Assembly: GCF_018256155.1 (NCBI RefSeq)
Contig: NZ_JAERLY010000014.1
Span: 1-64,000 of the forward strand
DNA from: Gluconobacter sp. Dm-62
GTDB taxonomy: Bacteria > Pseudomonadota > Alphaproteobacteria > Acetobacterales > Acetobacteraceae
Length of the DNA: 64,000 nt
Reading direction: 5' to 3'
The position numbers were made by a program, and so were the translations under genes. The notes under the pieces are model-generated. The model did no database searches and was not told where the DNA came from. It was given only the letters and a program-made list of their open reading frames with translations. The stretch's first letter is position 1; every line of letters starts with the position of its first letter. Positions 1 through 64,000 of the stretch are shown here, piece by piece.

Positions 1-348
1 GGCCGGGGCGGGTTTGGGCGGCGGCGGGATGGTCGGCAGGGCGCCCTGGGCGGCACTTTCGCGCTGGGCGAGGTTCCGTTGTGCTTCAAGCTGGGTCGTC
101 AGGGACAGGCGTGCTTCGGGTGTCGGCAGGTCCGGGGCCTTCGTCGGAGTGCGGCCGACATGAGGGTAACGCAGGTTTTCGCCCGGCGGGGGCGCACGCA
201 GTTTCGCAATTTCGCCGCCTTCAAAGCCATGCCACCAGCCGGTTACGGTATCCGTCGCGTCCTGGTGCTGGCAGGATGCCAGCAGCGGGGCGGTCATCAG
301 CAGGAGGAATGGGATTTTTCCCGTAATCCTGCGTGTTGCCGCTGTCAT
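1..348 (-). CDS. Putative lipoprotein, C-terminus beyond window edge
   Basis: The reading frame is open from an ATG at 348 (minus strand) to the window edge, giving at least 116 residues. The N-terminus is basic, then has a hydrophobic stretch ending in the lipobox LLASC (cysteine near residue 27), so it is a predicted lipoprotein. The visible mature part has a Trp-rich patch (TGWWHGFEGGEI) and a Pro-rich segment (PPPPKP) just before the edge, like a linker to a further domain. Similar N-termini precede OmpA-like domains in related bacteria as I recall, but that part is outside the window. It diverges from the clpP paralogue across about 180 bp. Confidence 0.7.
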   Translation of the reverse strand, partial: MTAATRRITGKIPFLLLMTAPLLASCQHQDATDTVTGWWHGFEGGEIAKLRAPPPGENLRYPHVGRTPTKAPDLPTPEARLSLTTQLEAQRNLAQRESAAQGALPTIPPPPKPAPA

Positions 349-525
349 GGGCTGCGTGCTGTTCCCTGGGACCACTGTGCCGTTCCTGCCGTCTGTAAAA
401 TGTCCAAACGCGGCGGAGACTAGCGGTTCGTGAGTGGGATGGCGAGAGTTCCTGTCGGGCCTGATCAGAAGTCCGATCCGAAGGAGGACTTGGCACCGAC
501 GAAAACGAAGCGCAGGATAGGGGGT

Positions 526-1203
526 ATGAAGATGCATGCTGGATCTGGAAACGATATGGATATCACCAGAATGACCCCGACCCGCCTGGACGACGAGCCG
601 GATGCTCCGGAGCCCGAAACCCGCGAGGAAGACAACAAGACGCTGAACAGCCCGATCAGCGAGCTTGAAGGCCGCCTGTTCGATCAGCGGAAAGTTCTGA
701 TTTTCGGCGGTATCAACGACAAGATCGCCCGTGATGTCACCGGTCGCCTGCTGGCGCTGGCGGGAACGTCCGACAAGCCGATCGATGTGTATGTGAATTC
801 GCCGGGCGGTCATGTGGAGAGTGGCGACACCATCCATGACATGATCCGCTTTGTGGATTCGATTGCCCCGATCAACATGATCGGAACCGGCTGGGTCGCT
901 TCTGCCGGTGCGCTGATCTATGCAGCCGGCCGTCCGGAGCGTCGCGTCTGCCTGCCGAACACGCGCTTCCTGCTGCATCAGCCGATGGGTGGCGTTCGTG
1001 GTCCGGCAACGGATATCGACATCGAGGCCCGCGAAATCATCAAGATGCGCGAGCGTCTGAACCGGATTTTCGCGAAAGAGACCGGGCAGACCTATGAGAA
1101 GGTCGCCAAGGATACGGACCGCAACTACTGGATGTCGGCCAATGAAGCCATTGCGTATGGCCTCGTGAACCGCGTCATCCATTCGGCAACCGACCTCAAG
1201 TAA
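526..1203 (+). CDS. clpP: ClpP-like serine protease paralogue (divergent, catalytic Asp replaced by Asn)
   Basis: A 225-residue member of the Clp protease proteolytic subunit family. Fold-defining motifs are present: [11 protein letters not shown] (91-101), the nucleophile in GWVASAGA (Ser126) and the histidine in HQPMGG (His151). The position of the third triad residue, the Asp of TDRDN in canonical ClpP, reads TDRNYW, so it is Asn200. The N-terminus carries about 45 extra charged residues before the core. ATG 526 is preferred because GGATAGGGGG lies just upstream; an in-frame GTG at 430 and ATG at 556 are alternatives. No Clp ATPase gene is adjacent. It may be an accessory ClpP subunit rather than the housekeeping enzyme. 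Confidence 0.85.
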
Positions 1204-1225
1204 AAACTGCAAGCTCCAAGGGGCA

Positions 1226-1247
1226 CGGCGTGCCTTCAGGCACGCCG
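1226..1247 (+). other. Hairpin between clpP paralogue and ferritin-like gene
   Basis: A perfect 9-bp inverted repeat, CGGCGTGCC and GGCACGCCG, with a TTCA loop. It ends 11 bp before the ATG of the next gene and has no T tract, so it is not a classical terminator. It could stabilise or process the upstream mRNA, or affect initiation downstream. Confidence 0.6.
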
Positions 1248-1258
1248 CGAAGACCATT

Positions 1259-2233
1259 ATGAAAAGCCTGGCTGAAATCTATTCCCATCTTCCCGACGCA
1301 CCGTCGGAGAAGACGCTTGAGCGCGTTGATTACGAAGCGCGCCACTGGAGCAGCCCGATCCAGGGCCCGCTCAAGCCTGGTACGGAAGAGCACAAGCAGG
1401 CTGTCGCAGCGATGTTCCGCGAGACGTTCAATCCGTACAAGCCGTCTGTCATCGACTGGCCCGAGCTGGATCCGGAGACGCTGCATCGCATCACGTCCCT
1501 GCCGATCTGGGATATTGCGGTCCAGACCGAAGGCAAGGCGCGTCTGCGCATGGCCGCTTATGCGGACATGATTACTGACCCGGACATGAAGGATGCGCTT
1601 TCGCGTAATGCGTGGGAAGAGAACCGGCACAAGGAGGTTCTGTCCAAGCTGGTTGCGGCCTACAATATTCCGATGGCGCCGGAGCCTCCGTACATTACGC
1701 CCAAAGATACGGAATGGGCCTATCTGGTTACGGGTTTTTCGGAATGTGTGGACAGCTTCTTTGCGTTCGGACTGTTCGCCCTTGCCGAGCGCGCTGGTCT
1801 GTTTCCGCAGGAGCTGATTGAGACGTTCGAGCCTGTGATGCAGGAAGAATGCCGTCACATCCTGCTGTTCGCGAACTGGCTGGCCTGGCACCGTGCGACC
1901 ATGCCGTTCTGGAAGCGGCCCTGGTTCGAGATGCGTGTTATCGGGGTCTGGCTGTTCCTGGCCTATGAACGCATGGGACTGGCCCGCTCCATCGACGAGA
2001 ACGGCGAAGAGCACACGCAGGATAACAATTTCACCGTCACCGGCGCCAAAGACATGACGGCGATGGATATCAAGATCCCGGATCTCATGCAGCTTTGCCT
2101 GGACGAGAATGACCGCCGGTTTTCAGGGTATGATCCGCGTTTGCTTCGGCCTACGACGACACCGGCGATTGCCCGTGTGCTTATCAAGGGTGCGAAGATC
2201 TGGGATCGGGTACGCAGCCGGGCTGTTGCCTGA
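1259..2233 (+). CDS. Ferritin-like superfamily protein with two ExxH motifs
   Basis: 324 residues. Two ExxH motifs, ENRH (121-124) and ECRH (197-200), sit on predicted helices, and further acidic residues (Glu91, Glu162) lie on intervening helices. This is the pattern of a di-iron four-helix bundle in the ferritin-like superfamily. There is no signal peptide. The substrate is not identifiable; oxidase or hydroxylase chemistry is possible. It lies 55 bp downstream of the clpP paralogue on the same strand, separated by a hairpin, so co-transcription is possible. Confidence 0.65.
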   Translation: MKSLAEIYSHLPDAPSEKTLERVDYEARHWSSPIQGPLKPGTEEHKQAVAAMFRETFNPYKPSVIDWPELDPETLHRITSLPIWDIAVQTEGKARLRMAAYADMITDPDMKDALSRNAWEENRHKEVLSKLVAAYNIPMAPEPPYITPKDTEWAYLVTGFSECVDSFFAFGLFALAERAGLFPQELIETFEPVMQEECRHILLFANWLAWHRATMPFWKRPWFEMRVIGVWLFLAYERMGLARSIDENGEEHTQDNNFTVTGAKDMTAMDIKIPDLMQLCLDENDRRFSGYDPRLLRPTTTPAIARVLIKGAKIWDRVRSRAVA

Positions 2234-2261
2234 GCGAACTCATTTTCAAAATCTGCAGGTC

Positions 2262-2290
2262 ATAAAAAAAAGGGCTCCTTTCGGAGCCCT
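2262..2290 (-). terminator. Rho-independent terminator of recA
   Basis: Arms AGGGCTCC (2271-2278) and GGAGCCCT (2283-2290) with a 4-nt loop. Read on the minus strand the stem is followed by a run of T (2264-2270). It lies 10 bp past the recA stop codon and may also end transcription arriving from the ferritin-like gene. Confidence 0.85.
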
Positions 2291-2299
2291 TCTTCAGTT

Positions 2300-3337
2300 T
2301 CAGTCTTCCGGAGTGCCGTCTGCGTCGGGCTCGGGATTTGTCATCAGAGCGTCAGCGAGAACGCCGGCTTCGGCACGGATGCGCCGCTCGATTTCAGACG
2401 CCATTTCCTGATGGTCGCGCAGGAACTGCTTGGCGTTTTCACGACCCTGTCCGATCCGCTGGCTGTCGAAAGAGAACCATGCGCCGGATTTCTCGACGAT
2501 GTTGCCCTTCACGCCCAGATCGAGCAGTTCGCCCATCTTGCTGATGCCTTCGCCATACATGATGTCGAACTCGACCTGACGGAACGGGGGCGCCATCTTG
2601 TTCTTGACGACCTTGACGCGGGTCTGGTTGCCGACGACCTCGTCCTTGTCCTTGATGGACCCGATGCGGCGGATATCGAGGCGGATGGACGAGTAGAACT
2701 TCAGCGCATTGCCGCCTGTCGTCGTTTCTGGATTGCCGAACATCACGCCGATCTTCATGCGGATCTGGTTCAGGAAGATCACGAGCGTGTTGGACCGCGA
2801 AACCGTTCCTGTCAGCTTGCGCAGGGCCTGGCTCATGAGGCGGGCATGCAGACCGACATGGCTGTCGCCCATGTCACCTTCAAGCTCGGCGCGGGGGACG
2901 AGGGCCGCCACGGAATCCACGACCAGCACGTCGACGGCACCGGAACGGACCAGTGTGTCGGCAATTTCCAGAGCCTGTTCACCGGCATCCGGCTGGCTCA
3001 GGAGAAGGTCGTCGATATTCACGCCAAGCTTGCGGGCATAACCGGGGTCGAGCGCATGTTCTGCATCGATGAAGGCGACTGTGCCGCCTTTTTTCTGGGC
3101 TTCGGCCAGAACGTGGAGCGCCAGCGTGGTTTTGCCGGAGCTTTCCGGTCCGTAGATTTCCACGATACGGCCGCGCGGCATGCCGCCGATCCCAAGCGCA
3201 ATGTCCAGCCCGATGGAGCCGGTCGAAATCACATTGGCTTCCACTTTCGGCCGTTGGCCCATGCGCATGATCGAGCCCTTGCCGAAGGCACGCTCAATCT
3301 GGCTGAGTGCGCCTTCAAGCGCCTTGGTCTTGTCCAT
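2300..3337 (-). CDS. recA: Recombinase RecA
   Basis: 345 residues, the usual RecA length. Walker A is GPESSGKTT (residues 64-72), the Walker B region is VDVLVVDSV, and the L1 and L2 loop regions are intact. The C-terminus is acidic ([10 protein letters not shown]), as is normal. RecA polymerises on single-stranded DNA, catalyses strand exchange and triggers LexA self-cleavage. It is expressed alone: a terminator follows it and an SOS box lies about 100 bp upstream. It is transcribed in the same direction as the flagellar block behind it. Confidence 0.98.
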
Positions 3338-3438
3338 TCAATCCTCGCAATAGGTTCGGGCTGACGTTTACAGGACACGATAGACCGGGCAGCCACTCTC
3401 GCAAAGAGCGGTGATTTCCACCATGCCCGGCGTCCTGT

Positions 3439-3453
3439 GTTCGCAAAATGTTC
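3439..3453 (-). promoter_or_regulatory. LexA (SOS) box upstream of recA
   Basis: GTTCGCAAAATGTTC is an exact match to the alphaproteobacterial LexA site GTTC-N7-GTTC. It ends about 100 bp upstream of the recA start codon, so recA is predicted to be LexA-repressed and damage-inducible. Confidence 0.88.
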
Positions 3454-3541
3454 TCGTGACAGACATATCATGTCTTTCCCCCATCACGCCAAGGGGGATG
3501 AGGGCGTTAGCAGAAGATTTTTTCAGAGCCCGTCGTCTTGT

Positions 3542-4618
3542 TTATCTCAGGGATGCAGAACGGCTGGCAGGACGTTTGAGTTTCCAGACATACGCAATGA
3601 TGGCGGCGACCACTTTGAAATGTTCCGCCGGAATTTCACTGTCGAGAGGAAGCGTGAAAAGTGCGCGTGCCAGAGGTGGATTGGCGACGATGGGGATACG
3701 ATTATCCTGCGCAATTTCCCTGATGCGGGCTGCGACGTCATCCATGCCTTTGGCGACAACTTTCGGTGCGCCGCCTCCGCCTTTTTCGTAGGCGAGGGCA
3801 ATAGCATAATGTGTCGGATTGGTGACGACGACTGTTGCCGTCTTTACCGCGGCCATCATGCGCTGCTTGGCGGCTTTTGCGCGCAAGGCCTTTTGACGGC
3901 CTTTCACATGTGGGTCGCCTTCGCTGTTCTTGTATTCGTCCTTGAGGTCTTCACGGCTCATTTTCAATTTGGAAACATGCCGGAAGCGCATCCAGAAAAT
4001 ATCGAAGCCTGCGATTACCAACTGGGCCATGATCATGGCGGCGGCGGCATGAAAGCCCAGATCGGACATCATTTTCAGAAGGGGCCCAGGTTCCAGTCCG
4101 ACCATCCGTGATGCTGTTGGAATGGCGCCCTTTGAGATATTCCACAGAACTGCGGCAAAGATCGCAAATTTTGCCAGCGCCTTGAATGTATCCGGCAGTG
4201 TGCCTCCTCCCGCGATACGCTTGAACCCGGCCAGCGGTGAGACGCGCTCGAACTTCGGGAGGAGTGATTCAGGGTGGATGAGAAAGCCCGTTTGTAGAAA
4301 TCCTGCTGCGAGACAGAATGCGGCTACGGTTGCAGCGACGGGAACAGCCAGCGACAGGCCTGCCTCAATGGCGTGATTGGTGCTGCTGAGAAGGCCTCCC
4401 TGCGCCATCGGCACCGTGCCTGCATTAGCCATGAGAGCCCGCATGCTGCGAACGAAATCTGACACGAGATAGGGCAGGACCATGAAAATTCCTGCAAAGC
4501 CGCCGAGAAGGGCCACAAAACTCATGGCCTCACGCGACATGACGATTTGCCCGTCATCACGCGCTTTTTGAAGGCGTTGGGCAGACGGGGCTTCTGTTTT
4601 GTCGCCGGATTCAGACAT
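3542..4618 (-). CDS. flhB: Flagellar export switch protein FlhB
   Basis: 358 residues with four hydrophobic segments in the first 210 residues, then a charged cytoplasmic domain. The autocleavage site NPTH (267-270) is intact, so the protein should self-cleave and switch export from rod/hook to filament substrates. It is last in the leftward block flgB-flgC-fliE-fliQ-fliR-flhB, with 3 bp between the fliR stop and its start. No clear terminator separates it from the recA promoter region. Confidence 0.97.
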   Translation of the reverse strand: MSESGDKTEAPSAQRLQKARDDGQIVMSREAMSFVALLGGFAGIFMVLPYLVSDFVRSMRALMANAGTVPMAQGGLLSSTNHAIEAGLSLAVPVAATVAAFCLAAGFLQTGFLIHPESLLPKFERVSPLAGFKRIAGGGTLPDTFKALAKFAIFAAVLWNISKGAIPTASRMVGLEPGPLLKMMSDLGFHAAAAMIMAQLVIAGFDIFWMRFRHVSKLKMSREDLKDEYKNSEGDPHVKGRQKALRAKAAKQRMMAAVKTATVVVTNPTHYAIALAYEKGGGGAPKVVAKGMDDVAARIREIAQDNRIPIVANPPLARALFTLPLDSEIPAEHFKVVAAIIAYVWKLKRPASRSASLR

Positions 4619-4621
4619 CGT

Positions 4622-5476
4622 TCAGAGGCCTGGAAGTGCTCGGAGGACATCGAAAGCCTGTCCCTGCCAGATTGCGATCATGGTGCTTAACGTAAGCCCA
4701 AGAAGCGCGATTCCTCCGAGAAGCTGTAAGGGACTGGCCGCGTTGTAGATCTGCAGGGTGGGCAGCAGGCGGGTCATGATGCCGAGCATCCCCTGCCAGA
4801 CGAGCGAGAGGATCAGGAACGGCGCGCTGAGTTCCAGTCCAAGAGCAAAGCTGCGCTCTGTCAGCTGGATGATGCCTTGGGCAGAGTCGCCAAGGATATT
4901 CCAGTGAGCATGTGTTGCCGCGAGGAGAAGTGTCCCTCCGGGCGGGATAATGCTGTAACTGCCGAGAATTGCCTGAATGGGCAGAATATATGCGCCGGTT
5001 ACGAGGAGTACGAGAGGCGCCAGAAGATTCAGGAATCGGGCCGGGGCGGAGCTCCCTGAACCAAGATCAGGATCTGGCTGAAGCACGCTGGAAATGCCCA
5101 TGCAAACTGCGATGATCTGTCCCGCAATAGGCAACGCCATGCAGATCAGACGGGCCATCCATCCGATCAGGACACCCGCGAAAAGCTCGACCGCGATCAT
5201 GCCGGCCAGGGCTACTGGTGCAAGAGCATCCAGATGGGCCTGCATCAGAAGGGGAGCGACAAGCGGAAGCAGCAGGGCTGTGAGGGTGATGGCGCATCCT
5301 GCGCGGATCATCATGGGCATGGACTGCTCGCCTGGGCCTGGCATGACCATGACGACTGCTCCGGTGCGCGAGAGGACCAGAACGAAGGTAAGAGCCCAGA
5401 CGCTCAGAACCGGGCCGCTGAGGTCCAGCCCTTGTAAGGCAGATACTCCAGCGGTTTCACCAACACCCGTATTCAC
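4622..5476 (-). CDS. fliR: Flagellar biosynthesis protein FliR
   Basis: 284 residues with six predicted membrane helices, part of the FliP-FliQ-FliR export gate in the flagellar basal body. The start is assigned to GTG 5476. It has no strong Shine-Dalgarno sequence and lies 73 bp after the fliQ stop, which is wide for this otherwise compact operon, so the true start is uncertain. The N-terminal 25 residues before the first helix look poorly conserved. Confidence 0.93.
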   Translation of the reverse strand: MNTGVGETAGVSALQGLDLSGPVLSVWALTFVLVLSRTGAVVMVMPGPGEQSMPMMIRAGCAITLTALLLPLVAPLLMQAHLDALAPVALAGMIAVELFAGVLIGWMARLICMALPIAGQIIAVCMGISSVLQPDPDLGSGSSAPARFLNLLAPLVLLVTGAYILPIQAILGSYSIIPPGGTLLLAATHAHWNILGDSAQGIIQLTERSFALGLELSAPFLILSLVWQGMLGIMTRLLPTLQIYNAASPLQLLGGIALLGLTLSTMIAIWQGQAFDVLRALPGL

Positions 5477-5549
5477 AGGAGTGTATCTTTCAGAACGGAC
5501 ACTCTGCGTACGGTCATGTCAGTCAACTCAGGATCTGAAAGAAAAGATG

Positions 5550-5822
5550 TCAGGTGGTGCCGACGAGAATGAGCTGGTCGAAGAGATGTCGGGTAAAGCC
5601 GACAAGTGTCGCGGTCATGAAAGACCCGGCCATAACCATGACGGCGCCGATGGCCAGAACTTTCGGTACGAAGGACAGCGTGGCTTCGTTGAGCTGGGTG
5701 ACAGCCTGTACAAGGGAGACCAGAAGGCCGACCCCGAGCGCAGTCAGGAGTGCAGGCGCGCTTAATTTGAGGGCGACAATGAATGTCTGCTCGAGGATGG
5801 CGCCGAGATCGATGGCCTGCAT
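5550..5822 (-). CDS. fliQ: Flagellar biosynthesis protein FliQ
   Basis: 90 residues, the standard FliQ length, with two hydrophobic helices and the family pattern VSLVQAVTQLNEATLSFVPK around the connecting loop. Component of the export gate with FliP and FliR. It starts 2 bp after the fliE stop, so translation is probably coupled. Confidence 0.96.
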   Translation of the reverse strand: MQAIDLGAILEQTFIVALKLSAPALLTALGVGLLVSLVQAVTQLNEATLSFVPKVLAIGAVMVMAGSFMTATLVGFTRHLFDQLILVGTT

Positions 5823-5824
5823 GG

Positions 5825-6172
5825 TCAGATCGTCATTTTCATAACGTCCTGATACGCCTGAACCATTCGGTCGCGGATCACGGTCGTGGTCTGAAGAGCA
5901 AGCTGGGCATTGGAGACCGCCGTCACGATCTGGGTCATGTCGCCGCCGCCTGTCAGTCCCTGTGCTGCCTCGGCTTCGGCATCATGGCCACTGTCGATGA
6001 CGCTGCTGACGGACTGCGAGAGAACGGACCCGAAGTCCGTCCCTGAGACGCTGTTGCCTGTTGCTGCTGACGACTGAAACCCGTCATCGACATTGTCCGT
6101 GACGCCCTGAAGGCGGCTCTGGAGGCTCTGGACGGCGTAGGCATTATGGGCCTGGGAGAGAGATGTGAGCAT
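5825..6172 (-). CDS. fliE: Flagellar hook-basal body protein FliE
   Basis: 115 residues. The C-terminal half carries the FliE signature (AVSNAQLALQTTTVIRDRMV followed by AYQDVMKM). FliE joins the MS ring and export gate to the proximal rod. It starts 5 bp after the flgC stop. The N-terminal half is low in hydrophobics and variable, as usual for this family. Confidence 0.95.
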   Translation of the reverse strand: MLTSLSQAHNAYAVQSLQSRLQGVTDNVDDGFQSSAATGNSVSGTDFGSVLSQSVSSVIDSGHDAEAEAAQGLTGGGDMTQIVTAVSNAQLALQTTTVIRDRMVQAYQDVMKMTI

Positions 6173-6177
6173 CTGGA

Positions 6178-6585
6178 TTACTTTAGCAGGTCGAGCGTGC
6201 GGGACAGCATGGTCCGGGTGCTCGACAAGGCATTGAGGTTGGCTTCATAGGAGCGTTCGGCTTCGCGCATGTCCATCATTTCGGTCATGGAATCCACATT
6301 GGAAACCTTGACGTAGCCGCGCTCGTCAGCGGCAGGATGGGATGGGTCATAACGGGTGTCGAAGTCGGACATGTCCTGCCCGACGTTCTGGACGCCGACG
6401 GTGGATGCGCCGCTTTCGTTATCGACCTGCTCGGCGAAGGTGATGGTCTTGCGGCGATAGGGGTCTGCGCCCGGTTGGGAGCCGGTCGTATCCTGGTTGG
6501 CGAGATTTTCCGCGACGATGCGCAGGCGCTGGGACTGTGCATCCATGCCGCTTGCGGAAATGCCGATGGTTGTGGACAGGTTCAT
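6178..6585 (-). CDS. flgC: Flagellar basal-body rod protein FlgC
   Basis: 135 residues. The N-terminal rod-protein motif SGMDAQSQRLRIVAENLANQ and the C-terminal pattern MMDMREAERSYEANLNAL are both typical of FlgC. It forms part of the proximal rod. It lies between flgB (12 bp upstream) and fliE, the usual order. Confidence 0.96.
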   Translation of the reverse strand: MNLSTTIGISASGMDAQSQRLRIVAENLANQDTTGSQPGADPYRRKTITFAEQVDNESGASTVGVQNVGQDMSDFDTRYDPSHPAADERGYVKVSNVDSMTEMMDMREAERSYEANLNALSSTRTMLSRTLDLLK

Positions 6586-6597
6586 CCGTCAGCGTCC

Positions 6598-7008
6598 TTA
6601 CTTGCCGAGTGCCGTCTGGAACATGCTCAGATATTTGGAATAGACGTTCACTGCGAGATGCTGCTGGTCGTTCACATCCGCGACCTGTTCCATCTGCTGG
6701 TCCAGAGAGATTTCGTTTCCGTCGAGAGACTGTTCGGACGTGGTTTCGATGGTATGGGCACCCGAGGCGCTGTAGCCGATATGATCGGGCTGCGTAACGG
6801 TCGGCGTGATGTCGAATTCGCCCATTGCCGCCTCAAAAGGGGAGACGTCTTTCGCCTGGTAATCGGGTGTATCCGAGTTGGCGATATTGCCGGCCAGCAC
6901 CTGCTGGCGCGCCTGAAGCCAGTTCATGCGGTCACGGCCCAGAGAGAAAAGGTCGGTGCCGCCTGCGCTGGTTGGATCGATGTTACGCATCGAGACAGTC
7001 TCCGTCAT
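6598..7008 (-). CDS. flgB: Flagellar basal-body rod protein FlgB
   Basis: 136 residues with the rod-protein motif ARQQVLAGNIANSDTPDY near the N-terminus, then a variable middle and a C-terminal helix. It is first in the leftward rod/export-gate block. The ATG at 7008 has no convincing ribosome site; the in-frame ATG at 6990 has GGAG nine bases upstream and may be the true start. The 106 bp upstream, before the GIY-YIG gene, contain no clear terminator. Confidence 0.94.
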   Translation of the reverse strand: MTETVSMRNIDPTSAGGTDLFSLGRDRMNWLQARQQVLAGNIANSDTPDYQAKDVSPFEAAMGEFDITPTVTQPDHIGYSASGAHTIETTSEQSLDGNEISLDQQMEQVADVNDQQHLAVNVYSKYLSMFQTALGK

Positions 7009-7114
7009 GCAGGAGCCGGAAAAATCCCGGCGAAGGGCATGATGGCGTGAAATCTTTAATAAATGGTTGCCTGAGCCGTCGATTCTGCTGCGGGAAGGGC
7101 GTGAGGGGACTTCG

Positions 7115-8035
7115 TCAGGCCTCGCAGTCGTTATTGGGCGTAGAGCGATCCATAGCCTCTTCTAAGGTTCTTCCGGTGCTGTCTTTCCACTTCGTCCAGC
7201 CGTTAACTGAATGGCGCAGCAGGGCGGTGGCCGCAGGGCTTGGGGCTTTGAACAGCACATCGCGGGTGAAATAGATGCGGTCGCCTTCAATGCGTAGAAG
7301 ACCTTGCTCCAGCATGGTCTGTCGCTTCTGAGCATAATTAAAACTGTTAGAAACTTCAGTGCGGCCATAGGAGCCTGCCAGTACCACCAGGCCTTCTTGC
7401 GTATACTGGGCGCGTCCGTCCACGCCGGATGCATGACAATAAAATTCGGTTGAGATGGGCTGTTTCTGTGAATCCAGAACGGATTCAGTCGTCAGAGTGA
7501 CAGCGACAGGATTTCGGTTGCGAATGAGGGGTTCGAAAATTGGGTACCCCAGGGTCGTCAGCAGGATATCGATTGTTTCGAAGACTTCGCGGCACTCTGC
7601 TTCCAGCGCGGGGAGGGTGTGGGGTCTTGTTCCGCTTGTGCCATTGTCCATTTCAAAGCGCTGGGTCTGTGTGGCGTGGCTTAGGGCCAGCCATTCCAGA
7701 TAGTGCGCGTGTGTGACGGTCAGGCTTTGGGTGAGCGAGAAGGCGACGACGGCGCGGTTCCACCAGAGGCCCTTCTTTTCATTGTGGCGCTTCAGGCGGT
7801 TTCCGAAATTTCCGGTCTGTCCGACATAGGCGCGTGGCCGCTCCGTTTCGTCATTTTCACCGAACAGAATGTAGATGCCGACCGAGTTGGCTTCGGGCCG
7901 GGCCAGAAACTCGTCCAGGCGCAGGCGGGGGATTTCGACAACCTGTACGATCCGGGTGGTGATGGAGGCGATCCGGATTCCCTGCGGATCGCCGGAAGGA
8001 AGGAAAATCTGGATCGTTTTGGGGTGGGCATTCAC
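7115..8035 (-). CDS. GIY-YIG nuclease-family protein with DUF4357-type C-terminus
   Basis: 306 residues, GTG start with AGGA upstream. The GIY-YIG module is at about 50-110: GIYILFGE then AYVGQTGNFGNRLKRH, followed by LEWLALSHA. The C-terminal part (about 200-290) contains FYCHASGVDGRAQYT and GLVVLAGSY, as in DUF4357 domains that often follow GIY-YIG domains. Role unknown; such proteins are often annotated as methionine sulfoxide reductase or excinuclease-like without proof. It sits inside the flagellar region, between flgB and the divergent fliO, although it has no evident flagellar function. Confidence 0.8.
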   Translation of the reverse strand: MNAHPKTIQIFLPSGDPQGIRIASITTRIVQVVEIPRLRLDEFLARPEANSVGIYILFGENDETERPRAYVGQTGNFGNRLKRHNEKKGLWWNRAVVAFSLTQSLTVTHAHYLEWLALSHATQTQRFEMDNGTSGTRPHTLPALEAECREVFETIDILLTTLGYPIFEPLIRNRNPVAVTLTTESVLDSQKQPISTEFYCHASGVDGRAQYTQEGLVVLAGSYGRTEVSNSFNYAQKRQTMLEQGLLRIEGDRIYFTRDVLFKAPSPAATALLRHSVNGWTKWKDSTGRTLEEAMDRSTPNNDCEA

Positions 8036-8205
8036 GACGTCTGGTCCTGTGCAGAAACATTCAGAAAAATATCTGTGACAGGGACAGGACGCTCAGGACA
8101 GGGGCTTTCTGCCTTTTGGGCAGCATCTTCGGCAGAACTGGCAGTCAATTAAGCAGTCATTAACTGATCTTGGGCATCATGCCGGGGAATGAGGATGACT
8201 GACCT

Positions 8206-8511
8206 ATGACCCTGCATGAGTGCGTGAATGCGATTGCCGCTCTGATTTTCATTATCGTGCTGATTTTCTGCACCCGGCCGTTACTGCGTTTGCTGGAGCA
8301 GAAAAAAAGCGGGGCACGGGGGGGGCAGGCCGGGCTGTCGCTTGTGGGGCAGATGGCGCTGGACCGGACGCGGCGTCTATCGGTTGTGCGGTATGGCGCG
8401 CGTGAGGTTCTGGTTCTGACAGGTGGCAATCGGGACATCCTGATGGACTGGACGGAGCGGGAGACGTTTGCTTCGGCGCTGGATGATTCCGGTACGGAGG
8501 ACGTGGCGTGA
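8206..8511 (+). CDS. fliO: Flagellar biosynthesis protein FliO (short form)
   Basis: 101 residues: one N-terminal membrane helix (about 10-26), then a small cytoplasmic domain with the pattern LSVVRYGAREVLVLTGG typical of FliO. FliO assists FliP assembly in the export gate. It overlaps the fliP start by 4 bp. It is shorter than enteric FliO and was identified mainly from its position and this motif. Confidence 0.82.
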   Translation: MTLHECVNAIAALIFIIVLIFCTRPLLRLLEQKKSGARGGQAGLSLVGQMALDRTRRLSVVRYGAREVLVLTGGNRDILMDWTERETFASALDDSGTEDVA

Positions 8512-9275
8512 GGGCGATCCTGCCGATGCTTCGGGCTCTGCTCCCGTTTTGTATGCTGGTGCTGTGTCTGGGGATGCCGCATCTGGCTCATGCGCAGGCT
8601 GTGAGCATTGATCTGGGGCAGAATGGTGCGGCTGGCGGTGCGGGGACGACCAGTCGTCTGGTGCAGCTGACGGCGCTGATTACCGTTCTGTCGCTGGCGC
8701 CGAGCCTGCTGGTGATGATTACGGCGTTTACGCGGATTGTGATTGTGCTGTCGTTGTTGCGCAGTGCGCTGGGCGCGCAGGGCACGCCGCCGAATACGGT
8801 TCTGATCGGGCTGGCGCTGTTCCTGACGCTGTTCGTGATGCAGCCGACGCTTCAGAAATCCTGGGATGGGGGGGTTGAGCCAATGATGTCAGGGCGTGTC
8901 GGAGAAATGGAAGGTCTGACTGCGGCGGCCCAGCCGTTCCATGACTTCATGGCAGTGACGGCGCGTCCTGCGGATGTGGCGACGTTCCTGAATATTGCGC
9001 ATGAGAAGCCGCCCGCGAAGATTGGCGATACGCCCTGGCGCGTGCTGGTTCCGGCGTTCATGATCGGGGAACTGCGCCGCGGTTTCGAGATGGGTTTTCT
9101 GCTCTATCTGCCGTTTCTGGTCATCGATCTGGTGGTGTCCAGCGTGTTGATGAGCCTTGGCATGATGATGCTGCCGCCCAGTACTGTCTCGCTTCCGTTC
9201 AAGCTGATCTTTTTCGTGGTCGTTGACGGATGGTCACTGGTGGCGGGAAGTCTGGTGCGAAGTTTTACCGGGTAG
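8508..9275 (+). CDS. fliP: Flagellar export gate protein FliP
   Basis: 255 residues: a cleavable-looking signal peptide ending near AHAQA, then four membrane helices. Family motifs include TRIVIVLSLLRSALG and GTPPNTVLIGLALFLT. FliP forms the pentameric core of the export gate with FliQ and FliR, which are encoded about 2.7 kb away on the other strand. Transcription ends at the hairpin 11 bp downstream. Confidence 0.96.
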   Translation: MRAILPMLRALLPFCMLVLCLGMPHLAHAQAVSIDLGQNGAAGGAGTTSRLVQLTALITVLSLAPSLLVMITAFTRIVIVLSLLRSALGAQGTPPNTVLIGLALFLTLFVMQPTLQKSWDGGVEPMMSGRVGEMEGLTAAAQPFHDFMAVTARPADVATFLNIAHEKPPAKIGDTPWRVLVPAFMIGELRRGFEMGFLLYLPFLVIDLVVSSVLMSLGMMMLPPSTVSLPFKLIFFVVVDGWSLVAGSLVRSFTG

Positions 9276-9286
9276 GCCCGGATATG

Positions 9287-9326
9287 AAAAAAGCCCCGCC
9301 GATCAAGCGATTGGCGGGGCTTTTTT
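9287..9326. terminator. Bidirectional terminator between fliP and the GGT-like gene
   Basis: Perfect 14-bp arms, AAAAAAGCCCCGCC (9287-9300) and GGCGGGGCTTTTTT (9313-9326), with a 12-nt loop. The T runs on both strands serve the convergent fliP (plus) and GGT-like (minus) genes. Confidence 0.95.
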
Positions 9327-9327
9327 A

Positions 9328-10746
9328 TTAGTGAGCGCTGTCGTTTGTGGTTCCGGCTGCGAGGCCTGCGGCACGGGGGTCTGTCACGCCGCGGCACGAA
9401 TCGTTGCCGTGGCAGATGATGGCGTTGATGCGACCGGCCCCTTCATGCGGGATTGGCGCATCATGTGCGGCGGCGCGTGCGGCGTCTCCGACAGCGTCTG
9501 CGGCTTCGTTCTGGCCGGAGGCGGCCATCACCGCGCGCAGGCTGTTCTGGTCACGCAGGACAGAAGCCGAAAGCAGGGGCTGAGGTGTGCGGGCCGGAGA
9601 CGCGCCGAGAACGACACCGGTGCTGCCAGCCATGCGGCCCGTTCCGAACAGATTGTTTTCGCTCAGGGCGCAGGCTACGGCCATGCCGGAATGATCTGTC
9701 ACGACGAAGGACGTTGACGCCGGCAGTGCGGGCAGGCTGCCCCCACCGGAGCGGCCGCTTGCAAGAGCAGCCTGTGCGGCGGCGAGCGTTGTGTTGCCCG
9801 AGGCGCGCCATGCGGCGATGGTACCCTGTGCGGAGGCGCCGGTCGTGTATCGAACGGCTGCGCCCAGGCCGCCATCGGCTGGCGGGGCCAGGAAGGACGC
9901 ATCCAGGCCACCCTGACGGGTCGTGAGAGCGTCGGTCTGGACCGGGAGGGTCTGACGCATGTCGTCGTCGTTCAGACCGGCGCCTGCTTTCTGCGCTGCG
10001 GTAATATAAACGTCGGCGAGTGCACCGTTATAGAGATCACCCACGCCTGCGACGCGGATGCGTTCGAGGAAGCCCGCAAGGCGCGGCTGGGCGAGGCTGT
10101 CGCCCGCGGCGAGCGTCGCGGCTTCGCCGCGCCCAAAGATGGTGCGGGCGCTTTCATCGGCCAGAAGCGCCGGACGGACTGCAGCCAGATCGGCGGCGAG
10201 CGCGCGGCTGACCGTGATGCCGGTGCTGGCGAGGTTCAGGGCCGGGGCGATGAGATCGTTGAAATCGACCGTGCCGTAATGAAGCTGCATCAGATACAGA
10301 CCGCGGAGGCTCGCGGCTGTGCCAGCCGGTCGGTCTCCGCCCTTGCTCGTACCGGGGTGCGGCAGGAAGGTGATGGACTGGGCCGTTTCGCCGGGGCGGC
10401 TGATCAGGCAGGCGCCACCGCCGCCGAAGGAGGCGCGGGAGGGAAGCGTGACGCCGAGGGCCAGTGCCGTGGCGGTTGCCGCATCGGCTGCATTGCCGCC
10501 GCGGGCAAGGACGTCATGACCCACCAGAGCGGCCTGTGGCTCGTCGGCGACAACCGTGCCGATGCTGCCACCTGCGGGGGCGGAGGTTTCGCTGATGCCA
10601 ACGAAATGGGATCCCGGGATCCACGAACAGGCACCCAGCAGCAGCCCTGAGGCGATCGAGGCCGTCAGTGAGGCCGGGAGGCGGGAAGAGACGCGACGGG
10701 CCTGTGTGGCGTCCGGGGTGGAAATCTGGTGCTGACGATGCGCCAC
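9328..10746 (-). CDS. Gamma-glutamyltransferase-like lipoprotein
   Basis: 472 residues from GTG 10746, which has GGAG nine bases upstream; the frame stays open further upstream but that part does not look coding. The signal region ends in the lipobox LGAC (Cys40). GGT family features: GGNAADAATATALALGV (about 83-99), SFGGGG, and the maturation-site region. An ungapped match to the E. coli GGT small-subunit start puts Ser344 at the nucleophilic Thr, followed by Thr345. The downstream FGTG and AGSTGVVL segments also match. Probably an exported Ntn hydrolase acting on gamma-glutamyl compounds. Whether it self-processes is open. Confidence 0.8.
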   Translation of the reverse strand: MAHRQHQISTPDATQARRVSSRLPASLTASIASGLLLGACSWIPGSHFVGISETSAPAGGSIGTVVADEPQAALVGHDVLARGGNAADAATATALALGVTLPSRASFGGGGACLISRPGETAQSITFLPHPGTSKGGDRPAGTAASLRGLYLMQLHYGTVDFNDLIAPALNLASTGITVSRALAADLAAVRPALLADESARTIFGRGEAATLAAGDSLAQPRLAGFLERIRVAGVGDLYNGALADVYITAAQKAGAGLNDDDMRQTLPVQTDALTTRQGGLDASFLAPPADGGLGAAVRYTTGASAQGTIAAWRASGNTTLAAAQAALASGRSGGGSLPALPASTSFVVTDHSGMAVACALSENNLFGTGRMAGSTGVVLGASPARTPQPLLSASVLRDQNSLRAVMAASGQNEAADAVGDAARAAAHDAPIPHEGAGRINAIICHGNDSCRGVTDPRAAGLAAGTTNDSAH

Positions 10747-10978
10747 CTGGCGTTTCTCCAATGTCTGGTCACGACTGTCCGGCCTCGTGGCCTTTGCGGC
10801 TGACGGGGACGGGCAGACGGGTCTGCGCCGTGGGTCCCGGTCCGGCTGTTGTTCCCTCATAACGGTAATCTGCTGTTTGTGGGAGGGGCCAGTTGGTGTC
10901 TTCTCTTTGCCACGGACGTTCTTTATGGCGTATGGACCTGACGTTCTGTTTTTCTTCCAGCTGATCCGGAGCTTTCCG

Positions 10979-11737
10979 TTGAGACACCATCTGCTTGCCA
11001 CGGCCTCTGCCGTTGTTGCCGGAATGGCCTTTCTTGTGGGTGGCCAGGCTCTGGCGGCTCCGGCAACGTCCTTCACTCCGGCCCAGCGGGCCGAGATTGT
11101 CGGCATCATGCGGGATGCGTTGCAAAACGATCCGAGCATTCTGACCGATGCGATCCGTTCAATCCGTGAGAAGGCGGAAGAACAGAAGCAGGATTCGACG
11201 CTGGCGGCTGTAAAGGCGCACCAGTCCGAGCTTCAGGCTGCGCCCGACTTTGCGATCCGGGGCAATCCGCACGGCAAGATTACGGTCGTGGAATTCTACG
11301 ATCCGCGCTGTTCTTACTGCCGGTCCATGATGGGGGAGGTGGACAGTTTCCTCAGCCGCCATCCGGATGTTCGGCTTGTCGAGAAGGTCGTGCCGGTTCT
11401 GGGGAGCAACAGTGTGCTGGATACGCGGGCCATCTTTGCGGCGAGCGTACAGGGCAAGTATGACGTCATGCGCAAGGCGCTGATGGAAGATACCACAAAG
11501 CCCAGCATGGAGCGGATTGTCGCTCTCGCGCAGGCGAACGGTATTGATGCGAAGAAACTGACGGCTGACATGAGTTCCGCGCAGACCGTGGCCCTGATTA
11601 CCACCAATCTGGATCAGGGCCGCTCTGTAGGGCTGGACGGGACGCCGACATTCATTTTCGGCACTGCCGCAGTCGCTCCGGGCGCGCTTGAACCGGATCA
11701 GATGGATGCGTTTCTGGAGCGTGCCCGCAAGGCGTAA
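10979..11737 (+). CDS. DsbA-family thiol:disulfide oxidoreductase
   Basis: 252 residues from TTG 10979, with GGAG seven bases upstream. A signal peptide ends at ALA-AP (about 27). A helical N-terminal segment (32-90) is followed by the thioredoxin-like domain with active site CSYC (111-114) in YDPRCSYCRSMM and the cis-proline region GTPTFIFG near the C-terminus. This N-terminal helix plus DsbA layout resembles DsbA-like proteins of the Com1/ScsC type. Periplasmic disulfide formation or isomerisation is likely. In-frame ATG 10925 would give a poorer signal peptide. Divergent from the GGT-like gene. Confidence 0.85.
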   Translation: MRHHLLATASAVVAGMAFLVGGQALAAPATSFTPAQRAEIVGIMRDALQNDPSILTDAIRSIREKAEEQKQDSTLAAVKAHQSELQAAPDFAIRGNPHGKITVVEFYDPRCSYCRSMMGEVDSFLSRHPDVRLVEKVVPVLGSNSVLDTRAIFAASVQGKYDVMRKALMEDTTKPSMERIVALAQANGIDAKKLTADMSSAQTVALITTNLDQGRSVGLDGTPTFIFGTAAVAPGALEPDQMDAFLERARKA

Positions 11738-11757
11738 GCTTTAGCCAGTCCCTAGGT

Positions 11758-12108
11758 TCAGCGCTTCTGGCTGTCTGCGCCTGAGCCGTCCGCGTCCCCG
11801 TTTCCATCGAGAATGCCTGCGCGGGAGGGCGCGTCCGCACCTGGTTGAACCGTGCGGGTAATTGCTGCGACCTCTTCGTCCGAAGCGGGGGGCGGTGTTG
11901 TGTGGTTCGGGGAGCGGCTGGCGGGGCTGTCGCGTTGCAGGACATTGGCCAGTGCTTCGGGATCTGTGCGTTCCGCTTCGTTCAGAAGGCGTTCGGCCAG
12001 GGCATCATCCCCGATCTGACGGGCCCGCAAGGCAGCTTCTGCCTGTTCTGTCGCAACGCGGTACTTGCGGTCTTCGCCTTCGAAGGGGGTGTCATCAATG
12101 ATGGACAT
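11758..12108 (-). CDS. Small hypothetical protein, Asp/Glu/Ala-rich
   Basis: 116 residues, ATG 12108 with AAGGA upstream. The N-terminal half is a predicted helix (ATEQAEAALRARQIGDDALA); the C-terminal half is Pro-, Ser- and Asp-rich and probably disordered. No signal peptide, membrane segment or recognisable domain. It is convergent with the DsbA-family gene and divergent from folP. A clear ribosome site and protein-like composition support it, but the function is unknown. Confidence 0.6.
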   Translation of the reverse strand: MSIIDDTPFEGEDRKYRVATEQAEAALRARQIGDDALAERLLNEAERTDPEALANVLQRDSPASRSPNHTTPPPASDEEVAAITRTVQPGADAPSRAGILDGNGDADGSGADSQKR

Positions 12109-12238
12109 AAGGGGATCCTTCTTCCTGTGGCCGAAATTCAAGATGTGGCAGAACTGAAAACACGATGCTGCTGCCGGGGTTCCCCCTGGGTGCGTTGAGG
12201 ATCTCTGTGCGATGAAGCCACGGGTGGGAGGAAGTCGG

Positions 12239-13036
12239 ATGACATTGTCTGGAAACGGGCATGTGGCAGTGATGGGAATCGTGAATGTCACGCCCGATTC
12301 CTTTTCCGATGGGGGGCGGTTCCTCCGTCCGGAGGATGCGCTGAAGCATGGGCGGATGTTGCTGGCGGATGGGGCGGATCTGCTGGATCTGGGGGCGGAG
12401 TCCACGCGGCCGGGCTTTCAGCCGGTGCCGGCAGAAGAGGAATGGGCTCGGCTTTCCCCTGTGGTGGGAACGCTGGTTGCTGACGGAGCCGTCGTTTCCG
12501 TGGATACGACCAAAGCGTTTGTTGCGAGGCAGGCGCTTGCTGCCGGTGCCACGGTCATCAACGATGTCTGGGGGTTGCAGGCCGATCCGGACATGGCGTT
12601 TGTGGTGGCGGATTCGGATGCGACGGTTGTTGTGATGCACAACCGCCATGAGGTGGATGAGGCGCTGGATCTGCGGGCGGACTGGCGACGCTTCTTTGAC
12701 CATTCGCTGGGGCTGGCGGAAAAGGCCGGGCTCGCGCGGGATCGGATCGTGCTGGATCCGGGTGTGGGGTTCGGTAAGACGCAGGTGCAGAATGTGGAGG
12801 CGGTGGCGCGGCTGGGCGATCTGCGGGCCGAATATGGGCTGCCGGTTCTGCTGGGGGTGTCGCGCAAGTCCATGTTCGGGCATTTTCTGGGGCGTGCGGC
12901 GTCCGAGCGGCTGGCGGGGACGCTGGCGACCCATTTGTACGGGGTGGAGCAGGGTGCTGCGATCCTGAGGGTGCATGACGTGCGCGAGCATGTGGATGCC
13001 CTGAAAATCCGCCAGATTCTGAAGGATGTCCGATGA
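12239..13036 (+). CDS. folP: Dihydropteroate synthase
   Basis: 265 residues. Both signature regions are present: MGIVNVTPDSFSDGG (near residue 12) and LDLGAESTRPG; also INDVWG and DPGVGFGKT. It condenses p-aminobenzoate with the pterin pyrophosphate made by FolK, and is the sulfonamide target. ATG 12239 has GGAGG seven bases upstream and is preferred over ATG 12212. The gene overlaps the folBK start by 4 bp, so the folate genes are translationally coupled. Confidence 0.96.
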   Translation: MTLSGNGHVAVMGIVNVTPDSFSDGGRFLRPEDALKHGRMLLADGADLLDLGAESTRPGFQPVPAEEEWARLSPVVGTLVADGAVVSVDTTKAFVARQALAAGATVINDVWGLQADPDMAFVVADSDATVVVMHNRHEVDEALDLRADWRRFFDHSLGLAEKAGLARDRIVLDPGVGFGKTQVQNVEAVARLGDLRAEYGLPVLLGVSRKSMFGHFLGRAASERLAGTLATHLYGVEQGAAILRVHDVREHVDALKIRQILKDVR

Positions 13037-13932
13037 TCGTACCTGCCCTGACCTCCGTTTTTGTGCGGGATCTGTGCCTGTTTGGCTATCACGGCGTTCT
13101 GCCGGAAGAGACGCGGATCGGGCAGCGTTTCGTGGTGGATATCGAGATCCGCGCGGATCTGTCTGGCGCGATTGCAGGCGATGATTACGAACGGGCGGTC
13201 TGTTACGGGACGCTGTGCGATATCGCTTCGGCAATCGTGACAGGGCCGCCGCTTCAGCTCATCGAGACGGTTGCGGGGCGGATTGCTGAGGCCGTGCTGG
13301 CGAAACTGGAGCGCGTGGAGTGGGTGCGGATCGAGGTTCGTAAGCCGTCCGCGCCAGTGCCATATGCGGTGTCGGGAACGGCGGTGGCCGTGGAGCAGCC
13401 CCGGGTTCATGAGGTCGCGTTCTCACTGGGGAGCAATCTGGGGGAGCGCGAGGCTGTCCTGGCGGCGGCGGTGGATCGACTGTCGCTCGTGGACGGGCTG
13501 GAGATCCTGAATGTATCGTCGCTGTATGACAGCGCGCCCTGGGGTGGGGTGGAGCAGCCGGCATTCGTGAATATCTGCGCCACCGGGCGGACGACGCTGG
13601 AGCCTCATGCGCTTCTGCGGGTCTGCAAGGCGATCGAGGCGGATCTGGGGCGTGTGCCGGGTGTGCGTTGGGGCGCGCGGGCTGTGGATGCCGATGTGCT
13701 CTATTATGGTGTGCGGGAAGTCCGGGATCGGGTTCTGACCCTGCCGCATGCCTGTCTGTTCGAGCGTGCTTTTGTGCTGGAGCCTCTTGCAGAAATTGAT
13801 CCAGATCACGTCATTGGTGGACGTCGCGTGCGGGACGCGCTAGCAGTCCTGCCGCGGAGCCCGGGGGATGTGACCCGGCGCGCCCCTGACGGCACGGGTC
13901 GTTGGGGCATAAAGGAGCATGAACCCGCATGA
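13033..13932 (+). CDS. folBK: Bifunctional dihydroneopterin aldolase / HPPK (FolB-FolK fusion)
   Basis: 299 residues in two domains. FolB (about 5-118): [18 protein letters not shown] and the family lysine in [10 protein letters not shown]. FolK (about 127-270): [23 protein letters not shown] and the metal site in [11 protein letters not shown], where both Asp residues are kept although the usual DLD reads DAD. It thus performs two successive steps leading to the substrate of FolP. It overlaps folP and folE by 4 bp each. Such fusions occur in several alphaproteobacteria. The last 25 residues are basic and probably flexible. Confidence 0.93.
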
Positions 13933-14603
13933 CCAATCTGAACGCCACGATCATGACCGCCGCATCGGCACGTCTGTCGGACAGTCAGGACAGCCTCTCT
14001 TCCGAGGAACTGCGCCCGATGGGAGCGTTGCCGCTGCCTGCGGATGCGGAAGTTCGGATTGCGGGCGCCGTGCGGGAAATCCTTGAGGCTCTGGGTGAAA
14101 ATCCGGAGCGCGAGGGACTGCTTGATACGCCGCAGCGCGTGGCGAAGATGTATCTCGAAGTGTTCAGCGGTCTGCATCAGGATCCGCGGGATCATCTGAA
14201 GACGCAGTTTTCGGCGGACCGGCATCATGGGGCGGTGATCGTCAAGGACATCCGCTTCCATTCGATGTGCGAGCATCATCTGCTGCCGGTTTATGGCAAG
14301 GCGCATGTGGCCTATCTGCCGGCGGGTGGGCGTCTGACGGGCTTGAGCAAGATTGCGCGGCTGGTTGAAGGCTTTGCGCGTCGACCGCAGCTTCAGGAGC
14401 GTCTGACGGATCAGATCGCGCAGGGCATGGAAGATGTTCTGGCGCCGGAAGCCGTTCTGGTCGTGATTGAAGCCGAGCATATGTGCATGAGCATGCGCGG
14501 TGTGCGCTCGCCCGGTTCCACGACCGTGACGTCCATCGCACGTGGAACCTGGCTGCGTGACAGTGCGGCGCGAATGGAGATCATGTCGCTTCTGCGGGGC
14601 TGA
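13929..14603 (+). CDS. folE: GTP cyclohydrolase I
   Basis: 224 residues. Zinc ligands are seen in [10 protein letters not shown] (Cys114, His117) and in EHMCMSMRG (Cys186); the pattern [20 protein letters not shown] is typical of the type I enzyme. It converts GTP to dihydroneopterin triphosphate, the first step of folate synthesis and also the substrate of QueD encoded 6.5 kb away. The first 35 residues are variable. Last gene of the folP-folBK-folE operon; a weak GC hairpin followed by T5 lies about 50 bp downstream. Confidence 0.97.
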
Positions 14604-14699
14604 TCCGCGCCGGGCGGCGTGTAAAACTTTAGAAAAACAGATGACGTTTCGGGGCTTCTGACGCCCGCGTTTTTGCGCGTCGATGTCTTGCGAATCAAA

Positions 14700-14722
14700 A
14701 CGCGGACTTATATGGTCCGCGT
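14700..14722 (+). promoter_or_regulatory. Palindromic operator candidate overlapping the rrf2 start
   Basis: ACGCGGAC-TTATATG-GTCCGCGT is a perfect 8-bp inverted repeat whose right arm directly abuts the ATG at 14723. A TTGCGA at 14688-14693 and TATATG at 14709-14714 could be -35 and -10 elements with a short (15-bp) spacer. If so, the palindrome covers the promoter and suits autorepression by the Rrf2 protein. Inferred from position and symmetry. Confidence 0.6.
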
Positions 14723-15265
14723 ATGGCACTTTATGGCGCAAGCACCGAATACGTCCTGCACAGTCTGCTGTGGCTCGTGGATCATCCCGGGCCGGTCAGT
14801 AGTCTGGATCTGGCGGAGCTTCAGGATATTCCGGCGGCCTTTATCGCCAAGCAGCTTCCAAAGCTGGAAAAGGCCGGGATTCTTGCGGCTTCCGAAGGGC
14901 TGAAGGGCGGCTACAGGCTGGCCCGTCCGCCGGCGCAGATCAGTGTGCTGGACGTCGTGGATGCAGCGGAAGGCCGCAAAAACCTCTTCAACTGTCAGGA
15001 AATTCGTGGGCGTTGCGTGCTGTTCGACGACACGCCGCCGCAATGGGCCACGAAGGGCGTGTGCAGCATTCATGCGACCATGCTGCGGGCCGAGCAGGCC
15101 ATGCGCGAGGAACTGGCGCGGACGTCTCTGGCCGATCTGGCAGGGTCCGTTCGGGACAAGGCGCCGCCTGCTTTTCTGGGGGAAGCTCAGGGGTGGTTTG
15201 ATAACCGCACCCAGACACGCCGGACCAGCAGGGTCAGGCAGCGGCGAAACCCGGACACGGTCTAA
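14723..15265 (+). CDS. Rrf2-family transcriptional regulator
   Basis: 180 residues. An N-terminal winged helix (about 1-75) has the Rrf2 pattern IPAAFIAKQLPKLEKAGIL followed by KGGYRLARP. Three cysteines follow (NCQ near 91, GRC near 98, GVC near 114), spaced as in Fe-S-binding Rrf2 proteins (NsrR, IscR, RsrR). The C-terminal 35 residues are basic. The next genes are a cupin and an epimerase, probable targets. No Shine-Dalgarno is visible and the start follows the palindrome directly, so a leaderless or very short-leader mRNA is possible. The signal (redox, NO or iron) cannot be told from sequence. Confidence 0.88.
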   Translation: MALYGASTEYVLHSLLWLVDHPGPVSSLDLAELQDIPAAFIAKQLPKLEKAGILAASEGLKGGYRLARPPAQISVLDVVDAAEGRKNLFNCQEIRGRCVLFDDTPPQWATKGVCSIHATMLRAEQAMREELARTSLADLAGSVRDKAPPAFLGEAQGWFDNRTQTRRTSRVRQRRNPDTV

Positions 15266-15301
15266 ATTTCTCTTTCACATCCAGTATCAGGAAACAGGAT
15301 T

Positions 15302-15691
15302 ATGCGTCATTTCGTAACGCTTGCCGCCATGGCTTTGTGCGCCTGCACGTCTTCCCTTCATGCTGCGACGAAAGTTACGCCGCTCTTGGCGCATGACCTG
15401 CCGGGTATTCCCGGAAAAGAGGGCGCCATGCTGACCGTGGATTATCCGCCCGGGGGTTCGGACCCGATCCATCGGCATAATGCCTCGGTGTTTGTTTATG
15501 TGCTGAAGGGCAGTGTTGTTATGCAGGTCCGGGGTGGACAGGCGGTAACCCTGCATCCGGGGCAGACGTTCTTTGAGGGACCGGACGATGTGCATCTGGT
15601 CGGGCGCAATGCCAGCCAGACCGAGCCTGCGCAGTTCCTGGCGTTTTTCATCAAGGACAAGGCCGCGCCGTTTGTCCTCCCGTCGAAGTGA
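15302..15691 (+). CDS. Secreted cupin-domain protein
   Basis: 129 residues. A signal peptide ends at LHAATK (about 22). A single cupin barrel follows: motif 1 with DPIHRHNASVFVYVLKG and motif 2 with GQTFFEGPDDVHLVG, holding His/Glu ligands for a metal. Function unknown; a periplasmic metal-binding enzyme or sensor is possible. It starts 36 bp after the rrf2 stop and 19 bp before the epimerase gene, so all three probably form one transcription unit. Confidence 0.85.
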   Translation: MRHFVTLAAMALCACTSSLHAATKVTPLLAHDLPGIPGKEGAMLTVDYPPGGSDPIHRHNASVFVYVLKGSVVMQVRGGQAVTLHPGQTFFEGPDDVHLVGRNASQTEPAQFLAFFIKDKAAPFVLPSK

Positions 15692-15710
15692 CTGCTGAAG
15701 GACAGAGACC

Positions 15711-16619
15711 ATGAAAATTCTGCTGGCCGGGGCGAGTGGCGCTGTGGGGCGTCCGCTGATCGCGCGTTTGCTGAGGGAGGGGCATGAGGTCTGGGGTATG
15801 GTGCGCCGTGCTGAAAATCTGCCCGTTATTCAGGAGCTTGGCGCACATGCTGTTGAGGGCGATGCGCTGGATCGAGCCGGGATTTTTGCTCTTCTGGAGC
15901 AGGTGCGTCCGGATGTTGTGATTGATCAGTTGACGTCTCTGCCGGCCAGTCCGTTCGAGCTGGCCCAGAGGCTGCCTGCGGATCGGGTGCTGCGTCTGGA
16001 AGGTGGGGGGAATCTTCACGATGCTGCGCGGGCTGTGGGTGTTCGGCGGTATCTCCAGCAGTCTTGCGGGTTTTATCTCGATGGTGGAGGGGCTCTGGCG
16101 ACTGAAGAATCCCCTTTGCGGGCAGGTGCTCCCGGCGGGATCGGGGAGAGTGCGCGGATGTATGAAGCGCTGGAAAAGCGCGCTCTGAGTGATGCGGATA
16201 TGGAGGGTGTGGCCCTGAGATACGGGTTTTTCTATGGGCCACGGACCTGGTACTGGTCGGATGGTGCGTTCAGTCTTCATGTCCGAAAGGGGGAGGTCCC
16301 CGTGATTGGAGCGGGACGCGGCACGTTCTCCTTCATCCACGTAGATGATGCGGCGCAGGCTACAGCGGCGGCTCTGCACGCGCCTGCTGGGCGTTATAAT
16401 GTGCTTGATGATCAGCCGACTGAGCTGTCCCGGTGGTTGCCAGCCTATGCGAAATGGGTCGGAGCGGCAGTGCCTGCGCATCTGGATGAGGCAGATGCTA
16501 CCCGGCAGATGGGGCAGGAGGGCGTGTATTATCAGAACAGCCTGAGCGGGGCGTCCAATCGCAAAGCCAGAATGTTTCTGGGGCTGACGCCGGGACGGGT
16601 ACCATGGCTGCAGGACTGA
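15711..16619 (+). CDS. NAD(P)-dependent epimerase/reductase (extended SDR-like)
   Basis: 302 residues with an N-terminal Rossmann fold: GASGAVGRPL (7-16) binds NAD(P). The family pattern continues with RYGFFYGPRTWY and FIHVDDAA. The usual YxxxK appears as YEALEK near residue 150. Substrate unknown; relatives are annotated as nucleoside-diphosphate-sugar epimerases or NmrA-like proteins. It is the third gene after the Rrf2 regulator, so a redox-linked role is plausible by context only. It is followed by 170 bp of AT-rich sequence. Confidence 0.82.
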   Translation: MKILLAGASGAVGRPLIARLLREGHEVWGMVRRAENLPVIQELGAHAVEGDALDRAGIFALLEQVRPDVVIDQLTSLPASPFELAQRLPADRVLRLEGGGNLHDAARAVGVRRYLQQSCGFYLDGGGALATEESPLRAGAPGGIGESARMYEALEKRALSDADMEGVALRYGFFYGPRTWYWSDGAFSLHVRKGEVPVIGAGRGTFSFIHVDDAAQATAAALHAPAGRYNVLDDQPTELSRWLPAYAKWVGAAVPAHLDEADATRQMGQEGVYYQNSLSGASNRKARMFLGLTPGRVPWLQD

Positions 16620-16789
16620 TCGAAACAGAGCCTGACTTCAAAGGGTTAGGTAATGGAAACAAGATCCGGAACTGTAATATTATGTATTATTAAATAAGTA
16701 TTACATGTTACAAATCTTAAATTCGTGAGGCATTGATAATATTACGATTATGTTTTACTGAAAATATCCAGAATAATTCATGGAATATC
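16620..16789 (+). promoter_or_regulatory. AT-rich leader of the desaturase gene
   Basis: About 170 bp, conspicuously AT-rich from 16670 to 16780 in an otherwise GC-rich region. It holds GTAATA and TATTAC inverted arms (about 16674-16706) and several TATTAT-like hexamers, so promoter elements are likely here, but no single -35/-10 pair can be chosen with confidence. No gene seen. Confidence 0.4.
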
Positions 16790-17821
16790 ATGACGCTTTT
16801 CGCCGAAAACCAGCAGGAAGGGTCGGGATACTCCGATGAGACCGCGCGATCGGTCCGGAAATATCAGGGCTCCCATTTCTGGACCAGCCTGTTTCAGGTT
16901 GTCTCGACCATCAGTCTTCTTCTGCTCTGTTACGTCCTGATTTATGCGGGGCTGATGCGGGGCTGGTGGTGGTCTCTGGTCCTGACGCCGCTTGCGGCGG
17001 GTCTTTCCATCCGGACATTCGTTCTTCAGCATGACTGTGGACATGGATCTCTGTTCCGCAAACGGTGGGCCAATGATGGTATTGGCTGGCTGTGTTCGCT
17101 GCTGACCCTGACGCCGTATGATCACTGGAAGAAGCATCATGGGCTTCATCACGGGTCCTGGAACAACATGGACACGCGCGGCCGCCTGTCGGATCTGTAT
17201 TCTGACTGCATAACTGTTGCCGAATACCGGAAAATGACGCGGTTCAAGCGGTTCCTGTACCGGATGAGCAAGAATCCGGTTCTGACGGTTTTTCTGATGC
17301 CGCCCGTTATTTTTTTCGTTGTCTATCGGTTTGCATTCGACACGCCGCGCCACTGGATCCGCGAGCGGGCTGGTGTTTATGCGACCAATCTGTGTCTGGT
17401 GGCGATGTTTGGGGGGCTGTCCTGGCTTGTTGGATGGAAGCTCGTGCTGCTTGTCAGCTTCCTGGTGATTTATCCGGCTGCCGTGACTGGCGTCTGGCTG
17501 TTTCTTGTCCAGCACAAGTTCGAAGGTGTGCACTGGGCCGAGCACCCTGAGTGGAACAGTTATGATGCCGCTGTGACAGGCTGTTCTTTCCTGCGTTTTT
17601 CACGCGTCATGCGCTGGTTTACGGGCGATATCGGAACACACCACATCCACCATATGGCACCGGGTATTCCGAATTATCGGCTGCTGGCCTGTCATGATGC
17701 CCATCCGGTTTTTCAGGACGTGAAGATCCTGAACTGGCGCGATGGCGTTCGGGAAGCTCGGACCAACGTGCTGTGGGATGAAGACATGCAGACGATGGTT
17801 GATCTGCGCTCGGTCACGTAA
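16790..17821 (+). CDS. Membrane fatty acid desaturase
   Basis: 343 residues from ATG 16790. The three histidine boxes of membrane di-iron desaturases are present: HDCGH (about 84), HGLHH (about 120) and HHIHH (about 285), with four hydrophobic helices between them. This box pattern fits acyl-lipid desaturases of the delta-12/omega-3 type, though carotenoid oxygenating relatives share it. It inserts double bonds into membrane lipids. A longer frame from 16733 has a poor, AT-rich start. A strong terminator lies 6 bp after the stop. No electron-transfer partner is encoded nearby. Confidence 0.88.
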   Translation: MTLFAENQQEGSGYSDETARSVRKYQGSHFWTSLFQVVSTISLLLLCYVLIYAGLMRGWWWSLVLTPLAAGLSIRTFVLQHDCGHGSLFRKRWANDGIGWLCSLLTLTPYDHWKKHHGLHHGSWNNMDTRGRLSDLYSDCITVAEYRKMTRFKRFLYRMSKNPVLTVFLMPPVIFFVVYRFAFDTPRHWIRERAGVYATNLCLVAMFGGLSWLVGWKLVLLVSFLVIYPAAVTGVWLFLVQHKFEGVHWAEHPEWNSYDAAVTGCSFLRFSRVMRWFTGDIGTHHIHHMAPGIPNYRLLACHDAHPVFQDVKILNWRDGVREARTNVLWDEDMQTMVDLRSVT

Positions 17822-17827
17822 CAGGCG

Positions 17828-17862
17828 GGGAAGACGGCAGCATATCCGTCTTCCCGTTTTTT
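17828..17862 (+). terminator. Terminator after the desaturase gene
   Basis: Arms GGGAAGACGG (17828-17837) and CCGTCTTCCC (17846-17855), loop of 8, then G and six T (17857-17862). It ends the plus-strand desaturase transcript, just before the convergent SDR gene. Confidence 0.93.
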
Positions 17863-17864
17863 GG

Positions 17865-18707
17865 TCAGACTGGAGTGCCGGGCTTGATGTCGTAGGCTTT
17901 CTGTACAAGTTCGGCCCGTGTTCCCAGTCCTTCGGTGGTCTTCCTGCTCCAGACAGCATCAAGCTGCTGTCGCTGCTGGGGGATGATTTCTTTCGGCTCG
18001 ACATTGCGATAGGTGTCGATTGTGCCGGTCAGGACACCAATCGTCGTTTCGAAGACGGGCTCCGGATCGTACTGCTCGTGCGGGAAGGCGATTTTGCTGT
18101 AATCGAACAGGCGTTTGGATGGGTCATCCTGCCAGCTTGTCCAGGTTTCGAACATGCGGTCGTTGAAGCCGGTCAGGAATGGTCCGGGATTGACGGTGGC
18201 GACTTCGATTCCGAACTCCTGTACTTCCTGGCTCAGGGCGGACGCGATGGCCTCGATGGCGTGTTTGGAAGACGAATAGGCACCGGCGAACGGGTCTGTG
18301 GTCAGACCGGCGACCGAGGACATGAAGACGATCCGGCCCTTCTTTTTTGCCACCATTTTCTTCAGCACGAGCTGAGTGAGCATGACGGGGCCGATGATGT
18401 TGACCTCGTATTGTCGGCGCAGGTTTTGGGCCGGGATATCGGCGATGGAGCCGCCTTCGGAAATACCTGCATTGTTGAGCAGGATGTCCACGTCCCAGTC
18501 GGCCGCCTTCTGGCGGTCACCTTCGCAGGTGACGTCGAGTTTTTCCACACGCAGTGAGACGCCACGTTTTCTGGCGTCTTCCGATATGGCGTGGATCTGG
18601 GCGGCGATTTCCACGCCCGCGATGACATCATAGCCCTTTGCAGCCAGCCTGAGCGCCACTTCATGGCCGAAGCCCGTGCCAGCGCCCGTGATGAGGATGG
18701 TTTTCAT
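17865..18707 (-). CDS. Short-chain dehydrogenase/reductase
   Basis: 280 residues, ATG 18707. Classical SDR features: TGAGTGFG (7-14) for cofactor binding, NNAG, the catalytic Ser in FMSSVAG and the YxxxK motif in AYSSSK, then VNPGPF. The substrate cannot be deduced. The C-terminal 60 residues are more variable than the core. It converges on the desaturase and diverges from the acetyltransferase gene. The frame is open upstream, but that part is antisense to the acetyltransferase gene and was not used. Confidence 0.9.
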   Translation of the reverse strand: MKTILITGAGTGFGHEVALRLAAKGYDVIAGVEIAAQIHAISEDARKRGVSLRVEKLDVTCEGDRQKAADWDVDILLNNAGISEGGSIADIPAQNLRRQYEVNIIGPVMLTQLVLKKMVAKKKGRIVFMSSVAGLTTDPFAGAYSSSKHAIEAIASALSQEVQEFGIEVATVNPGPFLTGFNDRMFETWTSWQDDPSKRLFDYSKIAFPHEQYDPEPVFETTIGVLTGTIDTYRNVEPKEIIPQQRQQLDAVWSRKTTEGLGTRAELVQKAYDIKPGTPV

Positions 18708-18812
18708 GCTGTTCTTTCCCGGCCTGAGGAGTCTACGCTCGCCACAACGCGCCGGTCCGTCCCGGCGTTCCGCTGATCTCTGTCGGGCAGCAGAATGAAG
18801 GAGTGCACCCGC

Positions 18813-19424
18813 ATGTCGTTTGGTGACCGCGTTTTCCAGGCCCTGACGCGTTATGCGCTGGCGTATCAGATTGATGAATGGGGCTGGGAGATCGGCCCGC
18901 ATACCTATGGCACACCGACTGTTCTGGAGGTGGGAGAGGCTGGCCTCCGGATGGGCGATTACTGTTCGATCGGGCCGGATGTCACGATTATCCTGGGCAA
19001 TCATCGTGCGGATCTGGTGAGTACCTATCCGTTCAGAACGCTCTCGCATTTCTGGCCAGCGGCTGAAGACGGGCAGGCCGATCATTCCAGCAATGGTGAC
19101 GTCGTGATTGGCAATGACGTCTGGATCGGAGCGCGTGCGACGATCATGTCCGGCGTAACGATTGGCGATGGCGCTGTGGTCGCGGCGCAGGCGCTCGTCA
19201 CGAAATCGGTCCCTCCGTATGCGATTGTTGGAGGTAATCCGGCAAAAGTGATCCGGTACCGTTTCTCTGAAACAGCCATCGCGCGTCTGCTGGCGCTGGC
19301 ATGGTGGGAATGGCCGGAAACGCTCGTGAAAGAACGCTGCGGGGGCCTGATGAGCGACGATATCGAGGCGTTTCTGGCTCTTTATGAAAATGCCCGGTAC
19401 GGGGAGGAGGATGGCTCATCCTGA
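18813..19424 (+). CDS. Hexapeptide-repeat O-acetyltransferase (CatB-like)
   Basis: 203 residues from ATG 18813, which has AAGGAG nine bases upstream and is preferred over ATG 18795. It has left-handed beta-helix repeats (VIGNDVWIGARATIMSGVTI and IGDGAVVAAQALVTKSVPPY), a catalytic-type His in LGNHRADL, and the ending GGNPAKVIRYRF. This matches the xenobiotic/CatB-type acetyltransferase group. Acceptor unknown: virginiamycin-like drugs, sugars or polysaccharide are all seen in the family. No resistance role should be assumed. Confidence 0.85.
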   Translation: MSFGDRVFQALTRYALAYQIDEWGWEIGPHTYGTPTVLEVGEAGLRMGDYCSIGPDVTIILGNHRADLVSTYPFRTLSHFWPAAEDGQADHSSNGDVVIGNDVWIGARATIMSGVTIGDGAVVAAQALVTKSVPPYAIVGGNPAKVIRYRFSETAIARLLALAWWEWPETLVKERCGGLMSDDIEAFLALYENARYGEEDGSS

Positions 19425-19609
19425 TTTGGTGACCGGCGCGCGCCTTCATAGGTGTACAGGCTTGCGGTACGGTTTCTTGTAGCTGCCGTGCAGGAACCTC
19501 CCGGGTGCCCGTGCGATTGGGCTGTGTCGGGAAACGCGCTGCGACATGAGGGGATCGGTGAGGTCCCTCGGAAGTGGTGGCGGCTTTCCTTGTATCGAAG
19601 GGGATCTTG

Positions 19610-20509
19610 ATGAGCACCGCAGAAACGATGATGTCGCAGATGGCGGAAAAAGGTGGATTTATTGCTGCTCTGGATCAGAGCGGAGGGTCTACGCCTGGAG
19701 CGCTCAAGCAGTATGGCATTTCTGAGAGCGATTACTCTGGTGAGAGCGAGATGTTCGCGCTCATGCACGAGATGCGGGTGCGGATCATCACGGCACCGTC
19801 TTTTACCGGGGAAAAGGTGATCGGCGCCATTCTGTTCGAGCGCACGATGGATGGGGACGTGAACGGCGAGCCTGTTCCGGCCTATTTATGGCGCGAGCGC
19901 GGCGTTGTGCCGTTCGTGAAGATCGACAAGGGTCTGGAGGCGGAAGCGGACGGCGTTCAGCTTATGAAGCCGATGCCTGATCTGGATGCCCTGCTGGCGC
20001 GTGCGGCGAAGCTGGGCGTCTACGGGACGAAGGAACGCTCCACGATCCGCCTGCCGTCTGAGAGCGGAATCCGCGCCATCGTGCAGCAGCAGTTTAAGGT
20101 GGCCGAGCAGGTCTGCAAGCATGGGCTGGTGCCCATTCTGGAGCCGGAGGTGTTGATCAAGAGTCCGGACAAGGCGGGTTGTGAGCAGCTTCTCCATGAT
20201 TATGTTCTTGAAGAACTGCAAAAGCTGCCCGAAGACGCGCGGATCATGCTGAAGGTAACGATCCCGGAAGTAGCAAATCTGTATGACGATATTGCACGTG
20301 ACCCGCGGATGGTTCGGGTTGTAGCGCTGTCAGGGGGCTATCCGCTGGATCAGGCCTGCGAGAAGCTGCGCCATAATCACCGGATGATTGCGAGTTTCTC
20401 CCGTGCCCTGATTGGGGATCTGCGGCACCAGATGGATGAGGCGCAGTTTGATGCAACACTGGGGCAGGTGATCGATAAAATTTACGATGCCTCGGTCCAT
20501 AAGGTCTGA
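19610..20509 (+). CDS. fba: Class I fructose-bisphosphate aldolase
   Basis: 299 residues from ATG 19610, preceded by GAAGGGGA. The N-terminal motif FIAALDQSGGSTP and the segments ILFERTM, PFVKIDKG, LVPILEPEV and MLKVTIPE (candidate Schiff-base lysine region) are those of the bacterial class I, metal-independent aldolases. It cleaves or forms fructose 1,6-bisphosphate in glycolysis/gluconeogenesis. The gene is alone, with 185 bp of non-coding DNA upstream. It converges on queD across a hairpin. Confidence 0.92.
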   Translation: MSTAETMMSQMAEKGGFIAALDQSGGSTPGALKQYGISESDYSGESEMFALMHEMRVRIITAPSFTGEKVIGAILFERTMDGDVNGEPVPAYLWRERGVVPFVKIDKGLEAEADGVQLMKPMPDLDALLARAAKLGVYGTKERSTIRLPSESGIRAIVQQQFKVAEQVCKHGLVPILEPEVLIKSPDKAGCEQLLHDYVLEELQKLPEDARIMLKVTIPEVANLYDDIARDPRMVRVVALSGGYPLDQACEKLRHNHRMIASFSRALIGDLRHQMDEAQFDATLGQVIDKIYDASVHKV

Positions 20510-20518
20510 AGCAGGCTT

Positions 20519-20544
20519 CGGACGTCAGGCGATGCTGGCGTCCG
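20519..20544. other. Hairpin at the fba/queD convergent junction
   Basis: CGGACGTCAG (20519-20528) and CTGGCGTCCG (20535-20544) form a 10-bp stem with one G-U pair and a 6-nt loop. It overlaps the last codons of queD. No T tract follows on either strand, so it may be a weak or factor-dependent transcription end. Confidence 0.45.
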
Positions 20545-21052
20545 GTCTGTTCCACCAGCACTGTTCTGGCGTGCGGGACACGGCGGGCAGGTAGTGCTGC
20601 GGGTTGCCGCCGAGACGGACGGTGTTGGTGGGTGTTTCTTCCAGCTCGATCTCGTGCACGCGCAGGATGTCGCCCTGATCCGCGAGGATGGCGGTCAGTT
20701 TGGCGAGCATAAGGGCCGCAAGCAGTTCCGTTGTCGGGTCGCCGGGCGTGACGACGATGCGCTTGGCGCGTTCGGGTTCGTTGGCGCGGAACCAGTCGAG
20801 CAGCGGGTCCGTTTCCGAAAGCTGGAGCGCGTGATCGAGGCTGTTGTCCACGAAATGGTGCCAGCGTGTCTTGGCTTCGGCGAATGGCAGGATCATGTTG
20901 GCGTGGCCATCCAGCCGGGTCTGTTTGGCGGGACGCAGCGTCACGCGGACATATTCGTTATGGCCGTGCGGGATGGCGCAGCGTTCGCTGGCGCCCGTAA
21001 TGAGCCGGTGCCCCATGCAGAAGCGCCGGGTGAAGACGAGTTCAGCGGTCAT
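20525..21052 (-). CDS. queD: 6-carboxytetrahydropterin synthase (queuosine pathway)
   Basis: 175 residues from the ATG at 21052, which overlaps the queC stop (ATGA). Zinc-binding histidines are His15, His29 and His31; the catalytic-type Cys is Cys25 in CAIPHGH, giving the CxxxHGH motif. Glu-rich C-terminal HEIELEETP matches the pterin-binding end. It converts dihydroneopterin triphosphate from FolE to 6-carboxytetrahydropterin. Last gene of queE-queC-queD. Confidence 0.94.
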
Positions 21053-21780
21053 GCGGCGCCTCCGTGAGAGCGGCTCTGCTGGTAGCGGCGCCATCCGTCG
21101 GCGCGCAGGTTGCAGGCCGGGCAGGTGCCGCAGCCATAGCCCCAGTCATGCTGGTGCGTGCGGTCGCCCATATAGCAGGAATGGCTGTCCCGGTTGATGA
21201 CGTCCACGAGCTTCTGGCCGCCAAGTTCTTCGGTCAGGTCCCAGGTCTGTGCCTTGTCGATCCACATCAGGGGCGTGTGCAGCACGAAACGCTGGTCCAT
21301 GCCGAGATTCAGGGCGACCTGAAGGGCCTTGATCGTGTCGTCGCGGCAATCGGGATAGCCGGAATAGTCGGTTTCGCAGACGCCGGTGACGATATGGCGC
21401 GCATTGCGGCGGACGGCGAGAGCGGCTGCGAAGGTCAGAAAGATGATGTTGCGGCCCGGCACGAACGTGTTGGGGAGGCCGTTTTCGCTCAGTCCGATTT
21501 CGGCCTCGCGGGTCAGGGCCGTTTCGGACAGGGCGCCGAGGGAGGCGAGATCGATCGTATGATCTTCGCCAAGACGCGCTTTCCAGTCCGGCGAGAAAGC
21601 GGCCATTTGCTCGCGCAGGGTGTCGCGGCATTCGAGCTCGATGGCGTGGCGTTGCCCGTACGCATAACCGACTGTCTCGACACGATCGAAACGGGAGAGG
21701 GCCCAGGCGAGGCAGGTTGCGGAATCCTGCCCGCCGGAGAACAGGACAAGAGCGGTGTTGCTGCTGATGGTCGTGCTCAT
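21049..21780 (-). CDS. queC: 7-cyano-7-deazaguanine synthase
   Basis: 243 residues. PP-loop ATPase motif SGGQDS (15-20); four C-terminal cysteines in SCYMGDR and [13 protein letters not shown] bind zinc. It converts 7-carboxy-7-deazaguanine to preQ0 using ATP and ammonia. It starts 2 bp after the queE stop and overlaps queD by 4 bp. QueF, which makes preQ1, is not in the window. Confidence 0.97.
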
Positions 21781-21782
21781 GG

Positions 21783-22424
21783 TCAGGGGATTCCGATCAG
21801 CTTGTGCGTCTGAAGCGACAGGCGCCAGCGTGGGTGGCGCAGGCAGTAAGCAACGGCGGCCTCTGTGTTGGCGATGCGGTCGGGGCCGTCCATCGGCTGG
21901 AGCCAGAAATGCTGGAAGGAGAGCTGTTCAAACAGTTCGGGGGGGAGTTCGGGCTGGGGGTAGACCAGCTTGAGTTCCGCACCTTCGGTCTGGACGCGTG
22001 TGCTGTTCGGTTTGGGGCTGACGCAGACCCAGTCGATTCCCGCAGGGGCTGCGATCGTACCGTTGGTTTCCACTGCGATTTCAAAGCCCTGGGCCTTTAC
22101 GGCTGCGATCAGCGCGGCATCGAGCTGGAGCAGGGGTTCGCCCCCTGTAAAGACGACATAGCGACGGCCGCTCTCATCGGCTGTGCCGGTCCAGCAGGCC
22201 GCGATGGTGGACGCCAGTGCTTCGGCCGTCTCGAAACGGCCGCCGCCTTCGCCGTCCGTGCCAATGAAATCGGTATCGCAGAATGTACAGGCGGCCGTGG
22301 CGCGATCCTGCTCGCGGCCCGACCACAGGTTGCATCCCGCGAACCGGCAGAACACCGACGCACGCCCTGTCTGTGCACCCTCGCCCTGGAGGGTCACGAA
22401 CATTTCCTTCACAGCATATGACAT
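21783..22424 (-). CDS. queE: 7-carboxy-7-deazaguanine synthase (radical SAM)
   Basis: 213 residues. The cluster motif is the unusual CX14CX2C of QueE: Cys31, Cys46 and Cys49, with an upstream Cys26. FTGGEPLLQ binds SAM; the N-terminal [10 protein letters not shown] is typical. It rearranges 6-carboxytetrahydropterin from QueD into 7-carboxy-7-deazaguanine. First gene of the que operon. No preQ1 riboswitch was recognised in the 130 bp upstream, which also separate it from the divergent exporter genes. Confidence 0.96.
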
Positions 22425-22557
22425 GACCGCAGCATGTCGGCGAGGTTGGCGCAGGATGCAAGGGAAATCATCAATTCAGGCTGTCGTCATGTCGGGAGTA
22501 GGATGTTTCAGCAGCAGGGGGGATGGGCAGGGGCCGCTTTCATGGTAGGGAGAGCGC

Positions 22558-23397
22558 ATGGAAGACATGAATGCCCGTTCTCCTGTTCTGACGCTTGAGC
22601 CCCTGCGCGGGTGGGGACTTGTCCGCGCCGCCTGGAGCGACCTGAGGGCGGGGCTGCGGCTGTTGCCGCTTGCCGTGACGCTTGGCTGGCTGGATATCAA
22701 AATGCGGTATCGCGGCTCCATTCTGGGGCCGCTGTGGCTGACGCTGTCCACGGCCGTCATGATCGGTGCGATGGGGGTTGTTTACGGCTATCTCTTTCAC
22801 ATGGATCTGAGGGCCTATCTGCCGTTCCTGTCGCTTTCGATCGTTTTGTGGGGATATGGCGGGACGGTCATCAATGATGCGGGGACGGTCTTTACGCAGA
22901 ACACGTCCCTGTTTCACTCGATGCGGATTCCGGTCAGCCTGCCTGTGATGCAGGTGATTGTCAGGAATCTGCTGATCCTGCTTCACAATATGGTCGTGGT
23001 CGTCGCTGTCTTTGCGGTTTTCCATATCTGGCCGCAGCAGATCTGGAGCCTGCTGTTGAGTCTGCCGATCTGGATTGTGGACAGTTTCTGCGTCATTTTG
23101 CTGATCGGGATGCTGGGTGCGCGGTTTCGTGACATTGCGCCCATCGTGGCATCTCTGATGCAGATTTTCTTTTTCGTGACGCCGGTGATCTGGAAGCCTG
23201 AACTGATCACGGCCGGGCGGAAATATCTTCTGCTTGATCCGTTCTATCCGCTTCTTGAAATCGTGCGTGCGCCTCTTCTGGGGCAGACGGTTGCTCCCGT
23301 CGTATGGGAAGCGGCCTTAGGGCATAGTGTTCTTCTGTGGCTTCTGGCGACCATTCTCTTCTGCCGGATGCGTTCGCGTATTCCTTACTGGATCTGA
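22558..23397 (+). CDS. Polysaccharide ABC transporter permease (Wzm-like)
   Basis: 279 residues with six hydrophobic helices of the ABC-2 type. The N-terminal interface segment LGWLDIKMRYRGSILGPLWL is characteristic of O-antigen, capsule or teichoic-acid exporters, and so is the late pattern FFFVTPVIWKPE. It forms the membrane channel that moves a lipid-linked glycan across the inner membrane. The start has GGGAG upstream. Its ATPase follows 4 bp after the stop. Confidence 0.88.
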   Translation: MEDMNARSPVLTLEPLRGWGLVRAAWSDLRAGLRLLPLAVTLGWLDIKMRYRGSILGPLWLTLSTAVMIGAMGVVYGYLFHMDLRAYLPFLSLSIVLWGYGGTVINDAGTVFTQNTSLFHSMRIPVSLPVMQVIVRNLLILLHNMVVVVAVFAVFHIWPQQIWSLLLSLPIWIVDSFCVILLIGMLGARFRDIAPIVASLMQIFFFVTPVIWKPELITAGRKYLLLDPFYPLLEIVRAPLLGQTVAPVVWEAALGHSVLLWLLATILFCRMRSRIPYWI

Positions 23398-23401
23398 TGT
23401 G

Positions 23402-24172
23402 ATGCCCGGTATTGTTGTTGACCGCCTCTGTATCGATTTTCCGCTGTATCATGGTCAGAGCCGCTCGCTGAAACGTCAGGTTGGCAAGACGCTGGCGCGC
23501 TTTGCACCGTCGTCGCCTTCGGCTCATCTGATGCATGATATGCGGGAACGCACGATCGTCAGTGTGTTGCGGGAAATCAGCTTTACGCTGCGCTCGGGTG
23601 AGAGGCTGGGGCTGATTGGCAGTAATGGCGCGGGTAAGACCACGCTGTTGCGGGCGCTGGCGGGAATATATGAGCCGGTTGCCGGTCAGGTCCGACTGCA
23701 GGGTACGATGCGGACATTGCTGGACAGCAGTCTGGGCATGAACCCGGAGTTGACGGGGCGCGAAAATATCCGCCTCAAGGGTCGGTATGAAGGGCTCTCG
23801 CGCCAGAAAATCGATCTGATCGAGCAGGATGTACAGGACTTCGCTGAGCTCGGGCCATATATGGATATGCCGCTCAAGGTCTATAGCGCGGGTATGAGTG
23901 TCCGGCTGGCGTTTGGGCTGGCGACGGCGTCTTCTCCGCAGATCCTGCTGATGGATGAGTGGTTTCTGGCGGGAGATGGGGTCTTTATGAACAAGGCCCG
24001 TGCCAGGCTGGAAGATCTTGTGCAGCAGGCGGAAATTCTGGTGCTTTCTACCCACCAGCCCAAAATCATGAGGCAGTGGTGTACGCGCGTTTTGTGGCTC
24101 GAAAACGGGCATATCCGGATGGATGGTGCGCCCGACGATGTTCTGGACGTTTATCTGGAAGAAGCTGGCTGA
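23402..24172 (+). CDS. Polysaccharide ABC transporter ATPase (Wzt-like)
   Basis: 256 residues. Walker A GSNGAGKTT, signature region VYSAGMSVRLAFG (the YSxGM variant seen in Wzt/TagH ATPases instead of LSGGQ), Walker B ILLMDEWF and an H-loop in STHQP. It lacks the long C-terminal glycan-binding domain of some Wzt proteins, so substrate recognition probably does not involve a capping domain. It pairs with the preceding permease; no glycosyltransferases adjoin. Confidence 0.9.
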   Translation: MPGIVVDRLCIDFPLYHGQSRSLKRQVGKTLARFAPSSPSAHLMHDMRERTIVSVLREISFTLRSGERLGLIGSNGAGKTTLLRALAGIYEPVAGQVRLQGTMRTLLDSSLGMNPELTGRENIRLKGRYEGLSRQKIDLIEQDVQDFAELGPYMDMPLKVYSAGMSVRLAFGLATASSPQILLMDEWFLAGDGVFMNKARARLEDLVQQAEILVLSTHQPKIMRQWCTRVLWLENGHIRMDGAPDDVLDVYLEEAG

Positions 24173-24180
24173 GGACGGTA

Positions 24181-24531
24181 TCAGCCGCCTGAGCCAAAAC
24201 GGGCTAAGGCCCATGTCGTGCCGAGATACAGGCCTATTGTGAGCGCGCAGCCAGCGGCCAGTGCAATCCAGAATGGCAGGCCTGCGCGCAGTAGCTTTGG
24301 GATCAGCAGAAACATCGGCAGGGACGGAAGCACATACCAGAATGTCGCTTCGGAGTGATGGCTCATCACAATGCGGTCAGGCTTTTCCAGCCATAGCCAG
24401 ATCATCCCCAGAACCGATACCAGCGGCAGGGAGGCAATCAGGGCCCCGGCTCCTGGATAGCGCCGTGCGACACCTGAAGCCGCAGCGATCAGAAGCCCGG
24501 AGACGATGCATTTCAGAATGAAGAAAACCAT
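24181..24531 (-). CDS. DUF3147-type small membrane protein
   Basis: 116 residues from ATG 24531, preceded by AGGTAAG; an in-frame ATG at 24555 is possible. Four hydrophobic segments span nearly the whole protein, with the pattern SLPLVSVLGMIWLWLEKPD typical of DUF3147. Function unknown; probably an inner-membrane protein. An inverted repeat CTTACC-TAAA-GGTAAG (24535-24550) covers its ribosome site. It converges on the Wzt-like gene with 8 bp between the stops. Confidence 0.75.
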   Translation of the reverse strand: MVFFILKCIVSGLLIAAASGVARRYPGAGALIASLPLVSVLGMIWLWLEKPDRIVMSHHSEATFWYVLPSLPMFLLIPKLLRAGLPFWIALAAGCALTIGLYLGTTWALARFGSGG

Positions 24532-24603
24532 ATACTTACCTAAAGGTAAGAACACGATTTCTGAATTGTTTTTCTGGGATTGTGGCCAACTCCAAGAGAG
24601 GAG

Positions 24604-24680
<77 letters not shown>

Positions 24681-24883
24681 AAAGCTGCTTTTCAGCACCT
24701 TGGGACCTTCCGTTCCGGAAGCTGTTTGGCTTCCTCTCGGTCGGTGGCGGTGATTTATCAGCCTCCCCGGGGGGTGGCAAGAGGGTTTTCCGAAAAAAAA
24801 GCCTTTTCGGATCAAAAAACTGCCTTGCCCGGCATGAAGCGGACGTGTCCTGTGTAACAGATCGATACAGGTGGGAGGGCCTA

Positions 24884-25813
24884 ATGACGCTGAAACGACT
24901 GGGTGCGCTGCTGTTCATGGGGGTCGCTCTTGCCGGATGTGAGAGCGGTCCGCACCAGTGCAAGCTGATTACAAGCGGCGACATGCTCATTCTGAATGAT
25001 TGGGGCAGTCCTGTTGTACGTGCCGCGATCAATGGGCATCCTGCCGCTCTTGTTATTGATACAGGCGCATTTTCCACGATAGTTGGGCAACGGTTTGTCG
25101 ATCCGCTGGGACTGCATGACACGGGAACGACCGTTCTTGTTCATGGTGTCGGAGGCGAGGATTATGCGCGTGTCATGACGATCGACACACTGGATATGGG
25201 AAGCTCCAAGGCAACCAATGTTCTTGTTGCGGGGACGGGGAAGTTCGGCGGAGAAGTGGCTGGCCTAACGATTGTGGGCTTGTTCGGACGCGATTTCCTC
25301 GGGCGTTACGATACGATCGTGGATATGCCTGGCCATCTGGTCAAACTGGTTGAAACCGAAGATTGCGAAACGCAGACGCCAGGATGGACAGGGCGTATCC
25401 ATGCCGTTCCGATCAGCCATCCTTACAATGGGGGGCAAACGACCACGCTGGACATCCGGCTTAATGGCCACAGTGTCGACGCTCTTCTTGATACGGGCGC
25501 CGCATCGACCGTGGTCAGTCTGGAGGCTGCAAGAGCAGCGGGCGTAACGCGTGCCATGCTGGAAAAGGATCCGGTTAGCATCGGGTATGGAATTACGCAT
25601 GACCCGGTCAAGAATTACCGGCATCACTTCGATACCCTTCAGGTGGGAGACATTGTCTTTCGGGATGTCGTGCTGAGAGTTGGAGGGGGGCTGTTAGATA
25701 CGGAAGCCCTGCTTGGGGCCGATATTCTCAAACATTACAGGATCTGGATTCCTCGAGACGGGAGCAAGCTGTTTGTCCAGCATGATGCTGATATTCCAGA
25801 TCCCTCGCACTGA
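24884..25813 (+). CDS. Two-lobed retropepsin-like aspartyl protease lipoprotein
   Basis: 309 residues from ATG 24884 (GGGAGG upstream). The signal region ends in the lipobox LAGC (Cys19). Two aspartyl-protease half sites occur: LVIDTGAFSTIVG (Asp59) and LLDTGAASTVVS (Asp203), each followed about 70-90 residues later by the matching hydrophobic-Gly segment (VGLFGRDFL, EALLGADIL). One chain thus holds both lobes, as in pepsins, rather than a homodimer. Probably anchored facing the periplasm. The substrate is unknown. It is flanked by the tRNA and the chemotaxis operon. Confidence 0.8.
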   Translation: MTLKRLGALLFMGVALAGCESGPHQCKLITSGDMLILNDWGSPVVRAAINGHPAALVIDTGAFSTIVGQRFVDPLGLHDTGTTVLVHGVGGEDYARVMTIDTLDMGSSKATNVLVAGTGKFGGEVAGLTIVGLFGRDFLGRYDTIVDMPGHLVKLVETEDCETQTPGWTGRIHAVPISHPYNGGQTTTLDIRLNGHSVDALLDTGAASTVVSLEAARAAGVTRAMLEKDPVSIGYGITHDPVKNYRHHFDTLQVGDIVFRDVVLRVGGGLLDTEALLGADILKHYRIWIPRDGSKLFVQHDADIPDPSH

Positions 25814-25929
25814 AGAAGTCTGAAGGCTCATTAACGGAGTTTCAATCAACTGTTCTCTAGGAAGGAAGGCGTCTGGTTGGCTGTAGGTGGCTGGCGAGAT
25901 GTGATCTGTGTTTCTGGAGGCAGCCTGGC

Positions 25930-27402
25930 ATGTCCGACATACGCTCTGTTCCCATGCAAGGGAGCTCCCTGTTGCGCAGGCGCTTGCTTCTGGCATTTGC
26001 CATTCCTGTGCTTGTCTGTGTCTGTGGGCTTGCATGGGAGCTGACGGCAACCGGCGCATATGTCGAAAGCATCCGGCAGTCGCTTTATCCGGAAATGGTA
26101 GTCCTTGGACTGTTAGTTGGGGCTGGGATTTTTGCATTCACCCAGGTTGCGGCCTGGGGGGATGATCTGACGGGGGCAGTGAGGCAACTCGCTGCAAAGG
26201 GAACGCTTCCACAAAATGTCCGTGAGGCAAGTCTGATCCGATTGCAGGTCATGCTTGGCGAAGCACGTACGAACTCCGATCGAAGTGAAACTCTGGCATC
26301 GCAGGCACAGGCTGCTCTGGCTGCTGTCCGGATTGAAGCGGAAGACGCCCGTCAGGCTGCCAAAGACGAAGCGGCCGAACATGAAAGGGTGATCGAGGTT
26401 GTTGGGAGCGCAATGGCCAGTCTGCGCGATGGCGAACTGGGTTTTCGTCTCGAGGAGGCCCTTCCAACTCGATATGACCGGCTGCGGCAGGACTTCAATG
26501 ATACGGCGGCGACGCTGCAGAAAGTCATGGTTTCGCTGAATGACAGCATCTCCACCATTTCGTCAGGCTCCGCTGAAATTGCTTCGGCAGCAGATGATCT
26601 GGCCCGTCGAACAGAGCTGCAGGTCGCCCGGCTTGAAGAAACCACGGTTTCTGTAGGGAATGTGACGGAGACCGTCCGCAAAACAGCCGCGGCATCCATT
26701 CATGCAAGCGAGGTTGCAAGTCAGACGCGTGATCGTGCGGAGCGATCGGGAGAAGTCATGATGGCGGCTACGGCTGCCATGCAGGATATCCAGCAGTCTT
26801 CCATCCATATCGCCCAGATTCTGGGTCTGATTGATGACATTGCATTCCAGACCAATCTTCTGGCCCTGAATGCCGGTGTTGAAGCTGCCCGAGCGGGCGA
26901 CGCGGGCAAGGGGTTTGCTGTCGTCGCAGCTGAAGTCCGGGCTCTGGCACAGCGCTCGGCTGATGCTGCGAAGGAAATCAAGGGGCTCATCACGTCAAGC
27001 ACGCAGCAGGTCAGTCGAGGGAGTTCACTGGTCGAAGAGACAGGTGTTGCGATGAAATCCATCGTGGGAAATGTCAGTGAAATCAGCGTTCTGATTGGTG
27101 AAATCGCGACCGCAGCGCGGAGCCAGGCTAATGACCTGTCGGAAATCAGCGTTGCGGTCAGTCAGATGGATCAGAACACCCAGCAAAACGCTGCGATGGT
27201 CGAAGAGGCAACAGCAGCCAGTCATAACCTGAGTGCAGAGGCCAGGGAGCTCGTAGGAAGTTTGCAGCGGTTTCATTTGCAGGGAGACCGTGAAGAAGCT
27301 GATCCGTTCTTTGAAAAGACGACGTCCGAACCGGCTTCTTCTCCACAATGGGGAAGTGGGTCCTTCCAGACTTCGGATGAAGGGTGGGAGGAGTTCCGCT
27401 GA
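25930..27402 (+). CDS. Methyl-accepting chemotaxis protein, minimal periplasmic loop
   Basis: 490 residues. Two membrane helices (about 17-37 and 57-76) enclose only about 20 periplasmic residues, so no usual ligand-binding domain exists. A linker/HAMP-like helical region (about 85-200) follows. The signalling domain has the conserved hairpin [20 protein letters not shown] and [17 protein letters not shown]. The C-terminus ends in GWEEF plus Arg, like the NWETF pentapeptide that tethers CheR and CheB. First gene of the che operon; its stop overlaps the next start (TGATG). GGAGG precedes the ATG. It may sense an intracellular or membrane state. Confidence 0.93.
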
Positions 27403-27671
27403 TGGGCGTTCTGATTCTGCCTGAGGTTCTGGACACGAAATATGCGGACTCGTTTCTGGAACTCCTCAAAAGCGAGCGGGACAGCATTCTCCTTGATGGA
27501 AGCTACGTCAGCCGGGTGGGCGGTCTCTGCTTTCAGCTCATTGTTTCTGCATATCGCACAGCGCATGCGCAAAATATCAGCTTCGAAATCAGAAATATTT
27601 CTGATGCGATGAAGGAAAATCTTTCGCTGATGGGTGGAGACTTCCTGCTGCTGTCAGGGGATGAGGCGTGA
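27402..27671 (+). CDS. Small STAS-domain chemotaxis protein (CheS-like by position)
   Basis: 89 residues with a STAS-like fold pattern: LILPEVLDTKYADSFLELL, then SYVSRVGGLCFQLIVSAYRTA, which aligns with the anti-sigma antagonist loop (DSSGL). The phospho-acceptor Ser is not kept (RVGGL), so classical phosphorylation is unlikely. It lies between mcp and cheY1, the place of cheS in the Sinorhizobium meliloti operon, whose product assists CheA-CheY1 dephosphorylation as I recall. Coupled to both neighbours by overlapping stop and start codons. Confidence 0.75.
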   Translation: MGVLILPEVLDTKYADSFLELLKSERDSILLDGSYVSRVGGLCFQLIVSAYRTAHAQNISFEIRNISDAMKENLSLMGGDFLLLSGDEA

Positions 27672-28027
27672 ATATTCTGGTCGTTGATGACTCTCGTACC
27701 ATGAGAGATCTTGTCAGTCGGGAGCTTCGCAAGGCCAGCTACGACGTAGAGACAGCGGAAGATGGCGTTGATGCATTGGAAAAAGTCAGCATCTTCTCGC
27801 CTGCCGTTATTATAACGGATCTGAACATGCCGCGTATGAACGGCCTGGAATTGACGCAGGCTCTGCGTGCACACGCGGAAACAAAATACGTCCCGATCAT
27901 TTTTCTGACGACGGAATCCGGAGAAGAGCTTCGTCGCGCAGCCCGTGAGGCCGGCGCAACGGGCTGGATCGTCAAGCCGTTTGATGGCCCCAAACTTCTC
28001 GCAGCAGTGAGGCGTGTCAGTTCATGA
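27668..28027 (+). CDS. cheY1: Chemotaxis response regulator CheY (first copy)
   Basis: 119 residues, GTG start. Single receiver domain: acidic pocket VVDDS (6-10), phospho-acceptor Asp51 in ITDLNMP, Thr of FLTTES and Lys of IVKPF. No output domain. It precedes cheA directly, like CheY1 of two-CheY alphaproteobacterial systems, where this copy often acts as a phosphate sink for the motor-binding CheY2. Overlaps both neighbours by 4 bp. Confidence 0.93.
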   Translation: MNILVVDDSRTMRDLVSRELRKASYDVETAEDGVDALEKVSIFSPAVIITDLNMPRMNGLELTQALRAHAETKYVPIIFLTTESGEELRRAAREAGATGWIVKPFDGPKLLAAVRRVSS

Positions 28028-30075
28028 GTACAGAGGAGTTCACGGATGACATGGATGCCATCCGGCAGATTTTCTTTGACGAATGTGATGAACAGCTCGC
28101 GCTTCTTGAAGAAGAACTGACTACGCTCGGAGATGAGCCGGAAGACAGCGAAAAGATCAATACGATTTTTCGCTGCGTTCATTCCATCAAAGGCGGGGCC
28201 GCTGCCTTCGGAATGGAAGATCTGGTCAAATTTTCCCATCTTTTTGAAAGTGTTCTTGACCGGTTTCGATCAGGTGCGCTGCCCGTTAATGCAGAGAGCG
28301 TCACGACCTTTCTCAAGTGCAAGGATACGTTGTTCGATATTGTTGCAGGCTTTAAAAACGGTCAGGGAGCCTATGAGGTCGCTCCGGAGACGGTTTCCGA
28401 GCTTGAGCAATATCTTCATTCCGAAATGTCCGAACCAGAGCAGGCATCTGAAGATGTCGATATGGATGATATTTTCGGGATGTCATTCGCCCCGGTTAAA
28501 ATTGAAATTGATGTCCCAACCGAGCAGGCTTTTTCGATTGTTCTGACCGTTTCGTCAGCGTTTTATGAACGCGGCGATGACATTCGTAATATTCTGGTCG
28601 CACTGGAAAGCCTTGGGAAAATTCAGGCTGAAATCGATATCAATTCCGTCCCTTTGCTTGCTGACATTCTACCATGCGAAAATTATCTGACATGGCAGCT
28701 CCAGCTGACAACGCAAAAATCACGCGCTGATATTGACGAGGTTTTTGAATGGTCTGGCGATGATCTGCGGGTAGACATTACGCCAGTTCGTGAAGAAGAA
28801 ACTGAAAAACCGGTCGTGCCTTCAGCTCCTGACATGGAGGTGAAAGCAGACCCTCAAGTCAAAAAAGCAGTTGAACGCAAGGATTCTGCAAGTGTTCGGG
28901 TCGATATACAGCGTATCGACAAACTGGTGGATCTGATTGGCGAATTGGTGATCAATCAGGGAGCTATCCAATCTCAGATGCGCCGTAACAAAATTCATGG
29001 AGACTCATTCCTGGGAAACGTAGTGACGGCGCAGGAACAGCTGATCCATGAATTACAGGAAAACGTCATTACGATGCGGGCTTATCCGATCAAGACCGTT
29101 TTCCAGAAGCTGGGTCGTGTTGTGCGCGAGACGGCGAGACTGACCGAGAAGCAGGTTCGGCTCGTACTGGAGGGGGAAGATACGGAAGTTGACCGATCCA
29201 TTCTCGAGAGGTTGTCAGATCCTCTGACGCATATGGTCCGAAATGCGATTGATCACGGCATCGAAAGTCAGGAAGTCAGGGCCCAGGCTGGGAAAGATCC
29301 AGAGGGGCTGCTCAGACTTAGAGCTTTTCAGAGGTCTGGCCGGATTATTGTAGAAATTCAGGATGATGGTGCCGGTCTGGATCCAGACAGGATTTACGAA
29401 AAAGCCATTGAGAAAAAAATAATTGAAAGAGGCCAGAGGCTGGATCGGGAAGAAATTTATTCCCTGATTTTTGAGCCCGGTTTTTCTACCGTTGTGGAAG
29501 TAACCGATGTCTCGGGCCGTGGCGTGGGAATGGACGTCGTCAAGCAAAGTCTCCAGCAGATTAACGGTAGAATTTTCATTAATTCAGCGAAAGGGAAGGG
29601 GACGACCTTTTCGATTTCCTTACCTTTCACGTTGTCCGTTATTGAAGGAATTATTTTCAAAGCCGAGGGGCAGGATTTTGTTATTCCGGTCAATAACGTC
29701 TCCGAGACAATAATTTTCGATACCAGGAAGGCCTTTCATATTGGGGAAGGAAAATACGGGTATCCCTATCGGGATGGGTATCTGTCCGTAATTTATGCTG
29801 CCGATCTGCTTGGGTGTTCTTCGAATAAAGCAGGACAGAAAATATGCTTTGTTATCGAAAACGAAAATGAAGAAAAGATGGCATTTATTGTCGATAAGAT
29901 TATTGATCACTCCAGGTTTGTCGTAAAAAACCTTGAAGATAACTATAGAAAAATTGCCTGTTTTTCGACGGCCACCATCCTGGGAGATGGAAATGTGGCT
30001 TTCATTCTGGATGTCGAATTTCTCTTTGGAGAACTTTTGAAGAAAAGAGAAAGTTCATTGGAGGAGAGAGTATGA
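28024..30075 (+). CDS. cheA: Chemotaxis histidine kinase CheA
   Basis: 683 residues. Hpt domain with phospho-acceptor His53 in CVHSIKGGAAAFG; a regulator-binding region (about 165-255); dimerisation helices from about 290; HATPase with MVRNAIDHGIES (N box), DDGAGLDPDRI (G1) and GRGVGMDVVKQSL (G2); C-terminal CheW-like domain (about 540-675). It autophosphorylates in response to receptor state and feeds CheY1, CheY2 and CheB. The 3' half is clearly more AT-rich than the genes outside this operon. Confidence 0.97.
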   Translation: MSTEEFTDDMDAIRQIFFDECDEQLALLEEELTTLGDEPEDSEKINTIFRCVHSIKGGAAAFGMEDLVKFSHLFESVLDRFRSGALPVNAESVTTFLKCKDTLFDIVAGFKNGQGAYEVAPETVSELEQYLHSEMSEPEQASEDVDMDDIFGMSFAPVKIEIDVPTEQAFSIVLTVSSAFYERGDDIRNILVALESLGKIQAEIDINSVPLLADILPCENYLTWQLQLTTQKSRADIDEVFEWSGDDLRVDITPVREEETEKPVVPSAPDMEVKADPQVKKAVERKDSASVRVDIQRIDKLVDLIGELVINQGAIQSQMRRNKIHGDSFLGNVVTAQEQLIHELQENVITMRAYPIKTVFQKLGRVVRETARLTEKQVRLVLEGEDTEVDRSILERLSDPLTHMVRNAIDHGIESQEVRAQAGKDPEGLLRLRAFQRSGRIIVEIQDDGAGLDPDRIYEKAIEKKIIERGQRLDREEIYSLIFEPGFSTVVEVTDVSGRGVGMDVVKQSLQQINGRIFINSAKGKGTTFSISLPFTLSVIEGIIFKAEGQDFVIPVNNVSETIIFDTRKAFHIGEGKYGYPYRDGYLSVIYAADLLGCSSNKAGQKICFVIENENEEKMAFIVDKIIDHSRFVVKNLEDNYRKIACFSTATILGDGNVAFILDVEFLFGELLKKRESSLEERV

Positions 30076-30500
30076 TCATGGAAAAGGCGCTGGTTTTTTC
30101 CTTGGGAAACCAGGAATTCTCTGTCCGGATTTCTGCCGTTAAGGAAATCAAGAGCTGGGCCAAGGCCACGCCTTTTCCAGCTGCTCCGCCATTTGTGGAA
30201 GGAGTAGTGAATGTTCGCGGGTCAGTGATCCCGCTCGTGGACATGGCACAGATGATGGGTGTGTCAGAAGGAAGTAATGAAAAGAAGGCCATTATATTCC
30301 TGAAAGATGGCAGCAAGATTATTGGATTTTCAGTTTCAAATGTCACCGATATTTCAGATGTTGAGGAAGGGGAGTTCAAGTCTCTTCCAGAGCTCTCAAG
30401 TGATAAACTGAAATATTATTCAAATGGAATTCAGTCTCTTGGAGACCGACTGGTTTTCTCTGTAAATGTATCCTCTCTTTTTGAAGGGAGCCTGCAATGA
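30072..30500 (+). CDS. cheW: Chemotaxis coupling protein CheW
   Basis: 142 residues; CheW fold with FSLGNQEFSVRISAVKEI and the conserved VEGVVNVRGSVIPLVDM. It links the receptor to CheA. GGAGG lies seven bases before ATG 30072; a second ATG at 30078 is possible. Overlaps cheA and cheR by 4 bp. AT-rich codons, as in the cheA 3' end. Confidence 0.96.
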   Translation: MIMEKALVFSLGNQEFSVRISAVKEIKSWAKATPFPAAPPFVEGVVNVRGSVIPLVDMAQMMGVSEGSNEKKAIIFLKDGSKIIGFSVSNVTDISDVEEGEFKSLPELSSDKLKYYSNGIQSLGDRLVFSVNVSSLFEGSLQ

Positions 30501-31354
30501 CTGTTATGGATGTGCAGGAAAAAGAAACGATATCAGACGAAAATTTCAGAATTATCGCAGGGATTGCTAAAAGCTCTGCGGGAATTGCGTTGTCTGTCAC
30601 GAAGAAGAGTCTTGTTTACTCCCGAATTTCACGACGGGTCCGACAGGAAGGATTTTCTTCCTTCAACGAATATTGTGCCTTTCTGGTAAGCCCGGCTGGC
30701 GTTGAAGAGCGGCAGCATCTCGTCTCGGCATTGACCACAAATGTCACCAGCTTTTATCGCGAAAAACATCATTTTGCGTATCTGGAGCAGCTGCTTCGCC
30801 AGAGACTCTATTCCCGTTTCGAGCAAGGAGAAGAACTCAGGATATGGTCCGCGGCCTGCTCGAGCGGTGAGGAAGCTTATTCAATTGCCATGACGGTCCT
30901 GAAGTGTCTGTCGGCAGTGTCCAATCTAAAGGTCAAAATTCTGGCGACGGATATTGATTCGGATATTCTACAGCAGGCCAAGCAGGGAAGTTATGCTTCT
31001 GTGGAAGCAGAGGCCCTGTTTGAAGATGGGCTGCTGTCATTTTGCCGACTTGAAGGCAGCCAGGTCGTCATGTCTGAAAAAATCCGGAATATGATTCGTT
31101 TCAGGCGCCTCAATCTGGTTGAGCCCTGGCCGTTTTCGTCGCGTTTCCATGCAATTTTCTGCCGGAATGTGGCTATTTATTTTGATCGGGACACACAGGA
31201 CAATCTTTGGCGCAATCTCTCTGAACGGATTTTCCCGGGTGGTGAGCTTTATCTGGGCCATTCAGAGCGTATTGCGCACCCCGAGCGCTTTGGAATGGAG
31301 AGTATCGGCTACAATGCCTACCGCAAAATTTCCTCTGTGGAGATGCGGTCGTGA
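30497..31354 (+). CDS. cheR: Chemotaxis receptor methyltransferase CheR
   Basis: 285 residues. A helical N-terminal domain is followed by the SAM-binding domain: LRIWSAACSSGEEAYSIAM, ATDIDSDIL, CRNVAIYF and the ending LGHSERI. It methylates receptor glutamates. A beta subdomain that could bind a receptor pentapeptide lies between, fitting the GWEEF end of the operon's receptor. Overlaps cheW and cheB by 4 bp. Confidence 0.95.
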   Translation: MTVMDVQEKETISDENFRIIAGIAKSSAGIALSVTKKSLVYSRISRRVRQEGFSSFNEYCAFLVSPAGVEERQHLVSALTTNVTSFYREKHHFAYLEQLLRQRLYSRFEQGEELRIWSAACSSGEEAYSIAMTVLKCLSAVSNLKVKILATDIDSDILQQAKQGSYASVEAEALFEDGLLSFCRLEGSQVVMSEKIRNMIRFRRLNLVEPWPFSSRFHAIFCRNVAIYFDRDTQDNLWRNLSERIFPGGELYLGHSERIAHPERFGMESIGYNAYRKISSVEMRS

Positions 31355-32412
31355 GTGGGACGAAACCTCTGACCGTGGTGGTTGTCGATGACTCACTGAC
31401 GACGCGTGCCCTGATTGCTGCGGCGCTCAAGCGTGATCCCAGAGTGAAGGTTGTTGGAACCGCAGGCACACCCTTCGAGGCACGAGACCTGATTATACGA
31501 CAGAACCCGGATGTGCTGACGCTTGATTTCGAGATGCCGTCCATGAACGGGCTGCAGTTTCTTGAAAAGATCATGAGGTTGCGCCCGATGCCTGTGGTGA
31601 TGGTCTCGGGCCATCTTTCCAGTCATCAGGGGCTGGTGGAACAGGCCCTGAGAATGGGAGCGGCCGAGTGGTATTCAAAAATGGCTCTGGGAAGCGGAGA
31701 AGAGCCGTTTGCGGGGCTTGGGGACGCGATTGTTCGTGCTGCGACGACAAAGCCGCCGCTTCCAGTTTCTACAGGGGCGGTTGCGACAGCGAAGGTCGTT
31801 TGTGCTCCGCAGACAGGGACGATTGTCGGGATCGGAGCATCGACCGGGGGCGTGGAAGCCTTAACTGAAGTGCTGGAGCATTTCCCGGTCACCTGTCCGG
31901 CAACCGTCATTGTGCAGCACATGCCGCGGCAGTTTTCAGAAAGTTTTGCGCGGCGTCTGGACCGGATCGTGAAACCGGATGTCAGACTTGCTGAAGAAGG
32001 GGACGTTCTGAAACCGGGCACAGTGTATGTCGCGTCGGGTGGAGAGCGTCATTTGCGCGTTCGGCACGGCGCAAAGGCCGGGGAGTATGTCTGCCAGTTG
32101 GTGGCGGCCCCTCCGACTAACGGCCACCGGCCTTCGGTGGACGAGTTATTCTATTCTCTTGCGACTACTGTTGGAAAAAATGCTGTGGGGATCATCCTGA
32201 CTGGCATGGAGTGTGATGGCGCCCAGGGGCTGTTGGCCATGCGTCACGCTGGCGCCTCTACGATCGGTCAGGATCGGGCAAGTTCCGTCATCTACGGCAT
32301 GCCGCGGGCAGCCTTCGAACTGGGCGCTGTAGAAAGACAGTTGCCGCTGTCTGCCATTGGCCCCGCCATTCTCAATCTTTGTGAACGCCGTTCTCTGGAG
32401 ACGTATCCATGA
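31351..32412 (+). CDS. cheB: Chemotaxis response regulator / methylesterase CheB
   Basis: 353 residues, GTG start. A receiver domain (1-125) has VVDDS and Asp59 in LDFEMPSMNG. After a short linker comes the methylesterase domain: GASTGGVEAL (catalytic Ser), VIVQHMPRQF (catalytic His) and ILTGMECDGAQG (catalytic Asp). It removes methyl or amide groups from receptors when phosphorylated by CheA. Overlaps cheR and cheY2 by 4 bp. Confidence 0.96.
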   Translation: MSGTKPLTVVVVDDSLTTRALIAAALKRDPRVKVVGTAGTPFEARDLIIRQNPDVLTLDFEMPSMNGLQFLEKIMRLRPMPVVMVSGHLSSHQGLVEQALRMGAAEWYSKMALGSGEEPFAGLGDAIVRAATTKPPLPVSTGAVATAKVVCAPQTGTIVGIGASTGGVEALTEVLEHFPVTCPATVIVQHMPRQFSESFARRLDRIVKPDVRLAEEGDVLKPGTVYVASGGERHLRVRHGAKAGEYVCQLVAAPPTNGHRPSVDELFYSLATTVGKNAVGIILTGMECDGAQGLLAMRHAGASTIGQDRASSVIYGMPRAAFELGAVERQLPLSAIGPAILNLCERRSLETYP

Positions 32413-32804
32413 TTTCCGCATCTTCCATGTCTGTGCTTCTTGTGGACGATCAGACATCCATCCGTTCGATCCTGCGCAATACTCTCGCCCAGATTGGCTT
32501 TGTCCAGATCTCCGGGGTCCGGAACGGGGTTGAAGCTCTGGAGCACCTCAAAGGCAATTCGGTCCATCTGATCATTTCCGATTTCAATATGCCGGATATG
32601 GATGGACTGGAGTTGCTGAAGGCGGTCAGGAGCAATGAGCGGACTGCAAAAACCGGCTTTATCATGCTGACAGGGCAGGCCAGCAAGGAGCTGGTGCAGC
32701 AGGCTATCGCAGCGGGCGTGAATAATTTTCTGGCCAAACCTTTTACGGCCAGTTCGCTCAAATCCCGTATCGAGGCTGTGTTTGGGCCGATCTGCAGTGC
32801 ATGA
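32409..32804 (+). CDS. cheY2: Chemotaxis response regulator CheY (second copy)
   Basis: 131 residues. Receiver domain with VDDQTSIRS, phospho-acceptor Asp58 in SDFNMPDMDG, Thr in MLTGQAS and Lys in FLAKPF. Closer to motor-binding CheY proteins (sequence SDFNMPDMDGLELLKAVR) than the first copy, so it is the better candidate for the flagellar switch regulator. It is followed by an overlapping small gene with a phosphatase-like motif. Confidence 0.92.
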   Translation: MISASSMSVLLVDDQTSIRSILRNTLAQIGFVQISGVRNGVEALEHLKGNSVHLIISDFNMPDMDGLELLKAVRSNERTAKTGFIMLTGQASKELVQQAIAAGVNNFLAKPFTASSLKSRIEAVFGPICSA

Positions 32805-33135
32805 GGTGCCAAACACACTTCCTTTGCGGCAGATCCTTGTAGGAGTGAGTGCACAGCTTACGGCCACTTTTCAGGATCTGCGGAGGCTGGAGGCGATTTG
32901 TCTGGAAAGCATCCCGCATGAGAAAGCCGAAGGCCTGCAGGATTTTGATCGGATCATGCAGGTTGTCGGGCAACTGGCGCAATGTTGCGGGGAACTGGGC
33001 CTTGAGGCCAGCACAGGGAACGTACGGATCGCACGTTCCGTGATGGAGCACGTGACACTGGGTGAGCTTCGTCAGCGTTTGCTGGCGGAGAGTTCTACAG
33101 CGTCTGCGGGATCAGGGGATGTCGATCTTTTCTGA
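32797..33135 (+). CDS. Candidate CheY-P phosphatase or CheT-like protein with DxxxQ motif
   Basis: About 112 residues if started at GTG 32797 (TTG 32782 and GTG 32806 are alternatives). Nearly all helical, with a leucine-rich first helix (about 12-38). LQDFDRIMQVVGQL (48-60) contains D51-x-x-x-Q55, the catalytic motif of CheZ helices. The tail SGDVDLF is acidic with a terminal Phe, like the CheY-binding tail of CheZ. It is the last gene of the operon, the place of cheT in S. meliloti. Function inferred from motif and position. It could instead be an inactive CheT-type CheR partner. Confidence 0.62.
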   Translation: MHEVPNTLPLRQILVGVSAQLTATFQDLRRLEAICLESIPHEKAEGLQDFDRIMQVVGQLAQCCGELGLEASTGNVRIARSVMEHVTLGELRQRLLAESSTASAGSGDVDLF

Positions 33136-33153
33136 AGTCCTGAAAGTGTTGTG

Positions 33154-33549
33154 TCAGCTGGGTTGGCTTGCATCATTGGGATTGGAGCGGATCATCGTGC
33201 GTTGTTTCTGCAGGCCGCGGATGATCTGTTCAACATCCTGAGGGCCGAAAACGACACCCACCGGACCGTAAGCCGGGTGCTGGAAAGCGAGCATTGAGCC
33301 TTCGGTCAGAGCGTCGATCTGAAGTGCCCAGTTTGTGGTGTAGACCGGCGTAAAGCGTGCCCCTGCGATCGGTGGTGGTGGGCGTTTTTCGACGAGGTTG
33401 GCGTGCGCCAGACCAAGACTTGTAATCAACTGGGACAACTGCGTTTCATCCAGAGAGATGCTGCCGGAAACGCCACTGCCTTCGAGGAAGGACAGGATGA
33501 TCGTCTCGTCGTCTTCTGAACGTGTGACCTGCATGCGTGGGGTTGTCAT
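33154..33549 (-). CDS. Hypothetical protein, 131 residues
   Basis: ATG 33549 with GGGAG nine bases upstream. No signal peptide or membrane segment. The N-terminus is acidic with a beta pattern (TIILSFLEGSGVSGSISLDE), the centre has RPPPPIAGARFTPVYTTNWALQ, and the end is helical (DVEQIIRGLQKQRTMI). No domain recognised. It starts 32 bp downstream of the ispE stop on the same strand, so it probably belongs to the TPR-ispE transcript. It converges on the che operon. Confidence 0.65.
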   Translation of the reverse strand: MTTPRMQVTRSEDDETIILSFLEGSGVSGSISLDETQLSQLITSLGLAHANLVEKRPPPPIAGARFTPVYTTNWALQIDALTEGSMLAFQHPAYGPVGVVFGPQDVEQIIRGLQKQRTMIRSNPNDASQPS

Positions 33550-33581
33550 GACGTTCGACTCCCTACCCGGTTGTATTCTGA

Positions 33582-34538
33582 TCAGGTTGAAGATCCAGTG
33601 TGATGGAAGCCGCCTGCCCATGTCCACCAACCCAGACGTGCGCTTTGTGCATTCAGGATTCTGGCAGCACTGATAGCGCTATCGGGGTTCGGAAAAATAC
33701 CGAAGCAGGTAGCGCCCGAGCCGCTCATGCGGCTGAGCAGACAATCGGGGAGGCTTCCGATTGAGGCCAGAACTGTGCCGATCACGGGACACTGGGACAG
33801 GGCTGGTGCCTGAAGATCGTTCCCTGTGGCATTCAGGTCGGCGACCATGTCGTGCGCGGTGTTCCAACGGTCTGGGAGGAAAGGCTCCGGGCGCTCGATG
33901 ATGCCGCCGCCAGCCGCAAAGGCACGGAAGACGTCCGGCGTTGAGACACCGACACCGGGATTGACGAGCAGGAGACCTGCGTCGGGAAGTGCCGGAGCCG
34001 GGGCGAGGATTTCTCCAATTCCCTGCATCCGCGCGGGACGCTGGGCGAGGCAGACGGGAACGTCGGCACCTAGCTTTTCGGCAATTGGAAAGAGCGTTGC
34101 CGGATCGACATCCCATTCTCGGGCCAGCAGGCGCAGCGTTGCTGCGGCATCCGCCGAGCCACCACCGATACCGGAGGAGACGGGAAGGTTCTTTTCCAGT
34201 TCCAGATGAAAGGACTGGGTCAGGCCGTTGAATGTGGTGCCAGACTGTTCCTGAAGGACGCGTGCGGCGCGCAGCACTAGGTTCTGGTCGTCCGCTTCAA
34301 GTCCTTGTCCGAACGGGCCGTCGATCTTGAGGGACATGGTGTCGCTGGGGCCCGTGAGCGTGACGCAGTCTGCGGCGCCTGCGAAAACCGCCAGACTGTC
34401 CAGCAGGTGGTAACCGTCAGCCCGGCGGCCTGTGATGTGGAGGAACAGGTTGATCTTGGCGTGCGCGCTGTCCTGCATCGTGGTCTGGGAGGAGGCAGAT
34501 GCCGGAGCTGCGGAATAGGTCGTGTCTGAAAAGGTCAT
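33582..34538 (-). CDS. ispE: 4-diphosphocytidyl-2-C-methyl-D-erythritol kinase
   Basis: 318 residues. GHMP-kinase motifs: [20 protein letters not shown] near the N-terminus, the ATP loop [15 protein letters not shown] (about 118) and [11 protein letters not shown] at the C-terminus. It phosphorylates CDP-methylerythritol in the MEP isoprenoid route, which also feeds hopanoid synthesis. The start at 34538 overlaps the stop of the TPR gene (ATGA), so translation is coupled; an internal ATG at 34478 would remove the variable 20-residue N-terminus. Confidence 0.95.
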
Positions 34539-36310
34539 TGTTTCTGTTCGAAAGCTGCGAGATGGGGGCCGCCGTTCTGGAGCGCCTGCATCAGAAGAGC
34601 GCGGTCCTGCGGCTGGGGGCTGTCGTCAAGGGACTGGTTCCACTGGTCCTGTGCCTCGGTATGGCGTCCGAGATACCAGTAGGCAACGCCGAGATGGTAG
34701 CCAATTTCGGCGTCGCTGGGTGAATGTTCGGCAGCCTGCACGAGGATGGGCAGCGCGGTCTTGAGATCGGCGCGGTATTTGAGCAGGGCCCAGGCGTAGC
34801 TGTCCTGAATGGACGCATCGGCGGGCTGGAGATCGACGGCCTTTTTCAGCATGGCCAGAGCCTGCGCCTGATCGGCGTTATGCTCGATATTGGCGTAACC
34901 GACGAAATTGAGCACTTCGGGCTGATCTGGCGCAAGTTCGAGCGCGTGTTTCATGTCGTCCTGCACCATCGGCCAGTTGCCACTTTCTTCTGCGGCCATC
35001 GCACGGCCGAGCAGAATGGGCCACAGGATCTCCTTGCGGGGTGGGGAGGCCTTCAGCGCGCGGGTATAGAGATCGACGGCCTGCGTATGGTGGCCGCGCT
35101 GATCTTCGACCTCGGCCAGCTGGATCAGGAATTCGGGGTTGTCAGGACGCAGAACGAGGGCGCGGTGCAGGGCATCGGCTTCCTGCTCCAGATCGCCTGA
35201 CCGCAGTGCAAGATTGATGCGCTCCTGGGCGGCAAGTGCGGCGAGGGGATCGGAAGCCGGAATGTTATCCAGTTCGGTCAGGCCGCTGGTGATCTGGTTG
35301 GCTTCACGGAATGTGTCGGCCAGGAAGATGCGCGCGATTGTCAGGCCGGGATCGAGAAAGATGGCCTGTTGCAGGGCGATGATGGCCGGATCACGCGGGA
35401 TCCCGTCCTGCTGGATGGCATCCGTAACCATGAGAGCGATCTGCAGGTTAAGGACTGCGCCGCCCAGAGCCGTGGTTGGGCTTTTCAGTTTAGGGAGGTT
35501 CTGCTGGATCGGGCCGATGACAAGGGCGGCCAGTGGGGATGTTACACCAAGAGCCGCGACTGTATCGCTGGCCTCCTTGTGATGGCCGTGTCGTTCGAGC
35601 CAGCCGCTGTAAAGCTGGGCATAGAGGATCTGGAGTGTCAGCGGATCCCCGGATGCGTTTCCTGTGCGGTGGTAGAGTTGTCCCGCCAGTAACGGCGTCG
35701 GGAGACGTTCCGCGATCATGGCCGCGTGCAGCAGATAGAGCCGGCGGGTCGAAGGCTGGGCCGCGGCTGCGGCGAGCAGGTTCAGGGCCTTGTCGGTATG
35801 GCCTTCTGCGGCGAGGCTCCATGCCATGAGGGCCGGCGCAGCAATCGCGACAAGCGGGCCGTGATGAGGATTGCGGGTGAGGATGAGGCGCAGCCCGGCC
35901 CAGTCCCGTCGGGCAAAGGCATCCTGGGCAAGAATGAGTGTGCCGACGTCGCTGCCAGAGTCCCGGTCGGGAAGGCTATTGGCGAGCTTGATGGCTTCGG
36001 CCTGATGGCCGCCCATGGCGGCGTAGCGCAGAGCGTCCTGCTGCAGCTGCAGGTTATGCGGTGCGAGCGGCAACGCGTGCGAGAGAGCCAGATTGGCCGC
36101 CGGGACATCCCCGCGCTCCATCATGACGGTTGCGGCCATGAGCCAGCCGGTCAGGGAGTTTTCCGGATTGACGGACGGTTTCATGGGGGCGGGAATGGCG
36201 GCATTGGCGCCCCCCGTGAGGCAGCTGCCCAGCGCGAGGGCAGGGAGCGCCAGACGGAGCGGGCGGGAAAAATCCTCGAATGATCTGGGCCAGCCGCGTG
36301 TGATCTGCAT
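34535..36310 (-). CDS. Exported tetratricopeptide-repeat protein
   Basis: 591 residues. The N-terminal signal sequence has a hydrophobic core [19 protein letters not shown]. The rest is helical with many TPR-like repeats (for example [34 protein letters not shown] and [18 protein letters not shown]). Likely a periplasmic or outer-membrane-associated scaffold. The LGSC segment could serve as a lipobox, which would make it a lipoprotein. It overlaps the ispE start by 4 bp, an arrangement often seen upstream of ispE in related bacteria, as I recall, without a known functional link. Confidence 0.85.
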
Positions 36311-36409
36311 AATGGGCCAAACTCTAGCCCTCTTGAGGCCTTACGCCAACCGGCATCCCCTCGGGGCCGTATGGTGGTGGGGCGAGAGGCAACCAGAACG
36401 GATGGATCC

Positions 36410-37252
36410 ATGACGCCCCAGCCAGTTGTGAGCCGGGCAGAACTTCTGGCCGCGCTCCAGCTCCAGTATGAGTGGGGAGCCGATGAGGCTCTGTGCGAAA
36501 TGCCAGTGGACCGTCTTTCCGAGGAAGTGCCACAGCTCCCTCCGCGTGTCGAAAATGTCCGGGTTGAGCCCGCTCGTCATCCAGTGGACGTGCCTGTGGG
36601 CGGGGAGGGAAGGCGCGCGCCCATCTCAAAGGCGGGAGGGGCCGCAACGGGGCGGCTTTCCCGGCGTGCGGTGGAGGAGGCCCCTGATCTGCCGACGCTG
36701 ATGCGGTTGACCGAAGCGCCGGATGATCTCTTTCTGGCGCGGACGGCTACGCATCGACTGGAACCGGTCTTTGTGGAGGGCGCGCCTTTCATGCTGATCG
36801 GTGAGGCGCCTGACGCTGATGAAGATCGGTCCGGAACGCTTTTTGCAGGTGATGCGGGGGCGCTCTTGGAGAAGATGCTGCGTTCGGCGGGGTTGGACCG
36901 CAAGCAGATTTCGATGGCACCGGCTCTGCCATGGCGGCCTCCCGGGGGCCGGACTCCGAGCGATGCGGAAATGCAGGCCTGCCATCCGCTGCTGCTTCGG
37001 ACGATTGCCCTGTGTCAGCCGGGATTTCTGGTGACGATGGGGGTGACGCCGCTGAAGATGCTGCTGGGGCCGGATGTGGTCGTCGGAAGGGTACGTGGCC
37101 GATGGACGGAAGTCTCCATCCCCGGGCTTGCGACTCCGTTGCCGCTGCTACCGATGCGACACCCGCTTCAGCTGCGGGCCAGTGCGGCTGCGCGGCGGAA
37201 TGCGTGGCAGGATCTCCTGATTCTGATGGAGAAACTGGCTCCCGAGGAATGA
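36410..37252 (+). CDS. Uracil-DNA glycosylase family protein (divergent)
   Basis: 280 residues. The C-terminal two thirds match the family 4/5 UDG fold: GEAPDADEDRSGTLFAG (131-147) for the water-activating motif, PWRPPGGRTPSDAEMQAC, LVTMGVTPLKMLLG and the His motif MRHPLQLR (His251). The usual Gly after GEAP is Asp here. Only three cysteines exist (29, 191, 202), so the four-cysteine iron-sulfur site of family 4 is not complete. The first 110 residues are variable. Removal of uracil from DNA is likely but unproven. It diverges from the TPR gene. Confidence 0.78.
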   Translation: MTPQPVVSRAELLAALQLQYEWGADEALCEMPVDRLSEEVPQLPPRVENVRVEPARHPVDVPVGGEGRRAPISKAGGAATGRLSRRAVEEAPDLPTLMRLTEAPDDLFLARTATHRLEPVFVEGAPFMLIGEAPDADEDRSGTLFAGDAGALLEKMLRSAGLDRKQISMAPALPWRPPGGRTPSDAEMQACHPLLLRTIALCQPGFLVTMGVTPLKMLLGPDVVVGRVRGRWTEVSIPGLATPLPLLPMRHPLQLRASAAARRNAWQDLLILMEKLAPEE

Positions 37253-37370
37253 GGACTGAAGGGGTACAAGTCGTCAGGCTAAAAAACTTCGGGAAAACGT
37301 AAAAAAACGCGCGAAGACAGGTGTTTGCCACTGGATTGTTTTGGGGTTGGGTTATATCATTGCCCAGTCC

Positions 37371-37431
37371 AAGGTTGTACGAACCTTAACAAGTTCTTGC
37401 CAACAGCAGGCAAAGCGGGTAGCAACCCGCT
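37371..37431 (+). promoter_or_regulatory. Palindrome and hairpin upstream of the lytic transglycosylase
   Basis: AAGGTT-GTACG-AACCTT (37371-37387) is an inverted repeat of operator size. The hairpin AGCGGGT-AGCA-ACCCGCT (37414-37431) ends 3 bp before the ATG at 37435 and occupies the ribosome-site region, where no clear Shine-Dalgarno is visible. Translation control is possible. The remainder of the 182-bp gap (37253-37434) holds no gene. Confidence 0.45.
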
Positions 37432-37434
37432 GCT

Positions 37435-39399
37435 ATGCGAAGGACACCCCCTTTCATTTCCGCCAGTAACGCACGGGCTCTGCTCGTCAGTGTACTGATT
37501 CTTGCCGGTGGCTCACTGTCCCCGGCGCGTGCGGAAAGCACACGAAACCTCCCTCCCCAGCCGGAGCCGGTGGGGGATGAGACTGCTTTTGCCGAAGCCC
37601 GACCCTCCCTAGGGGGCGATGGCGTCGTTTCTCTCCCTCATCCGCTGACCGCTGCAATGGCCAACCGGTATCGTCTGATCTTTCAGGCGCAGCGGGAAGG
37701 CAATATGCGGAGTCTTCAGGACCAGATGCGTCTGCTGACTGATGGCGTCCTGCTGCCGGATGTGCTGGCAGAGCGCTATCTGGCGCCGGGTGCTCACCCG
37801 GCAGCCGAACAGTTGCGGGAATGGCTCCACGACTATGCGTCCCAGCCGGACGCTGCGAATATTCAGGCACTCCTTCTGAAGATCGCGCTTCCGGGCACCG
37901 TGCAGGCGCAGTCGTTCATTCGGCCGCTTGCTGCGGATGCCCGCGCTGACGATATAAAGGGTCCTGTCGCGCCCGCTGACCCCCTCGTTCATGCATTCGT
38001 GCGCAATCCGCTGCTGGACCGTACGGTTCAGGAGCGGGTGTTGACGGGTGTGCATGGTGCGGAAAGCGCGCTGCATCTGATCAACATTACTCCTGGCATG
38101 ACCGCACCCTATGCCGCCCAGCTTTACGGTGAGGTTGCGCTGGGGCTGCTGTCACAGGGAGAGGCCCTGCTGGCCCTGCGGCATGGAAGCGCCGGATTTG
38201 GTCGTGGAAACAGCCAGGTTGGGCTACCGGCTTACGTCGCGGGGCTTGCTGCCTGGCGCGAAGGTCATATCGAAGCGGCTTACGATCTGTTCCAGTCTGC
38301 TGCGAATGCGCCTGTTACGGCGGTTGAGCTTCGGGCTGCGGCGGCTTTCTGGGCGGCGCGCGCCGAAGGGCGGCGTCATGATATGGTGGGGTATGTGAAG
38401 TGGCTGCATCGCGCCGCCATTCATCACGAGACATTCTACGGCATGCTGGCTTCCCAGACCCTTGAGCTCGGACGACACGGTCATGCGCGTCTGCCGGGTG
38501 CAGGGATTGAGGTCACTCTGCACGAGCCCGTGCCGGTTCTGGCAGAAATTGATGTCGAGGCTATCGGTGCGCTTCCCCAGGGGCGTCAGCTTTTTGCGCT
38601 GCTGCAGGTGGGCGAGCGGATGCGGGCTGAAAACCTGATCCGGAGTATGTGGATGGATGTTGCTGCCGACAGTGCGCGGTCACGCTCGCTTCAACTCGTG
38701 GCGCAGGCTGCTGGCTACGAAGATCTTTCCGAGCAGCTTGCGTCTCTCATCATGCATCAGGAAGCGCAGGTGACGAAGCCGACGCTGCTGCCGCTGCCCT
38801 CCCTGAAGCCCAGCCATGGGTTCCGGATGAATCCGGCGCTGGTTTATGCGCTGACGCGGGTTGAATCGAATTTCGATCCTGCTGCGACGTCCGGTGCCGG
38901 GGCGCATGGCCTCATGCAGATCCGCCCTGTCACGGCGAGTTTCGTGACCACGTCGCATATGACGTATGATGCGCATGGGGTCGCGGTTATCCCGGTTGCT
39001 CCGGATATGGTCAGTCGGCTGCATAACCCGTCATCCAATCTGGAGATCGGGCAGCTTTATGTGCTGTATCTGGCGAACCAGTCGAGCCGCCTTGCGACGG
39101 TTGCGCCTCCCGAAGGGGGAGATCTGGTGCGGGTTCTGGCGTCCTACAATGCCGGGCCGGGTGCGATTGCCCGGTGGGAAGGCACCCAGAAGGCGGATAT
39201 GCATGATCCGCTGTTCTTTATGGAAACGCTCCCCAACGGGGAGACGCGCGATTATGTCCATCGTGCTCTGACCTACACATGGCTTTATGCGCATCGCATG
39301 GGATTGCCATCTCCGTCGCTGAAGGCGCTGACCCGTTCGGAATGGCCTTCTTTCGGCGAAGAGCAGGCCATGGCGCATGAGCGAATGGCGTTGAACTGA
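37435..39399 (+). CDS. Soluble lytic murein transglycosylase (SLT)
   Basis: 654 residues. A signal peptide ends near ARAES (34). A long alpha-helical superhelix (about 60-450) is followed by the SLT domain: ALTRVESNFDP (catalytic Glu), GAHGLMQIRPVTA, VRVLASYNAGPGAIARW and ETRDYVHRALTY. It cleaves peptidoglycan with formation of anhydro-muropeptides, as in Slt70. Periplasmic. It is monocistronic, ending at a perfect 17-bp terminator stem. Confidence 0.92.
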   Translation: MRRTPPFISASNARALLVSVLILAGGSLSPARAESTRNLPPQPEPVGDETAFAEARPSLGGDGVVSLPHPLTAAMANRYRLIFQAQREGNMRSLQDQMRLLTDGVLLPDVLAERYLAPGAHPAAEQLREWLHDYASQPDAANIQALLLKIALPGTVQAQSFIRPLAADARADDIKGPVAPADPLVHAFVRNPLLDRTVQERVLTGVHGAESALHLINITPGMTAPYAAQLYGEVALGLLSQGEALLALRHGSAGFGRGNSQVGLPAYVAGLAAWREGHIEAAYDLFQSAANAPVTAVELRAAAAFWAARAEGRRHDMVGYVKWLHRAAIHHETFYGMLASQTLELGRHGHARLPGAGIEVTLHEPVPVLAEIDVEAIGALPQGRQLFALLQVGERMRAENLIRSMWMDVAADSARSRSLQLVAQAAGYEDLSEQLASLIMHQEAQVTKPTLLPLPSLKPSHGFRMNPALVYALTRVESNFDPAATSGAGAHGLMQIRPVTASFVTTSHMTYDAHGVAVIPVAPDMVSRLHNPSSNLEIGQLYVLYLANQSSRLATVAPPEGGDLVRVLASYNAGPGAIARWEGTQKADMHDPLFFMETLPNGETRDYVHRALTYTWLYAHRMGLPSPSLKALTRSEWPSFGEEQAMAHERMALN

Positions 39400-39410
39400 G
39401 CTGTCTGAAT

Positions 39411-39448
39411 CAACAAAAAACCCCGGCCGGTGCCGGGGTTTTTTGTTG
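39411..39448. terminator. Strong terminator after the lytic transglycosylase
   Basis: CAACAAAAAACCCCGGC (39411-39427) pairs perfectly with GCCGGGGTTTTTTGTTG (39432-39448) around a 4-nt loop. T6 follows the GC stem on the plus strand, and a T run also exists on the minus strand. Confidence 0.96.
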
Positions 39449-39484
39449 GTCTGTTCTGGTGGACTTCAAGTGTGGAAACATGGA

Positions 39485-39518
39485 TCCGCTCACGGCCCCA
39501 AGGTAAGCCGTGAGCGGA
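39485..39518 (-). other. Hairpin at the 3' end of the Hint-domain gene
   Basis: TCCGCTCACGGC (39485-39496) and GCCGTGAGCGGA (39507-39518), a perfect 12-bp stem with a 10-nt loop, 14 bp beyond the minus-strand stop. No T tract directly follows, so it is more likely an RNA-stabilising 3' structure working with the bidirectional terminator beyond it. Confidence 0.6.
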
Positions 39519-39532
39519 CTTTCCTGAGGGCT

Positions 39533-41365
39533 TCAGGCCCGCAGGGCAATTGTTTCCTGTGCTATGGCGCCGTCGAGGAAATAGGTGCCTGTCGCCAGAA
39601 TGGTGATGGAAAGAACGCCGAAATGAAGTGGTGCGCGCTCTCCAAGCGGAATAACAGCGTTGCCGGTTGTCCAGCGGCAGCGGGTGTTTTCCGGTCCGGA
39701 CCAGCCTTCGAGAGGCTGATGTTCCAGATGGGTTTCGATGTCCGTGGTGGTTCCTGAATCGAAGAATACGATGTCTCCGACCAGAACGCCGAGGTTGCGG
39801 CGGTCATCGACGAAAGGTCCGATAGTGTCACACGGACGCGAGGCGTGAGACATGAGCGTCACCGAAGTGATGCCCGGCGGAATCATGAACAGGGTCCGGT
39901 CTTTCACCTGTCGCATCGGACGGATGATCTGCCCATCTGAGGCAACAAGATGCAGGTCGGGATCTTCTGTAGTCTGGAGCGCGTGAATGCCTTCGGCCGC
40001 TGGCGGAAGCTGCTGCTGGATGGCGCGGGATTCGATCTGCCGATAGAGAGGCTCGACAAAGTCCCGGCTTACTTCCAGCGGGGCTGCGGCGTCAGCCCAG
40101 GTTTTGTGTTGACCACCGATGGCAAGGATTTTTCCATCCTGCCGGAAGGTGTGCCGGTTGCCGGTATCAAGATAGCTTTCGGTCAGCATGCCATCCGCCA
40201 TGATGACGGCGTGATCTCTGGTCTCGATATGGAAGTATTCATAAGAGGTCAGGGATCGGTCGTAGAAGATTGAATGGCCATTGACGAGCATCCGGGCGGG
40301 GATGAAGCGTCCATTCATGAACAGGCAGTGTTCTGCGGTAATCAGCATGTCCTTGTGAGGAACATTTTCCGCAATGGCATTGGCGAGGACGCGGACGGGA
40401 TAGCCGGCCTGGTCATCTGGAAGGGCCGGGTTGGTGGTGGTCTGGCGCCGGCCGGTCCAGATGACCTTGCGGGCAGAAGGTGCTCCCTCATGCCATGCCA
40501 GGACTTCATCTCCTGTGCGGAGATCCTGGATCGGGGTTTCACCCGAGGGTGTGCGGATCATGGAGTCAGCAAGGAAGCAGACGCCAATATATGTATTGCC
40601 GTTGGAATAGGTGATCTTGAGCGGGTTATTGCTTGCGCTCAGGGCATTATAAGTCCCGGCCGCGAGTGTGGCGCCGCTTGCGAGCGTAACAGTATAAGTC
40701 GCGATCTGTGTATTGTTGTTACCACCGAAGAGCGTCACGGTACGCGATGATCCGGTACCAGAGACTGTATACCCACTGATTTCGGTAACGGTATTCTGTA
40801 GCTCGATAGTATCTTTGGCTGGATTGTAGTTGGTGATGCTTGTTCCGCTCAGGTTAATGAGTGTTCCGCCGCCGTTCAGGATCAGCGTTCCGCCACCGGC
40901 GCCAAAACTGATTGTGGAGCCTGTCAGAACGCTGGCGAGGTTTGAGCCGGAAACGTAGGTTCCACCTTCGCTGATATTAATGGTGGAGCCCTGAAGTGCG
41001 CTGGCGAGGAGGCCGCTTGAAAAAGTCAGCTGGCCGCCCACGACATTCATTGTCAGTCCAGAGACTGCACTGACGCCCAGAGAGACTGTTGTGTCGCCAC
41101 CAATATAGAAATTGACGGAACTCAGGGCATTCAGAAGAATATTGATGTCGCCTGTTGAGCCGGGAACACTGACATAAGTTCCGCTCAGTAAACTTGCGAG
41201 GACGTTTACTGAACTCGAGCCAGTGATGATATTTCCCGAGGGGACACCAGAAAGAGTATAAAGGGTAGTGCCTGAGTTGTCCTGAATGGTCACTGTGTTT
41301 GTGAGGCCAAGAAAACCAGACTGCGTGACGGTATAAGTAGCATTAGCATCGCTATACGAAGTCAT
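39533..41365 (-). CDS. Surface-type repeat protein with Hint (hedgehog/intein) domain
   Basis: 610 residues, ATG 41365 with AGGGGA upstream. Residues 1-250 are Ser/Thr/Gly-rich with degenerate beta-helix-like repeats (GTYVSVPGSTG, GSTINISEGGTYVSG, GSTISFGAGGGTL). Residues 263-400 form a Hint domain: the first residue Cys263 in CFLADSMIRTPSGETPI, then DLRTGDEVLAW and the TxxH-type motif TAEHCLF (His346). The last 190 residues are beta-rich, of unknown type. No classical signal peptide, so export would need a non-Sec route. Hint domains can cleave or ligate at their own Cys. The DNA upstream is strikingly AT-rich. Confidence 0.8.
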   Translation of the reverse strand: MTSYSDANATYTVTQSGFLGLTNTVTIQDNSGTTLYTLSGVPSGNIITGSSSVNVLASLLSGTYVSVPGSTGDINILLNALSSVNFYIGGDTTVSLGVSAVSGLTMNVVGGQLTFSSGLLASALQGSTINISEGGTYVSGSNLASVLTGSTISFGAGGGTLILNGGGTLINLSGTSITNYNPAKDTIELQNTVTEISGYTVSGTGSSRTVTLFGGNNNTQIATYTVTLASGATLAAGTYNALSASNNPLKITYSNGNTYIGVCFLADSMIRTPSGETPIQDLRTGDEVLAWHEGAPSARKVIWTGRRQTTTNPALPDDQAGYPVRVLANAIAENVPHKDMLITAEHCLFMNGRFIPARMLVNGHSIFYDRSLTSYEYFHIETRDHAVIMADGMLTESYLDTGNRHTFRQDGKILAIGGQHKTWADAAAPLEVSRDFVEPLYRQIESRAIQQQLPPAAEGIHALQTTEDPDLHLVASDGQIIRPMRQVKDRTLFMIPPGITSVTLMSHASRPCDTIGPFVDDRRNLGVLVGDIVFFDSGTTTDIETHLEHQPLEGWSGPENTRCRWTTGNAVIPLGERAPLHFGVLSITILATGTYFLDGAIAQETIALRA

Positions 41366-41813
41366 GCCAATTCCCCTGCGTTAGGATTGCACTAACATAT
41401 TGCCCTGCTTCTGTCGGGTAGGTGTTGGCCATTTAGAAACAGGACTTAGTTACTTGCGACCTTGCTGCGATTCTAATCAATAAAAAATTAACTCAAATAT
41501 AAGTTACTCAAGAATTATTTTTGGATGAAATATTATGATTGTGTTTTACAAACAGAATATTTCAATGTTGATTGTGAATCTATTTACAGTATCGGGCAGA
41601 TAAATTTCCACGATTGTCTTAATCTCTTGCTGAGACTAACCGATTGATTATCAGTAATTTTTTGACATGTTTCCGTTATCGGAAAATTAACATTTTTCCT
41701 GATATTTTTTCGATATTTATTTTTTGGGTTTGCCCTGTTTCTGGCCGGGCGCGCGCCGGATGGGGCGGAAAGTGCCCCGAAATTAACGGCAATTCCGTAT
41801 ATTAAAATAATGT
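41366..41813. promoter_or_regulatory. AT-rich intergenic region upstream of the Hint-domain gene
   Basis: 448 bp without a credible gene, much richer in A+T than the rest of the window (for example 41470-41580 and 41640-41730). It lies between two leftward genes, so it should contain the Hint-gene promoter. Features seen: GTTAG-N7-CTAAC (41380-41396) just before the ribosome site and GGAAAA-N7-TTTTCC (41681-41699). An open frame running leftward through it is poor in protein-like composition and was not called. Confidence 0.5.
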
Positions 41814-42392
41814 TTAGAGAAGCTCGATTAACGCGATTCCGAAAGCGATGAGAATCAGTGCGCCCAGAAGAACCAGGGCCAGCCGCTTTTCGATGAAGTT
41901 TCGGATGGGCTCGCCAAAGGTGCGGAGCAGGGCTGCTTCCAGAAAGAAACGTGCCCCGCGGGTGACGATACTGGCGGCGATGAACGGCAGCAGGGAGAAA
42001 TGTGCCGCACCGGCGGCAAGTGTTACGAACTTGTAGGGGAGTGGTGTGAAACCCTTGGCAAGAATGATCCAGACCCCGTAACGGCGGAACATGGCTTCGA
42101 GATTCAGGATGCGCTGATCGGCATGATAGAAATGTGCGATCGGCATGCCGACATGTTCCATCAGGAACGCACCGAGAAGCCAGCCGATCAGTCCACCCGC
42201 AACGCTGGCCATCGTGCAGACAAATGCCAGAAACCAGGCGCGTTCCCGATTGGCGAGCAGCATGGGTACGAGCATCAGGTCTACGGGGAGGGGGAAGACC
42301 GACGCCTCCGCCATGGCCACGACGATCAGCCACCAGACAGCGCGCGGTGAGGCAGCCAGTTCGGTGATGCGGGTGTACAGCAGTGTCAGCAT
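41814..42392 (-). CDS. DedA/VTT-family membrane protein (YqaA-like)
   Basis: 192 residues from ATG 42392. It has several hydrophobic helices with the family pattern GGLIGWLLGAFLMEHVG, FRRYGVWIILAKGFTPLPYK and the re-entrant-type segment VTLAAGAAHFSLLPFIAAS. The family includes undecaprenyl-phosphate and phospholipid translocases. The ribosome site is weak (AGGA 12 bases away). The frame continues upstream over the cytochrome b561 start, which was not included. Confidence 0.85.
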   Translation of the reverse strand: MLTLLYTRITELAASPRAVWWLIVVAMAEASVFPLPVDLMLVPMLLANRERAWFLAFVCTMASVAGGLIGWLLGAFLMEHVGMPIAHFYHADQRILNLEAMFRRYGVWIILAKGFTPLPYKFVTLAAGAAHFSLLPFIAASIVTRGARFFLEAALLRTFGEPIRNFIEKRLALVLLGALILIAFGIALIELL

Positions 42393-42537
42393 GGCGATCG
42401 GGTGTTCCTGTAAGAGCGTGCGTGCTGTCCTACCTGTCCTGTCGCGGCTTGAAAATCCGTAACCTTGTGCAATGTGTGTTTCGGTGCAGGAACGGGTTAT
42501 AGGAAGCGGAACCGTTCTTCCGGAGTAGTGCCGTTTC

Positions 42538-43086
42538 ATGGACAAGACCCTTCCGCCGTTCCAGCGTTATTCCCTTGTGGCCAGAATGTTTCACTGGAGC
42601 ATGGCGGCGATCATTATTCCCCTGTGGCTTCTGGGATTTTATGTGGGGCGGATCATGCCGCATGCAGCAACGCCTCAGAAGGCGCTTTTGCTGCTGATCC
42701 ACAAGGAGATCGGACCGTTCATCATCATCCTGATGGTTCTGCGGCTTGTCTGGCGGGCGACGCATCGGCCGCCCGCAATGTCTTCGGATATTCCCGAGGA
42801 AGAGCGTCTGGCAGTGCAGGTCGGGCATTTCGGGCTGTATGTGATGATGCTGGTCGTACCGCTGACGGGGTGGGTGCGGAGTTCCGTTCACGGGCTGCCG
42901 ATCCCGATGATGTGGGTCGTGAATCTGCCACCACTGGCGCATAAGGCGCCGGTTTTCGTGCCGCTGGTAAATGTGTTGCACCAGTTTTCGTCGTGGATAC
43001 TGGGTGTGTTGATCGCCGGGCATGTGATCGCGGCGCTGCTGCATCGTTATGGCCGCAAGGACCGGGTCATGGACCGGATGCTTTGA
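42538..43086 (+). CDS. cybB: Cytochrome b561
   Basis: 182 residues with four membrane helices. Candidate haem ligands: His in RMFHWSM, IHKEIG, VLHQF and AGHVIAALL, matching the di-haem prokaryotic b561 pattern. Such proteins transfer electrons from quinol, or act as superoxide:quinone oxidoreductase. It diverges from the DedA-family gene and ends at a strong terminator shared with the S41 protease gene. Confidence 0.92.
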   Translation: MDKTLPPFQRYSLVARMFHWSMAAIIIPLWLLGFYVGRIMPHAATPQKALLLLIHKEIGPFIIILMVLRLVWRATHRPPAMSSDIPEEERLAVQVGHFGLYVMMLVVPLTGWVRSSVHGLPIPMMWVVNLPPLAHKAPVFVPLVNVLHQFSSWILGVLIAGHVIAALLHRYGRKDRVMDRML

Positions 43087-43103
43087 AAACTCGGCTCCTC
43101 ATG

Positions 43104-43141
43104 AAAAAGCCCCTGCACGAACTGGCGTGCAGGGGCTTTTT
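43104..43141. terminator. Bidirectional terminator, cytochrome b561 / S41 protease
   Basis: AAAAAGCCCCTGCAC (43104-43118) and GTGCAGGGGCTTTTT (43127-43141) form a perfect 15-bp stem with an 8-nt loop; T runs on both strands serve the two convergent genes. Confidence 0.95.
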
Positions 43142-43161
43142 TGTGTGGATAGAGCTCTCGC

Positions 43162-46100
43162 TTATTTAGGCGCGGCAGGCTGCTGGGCCTGGAAGGCTTC
43201 GGGCTTGAGGTCCGGACGGGGGTGATCGGCCATGTCCTTGCGGAGCCAGGTGATGGCGGCGTCGAGCTGCTGGTCCTGTCCATTGAACGTGGCGACCGGC
43301 ATGTTCTCGACTTCAATATCCGGGGAGACGCCCTTGTTCTCGACCAGCCAGTGGCCGTTCAGGTCGAAATAGGGGTTCTCTGCCGTGCGGGCATTGCCGT
43401 TGTCGATCAGGACATCGCCGTCGGAGAGCCAGACGCCTGCGCCTGCTGTACGTTCGCCAAGCAGCGGGGCAATATGCAGGGATTTGATGCCCTGAGCGAA
43501 GGTTTCACCGTCAGAATAGGTCATCTCGTCAGACAGGACGATCAGGCGCCCCTGAAAGGACTGTTGCATGTTGACTGAAGACGCATTGCCGTAGCGGCCC
43601 CAGAACATCCACGGGCGCCGCATGAGCTGAGTGAGGACCCAGCTGTCGATGTTGCCGCCGACATTGCCGCGGACATCCACGATCAGTCCATCGCGATCGA
43701 TGTTGGCATAGAATTCGCGCGCGAAAGCTTCCATGTCTTCGCCCATCATCGCCTGCAGATGCAGATAGCCGATGCGGCCGTGACTGGCGCGGTCGACGGT
43801 ATCCGCACGGCTGACTTCCCAGTCGCGCGCGCGGAGATCACGGTCCTTTATGTAAGACACGGGTGTCACAATGATTTTGTGGTCTTTCCCGGAGCGGGAG
43901 AGTGTCAGGAGAACCTGCTTTCCGGCCTGGTCGGCAAGGAATGCGCCCAGGTCGGGCTGCCCGGCCGTGGGCTGTCCGTTGACAGCGGTAATCAGGTCAC
44001 CGTCATGGGCATCCACGCCGGGGGCAGCCAGAGGGGACTGCTGGTCGGGCAGGTCGCGGTCGCCCTGATAGATGTGATCGATGCGGAAGCCGTTGTCTTC
44101 ATGCGTCAGATGCGCGCCGAGGCCCGCGATGAGGCTGAAGGCGGGGTGATCGACGGTCGTGGGCGCGTGGAGCTGCGAGTGCATGGCGCCGATTTCTGCC
44201 ACCATCTGGCCGAGCAGATCGTCCAGATCCGCACGGTCGCCAAGCCGGTTTACGAAGGGGGCAAAATGCGCGCGCACGGTTTTCCAGTCAACGCTTTGCA
44301 GATCGCGGTCATAGTAATGGTCGCGGTGCAGACGCCAGGCGTCCACGAATTCGTCCGACCATTCCTGTCCGGGGTCGATCCGCAGGCGCAGACGGTCGAG
44401 TTCGATCTTTTTGCCAGCCAGCTCTTTGGGCTGCTTCTCACCTGCCGGGGTCAGGAGCAGGTCCGGGGCATTCTTTTCACCGAGGCCAATGGTCAGGAGG
44501 GTCTTGCCGTCAGGCGTGATATCGAAGCCTGAGATCTTGGAAGCGTAGGTTTCGATCTTGTGCTCATTGTTGTCGATATGGATTGATTTCAGGGTGCCAT
44601 CGCCTGAACCGGAATTGTCGATGGTGAAGAGATACTCATCAGAGACGCCGAGCCCCGCGTAGTCTCCTGCCGGAACGGGGGCCTGATAAAGGCGTGTGGC
44701 GAGACCCGCCCATGTGATGGCGGGAAGGGCCTTCTTTTTGTCGCCGTCCTTCTTCTTGTCATCCTTATGATCGGCGTCGGGTTTCTTGTCCGCCGGGTCC
44801 AGCTCCGTTGCGGGCTGGAACGGGAAGTGCTCGCCAGACTGGAGGGCGAGGGCGTAAATGCCGGTCCGCTTCGGGAAGGCCGGGCCGATATTGCGGTCCC
44901 CCCAGGGGGAACCATTGGACAGCGAGAAGGTGCGGTCCGAGAGGAACCACAGCCATTTGCCGTCCGGGGAAAAGCCGGGTGTATAGGATTCGTAGCGTCC
45001 GTCCGTAACCCAGTTCGTCTGGCCGGTGGCGGGGACGTAAAGCGCGATCTGACGCCGCAGGTTTGCACCTCGTGTGCGTACAAAGGCCAGGACGTGCCCG
45101 TCCGAAGACCATGACAGGGAGTCGAAAATATTCGTGCCGTCCCGTGTGGCATTGTCGACGAGCTTGTCAGCCTTTGTGGACAGGTCCGTCAGCCACAGGC
45201 GCCCCAGAAGATCGGTATGGGCGGCGTATTTTCCGTCTGGCGAAAGCGACAGGATGACGGGTTCGGTCGGAGACGGCTGGCTGATGGCTTCACCCTTGCC
45301 GCTGCCATCGGCGGGAAAGCGCCACAGGGCGGAATCGCCGTTGACGTCGCTGAAGGCGATGACGGATTTGCCGTCCGGTGTGATCTGGGCGAGGCGCAGG
45401 CGGACGTTGTCAGGTGTTGCGAGGACGACGACGCGGCGGGGCGATGCGCCTGCGACCACGACATGGCCGCGCATGGTGAAGGCTGCGGTCTCGCCCTTCG
45501 GGGAAATGGTCGAGGATGTCAGGAAGCGCGTCGGCTTCTCCAGCCAGTACGGGCTGCGGGGGAGGTTGTCGGAGGTCAGGTCCACCTTGATGGGGGTTGT
45601 CGCGCCATTCGCCAGATTGAAATCGAACAGGTCCGCACCCTTGCGCAGGACGATATGGTCTCCAGAAATGGACGCTTCGAGGACGCTGTAATCCGTGAAA
45701 TGGGTGAGCTGTTTCGCGTCCGAGCCGTCGGTGGCGAGGCTCCACAGATTATAGCGGCCGTCTTCGTCGGAAACGACGATCAGCCGGTCGCGCCAGAGCA
45801 TCGGGCGGATCAGGTTGGCGTTATGCGTGCCGATGCGCTCGGCTTCCTTGCCGTTCTGAAGATCGAAGCGCCAGAGCTGGGACAGCGCACCACCACGGTA
45901 GGCGCGCATGTGATCGCCGGTCGTGGCGAGACCGAAGCGGACGGCATAGAGCCAGTGTCCGTCGGGGCTGAGGGCAGCATCATTGACGGCGGAGAGCGGG
46001 AAGACGCGCGTGACGCTGGTCTTTGGGTCAATGGCGGTAATGGTCTGGGTGTAATAGGGGCCTGTTGCGGCCGGGGCGGCATAGAGAATACCGGCATGAG

Positions 46101-46476
46101 CGTCCCAGCCGATGATCTTCAGACGGGCGACGTTCTCGAACGTCAGGCGTCGGGGCGTCCCGCCGCTGCGGGGCATGACGTAGATTTCGGTCGGGCCGTC
46201 GAAATTGGCGGCAAATGCGATCTGGGTGCCGTCCGGGGAAATGGCCGGGTGCGGATCGATGGCGTTGGCACCCTGCGGCACGGTTGTCAGGCGCTGGGCC
46301 TGCCCTCCCGAGAGCGGAACGCTCCAGACGGACTGTTCGGCGTTGAACAGGACGGTCTGGCCGGAAATCGAGGGTTCGCGCAGATAGCCCGACTCTGCCT
46401 GCGCGACACTGAAGCTCAGGCCCAGCAGGGCTGCGCAGGACAGGAGAGAGCTTCTGAGTGTCGGACGTGAAGGCAT
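43162..46476 (-). CDS. Tricorn-like S41 peptidase with beta-propeller domains
   Basis: 1104 residues. A signal peptide ends at VAQAES (about 28). Residues 30-560 show WD40/Tol-Pal-like propeller repeats (AISPDGTQIAFAANFDG, LSPDGHWLYAV, SLSPDGKYAA, FSPDGKWLWFLSD). A Lys/Asp-rich loop lies near 580. The protease part has AMHSQLHAPT (candidate His), a PDZ-like segment (about 790-890) and the catalytic core VDVRGNVGGN and YSDGETF (Ser). This is the Tricorn/C-terminal processing peptidase layout. Probably periplasmic. It lies 103 bp after ccmB on the same strand. Confidence 0.9.
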   Translation of the reverse strand: MPSRPTLRSSLLSCAALLGLSFSVAQAESGYLREPSISGQTVLFNAEQSVWSVPLSGGQAQRLTTVPQGANAIDPHPAISPDGTQIAFAANFDGPTEIYVMPRSGGTPRRLTFENVARLKIIGWDAHAGILYAAPAATGPYYTQTITAIDPKTSVTRVFPLSAVNDAALSPDGHWLYAVRFGLATTGDHMRAYRGGALSQLWRFDLQNGKEAERIGTHNANLIRPMLWRDRLIVVSDEDGRYNLWSLATDGSDAKQLTHFTDYSVLEASISGDHIVLRKGADLFDFNLANGATTPIKVDLTSDNLPRSPYWLEKPTRFLTSSTISPKGETAAFTMRGHVVVAGASPRRVVVLATPDNVRLRLAQITPDGKSVIAFSDVNGDSALWRFPADGSGKGEAISQPSPTEPVILSLSPDGKYAAHTDLLGRLWLTDLSTKADKLVDNATRDGTNIFDSLSWSSDGHVLAFVRTRGANLRRQIALYVPATGQTNWVTDGRYESYTPGFSPDGKWLWFLSDRTFSLSNGSPWGDRNIGPAFPKRTGIYALALQSGEHFPFQPATELDPADKKPDADHKDDKKKDGDKKKALPAITWAGLATRLYQAPVPAGDYAGLGVSDEYLFTIDNSGSGDGTLKSIHIDNNEHKIETYASKISGFDITPDGKTLLTIGLGEKNAPDLLLTPAGEKQPKELAGKKIELDRLRLRIDPGQEWSDEFVDAWRLHRDHYYDRDLQSVDWKTVRAHFAPFVNRLGDRADLDDLLGQMVAEIGAMHSQLHAPTTVDHPAFSLIAGLGAHLTHEDNGFRIDHIYQGDRDLPDQQSPLAAPGVDAHDGDLITAVNGQPTAGQPDLGAFLADQAGKQVLLTLSRSGKDHKIIVTPVSYIKDRDLRARDWEVSRADTVDRASHGRIGYLHLQAMMGEDMEAFAREFYANIDRDGLIVDVRGNVGGNIDSWVLTQLMRRPWMFWGRYGNASSVNMQQSFQGRLIVLSDEMTYSDGETFAQGIKSLHIAPLLGERTAGAGVWLSDGDVLIDNGNARTAENPYFDLNGHWLVENKGVSPDIEVENMPVATFNGQDQQLDAAITWLRKDMADHPRPDLKPEAFQAQQPAAPK

Positions 46477-46492
46477 TATGATGATCTCGATA

Positions 46493-46519
46493 TGAAACGA
46501 ATGTGGCCCAGTCGTTTCA
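46493..46519 (-). promoter_or_regulatory. Inverted repeat upstream of the S41 peptidase
   Basis: TGAAACGA (46493-46500) and TCGTTTCA (46512-46519) are 8-bp perfect arms with an 11-bp spacer, 17 bp before the peptidase start. Operator or leader hairpin; a second small palindrome, CAGGAT-GAC-ATCCTG, lies at 46546-46560. Function inferred from position only. Confidence 0.45.
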
Positions 46520-46579
46520 CAAAGGGGTCATGTCGTCAAAGGCCTCAGGATGACATCCTGTTAAGGTAAAAAACCTGCT

Positions 46580-47245
46580 TCAGCCCACGGCGGCTTTCAA
46601 ACCCTGGCCGGCGGCGAGAGGGCACAGCGGGAGACAGGCGAAGAGGCAGGCTCCCAGCAGATCCAGACTGGCCGCTGGGGATGTCGCAAGCTGTCCGGCA
46701 TAGGACGAGGCCGCACCGAAGATCAGGACGGGCGTTGCGAGCGGCAGCACCAGAAGCGGGAGCAGGACGCCGCCCCGACGCGCGCCAAGAACAATCGAAG
46801 CCGCCATGCCGCCCAGAAGCGAGAGGGACATCGTGCCCATCGCAAGTCCGAACAGCAGGAGTGGTAATTCAGAACCCTTGACGCCGAGCATGATGCCAAG
46901 CGGCATGCTGGCGATCAGCAGCGGCAGGCCGGTCGTCAGCCAGTGGGCGGCCATTTTGGCAAAAGCCACGGCGGCCGGGGCTGGTCCGGTCAGCATCAGC
47001 AGGTCAAGCGACCCGTCTTCGAGTTCCGCCCCGAACAGGCGGTCCAGCGGTAGAAGGCAGGCGAGCAGGGCGCAGACCCAGATGATGCCTGGCCCCATAT
47101 GCCTCAAAAGGTCTGGCGAGGGGCCGAGCGCCAGCGGGAACAGGCTGCCGCATAATATAAAGAACAACAGAGAGGCCAGTGTGTCGGCACCGAAGCGGAA
47201 GGCCAGACGGAGGTCACGGTCGATCAGGGCAAGAAAAGCGGTCAT
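46580..47245 (-). CDS. ccmB: Haem exporter permease CcmB
   Basis: 221 residues from ATG 47245, overlapping the ccmA stop (ATGA). Six hydrophobic helices; N-terminal FLALIDRDLRLAFRFGAD and ELEDGSLDLLML are CcmB signatures. With CcmA it forms the ABC part of the cytochrome c maturation system I, releasing haem-loaded CcmE. No other ccm gene lies next to it here. Confidence 0.94.
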   Translation of the reverse strand: MTAFLALIDRDLRLAFRFGADTLASLLFFILCGSLFPLALGPSPDLLRHMGPGIIWVCALLACLLPLDRLFGAELEDGSLDLLMLTGPAPAAVAFAKMAAHWLTTGLPLLIASMPLGIMLGVKGSELPLLLFGLAMGTMSLSLLGGMAASIVLGARRGGVLLPLLVLPLATPVLIFGAASSYAGQLATSPAASLDLLGACLFACLPLCPLAAGQGLKAAVG

Positions 47246-47880
47246 GACAGCCAGAAGGATTCCACATGCGCGAGCGACGGCAGTTCGTGCGAGCGGGTGT
47301 TGTCGAGGGGGAGGGCCACATGCGTTGTGACAATCATGGCCCCGCCCTTGGCGCGGTGGGCGGCCATGACGGCGCCGAGGCGCTCGATACTGGCGACATC
47401 CAGCCCGACGGTCGGCTCGTCCAGCAGCCACAGTGGAGCCCCGGAAAGCATGACGCGGGCAAAGGCCGCGCGGCGCTTCTGTCCCGAGGACAGCAGGCGG
47501 GCCGGAAGATCGGTCAGATGGGTGAGATCCAGCGCATCCAGCGCGTCAGGCAGACTGTTCGTGCCAAGTTTTTCAGCCAGAGCCAGGTTCTGCGCCAGCG
47601 TCAGTCCGGGCTTGAGTGCGTCTTGATGGCCGAGCCACGCAAGGTCGCCATAGCGGATGACCTCGCCTGAATCGGGACGGCGCAGGCCTGAAATGGTGCG
47701 CAGGAGCGTGGATTTTCCCGCACCGTTCGGCCCTGTCAGGATCATGGCGTCCCCCGCATCCAGCGTCAGCGACACGCCATCAAGCACCAGCCGGTCTCCG
47801 CGGAACACCGTAACGTCCTCGACATCGAGCAGGCGTCCGGGAACAGGGGGCGTGGGGAAGTCAGACGGGGTGGTCATCAA
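47242..47880 (-). CDS. ccmA: Haem exporter ATP-binding protein CcmA
   Basis: 212 residues, short ABC ATPase. Walker A GPNGAGKST, Q-loop region WLGHQD typical of CcmA, signature LSSGQKRR, Walker B LWLLDEPT, H-loop TTH. It powers the CcmABCD step in cytochrome c assembly. First gene of ccmAB. It diverges from the amino-acid transporter genes over about 200 bp that hold no evident gene. Confidence 0.95.
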   Translation of the reverse strand: MMTTPSDFPTPPVPGRLLDVEDVTVFRGDRLVLDGVSLTLDAGDAMILTGPNGAGKSTLLRTISGLRRPDSGEVIRYGDLAWLGHQDALKPGLTLAQNLALAEKLGTNSLPDALDALDLTHLTDLPARLLSSGQKRRAAFARVMLSGAPLWLLDEPTVGLDVASIERLGAVMAAHRAKGGAMIVTTHVALPLDNTRSHELPSLAHVESFWLS

Positions 47881-48078
47881 AGGGTCTCATGCGCGGGTTC
47901 GGCTCTGTCCCGGTGTGTGTCTTTCTGTTTTAGAGACCCTGCGGACGTCCTTCGCAAGGGCTGGCGTAAGAGCCGGGCTCCGGAGGAGCGGAATATGATG
48001 ATCGTATGAATTGTGCCACGAGCTGTATTAAGGTCTCGATACGCTGGCGCAGGTCCGTTATGAGGGCTGCGCGGTCAT

Positions 48079-48873
48079 GTGATCGTGCGTCTCTTTTTTC
48101 GAGGGTTTCCGGAACTGGCTGATCTGGTGCTGCAGGCGAGTGGTATCGCCAAGTCCTTTGGTGGGAACGAGGTTCTGAAGGGCCTGTCGCTCGATGTGGA
48201 GCGCGGTGAGCTGATCTCGATGATCGGGCCTTCGGGATGTGGCAAGTCCACGTTCCTGCGCTGCCTCAATTTTCTGGAACATCCGGATGCGGGCTCTGTC
48301 CGGATCGAGGACGTGACGGTCGCTTGTACGGGAAAGCACTGGAGCCGCGCCAATGAGGCCGAGGCGCATAAGCTGCGGTCGCATGTTGGCATGGTCTTTC
48401 AGGCCTTCAATCTGTTTCCCCATCGCACGGTGCTGGACAACGTCATGATGGCGCCGATCCAGGTCAAGAAAATGTCGCGTGACGAGGCGCAGTCCATTGC
48501 GTGCGAACTTCTTGCAAAGGTTGGCCTTGCAGCCGTCAAGGATCGGTATCCCGACAGTCTTTCGGGTGGTCAGAAGCAGCGTGCGGCGATTGCTCGCGCG
48601 CTCGCGATGAAGCCGTCCGTGATGCTGTATGACGAGCCGACGTCGGCGCTGGACCCCGAGCTGTCAGAGGAAGTCCTGTCTGTCATGCGGGCGCTGGATG
48701 ATGATGGCATGACGCAGCTTGTCGTGACGCATGACATGCGTTTCGCGCGTGCGGCCTCGGACCGCGTTCTGTTTGTCGAGGGCGGGGAAATCGTTGAGAG
48801 CGGTGATCCGGACCTGATGTTCGCCAACCCCCGGGAGGGACGGACACGCCGGTTCCTGCGGACGCTGCTGTGA
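48079..48873 (+). CDS. Polar amino-acid ABC transporter ATPase
   Basis: 264 residues if begun at GTG 48079; the conserved region starts at LVLQASGIAKSFGG, so a later start such as GTG 48127 is plausible. Walker A GPSGCGKST, signature LSGGQKQR, Walker B VMLYDEPTSALDPE and H-loop VTHD. The pattern GMVFQAFNLFPHRTVLDN is that of GlnQ/HisP-type ATPases. It overlaps the binding-protein/permease gene by 4 bp. Confidence 0.9.
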   Translation: MIVRLFFRGFPELADLVLQASGIAKSFGGNEVLKGLSLDVERGELISMIGPSGCGKSTFLRCLNFLEHPDAGSVRIEDVTVACTGKHWSRANEAEAHKLRSHVGMVFQAFNLFPHRTVLDNVMMAPIQVKKMSRDEAQSIACELLAKVGLAAVKDRYPDSLSGGQKQRAAIARALAMKPSVMLYDEPTSALDPELSEEVLSVMRALDDDGMTQLVVTHDMRFARAASDRVLFVEGGEIVESGDPDLMFANPREGRTRRFLRTLL

Positions 48874-50405
48874 TGAAGAAAATTCTTGCGCTTGTGCTGG
48901 CTCTCGCGGTTAGCCCCGTTTCTGTCGCGCTGGCGGATGCACCGTCTTCTGCGCCGCAGGAACTGCTTTGGGCGTCGGACGGTGAGGCGAACGTGCCTTA
49001 CGTCTTCCATGACCCGGCTCATGAATCCCGGATGACCGGCTTCGAATACGAACTGGCCGATGCCATCGCGCAGCGTCTGCACCGCAAGGCGACATTTATC
49101 CAGAACGACTGGGACGGTCTGATCCCCGGCCTGTCGCGCGGACTGTACGGTATGGTGCTGGACGGCATCGAAATGACGCCGGAGCACAAGGCGGCCGTTC
49201 TGTTTTCGCGTCCGTATTATGTGACGAGCGAGCGGATTATCGTTCGGCATGACCAGAACGGTCTGGACACGATGGAGGCTCTTAAGGGCCACACTGTTGG
49301 GACGATCAAGGACACGACAGCCGAGCGGATGCTGCGCCGGCAGGGTGGCTCGAACGTGCGGTCCTATGAAGAAGAGACGAATGCGTTCTCTGATCTGCGG
49401 AACGGACGACTGGACGCGATCCTGCTCGATGCGCCGATTGCGCTGTATTATGGCAGCATCTCGCCGGACATGAAGCTCGTGGGCGAGCCGATTGGTAGCA
49501 TGGAATACGGGATCGCGTTTTCGCCGGAAAACCGGGAGTTGCGCGACCAGGTGGATGCGGCGCTCGGCGAAATCATCAAGGACGGGACGCTGCATCGCAT
49601 TCTGGCACGCTGGAACTTGTGGACGCCGCTGATGGCGAATTATACAGGCGATAACAGCCAGCCGGATATCGCGCCGACCGAATGGGACCATTACCGGCAG
49701 GCCATGGCGAACACGACCGGCAGCGGTTGGCATGTTCTGGCGCGGCGTTATGTGAGTTTTCTGCCCCTGATCGGGCAGGCCGCGCTCATGACGCTGGCGG
49801 TTTCGGCGCTGGCCATGGTTCTGGCCGTGGCACTGGGGCTTCTGCTCGCGCTGTCCCGGCATTATGGCGGGGCGCCGCTGCGGTTTGTTGCGGGGATCTA
49901 TGTCGAGGTCGTGCGCGGGACGCCGCTTCTGATTCAGGTGCTGTTCATTTTCTATGGACTGCCAGCTTTTGGCATTCGTCTGTCGCCCTTCATGGCGGGT
50001 GTGCTCTCGCTTGGCCTGAACTATGCGGCCTATGAAGCGGAAAACTACCGCGCCGGTTTACTGTCTGTGGCGCGTGGCCAGATGGAAGCGGCGATTGCGC
50101 TGAACATGACGCACTGGCAGGCGCTGCGGCTCGTGATCGTGCCGCAGGCGTTCCGGACGGTTGTGCCGGTCATGACCAATGACTTCATTTCGCTGCTCAA
50201 GGACAGTTCGCTCGTCTCCGTCATTACGCTGACGGAGCTGAGCCAGACCTATGTGCGGCTGTCTTCCACTTATTACGATTATTTTGGAACGGGGATCATG
50301 GTCGGTCTGGCATATCTGCTGCTCGGACTGCCGTTCGTACGGCTGGCACGCATGGCGGAGCGGCGGCTGGGCCGGGGTTTTTCGGCAGGTGCCGGGCACC
50401 ATTGA
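48870..50405 (+). CDS. Fused amino-acid binding protein and ABC permease
   Basis: 511 residues. A signal peptide (about 1-22) is followed by a family 3 solute-binding domain (about 32-252; MTGFEYELADAIAQRL, DGIEMTPEH, YGIAFSPEN). After a linker comes the permease domain with membrane helices (about 290-500) and motif EVVRGTPLLIQVLFIFYGLP plus the cytoplasmic loop AALNMTHWQALRLVIVPQA-type EAA sequence. Binding protein and channel are one chain, as in GlnPQ-like importers. Substrate: polar amino acid, identity unknown. Its stop codon lies inside a terminator hairpin. Confidence 0.92.
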   Translation: MMKKILALVLALAVSPVSVALADAPSSAPQELLWASDGEANVPYVFHDPAHESRMTGFEYELADAIAQRLHRKATFIQNDWDGLIPGLSRGLYGMVLDGIEMTPEHKAAVLFSRPYYVTSERIIVRHDQNGLDTMEALKGHTVGTIKDTTAERMLRRQGGSNVRSYEEETNAFSDLRNGRLDAILLDAPIALYYGSISPDMKLVGEPIGSMEYGIAFSPENRELRDQVDAALGEIIKDGTLHRILARWNLWTPLMANYTGDNSQPDIAPTEWDHYRQAMANTTGSGWHVLARRYVSFLPLIGQAALMTLAVSALAMVLAVALGLLLALSRHYGGAPLRFVAGIYVEVVRGTPLLIQVLFIFYGLPAFGIRLSPFMAGVLSLGLNYAAYEAENYRAGLLSVARGQMEAAIALNMTHWQALRLVIVPQAFRTVVPVMTNDFISLLKDSSLVSVITLTELSQTYVRLSSTYYDYFGTGIMVGLAYLLLGLPFVRLARMAERRLGRGFSAGAGHH

Positions 50406-50424
50406 ATATGGTGCCCGGTCTTTT
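50392..50424 (+). terminator. Terminator overlapping the stop of the fused transporter gene
   Basis: CCGGGCACCAT (50392-50402), loop TGAAT, then ATGGTGCCCGG (50408-50418) and TCTTTT. The stop codon TGA falls in the loop. The perfect 11-bp stem plus T tract make it a rho-independent terminator for the plus strand. Confidence 0.85.
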
Positions 50425-51368
50425 CAGGCCGGCTGCGGTGCGGACGGGTCGTTGATAAGCGGTGGCACGAGGGTGGCTGTGTCCAGCGTTCCGTCAAATC
50501 CCTGACGCAGGGCGCGTGACCAGCCGATCATCCAGCGATCCAGAGAGTCAATGAACTGGGCAGCATCGGGGTTTTTGTGAACCGAGGCCTTGTTCCAGTA
50601 TTCCGGCGGCGCCAGAAGCTGGCGTGATCCATGTTCGATCGGGGCGACGAGCGTCTCCACCGTTTCGATATGGGCGGTGTTCTTGCCCGCTGCGGCCGCA
50701 TGATACCAGCCGACATTGATCATCAGGCTCGGGACAGGGAAGCCGAGCGTATGCATCCGTGAAAATGCGGCCGTAATGAATGGATCCGTGCTGACGCTCT
50801 GGTTTTCGAGAACAGCGTTGCTGGTGTAGCTGCATTCCTGCGACACGCCCGGTTTGTCTGAAATATGGGCGGCGTAGTCGCGGTCATCATGGCATGGCGT
50901 TTCGAGCTGCTCCGCGAGATCTGCCGGGACGGGCTGCTGCGTGGCACGGACGACAATCACGCCGGAAACGACGCCGCGATCGGTGCGGGCCAGGATCTGC
51001 TGGGACAGTTCACCATGTGCGCCGCTGCGGGCCGTCAGGATCGGATGCCAGTCTCCGGCCGGAAGCGGAAGCGTGCGCCCCGCGATCGTGATGCTTCCAT
51101 GCTGGGTGATGCCGGGATCAGGAACGCCGATCTGGTCTCCGAGACCGGGCGCTCCGCCGGGCTGGGCGGCCTGTTGCGCACCCGGCTGAGAGTCGCCCGA
51201 GCCCGCATTAGAGGGCATGGCACCCGGCAGATGTCCCGGAAGCCACGGCATGGCCTTTTTGAGCGCCGGGGTGGGATAGAAGGCGGCCATACCGAGCGCG
51301 CCAACCGTTACGATCACGCTCGTGCGCCAGAGCGGCGCGCGTCGCCAGAGCCGTCCGAATGCCGTCAT
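50424..51368 (-). CDS. Bitopic membrane protein of the AAA+ cluster (314 aa)
   Basis: 314 residues. A short basic N-terminus (RLWRRAPLWR), one membrane helix (about 14-31), then a Pro/Gly/Gln-rich linker (about 45-85) and a globular extracytoplasmic domain. Two cysteines (ETPCHDD, SQECSYT) could form a disulfide. No domain recognised; residues 195-290 are Trp/Tyr-rich (INVGWYHAAAAG, DSLDRWMIGWSRAL). It starts 3 bp after the AAA+ ATPase stop, so it is the third gene of a three-gene operon. Function unknown. Confidence 0.75.
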   Translation of the reverse strand: MTAFGRLWRRAPLWRTSVIVTVGALGMAAFYPTPALKKAMPWLPGHLPGAMPSNAGSGDSQPGAQQAAQPGGAPGLGDQIGVPDPGITQHGSITIAGRTLPLPAGDWHPILTARSGAHGELSQQILARTDRGVVSGVIVVRATQQPVPADLAEQLETPCHDDRDYAAHISDKPGVSQECSYTSNAVLENQSVSTDPFITAAFSRMHTLGFPVPSLMINVGWYHAAAAGKNTAHIETVETLVAPIEHGSRQLLAPPEYWNKASVHKNPDAAQFIDSLDRWMIGWSRALRQGFDGTLDTATLVPPLINDPSAPQPA

Positions 51369-51371
51369 GGA

Positions 51372-52646
51372 TCAGTGGCTCACCCGGCCGAGCTGGGCTT
51401 CGGCATCGTTGGCGATTTCCGTGATGACGGTGCCGTTCTCCTGCGTGACGAGGCGGACGCGCTTGGCGCCCTGCTGGCGCGCGACGATCAGGCTTTCGCT
51501 GACCATGTCCTCGATGGAGCGGACAAGATCGCGTGCGCTGGCGCCGCTACCGAGGTTCTTCTGTTTCATCATGACCTGGAACAGGACCCCGGCGTCGATA
51601 CCGCCGGTTTCCACATGCAGACCATAGCCTTCGATCATGGCCTCGATTTCCAGTGCGGCGACACGGGCGAGATCCAGTCCACGCAGGGCGCGGAAAATGA
51701 AAATCCGGTCCAGACGGTTGAGGACTTCGGGGGCGAAGCCGGATTTGAGAAGCGCCTCGACCGACTCGGCACGCATTTTCTCAGGCTCGTTGACGAGGCG
51801 GTCGGCAATTTCGGTCAGGGCTTCGGTGGCGACGTTCGATGTCAGCATGAAGATCGCACGCGTGGTCGAGACCTGCTCTCCTGTGGAGGCCTCCGTGACG
51901 TGACCGTCGTTCCAGGCGGTGAGGAATTTCTTGAAGACGTCCGGATGGGCCTTCTCGATCTCGTCGAGCAGGACCACGGCGTCGGGCTTGTCCTTGAGGC
52001 CACCGGTCAGCTTGCCGAATGTGTCAGAGCCAACATAGCCCTTGGGCGAGCCGAAAAGCTGGGTGGCGGCATGGGCGCTGGACATCTGCGTCATGTCAAA
52101 ATTCAGCAGGGGGCGTTCCATCTGCTTGGCCATCTGCTTGGCAAGATAGGTTTTTCCAGTACCCGGCGGCCCTGCGAGCAGGAAAATGCCCACGGGCTTG
52201 CCACGGACCTGAAGCGCCAGGCGGCGGCGCATCTGCTGGGCGATGTCCTCGCAGACCTGGTCCTGTCCGATGACGCGGGCACGCAGGGATGCGGCCAGTT
52301 CGTCGGCGTCGAGGACGGTTTCGCGCTGTTCGCGGGCCATGAGCTCTTCAAGGGCTCCGCGGTTCGTCAGACGGCTGAGAACATCCATGATGAGACCTTT
52401 CCTGCGGCGCAGTCCGCGACGCGCCAGTTTTTCGGCTGATGTTTCATACGCCAGCCCCGTGACTGCCAGAAGGGCGCTGATGCCTGCCAGCGGAAGATAG
52501 AAACGCCGTCCCCATTCGATGGCGGCCCACAGCCCGTTCAGCGACAGGTGTAGCATGACCGCGACCTGAATGACCGCCAGAATAAGGAAGGCGGCCATCA
52601 TCAGCGGCATGGCCCGGTTGAGCATGGGAACGAGAGACTTGAACAC
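51372..52646 (-). CDS. Membrane-anchored AAA+ ATPase, ClpA/ClpB D2 type
   Basis: 424 residues. Two N-terminal membrane helices (about 13-33 and 50-67), a basic juxtamembrane segment, then one AAA+ module: Walker A GPPGTGKT (159-166), pore loop GYVG (203-206), Walker B VVLLDEIEKAH (224-234), sensor 1 Asn271, arginine finger Arg311 in PEVLNRLD and sensor 2 GASARD. It resembles the second ring of ClpA/ClpB without the N-domain or first ring. No IGF/IGL-type ClpP-docking tripeptide was seen between sensor 1 and the arginine finger, so it probably remodels or threads proteins rather than feeding ClpP. It lies between two bitopic proteins in one operon. Confidence 0.88.
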   Translation of the reverse strand: MFKSLVPMLNRAMPLMMAAFLILAVIQVAVMLHLSLNGLWAAIEWGRRFYLPLAGISALLAVTGLAYETSAEKLARRGLRRRKGLIMDVLSRLTNRGALEELMAREQRETVLDADELAASLRARVIGQDQVCEDIAQQMRRRLALQVRGKPVGIFLLAGPPGTGKTYLAKQMAKQMERPLLNFDMTQMSSAHAATQLFGSPKGYVGSDTFGKLTGGLKDKPDAVVLLDEIEKAHPDVFKKFLTAWNDGHVTEASTGEQVSTTRAIFMLTSNVATEALTEIADRLVNEPEKMRAESVEALLKSGFAPEVLNRLDRIFIFRALRGLDLARVAALEIEAMIEGYGLHVETGGIDAGVLFQVMMKQKNLGSGASARDLVRSIEDMVSESLIVARQQGAKRVRLVTQENGTVITEIANDAEAQLGRVSH

Positions 52647-52657
52647 CGGGCTGTTCC

Positions 52658-53269
52658 TTACTGGACGATCACGTTGAGCAGGACGCGCTGGTCGAGCGTC
52701 GTCAGGGCGGGCAGGGCTTCAGGGCCAAGTGCTGTCAGGGCGCCGACGATCAGGGCCGGGGCATGTGGCATGCTGACAGGAGCAATGAGGATCTGTCCGG
52801 CTTCGACAATGGGAATGACCAGATGCTGGAACTTGCCCGTCAGGACAATACGCTGTGTCAGGCCCGAGACCGTCACGTCAATGCTCTGGCCGACTGCGCC
52901 CGACGCATCCAGAACCGGCATTTCCACAAGGCGCATCTTACCGTCTTTTACGGCGGCCAGAATGCGCGCACGGTCGGCAGGACTGAAGCCGCTTTTTGCG
53001 AGGGCGGCCGGTGCTTTCGCAGGAGGAAGCATGGAGAGCTGGACCGCGGCTGTCTGGGCAGCAGGGACAGCCGGAGTGCTCTGGGACGGTGGGGCAACAG
53101 CGGGCGCTGGCGGCGTGGTCGTATTATGAGTGTAGAAGAAAGCGCCAGCTCCGACGGTCAGGGCCGCGATCAGGCCACCTCCGCCCCACAGCGCCCGGCT
53201 CCGGGACGCGGGTTCGGAAAGCAGCGGCTGCGGGCGCGGTTCGGGACGGGGCTCGGGCTGGGACGTCAT
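52658..53269 (-). CDS. Bitopic membrane protein of the AAA+ cluster (203 aa)
   Basis: 203 residues. A Pro-rich cytoplasmic N-terminus (EPRPEPRPQP), one membrane helix (about 27-46), a Pro/Ala/Thr-rich linker (50-90) and a C-terminal extracytoplasmic domain of about 110 residues with beta pattern (SIDVTVSGLTQRIVLTG, HLVIPIVEAGQILIAPVS). No family recognised. First gene of the operon; the AAA+ gene begins 11 bp after its stop. Its promoter must lie in the 216-bp gap shared with the divergent rimP leader. Confidence 0.72.
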   Translation of the reverse strand: MTSQPEPRPEPRPQPLLSEPASRSRALWGGGGLIAALTVGAGAFFYTHNTTTPPAPAVAPPSQSTPAVPAAQTAAVQLSMLPPAKAPAALAKSGFSPADRARILAAVKDGKMRLVEMPVLDASGAVGQSIDVTVSGLTQRIVLTGKFQHLVIPIVEAGQILIAPVSMPHAPALIVGALTALGPEALPALTTLDQRVLLNVIVQ

Positions 53270-53368
53270 TTCAGAACCATCTCACTCCCGACGGCGTCCG
53301 AAGACAAGGGCTTTCGAGGCATCGGAATGTAAACAAATCTTTCGACTCGCCTAATGGATAAGCGCTTC

Positions 53369-53482
53369 AGGAACAAAGGGATTTGCGTTCCTCTTGCGTC
53401 TTGAGAGGAGGTGACTTACATAAGGCACATTCCATTCATCTTCCGCTCATTTGGGGGGTGGCCCTGACGGGCCGCCTTTTTT
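53369..53482 (+). ncRNA. rimP leader attenuator region
   Basis: A terminator hairpin GGTGGCCC (53457-53464), loop TGAC, GGGCCGCC (53469-53476) and T6 (53477-53482) sits just before rimP, so operon transcription must read through it. Upstream, AGGAAC (53369-53374)/GTTCCT (53387-53392) and CCTCT (53390-53394)/AGAGG (53404-53408) can form mutually exclusive stems. This fits the alphaproteobacterial rimP leader attenuator class listed in Rfam, as I recall. NusA, encoded downstream, is a likely feedback factor. Confidence 0.65.
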
Positions 53483-53485
53483 GTC

Positions 53486-54097
53486 TTGTCTCAGCAGAAC
53501 GCCTCTTCCGATATCGAACTGCCCCATCTCACGGGGCTGGAAGCCCGCATTGCGGAGCGGATCGCACCGACGCTGGCCGATCTGGGCTATGAGCTCGTGC
53601 GTCTTTCCGTGCTGGGACGCGATACCCCGACGATCCAGATCATGGCGGACCGTGCGAACGGTTCCCTGATCTCGGTGGAAGACTGCGAACAGATCAGTCA
53701 TGCTGCCGGCGCCATTCTGGACGTTGACGATCCGATCCCCGGTGCGTGGATGCTGGAAGTGTCGTCCTCGGGGATCGACCGTCCGCTGACGCGTGCCAAG
53801 GACTGGGAGCGATTCGCCGGTCATCTGGCGAAGGCCGAGCTGGACGTTCCTCTGAATGGCCGCCGCCGCTTTTCGGGCACCGTTATGGGGGCACGGGACG
53901 GTAATGCCATCATCCGTCTGGATGACGGGACTGAAGCCGTTCTGCCGCTGGTGGATATTCGCAAGGCCCGTCTGGTCCTGACCGATGCGCTGATCGAGGC
54001 GAGTGCGGCCCTTGCAGGCCTTAATCCTGAAGGGGAAGATGGCGAAGAAACGCGCCAGGCGCCCAAACTGAATCCGAAGAAGCCGGGGAAGAAGTGA
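53486..54097 (+). CDS. rimP: Ribosome maturation factor RimP
   Basis: 203 residues. Family pattern [24 protein letters not shown], then [23 protein letters not shown], followed by a C-terminal SH3-like domain ([18 protein letters not shown]) and a basic tail. It helps assemble the 30S subunit. The only plausible start is TTG 53486, without a Shine-Dalgarno and only four bases after the leader terminator's T run, so initiation is probably weak and tied to leader structure. First gene of rimP-nusA-ylxR/L7Ae-infB-rbfA. Confidence 0.93.
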
Positions 54098-54131
54098 TGA
54101 CCCGTCTCATGCTGGCTGGAGGTCCGATCTG

Positions 54132-55685
54132 ATGGACACGTCTGTTACACGTCCCGAACTGCTGCTGGTTGCCGATGCAGTATCCCGCGAGAAGAACATC
54201 GACCGCGAGGAAGTGCTGGAAGCCATGGAGCAGGCCATCCAGAAGGCTGGCCGCGCGAAGTACGGGCATGAAAAGGACATCCGTGCGACGATCGACCGCA
54301 AGAGCGGCGAAGTCCGTCTGAGCCGCTGGACCGAAGCCGTCGAGCAGGTCGAGAACGAGGATACGCAGATCCCGCTGCACATCGCCCGGAAGTTCCAGCC
54401 GGAAATCCAGGCTGGTGAGCATCTGGTCGATCCGCTGCCGCCGATCGATTTCGGACGTATCGCAGCACAGACGGCCAAGCAGGTCATCGTGCAGCGTGTT
54501 CGTGAGTACGAGCGCAAGCGCCAGTACAACGAGTTCAAGGACCGCGTGGGCGAGATCGTCAACGGCACCGTCAAGCGGACCGAGTACGGCAATCTCATGG
54601 TCGAGATCGGCCATACGGAAGCCCTACTGCGTCGTGACGAGCTGATTCCCCGCGAATCCTTCCGCAATTCCGACCGCGTCCGCGCCTACATCTATGATGT
54701 GCGTGACGAGCCGCGCGGCCCGCAGATCTTCCTGTCACGCACGCATCCGGCCTTCCTGGCCAAGCTGTTTGCGCAGGAAGTTCCGGAAATCTACGACGGT
54801 ATCATCGAGATCAAGGCCGTGTCCCGTGATCCGGGATCGCGCGCCAAGATGGCTGTGATTTCCCGCGATGCGGCGATCGACCCGGTCGGTGCCTGCGTTG
54901 GTATGCGTGGCTCCCGCGTTCAGGCCGTCGTGGCCGAACTGCAGGGTGAAAAGATCGACATCATTCCCTGGAGCCCGCAGGCCGCGACATTCGTCGTCAA
55001 TGCGCTGGCGCCCGCTGAAGTCAGCAAGGTGGTGATGGATGAGGAAGCGGGTCGCGTTGAAGTCGTGGTGCCGGATGAGCAGCTTTCGCTGGCCATCGGT
55101 CGCCGTGGGCAGAACGTGCGTCTCGCCAGCCAGCTGACGCGCTGGGACATCGACATCCTGACGGAGGCCGAGGAATCGGAGCGTCGTCAGGAAGAGTTCC
55201 GCAAGCGCTCCTCGCAGTTCGTGGATGCGCTGGACGTTGATGACGTGATTGCAGGTCTGCTGGTAACGGAAGGCTTCCACACGATCGAGGAACTGGCCTA
55301 TACCGACCCGGTCGAGCTGAACGATATCGAAGGTTTTGACGAGAGCGTGGCTGAAGAGCTCATGCATCGCGCCAATGATTATCTGGCCAGCAAGGAACAG
55401 GCCCTGGATGACCAGCGCAAGGCGCTGGGTGTCACGGACGATGTGGCCGAGCTGGGGACCTTTACGAACCAGATGCTGGTGACGCTGGGTGAGAAGGGCG
55501 TGAAGACGCTCGATGATCTGGCGGATCTGGCCGGTGACGAACTGGTGGAAATCCTCGGTGAGGATGCCATCGACGAAGACGCAGCCAACGAGATCATCAT
55601 GGCGGCGCGTGCGCACTGGTTCGATGGTGAAGAAGCCGACTCGGCAAAGCCCGAAAACGGTGACGGGGAGTCGACCGACGTCTGA
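54132..55685 (+). CDS. nusA: Transcription termination/antitermination factor NusA
   Basis: 517 residues. N-terminal RNA-polymerase-binding domain, S1 domain (about 135-200), two KH domains ([20 protein letters not shown] and [18 protein letters not shown]) and C-terminal helix-hairpin-helix repeats ([34 protein letters not shown]). It modulates pausing, termination and antitermination. GGAGG lies nine bases before the ATG. Its end overlaps the probable start of the next gene by 26 bp. Confidence 0.97.
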
Positions 55686-56337
55686 TATTTCTGATACTGA
55701 TAATGGTCCCGTTCGTGGTGCTCTAGGGCGTCGCGGCTCGGAGCGGCGATGCATCGTTACGCGAGAGCAGAAGCCGCCTGAAGGCATGATCCGTTTTGTG
55801 GTCAGCCCGGATAACCGGGTTGTGCCCGACCTCGCCGGAAAGCTTCCGGGTCGGGGAATGTGGTTGAGTGCCAGCCGGGATGTGTTAGATAGCGCCCGCA
55901 CACGACAGGCTTTCGCTAGAGCGGCAAAAGCCCAGGTGATCGTACCGGAAGGCCTTGCCGATCTCATCGGGGCCGCTCTGGTGCAGCGGATGCTGGACGC
56001 AGTCAGCCTGGCCCGGAGAGCGGGTCAGACGGTCTGCGGGTTTCAGAAGTGCCGGGAGTGGCTTACCTCCGGCAGGGTAGGGGTGGTGATCCGTTCGGAA
56101 AGTGCAAGTCCGGACGAATTCTCCAGACTGGTGTCGGGCCGGCGTTCTCTGCCGGTTGTGACAGTTCCCGACCGGGTCCTGGAATCGGCGTTCAGCCGGG
56201 ACCGGGCGGTCTATGCGGTGATGGCGCCTGGTGCGCTGGCACAGCGCCTGATCGCCGAACATGAGAGATTTTCGGGAGTGGCAGGACGTCCGCTCCCAGA
56301 CCCCGCTGGGGTCAGTAAGGAACAGGCGGAACTATGA
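55660..56337 (+). CDS. YlxR (DUF448) - L7Ae fusion RNA-binding protein
   Basis: About 225 residues from GTG 55660, the last in-frame GTG/ATG before the conserved region; an ATT at 55690 is another option, so the start is uncertain. The YlxR domain has [20 protein letters not shown] (GRGMWLS follows). The second half has an L7Ae/YlxQ-like fold: LGLADLIG-type helix, [20 protein letters not shown] and VGVVIRSE. In many bacteria these are separate ylxR and ylxQ genes in the nusA-infB operon; here they are joined. It overlaps infB by 4 bp. Confidence 0.88.
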
Positions 56338-59105
56338 GCGACGGCAACGAGCGCAACCAGGACGGAAACAACACCCCATCACAGGGCGGCGAACAGACCA
56401 AAAGCAGCCGGCTGTCGCTTCGCCCTGCTGGGCGTCCGGAGGTCGGGCGTACTGTGGATGCTGGCTCCGTGCGTCAGAGCTTCAGCCATGGCCGTTCCAA
56501 GGTCGTGCAGGTTGAAGTGCGCAAGCCCAAGCGCAATGCGGCTGGCCCGGGTGCCGGTGCGGCGGCCCGTGGTGGTCGTGGTGCGGGTGGTCGTGCCCTG
56601 ACGGCAGCCGAACTGGCTGCCCGCCAGCGCGCCCTTGAGGGGCAGCGCAAGGCTGCGGCCGATGAGGCCGCGCGGCGCGAGGAAGAAAAGATCCAGATCA
56701 TGTCTGCCGCCGAAGCTGCGCGTCGCGCCGCTGAGGAAGAGCGTCTGATCACCGAGCAGAAGGCTGCGGAAATCGCTGCCCTGCAGGAAAGCGAGCAGCA
56801 GGCGGCCCGTGAGCAGGCTGCTGCTGAAGCTGCGGCGCGTGCTGCGGAACAGGCTGCCGCCGAGGCTGCAGCCCGTGAGGCCGAGGAAGCTGCGAGAGCG
56901 GCTCCGCTCGACCCGCGCAATCACTCGACCGGCGGTGTGCAGCTTGCTGCTCCGGTCCAGCGTCTGCGTCCTCTGGCTGAGCGTGCCATCATGCCGCCGC
57001 GTCCGGTTCAGCCGTCGCGTCCGGCAGCATCGGCGTCCGCACCTGCCCGTAACAACGAAACCCTTCATCTGCGTTCCGGTGCGGCTGCCGCTGCTGGTGG
57101 CGAAGAAGAACGTCGCCCCGCACCGCGCCGCAGTGGTCCGGGTGCTCCGCCTGCACCGCCGCGTCGTCAGGCTGCACCGTCCCGCAAGGCTGCCGGTGGC
57201 AGTGACCGCCGTTCGGGCCGCATCGACGTCCGCGCTGCGATCGAAGGTGATGACGACAAGACGCGTTCGCTGGCTTCGGTCCGTCGTCAGCGTGACCGTG
57301 AGCGCCGTCAGGCCGAACTGGAGCGTCTGCGTTCCGATCAGGTCCGCGTCGTTCGTGACGTCATCGTGCCGGAAACCATCACGGTTGCCGAACTGGCCAA
57401 CCGTATGGCGTCCCGTCAGGGTGAAGTCATCAAGGCTCTCATGAAGATGGGCGTCATGGCGACGGCTGCTCAGAGCATCGATGGCGACACGGCTGAGCTG
57501 GTGGTCGAGGAATTCGGTCATCGCATCAAGCGCGTTTCCGAGAGCGATGTCGAAATCGGCATCGAAGGCGTGGAAGACAGCGCCGGCGATCTGCAGCCGC
57601 GTGCTCCGGTCGTAACGGTCATGGGCCATGTCGATCACGGCAAGACCTCTCTGCTCGACGCGCTGCGCACCACGGATGTGGCTGCAAGCGAAGCGGGCGG
57701 AATCACGCAGCATATCGGTGCGTATCAGATCACTGCACCTTCGGGACGGAAGATCACCTTCATCGATACGCCGGGTCATGAGGCCTTCACCTCGATGCGT
57801 GCCCGCGGTGCGTCGGTGACCGATATCGTGATCCTGGTTGTGGCGGCTGATGACGGCGTGATGCCGCAGACGATCGAAGCCATTAAGCATGCCAAGGCTG
57901 CCAATGCTCCGATCATCGTGGCCATCAACAAGATCGACAAGCCGGGCGCCAATCCTGCCCGTGTCCGTCAGGAACTTCTGAGCCACGAGATCGTGGTCGA
58001 GGAAATGGGTGGCGACACCCAGGACGTCGAGGTTTCGGCCCTCAAGCGGACCGGACTGGACAAGCTTGAAGAGTGCATCCTGCTCCAGTCGGAAATGCTG
58101 GATCTGCGCGCCAATCCGGACCGTGTTGCCGAAGGTGTGGTGATCGAAAGCCGTCTGGATCGTGGACGTGGCCCCGTGGCCTCCGTTCTCGTCCAGAAGG
58201 GTACTCTGCGCCGGGGCGACATCCTGGTGGCCGGTTCCGAATGGGGCCGTGTCCGCGCCGTGCTCGATGACCGTGGTCGTCAGCTCAAGGATGCCGGCCC
58301 GTCCATGCCCGTCGAGGTCCTTGGCCTGACAGGTGTGCCGGGTGCAGGTGAGCCGTTCGTTGTTGTTGAAACCGATGCCCGGGCCCGCGAAATCAGCGAG
58401 TTCCGTCAGCGGAAGATCAAGGACAAGGAAGCCGCCTCTCAGGTTGCTGCCCGTGGAACGCTTGACCAGATGCTGGCGCGTATCCAGGCCGGTGTGCAGA
58501 AGGAAGTTGCCCTTCTCATCAAGGCCGACGTGCAGGGTTCTGCGGAAGCGATTTCCACGACAGTTCAGAAGCTGGCCCATGAGGAAGTTGCTGTCCGCGT
58601 TCTGAACGCCACTGTTGGTCAGATCACGGAAAGTGACATCCAGCTTGCCAAGGCTTCGAATGCCATCATTGTGGCCTTCAATGTCCGTGCAACATCTCAG
58701 GCGCGTGAACTGGCCCAGCGTGAGGGTGTGGACATCCGCTATTACTCGATCATCTACCAGGTGGCGGATGACGTGGAGCAGCTGGTCAAGGGCAAGGTTG
58801 CACCGAAGCACCGCGAGAAGTTCCTGGGCTATGCCGAGATCCGTCAGGTCTTCAACATCACCAAGACCGGCAAGGTCGCGGGTTGCTACGTCACCGAAGG
58901 CCTCGTCAAGCGCGGCTGTGGCGTGCGTCTGCTGCGTGACAACGTTGTCATCCACGAGGGCGATCTGAGCCAGCTCAAGCGCTTCAAGGACGACGTCAAG
59001 GAAGTGGCTCGTGGTTACGAGTGTGGCCTGTCGTTTGCGGGTTACAACGACCTCCGCGAAGGCGACATGGTCGAGTGCTATGAAATGGAAGTGATCCCGG
59101 CTTGA
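56334..59105 (+). CDS. infB: Translation initiation factor IF-2
   Basis: 923 residues. A long N-terminal region is rich in Ala, Glu and Arg (about 75-190) and predicted coiled coil, followed by a Pro/Arg-rich linker. The GTPase domain starts with GHVDHGKT (431-438), then DTPGHEAF and NKIDKPGA; domains II-IV follow. It brings initiator tRNA to the 30S subunit. The repetitive Ala-rich DNA at 56600-56910 reflects this coiled coil, not a mobile repeat. Overlaps rbfA by 4 bp. Confidence 0.98.
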
Positions 59106-59530
59106 GTTCGCGTTCGAGACATGACCTGAAAGGCCCTGCCGGCGTTACGGCCCAGGGGCCCAGCACCCGCCAGCTCCGGGTGGCCGAAGAGGTCCGCCGT
59201 GTTCTGGCGGAGCTGTTCGCCCGGACAGAGTTCCGTGACCCGGAGCTTCTGGACGTGCGGATTACGGTAACGGAAGTCCGTATTGCTCCGGATTTCAGGC
59301 ATGCCACGGCCTTCGTGACACGTCTGGGACGGAGCGATGTGGAAGTTCTTTTGCCGGCTCTGAAGCGGGTGGCGCCTTTCCTGAGGACGGGGCTTTCCAA
59401 GTCCCTGAATCTCCGGACAGTTCCGGAAATTCATTTCCAGCCCGATACGGCTCTGGATAACGCCATGGAACTCGATGAGATCATGCGATCTCCGGAAGTC
59501 CGGCGGGATCTGGAAAAGGACCCGGAGTAA
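59102..59530 (+). CDS. rbfA: Ribosome-binding factor A
   Basis: 142 residues, TTG start overlapping the infB stop (TTGA). KH-like fold: [41 protein letters not shown], and [20 protein letters not shown]. It is a late 30S maturation factor binding 16S rRNA. The operon ends at the terminator 7 bp downstream. Confidence 0.95.
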
Positions 59531-59536
59531 CTTACG

Positions 59537-59572
59537 AAAACGCCCCTCACTTCCGGTGAGGGGCGTTTTTTT
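59537..59572 (+). terminator. Terminator of the rimP-rbfA operon
   Basis: AAAACGCCCCTCAC (59537-59550), 5-nt loop, GTGAGGGGCGTTTT (59556-59569), then further T to 59572. Perfect 14-bp stem, 7 bp after the rbfA stop. Confidence 0.95.
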
Positions 59573-59627
59573 GCATTCCGGGCCCGTGCTGGTCTATCAG
59601 CGGCCTTCACAAGCAAGGACGGGATGT

Positions 59628-60629
59628 ATGGGCAGGAAACGTGGACGCGATATCGACGGGTGGCTGATTCTGGACAAGCCGCTGGGTCCGACTTCCACGG
59701 ATATGGTCAACAAGCTGCGATGGGCGTTTGATGCGAAGAAGGCCGGTCACGGCGGAACGCTTGATCCGCTGGCCTCAGGTGTGCTGCCGATTGCCTTTGG
59801 CAAGGCGACGCGGACCATTCCCTACATCATGGATGCGACAAAGCGTTATCGCTTCACCCTGACATTCGGTGAAAGCCGGACGACAGATGATCTTGAAGGC
59901 GAGGTTCTGGCGACATCTTCGAACCGCCCGACTGACGACCAGATCCTTGCCGTCCTGCCTGCGCTGACAGGAAATGTCATGCAGGTGCCCCCCGTGTTTT
60001 CGGCGCTTCGGGTCGGGGGGGAGCGGGCCTATGACATGGCGCGTGCCGGCCGTCCGCCGGAGCTTCCGCCCCGTCCGGCACGGATCGATTCGATAACGCT
60101 TGTGGAACGTCCGGATGCGGATACGGCCGTCTTTGACGTGCAGTCGGGCAAGGGGGTCTATATGCGCTCGCTCGCGCGGGACATTGCGCTTGCCTGCGGA
60201 ACGGTCGGGCATATTTCAGTGCTCCGGCGGACCAAGTGCGGGCCGTTCGATCTGAGCCACGCCCTGACGATCGATCAGATATCACTGGACAAATCGACTC
60301 AAACTGTGGACAACGCCGATGCTCTTCCGGCTCCTCTGCTGGATGCGGCGACCGCGCTGGTCGACATCCCGGCGCTGGCCGTCACCGATGCGGAGGGAAG
60401 GATGCTTGTCTGGGGGCAGTCGATAGACCCTTCGGACCTCGTGCATCCTCTGCCGGCATCGTCGCAGGGGGAAGACCACCTGTGGCGCGCGATGATCGGA
60501 GAGCACGTGCTGGGTCTGTGTCATGTCCGTCATGGGCGGCTCAGGGCAGCGCGGATGCTGGAAAACCACGAGTTTTTTGGAGAACACGATGTCGATTACC
60601 GCAGAACGCCGCACGGCACTGATTTCTGA
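59628..60629 (+). CDS. truB: tRNA pseudouridine(55) synthase TruB
   Basis: 333 residues from ATG 59628 with AAGGA upstream. N-terminal [13 protein letters not shown], catalytic Asp46 in [16 protein letters not shown], and later [20 protein letters not shown] and [12 protein letters not shown]. It makes pseudouridine 55 in the T loop of tRNAs. The last 41 bp overlap rpsO in another frame; the overlapping tail ([18 protein letters not shown]) lies beyond the conserved fold. Confidence 0.96.
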
Positions 60630-60858
60630 GTACAAGCAGAGCGAGACAGATACGGGTTCGCCGGAAGTCCAGGTTGCAATCCTGTCCGAGCGTATCGTCA
60701 ACCTGACCGAGCACCTGAAGACCCACAAGAAGGACTTCCACTCCCGTCGTGGTCTTCTGATGATGGTCGGTCAGCGTCGTAGCCTGCTGGACTATCTCAA
60801 GCGCAAGGACCAGGCCCGTTACCAGAGCCTGATCGAGCGTCTCGGCCTGCGTCGCTGA
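60589..60858 (+). CDS. rpsO: 30S ribosomal protein S15
   Basis: 89 residues, the standard S15 length, with [33 protein letters not shown] and [13 protein letters not shown] lies eight bases before ATG 60589, inside truB. S15 binds 16S rRNA early in 30S assembly and autoregulates translation in other bacteria; no S15-binding leader can be separated here from the truB coding sequence. A stable hairpin follows. Confidence 0.98.
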
Positions 60859-60865
60859 GCTGATC

Positions 60866-60889
60866 TGTCCGGGAGCCTGCTCCCGGACA
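60866..60889 (+). other. Hairpin between rpsO and pnp
   Basis: TGTCCGGGAG (60866-60875), loop CCTG, CTCCCGGACA (60880-60889), a perfect 10-bp stem 8 bp after the rpsO stop. No T tract, so probably a processing/stability element. The 196-bp rpsO-pnp gap also has GC-rich partial repeats that may be the pnp leader structure cut by RNase III in relatives. No gene here. Confidence 0.6.
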
Positions 60890-61054
60890 CCCCCGCCATC
60901 GCCTGTCCGGCGGTGCGGGTGCGCGACCGGCGTTTCAGGCCACATGGTGTCATGCCGGGGACTTCCCGCCATCACCGCCATGCCGTCCGAAACGCTGCTC
61001 CGCCACCTGCCGGACGCCCGGGGATGGTTTCATCCTTAATTTGGGAAAACATGC

Positions 61055-63205
61055 ATGTTTGATTATTTCCGCAAGGAAATCGAATGGGCCGGACGCCCCC
61101 TGATCCTGGAGACCGGCAAGGTCGCACGCCAGGCAGACGGCGCCGTCATGATCACATACGGCGACACGGTTGTGCTCTGCACCGCCGTTGGCGCCAAGAG
61201 CGTCAAGCCGGGACAGGACTTCTTCCCGCTGACGGTCAACTACCAGGAAAAGGCTTACGCCGCCGGCAAGATCCCGGGTGGGTTCTTCAAGCGTGAAGGC
61301 CGTCCGTCCGAAGCTGAAGTCCTGAACGCACGTCTGATCGATCGTCCGATCCGTCCGCTGTTCCCGGAGAACTTCCGCAACGAAGTCCAGATCACCGCAA
61401 CGGTTCTGAGCTACGACAACGAGAACGATCCGGCTCTCGTGGCCCTGATTGGTTGCTCGGCTGCTCTTACGATGTCCGGCATTCCGTTCTTTGGACCGGT
61501 CGCCTGCGCCCGTATCGGCCGCATCGACGGCAAGCTGGTTGTGAACCCGGTTCATGACGAGCTCAAGGACAGCACGCTCGACCTGATGGTCGCCGGTACG
61601 TCCGAGGGCGTGCTGATGGTTGAATCCGAAGCCAGCGAGCTTTCGGAAGAGACGATGCTTGAAGCCGTCACACTGGGACACACGTCCTTCCAGCCGGTCA
61701 TCGATGCCATCATCGCGCTGGCCGAGCACGCTGCGAAGGCACCGTGGGATCTGCCGTCGCTGACGAAGGAAGAAATCGCCCTTCGCAAGCGTGTCGAGAA
61801 GGTCGGCAACAAGCTGATGGCGGACGCTTACAAGGAGCGTCAGAAGCAGGCCCGTTACAAGAAAGTCGCGGAAGCCAAGGACCGGATCAACGAGATCCTG
61901 ACCGAGGAAGGTCTGGACCTCGATCTGGCCAAGCCGATGCTCAAGGAGCTTGAGGCACAGGTCGTTCGCGGTTCGATCCTCAAGACGGGCATCCGTATCG
62001 ATGGCCGTGACCTGAAGACGGTTCGCCCGATCCTGGCCGAAGTCGGCATCCTGCCGCGCGCCCATGGGTCGTCCCTGTTCACGCGTGGCGAGACGCAGGC
62101 CCTCGTGGTCGCAACGCTCGGCACGGGTCAGGACGAGCAGATCATTGACGCGCTGGAAGGGGAATACCGTTCCAACTTCCTGCTGCACTACAACTTCCCT
62201 CCGTATTCGGTTGGTGAGTGTGGTCGCATGGGTTCCCCGGGCCGTCGTGAAATCGGTCACGGCAAGCTCGCATGGCGCGCAATCCATCCGCTGCTGCCGA
62301 CCAAGGAAGCCTTCCCGTACACGATGCGTGTGGTTTCCGAGATCACGGAAAGCAACGGTTCGTCTTCCATGGCCACCGTCTGCGGCTCTTCGCTCGCGCT
62401 GATGGATGCCGGCGTTCCGCTGCCGCGTCCGGTTGCCGGTATTGCCATGGGCCTGATCAAGGAAGACCGTGGCTACGCCGTGCTGTCCGACATCCTGGGT
62501 GATGAAGATCATCTCGGCGACATGGACTTCAAGGTTGCTGGTACGGCTGACGGCGTGACCGCGCTTCAGATGGACATCAAGATCACGTCCATCACGCCGG
62601 AAATCATGAAGATCGCCCTGGAGCAGGCCCGTGAAGGCCGTATCCATATCCTCGGCGAAATGTCCAAGGCGCTGACGGAAGGTCGTTCGGATGTTTCGGG
62701 CAATGCTCCGAAGATCACGACGATTTCCGTGCCCAAGGAAAAGATCCGCGATGTGATTGGTTCCGGCGGCAAGGTGATCCGCGAGATCGTCGAGTATTCG
62801 GGTGCGAAGGTTGATATCGGTGACGATGGCACCGTGACGATTGCCGCTTCGAACGACGAGCAGGCCCAGAAGGCCATCTCCCGCATCGAAGGCATTGTTG
62901 CCGAGCCGGAAATTGGCCGCATCTATGACGGCAAGGTCGTGAAGGCTGCAGATTTCGGTGCGTTCGTGAACTTCCTTGGCCCGCGTGATGGTCTGGTTCA
63001 CATCTCTGAACTGGCTGAAGGCCGCGTTGCGAAGACGTCCGATGTCGTCAAGCAGGGTGATGCCGTGAAGGTCAAGGTCATCGGTTTTGATGACCGTGGC
63101 AAGGTCAAGCTCTCCATGAGGGTTGTCGATCAGGCCACGGGCGCCGATATTACGGAGAGCGTGGGGGCCAAGCCTGGCCGTCCGCCCCGTCGCGACGCCG
63201 AATGA
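61055..63205 (+). CDS. pnp: Polyribonucleotide nucleotidyltransferase (PNPase)
   Basis: 716 residues. Two RNase PH-like cores (about 1-220 and 310-540) with a helical linker, the first containing [20 protein letters not shown] and the second [14 protein letters not shown] and [20 protein letters not shown]. Then a KH domain ([20 protein letters not shown]) and an S1 domain ([20 protein letters not shown]). It degrades RNA 3'-5' phosphorolytically and can add tails. It follows rpsO, the usual order. Confidence 0.98.
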
Positions 63206-63211
63206 GTGTTG

Positions 63212-63244
63212 GGGCGGGGCTCGCAAGGCCCCGCCCTTTTTTTT
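63212..63244 (+). terminator. Terminator after pnp
   Basis: GGGCGGGGC (63212-63220), 7-nt loop, GCCCCGCCC (63228-63236), then eight T (63237-63244). It begins 7 bp after the pnp stop. Confidence 0.96.
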
Positions 63245-63270
63245 CTGAGTTTCGGAGACAGCCAGTCCCC

Positions 63271-64000
63271 ATGAAATCTATTGATACCCTCCGTTTTGGT
63301 GGTCAGGATGTGCTGCCTCTGATCGAAGGGGGCAAAGGTGTTTCCGTCTCCACGGGCGTCTCGGCCGGACACTGGGCCGCCGCCGGCGGGATCGGGACCA
63401 TCTCTGCCGTCAATGCGGACAGCTATGATCAGGACGGAAATCCCGTTCCGCAGATCTATCACGGCCGCACGCGTCGTGAGCGTCAGCTGGAACTGATCCG
63501 CTACGCGATCGATGGTGGTATTGCCCAGGCAAAAATCGCCCATGACATTTCGGGTGGCAGGGGCCGTATCAACGTCAATATCCTGTGGGAGATGGGCGGC
63601 GCCGAAGAGGTCATTACCGGGATCCTCGAAGGGGCTCCGGGACTGGTGCATGGCGTGACATGTGGTGCGGGCATGCCGTATCGGCTGTCCGACATCGCGG
63701 TGCGCTTTGGCATTCCGTATTACCCGATCGTCTCTTCGGGACGCGCGTTCAATGCCCTGTGGCGCCGTGCTTATGGCAAGGCTCCTGAACTGCTGGGTGG
63801 CGTAGTTTATGAAGATCCGTGGCGTGCGGGTGGTCATAATGGCCTGTCCAACACGGAAAATCCGCTGTCTCCGGAAGATCCCTTACCCCGCGTTCTCGAA
63901 CTGCGCCGTGTCATGCGCAATTATGGTCTGGGTGAAACGCCGATCATCATGGCGGGTGGCGTGTGGCATCTTGAGGACTGGCAGGACTGGATTGGCAACC
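63271..64000 (+). CDS. Nitronate monooxygenase, cut by right window edge
   Basis: 243 codons are visible from ATG 63271 and the frame is still open at the edge. Family features of the FMN-dependent 2-nitropropane dioxygenase group: VSVSTGVSAGHWAAAGGIGTI near the N-terminus, INVNILWEM, GAPGLVHGVTCGAGMPYRL, and IIMAGGVWHLEDW. Members oxidise nitronates, or act as enoyl-ACP reductase-like flavoproteins. The ribosome site is weak (GGAG 14 bases away). It follows the pnp terminator, so it starts a separate unit. Confidence 0.85.
   Translation, partial: MKSIDTLRFGGQDVLPLIEGGKGVSVSTGVSAGHWAAAGGIGTISAVNADSYDQDGNPVPQIYHGRTRRERQLELIRYAIDGGIAQAKIAHDISGGRGRINVNILWEMGGAEEVITGILEGAPGLVHGVTCGAGMPYRLSDIAVRFGIPYYPIVSSGRAFNALWRRAYGKAPELLGGVVYEDPWRAGGHNGLSNTENPLSPEDPLPRVLELRRVMRNYGLGETPIIMAGGVWHLEDWQDWIGN

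Follow-up and report, generated by a model that had tools for sequence, protein, structure and literature searches.

An operon of acetic acid bacteria encoding a membrane-anchored Clp-type ATPase: loss of protein A alongside the catalytic residues of the motor

The window analyzed here, a stretch of 64,000 nucleotides from Gluconobacter sp. Dm-62, contains three adjacent genes for a membrane-anchored AAA+ protein (B) and two bitopic proteins (A and C). These genes form one operon, which is retained by most of the acetic acid bacteria sampled. We found that A is lost alongside the catalytic residues of B, with C staying beside B, and that some lineages can do without these catalytic residues. 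The overall explanation that we prefer, tentatively and with somewhat more doubt than confidence, is that a ring of B docks on C and pulls on A or on cargo that A delivers. The features of the locus are:

52658..53269, minus strand: gene A, open reading frame of 203 aa
53135..53191, minus strand: membrane helix of A, residues about 27-45 by Kyte-Doolittle hydropathy
51372..52646, minus strand: gene B, open reading frame of 424 aa with a GTG start
52551..52607, minus strand: membrane helix 1 of B, residues ~14-32 by Kyte-Doolittle hydropathy
52428..52502, minus strand: membrane helix 2 of B, residues about 49-73 (49-67 by Kyte-Doolittle hydropathy)
52149..52172, minus strand: Walker A of B, GPPGTGKT, residues 159-166
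52029..52040, minus strand: pore loop of B, GYVG, residues 203-206
51957..51977, minus strand: Walker B of B, VVLLDEI, residues 224-230
50424..51368, minus strand: gene C, open reading frame of 314 aa
51324..51350, minus strand: LWxxAxxWR motif of C, residues 7-15, proposed B-binding element
53486..54097, plus strand: rimP, divergent neighbor of the operon in conserved synteny
54132-55685: nusA, after rimP
56334-59105: infB, after nusA

An earlier sequence-only reading of this DNA had described three consecutive leftward frames of 203, 424 and 314 aa, and its coordinates were borne out, as were the gaps of 11 bp (A-B) and 3 bp (B-C). The host genome can be placed in or close to Gluconobacter, whose species are its nearest named relatives, with B 97% identical. 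The A-B-C order is conserved across loci. In most genera outside Gluconobacter A and B overlap by 4 bases (gap of -4); the spacing is 10-14 in Gluconobacter and Neokomagataea and 43-199 in some other genera, and that between B and C ranges from -4 to 169. Among the best 80 of 116 B relatives, nusA lies near B in 79 loci, the exception (L081) being a short contig. In four separate, deep-branching loci (L115-L118), no nusA was found. Note that rimP, nusA and infB are presumed names, assigned from sequence and gene order rather than by family search. On the other side of the operon, a plus-strand gene (48870-50405) encodes a 511-aa chain joining the SBP_bac_3 binding protein of an amino-acid ABC transporter to its BPD_transp_1 permease, accompanied by 48079-48873 (plus strand). 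In the divergent loci L119-L121, inspection by eye showed a gene like this fusion, convergent to C.

B consists of a membrane hairpin followed by a single AAA+ module of the HSP100/Clp D2 type. The assignment rests on the AAA_2 domain (130.6 bits against a Pfam cut-off of 27), the pore loop and the arginine finger. All the motifs previously ascribed to B were located in its sequence, including the sensor TSN and the box VII motif PEVLNRLD. From residue 78 onward, B aligns with the second ring only of ClpA/ClpB-type proteins, and the ClpB model was matched only at positions 532-842 of 853. B has neither a Clp N-domain nor a first ring, in line with the earlier reading. Two hydrophobic segments were found by simple Kyte-Doolittle analysis in 101 of 106 relatives, and the charges suggest that the hairpin is oriented N-in. 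GYVG-type loops of HSP100 rings pull polypeptides.

B thus resembles the second ring of ClpA, ClpB, ClpC and ClpE in its Walker A/B motifs, aromatic pore loop, sensor and box VII arginine. In contrast to these proteins, it is a single ring in which the hairpin replaces N-domain and first ring, it lacks the ClpP tripeptide, and it has two bitopic partners. Its second-best match within the host genome, on contig 11 (31% identity), is a protein that we take to be ClpA. The kinship of the AAA module, nearest to Clp/HSP100 second rings, is what speaks for B being a component of a ClpP-type protease or a ClpV-like part of a secretion machine, a reading that we consider very improbable. B scored far below the NCBIfam equivalog cut-offs for ClpB (172.3 bits against 1232), ClpA (165.6 against 993) and TssH/ClpV (149.4 against 885). 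The ClpP-docking tripeptide [LIVM]G[FL], which had been reported missing from the window protein, was absent from all 104 B proteins (out of 106) whose relevant segment could be delimited, whereas ClpA of the same genome carries IGF at its docking loop. The lack of an N-domain and a first ring and the neighbors, rimP-nusA and an amino-acid ABC transporter, also argue against this reading.

Membrane-anchored AAA+ proteins with bitopic partners facing the periplasm are known from FtsH/m-AAA with HflKC or prohibitins. Unlike these, B has no metalloprotease domain: it scored 19.4 bits against the FtsH equivalog (cut-off 600), and no HEXXH protease motif was seen by eye in its translation. Torsin with LAP1/LULL1 likewise combines a single Clp-type ring with bitopic membrane cofactors, but torsins lack aromatic pore loops and reside on the opposite side of the membrane. 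The Torsin model gave 25.4 bits, below its Pfam gathering score of 27. We know of hardly any description of membrane-anchored Clp-type rings without a protease in bacteria. The best PHROGs match (phrog_4871, 3.6e-59) and the PADLOC matches PDC-M37B (1.5e-24) and DolB (4.6e-20) covered the AAA part of B only and were set aside as general Clp/AAA likeness.

We analyzed the two partners by profile and structure searches. A comprises a Pro-rich cytosolic N-terminal tail (mean Pro fraction 0.21, n=89), a membrane helix, a Pro-rich linker and an alpha/beta domain (AlphaFold2, mean pLDDT 78). Kyte-Doolittle analysis marks two more weak hydrophobic segments toward its C-terminus, and the C-terminal residue is Gln in 92 of 94 sequences. 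In C, a cytosolic LWRRAPLWR motif is followed by a membrane helix near residues 13-31 (weak Kyte-Doolittle peak of 1.32), a Pro-rich linker and a PLPxGxW-type domain with a conserved Cys pair; two cysteines beyond residue 40 are present in 103 of 106 C proteins. The C model has a mean pLDDT of 87, with block means of 83-98 from residue 81 onward and a low-confidence linker. Hydropathy and charges indicate that the folded domains of both proteins are probably periplasmic. Residues L7, W8, A11, P12, W14 and R15 of C are invariant in 37 sequences, and the looser motif L[WR]xxAxxWR occurs in 106 of 106.

As single sequences, neither protein had a match at E<=1 in Pfam, NCBIfam or PADLOC, nor did C in PHROGs; the PHROGs matches of A (E 0.013 and 0.24 only) pointed to no convincing family. 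Searches with 30 aligned A members gave chance-level matches (best Pfam 0.029; best NCBIfam 0.0026, in 2 of 30), as did those with 37 aligned C members (best 0.013 in Pfam and 0.046 in NCBIfam, one member each). Against the PDB, the A profile matched at E>1 only and the C profile not at all. Foldseek returned nothing at E<=0.001 for the A model in the PDB or for the C model in the PDB and viral models. A likeness of C to Mog1/Tsi3 and GntR effector domains was too weak and was dropped. A and C are unrelated to each other (hhalign profile probability 0.1). In these searches neither partner fell clearly into a known secretion or protease family, and the combination, as in the sequence-only reading, was matched to no described system. 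Titles and abstract beginnings in the open-access literature yielded no paper recognized as dealing with the A-B-C system, and the passages of PMC12041372 that were read make no mention of the three genes.

The expected co-occurrence of the genes in related genomes was found: among 107 B loci scanned, C was present in 106 (tblastn) and A in 103 (profile), across identities of 25-97%. A was missing by profile from L088 (Microvirga), L112 (G116), L113 (G061) and L114 (G070). At 12 loci with intact B, tblastn found no A; the profile recovered it in 11 of them (including L221 and L222), leaving L088. A diverges much faster than B, the two being ~30-45% and 70-80% identical, respectively, outside Gluconobacter. 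In a family sample of 120 genomes, B was found in 27 (E<=1e-50), C in the same 27 plus four remote or contig-edge matches, and A in 24, the B genomes without A being G061, G070 and G116. An order sample of 299 genomes, each at least 90% complete, had B in 130 (E<=1e-60) and C in these 130 and eight more. Of the eight, G061 also has a B, found separately, C of G049 sits at a contig edge, and the other six have no more than remote relatives. A was detected in 127, weakly in two that have no B (G173 and G304). G128 (1.7 Mb) had none of A, B and C, though its genus (g31) is otherwise B-bearing.

In a class sample of 385 genomes, B was found in two only, at E<=1e-55, and these belong to the same family as the window; in a scan of a genome collection the best 80 of 116 B relatives were all Acetobacteraceae by title. 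Among viral contigs, the window's B had no match and the Microvirga B one, to the AAA part only; a B profile hit at least 80 loci, discarded as Clp-type AAA modules, all listed matches starting at residue 68 or later. No phage record spanned 80% of B. The Microvirga protein was the sole plasmid relative over 80% of B, and a single-sequence C query found no match among plasmids. Within the sampled range, the A-B-C system belongs to acetic acid bacteria and their close kin. Of the broader earlier proposal, an unfoldase, remodeler or extraction machine, we retain the membrane-anchored ATPase of the Clp second-ring type, its two undescribed bitopic partners and their co-occurrence; the activity itself is kept as a conditional proposal.

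Six genomes with B but without A (G061, G070, G116, G181, G216 and G239) were read residue by residue. In all six, the GYxG pore loop of B is deleted or replaced and the DE pair of Walker B is altered (NE in G116, ED in G216 and G239, NG in G181, QN in G061, DG in G070). Five of the six have a changed Walker A (all but G181), five have lost the sensor-1 Asn (all but G116), and three have lost the box VII arginine, which G116, G216 and G239 retain. This retention counts against our preferred explanation: loss of ATPase activity is a prediction, least sure for G116, where the sensor Asn and the Glu of Walker B (NE) are still in place. In the six, identity to the window protein is 20-46% in the large AAA subdomain, which contains the catalytic site, compared to 35-51% in the small subdomain and 46-76% across residues 123-152. 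All six genomes have a full-length B and a C with LWxxAxxWR. Since rimP and B are only 249-281 bp apart in the six A-less tips, compared to 675-1894 bp in the other 39, A is physically gone rather than unrecognized.

In A-bearing genomes, every B checked has an aromatic pore loop (GYVG; GYMG in L018; GFVG in L103); L018, which a strict pattern had flagged, and L103, without GYxG, were accordingly dismissed as exceptions. The A-bearing B proteins of the order sample (125 and G144), compared by bit score and in part read residue by residue, score >660 bits except for G144, and the four A-less ones there 233-484 bits. In G144, A gives a weak match (E 6e-9), and B, at 501 bits, has intact motifs. 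On a NusA+InfB tree (45 tips, FastTree, root chosen on L122 and L233), A was lost on five branches, accounting for the six genomes, and the motifs of B decayed on the same five. The probability of five shared branches among 87 at random is 2.7e-8, a figure that ignores shared ecology; G061 and G070 are placed with weak support (0.45 and 0.82), so that the events may number four. Saccharibacter L037, sister of the decayed pair G216/G239, has an A of 155 aa, of which only residues 60-144 align, together with an intact B, as if A had been lost before B decayed.

Because the pore loops are lost whenever A is lost, pulling by B appears to serve A, whether A is the client or acts as an adaptor or activator. 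The retention of C and full-length B after decay of the motor suggests a second, ATP-independent role of B and C. In G216 and G239, both decayed, B differs by a dS of 0.29 and a dN of 0.016 (dN/dS 0.057; 0.049 for the AAA part), and C has a dN/dS of 0.07. The low ratio indicates that the decayed B of this pair is maintained, a result from one pair, the others being saturated at synonymous sites (B of G181 and L084, unreliable for this reason, gave 0.20).

Instead of pointing to a client relation, the co-loss could stem from a relaxation of selection in small genomes. Small-genome lineages would simply have dropped use of the system, leaving A and the catalytic residues unneeded with no direct link between them. 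The six A-less genomes are all small (1.9-2.4 Mb), a genuine confounder, and at the thresholds used neither B nor C nor a linked A turned up in other small genomes such as those of genus g41. Such coincidental decay is nevertheless unlikely in our judgment: genus g33 includes ten genomes of 1.9-2.1 Mb in which A is present and B scores 744-758 bits, and G181 alone lacks A and has a decayed B. The retention of C and full-length B and the purifying selection on B in G216/G239 likewise speak against it.

In the mechanism that we prefer, single-module Clp-type B subunits would form a ring on the inner side of the cytoplasmic membrane, anchored by their hairpins and docked on C through its cytosolic LWxxAxxWR motif and membrane helix. 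The GYVG loops would grip A, most likely by its Pro-rich cytosolic tail, or cargo delivered by A, and ATP-driven pulling through the ring would displace A from the B-C complex or recycle it. Once A is gone, the motor would be without work, its pore loop and catalytic residues would decay, and B would remain as a scaffold for C. A separable design of this kind, with B and its C anchor as core and A as dedicated substrate, and with substrate and catalysis repeatedly discarded while an ATP-independent scaffold is kept, is conceivable, and we lean against it more than for it. As to the periplasmic process served, the enzymes of oxidative fermentation are a guess. The repeated natural experiment suggests a target for the motor and makes it directly testable whether B acts on A; in this industrially important group of bacteria, the decayed-motor lineages provide ready controls for separating scaffold from ATPase function.

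A relative covering 92% of B at 43% identity is encoded on the Microvirga plasmid pMVF16-3 (NZ_CP069357.1, L088), with its motifs intact. The feature next to it is:

L088 21220-21414: unannotated 64-aa open reading frame, 10 bp past the B stop, truncated C-like partner

This frame has GGAGGAG ahead of its ATG and contains LWNEASVWR and a hydrophobic stretch, without a periplasmic domain. It matches positions 5-52 of the C profile (E 4.5e-5 in the whole 731-kb plasmid, 1.7e-6 in 10 kb), and position and motif together make a chance match unlikely. The segment of LWxxAxxWR and helix in C is thus the likely B-binding element and the best candidate for a contact. No A-like frame was found within 10 kb of the Microvirga B (best E 0.59) or in the 41-kb locus, beyond which the plasmid was searched for C only. 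Since B is intact there, clients other than A must be possible.

The same locus bears on whether A is an adaptor or activator, with B as a general membrane-protein unfoldase or dislocase for which A recruits substrates or stimulates the ring. Cofactors act in this way on other Clp and torsin ATPases, and a motor idle without its activator would also produce the co-loss. The short Pro-rich tail and membrane anchor of A fit an adaptor, as does its faster divergence relative to B. A general quality-control role, however, would be expected to outlast one adaptor, and in Microvirga the motifs of B are intact in a neighborhood that has no A. We regard the adaptor reading as a possibility, though a doubtful one.

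Docking of B on C with pulling on A, our preferred explanation, has a further point against it in that C is not untouchable. C reads as fragments in G124, G159 and G200, and between L084 and L086 it has a dN/dS of 0.56, with B free of any amino-acid change. G124 has A, and the motifs of its B are intact. As a separate observation, the genomes with a fragmented reading of C (G124 at L222, G159 and G200) and G133, in which C has an internal TGA, all have a well-scoring B, possibly a second route of decay in which the motor stays.

By its sequence, the periplasmic domain of C belongs to a wider, nameless family of exported PLPxGxW proteins of Alphaproteobacteria. These relatives share the domain but not the anchor: LWxxAxxWR occurs in 0 of 18 paralogue frames (some overlapping). 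L250, L251, L253, L255 and L256 encode larger exported proteins containing C-like PLPxGxW domains, and among six relatives scanned with Pfam, two (L250 and L256) have DUF2061 membrane domains. In L259 (2671-4053), for which Pfam gave no match, a C-like domain lies behind a region that by eye resembles the periplasmic ClpP/crotonase-type COG3904 family, a presumed identity. At L193 (511-2951, genome G011), three adjacent genes encode exported C-like proteins.
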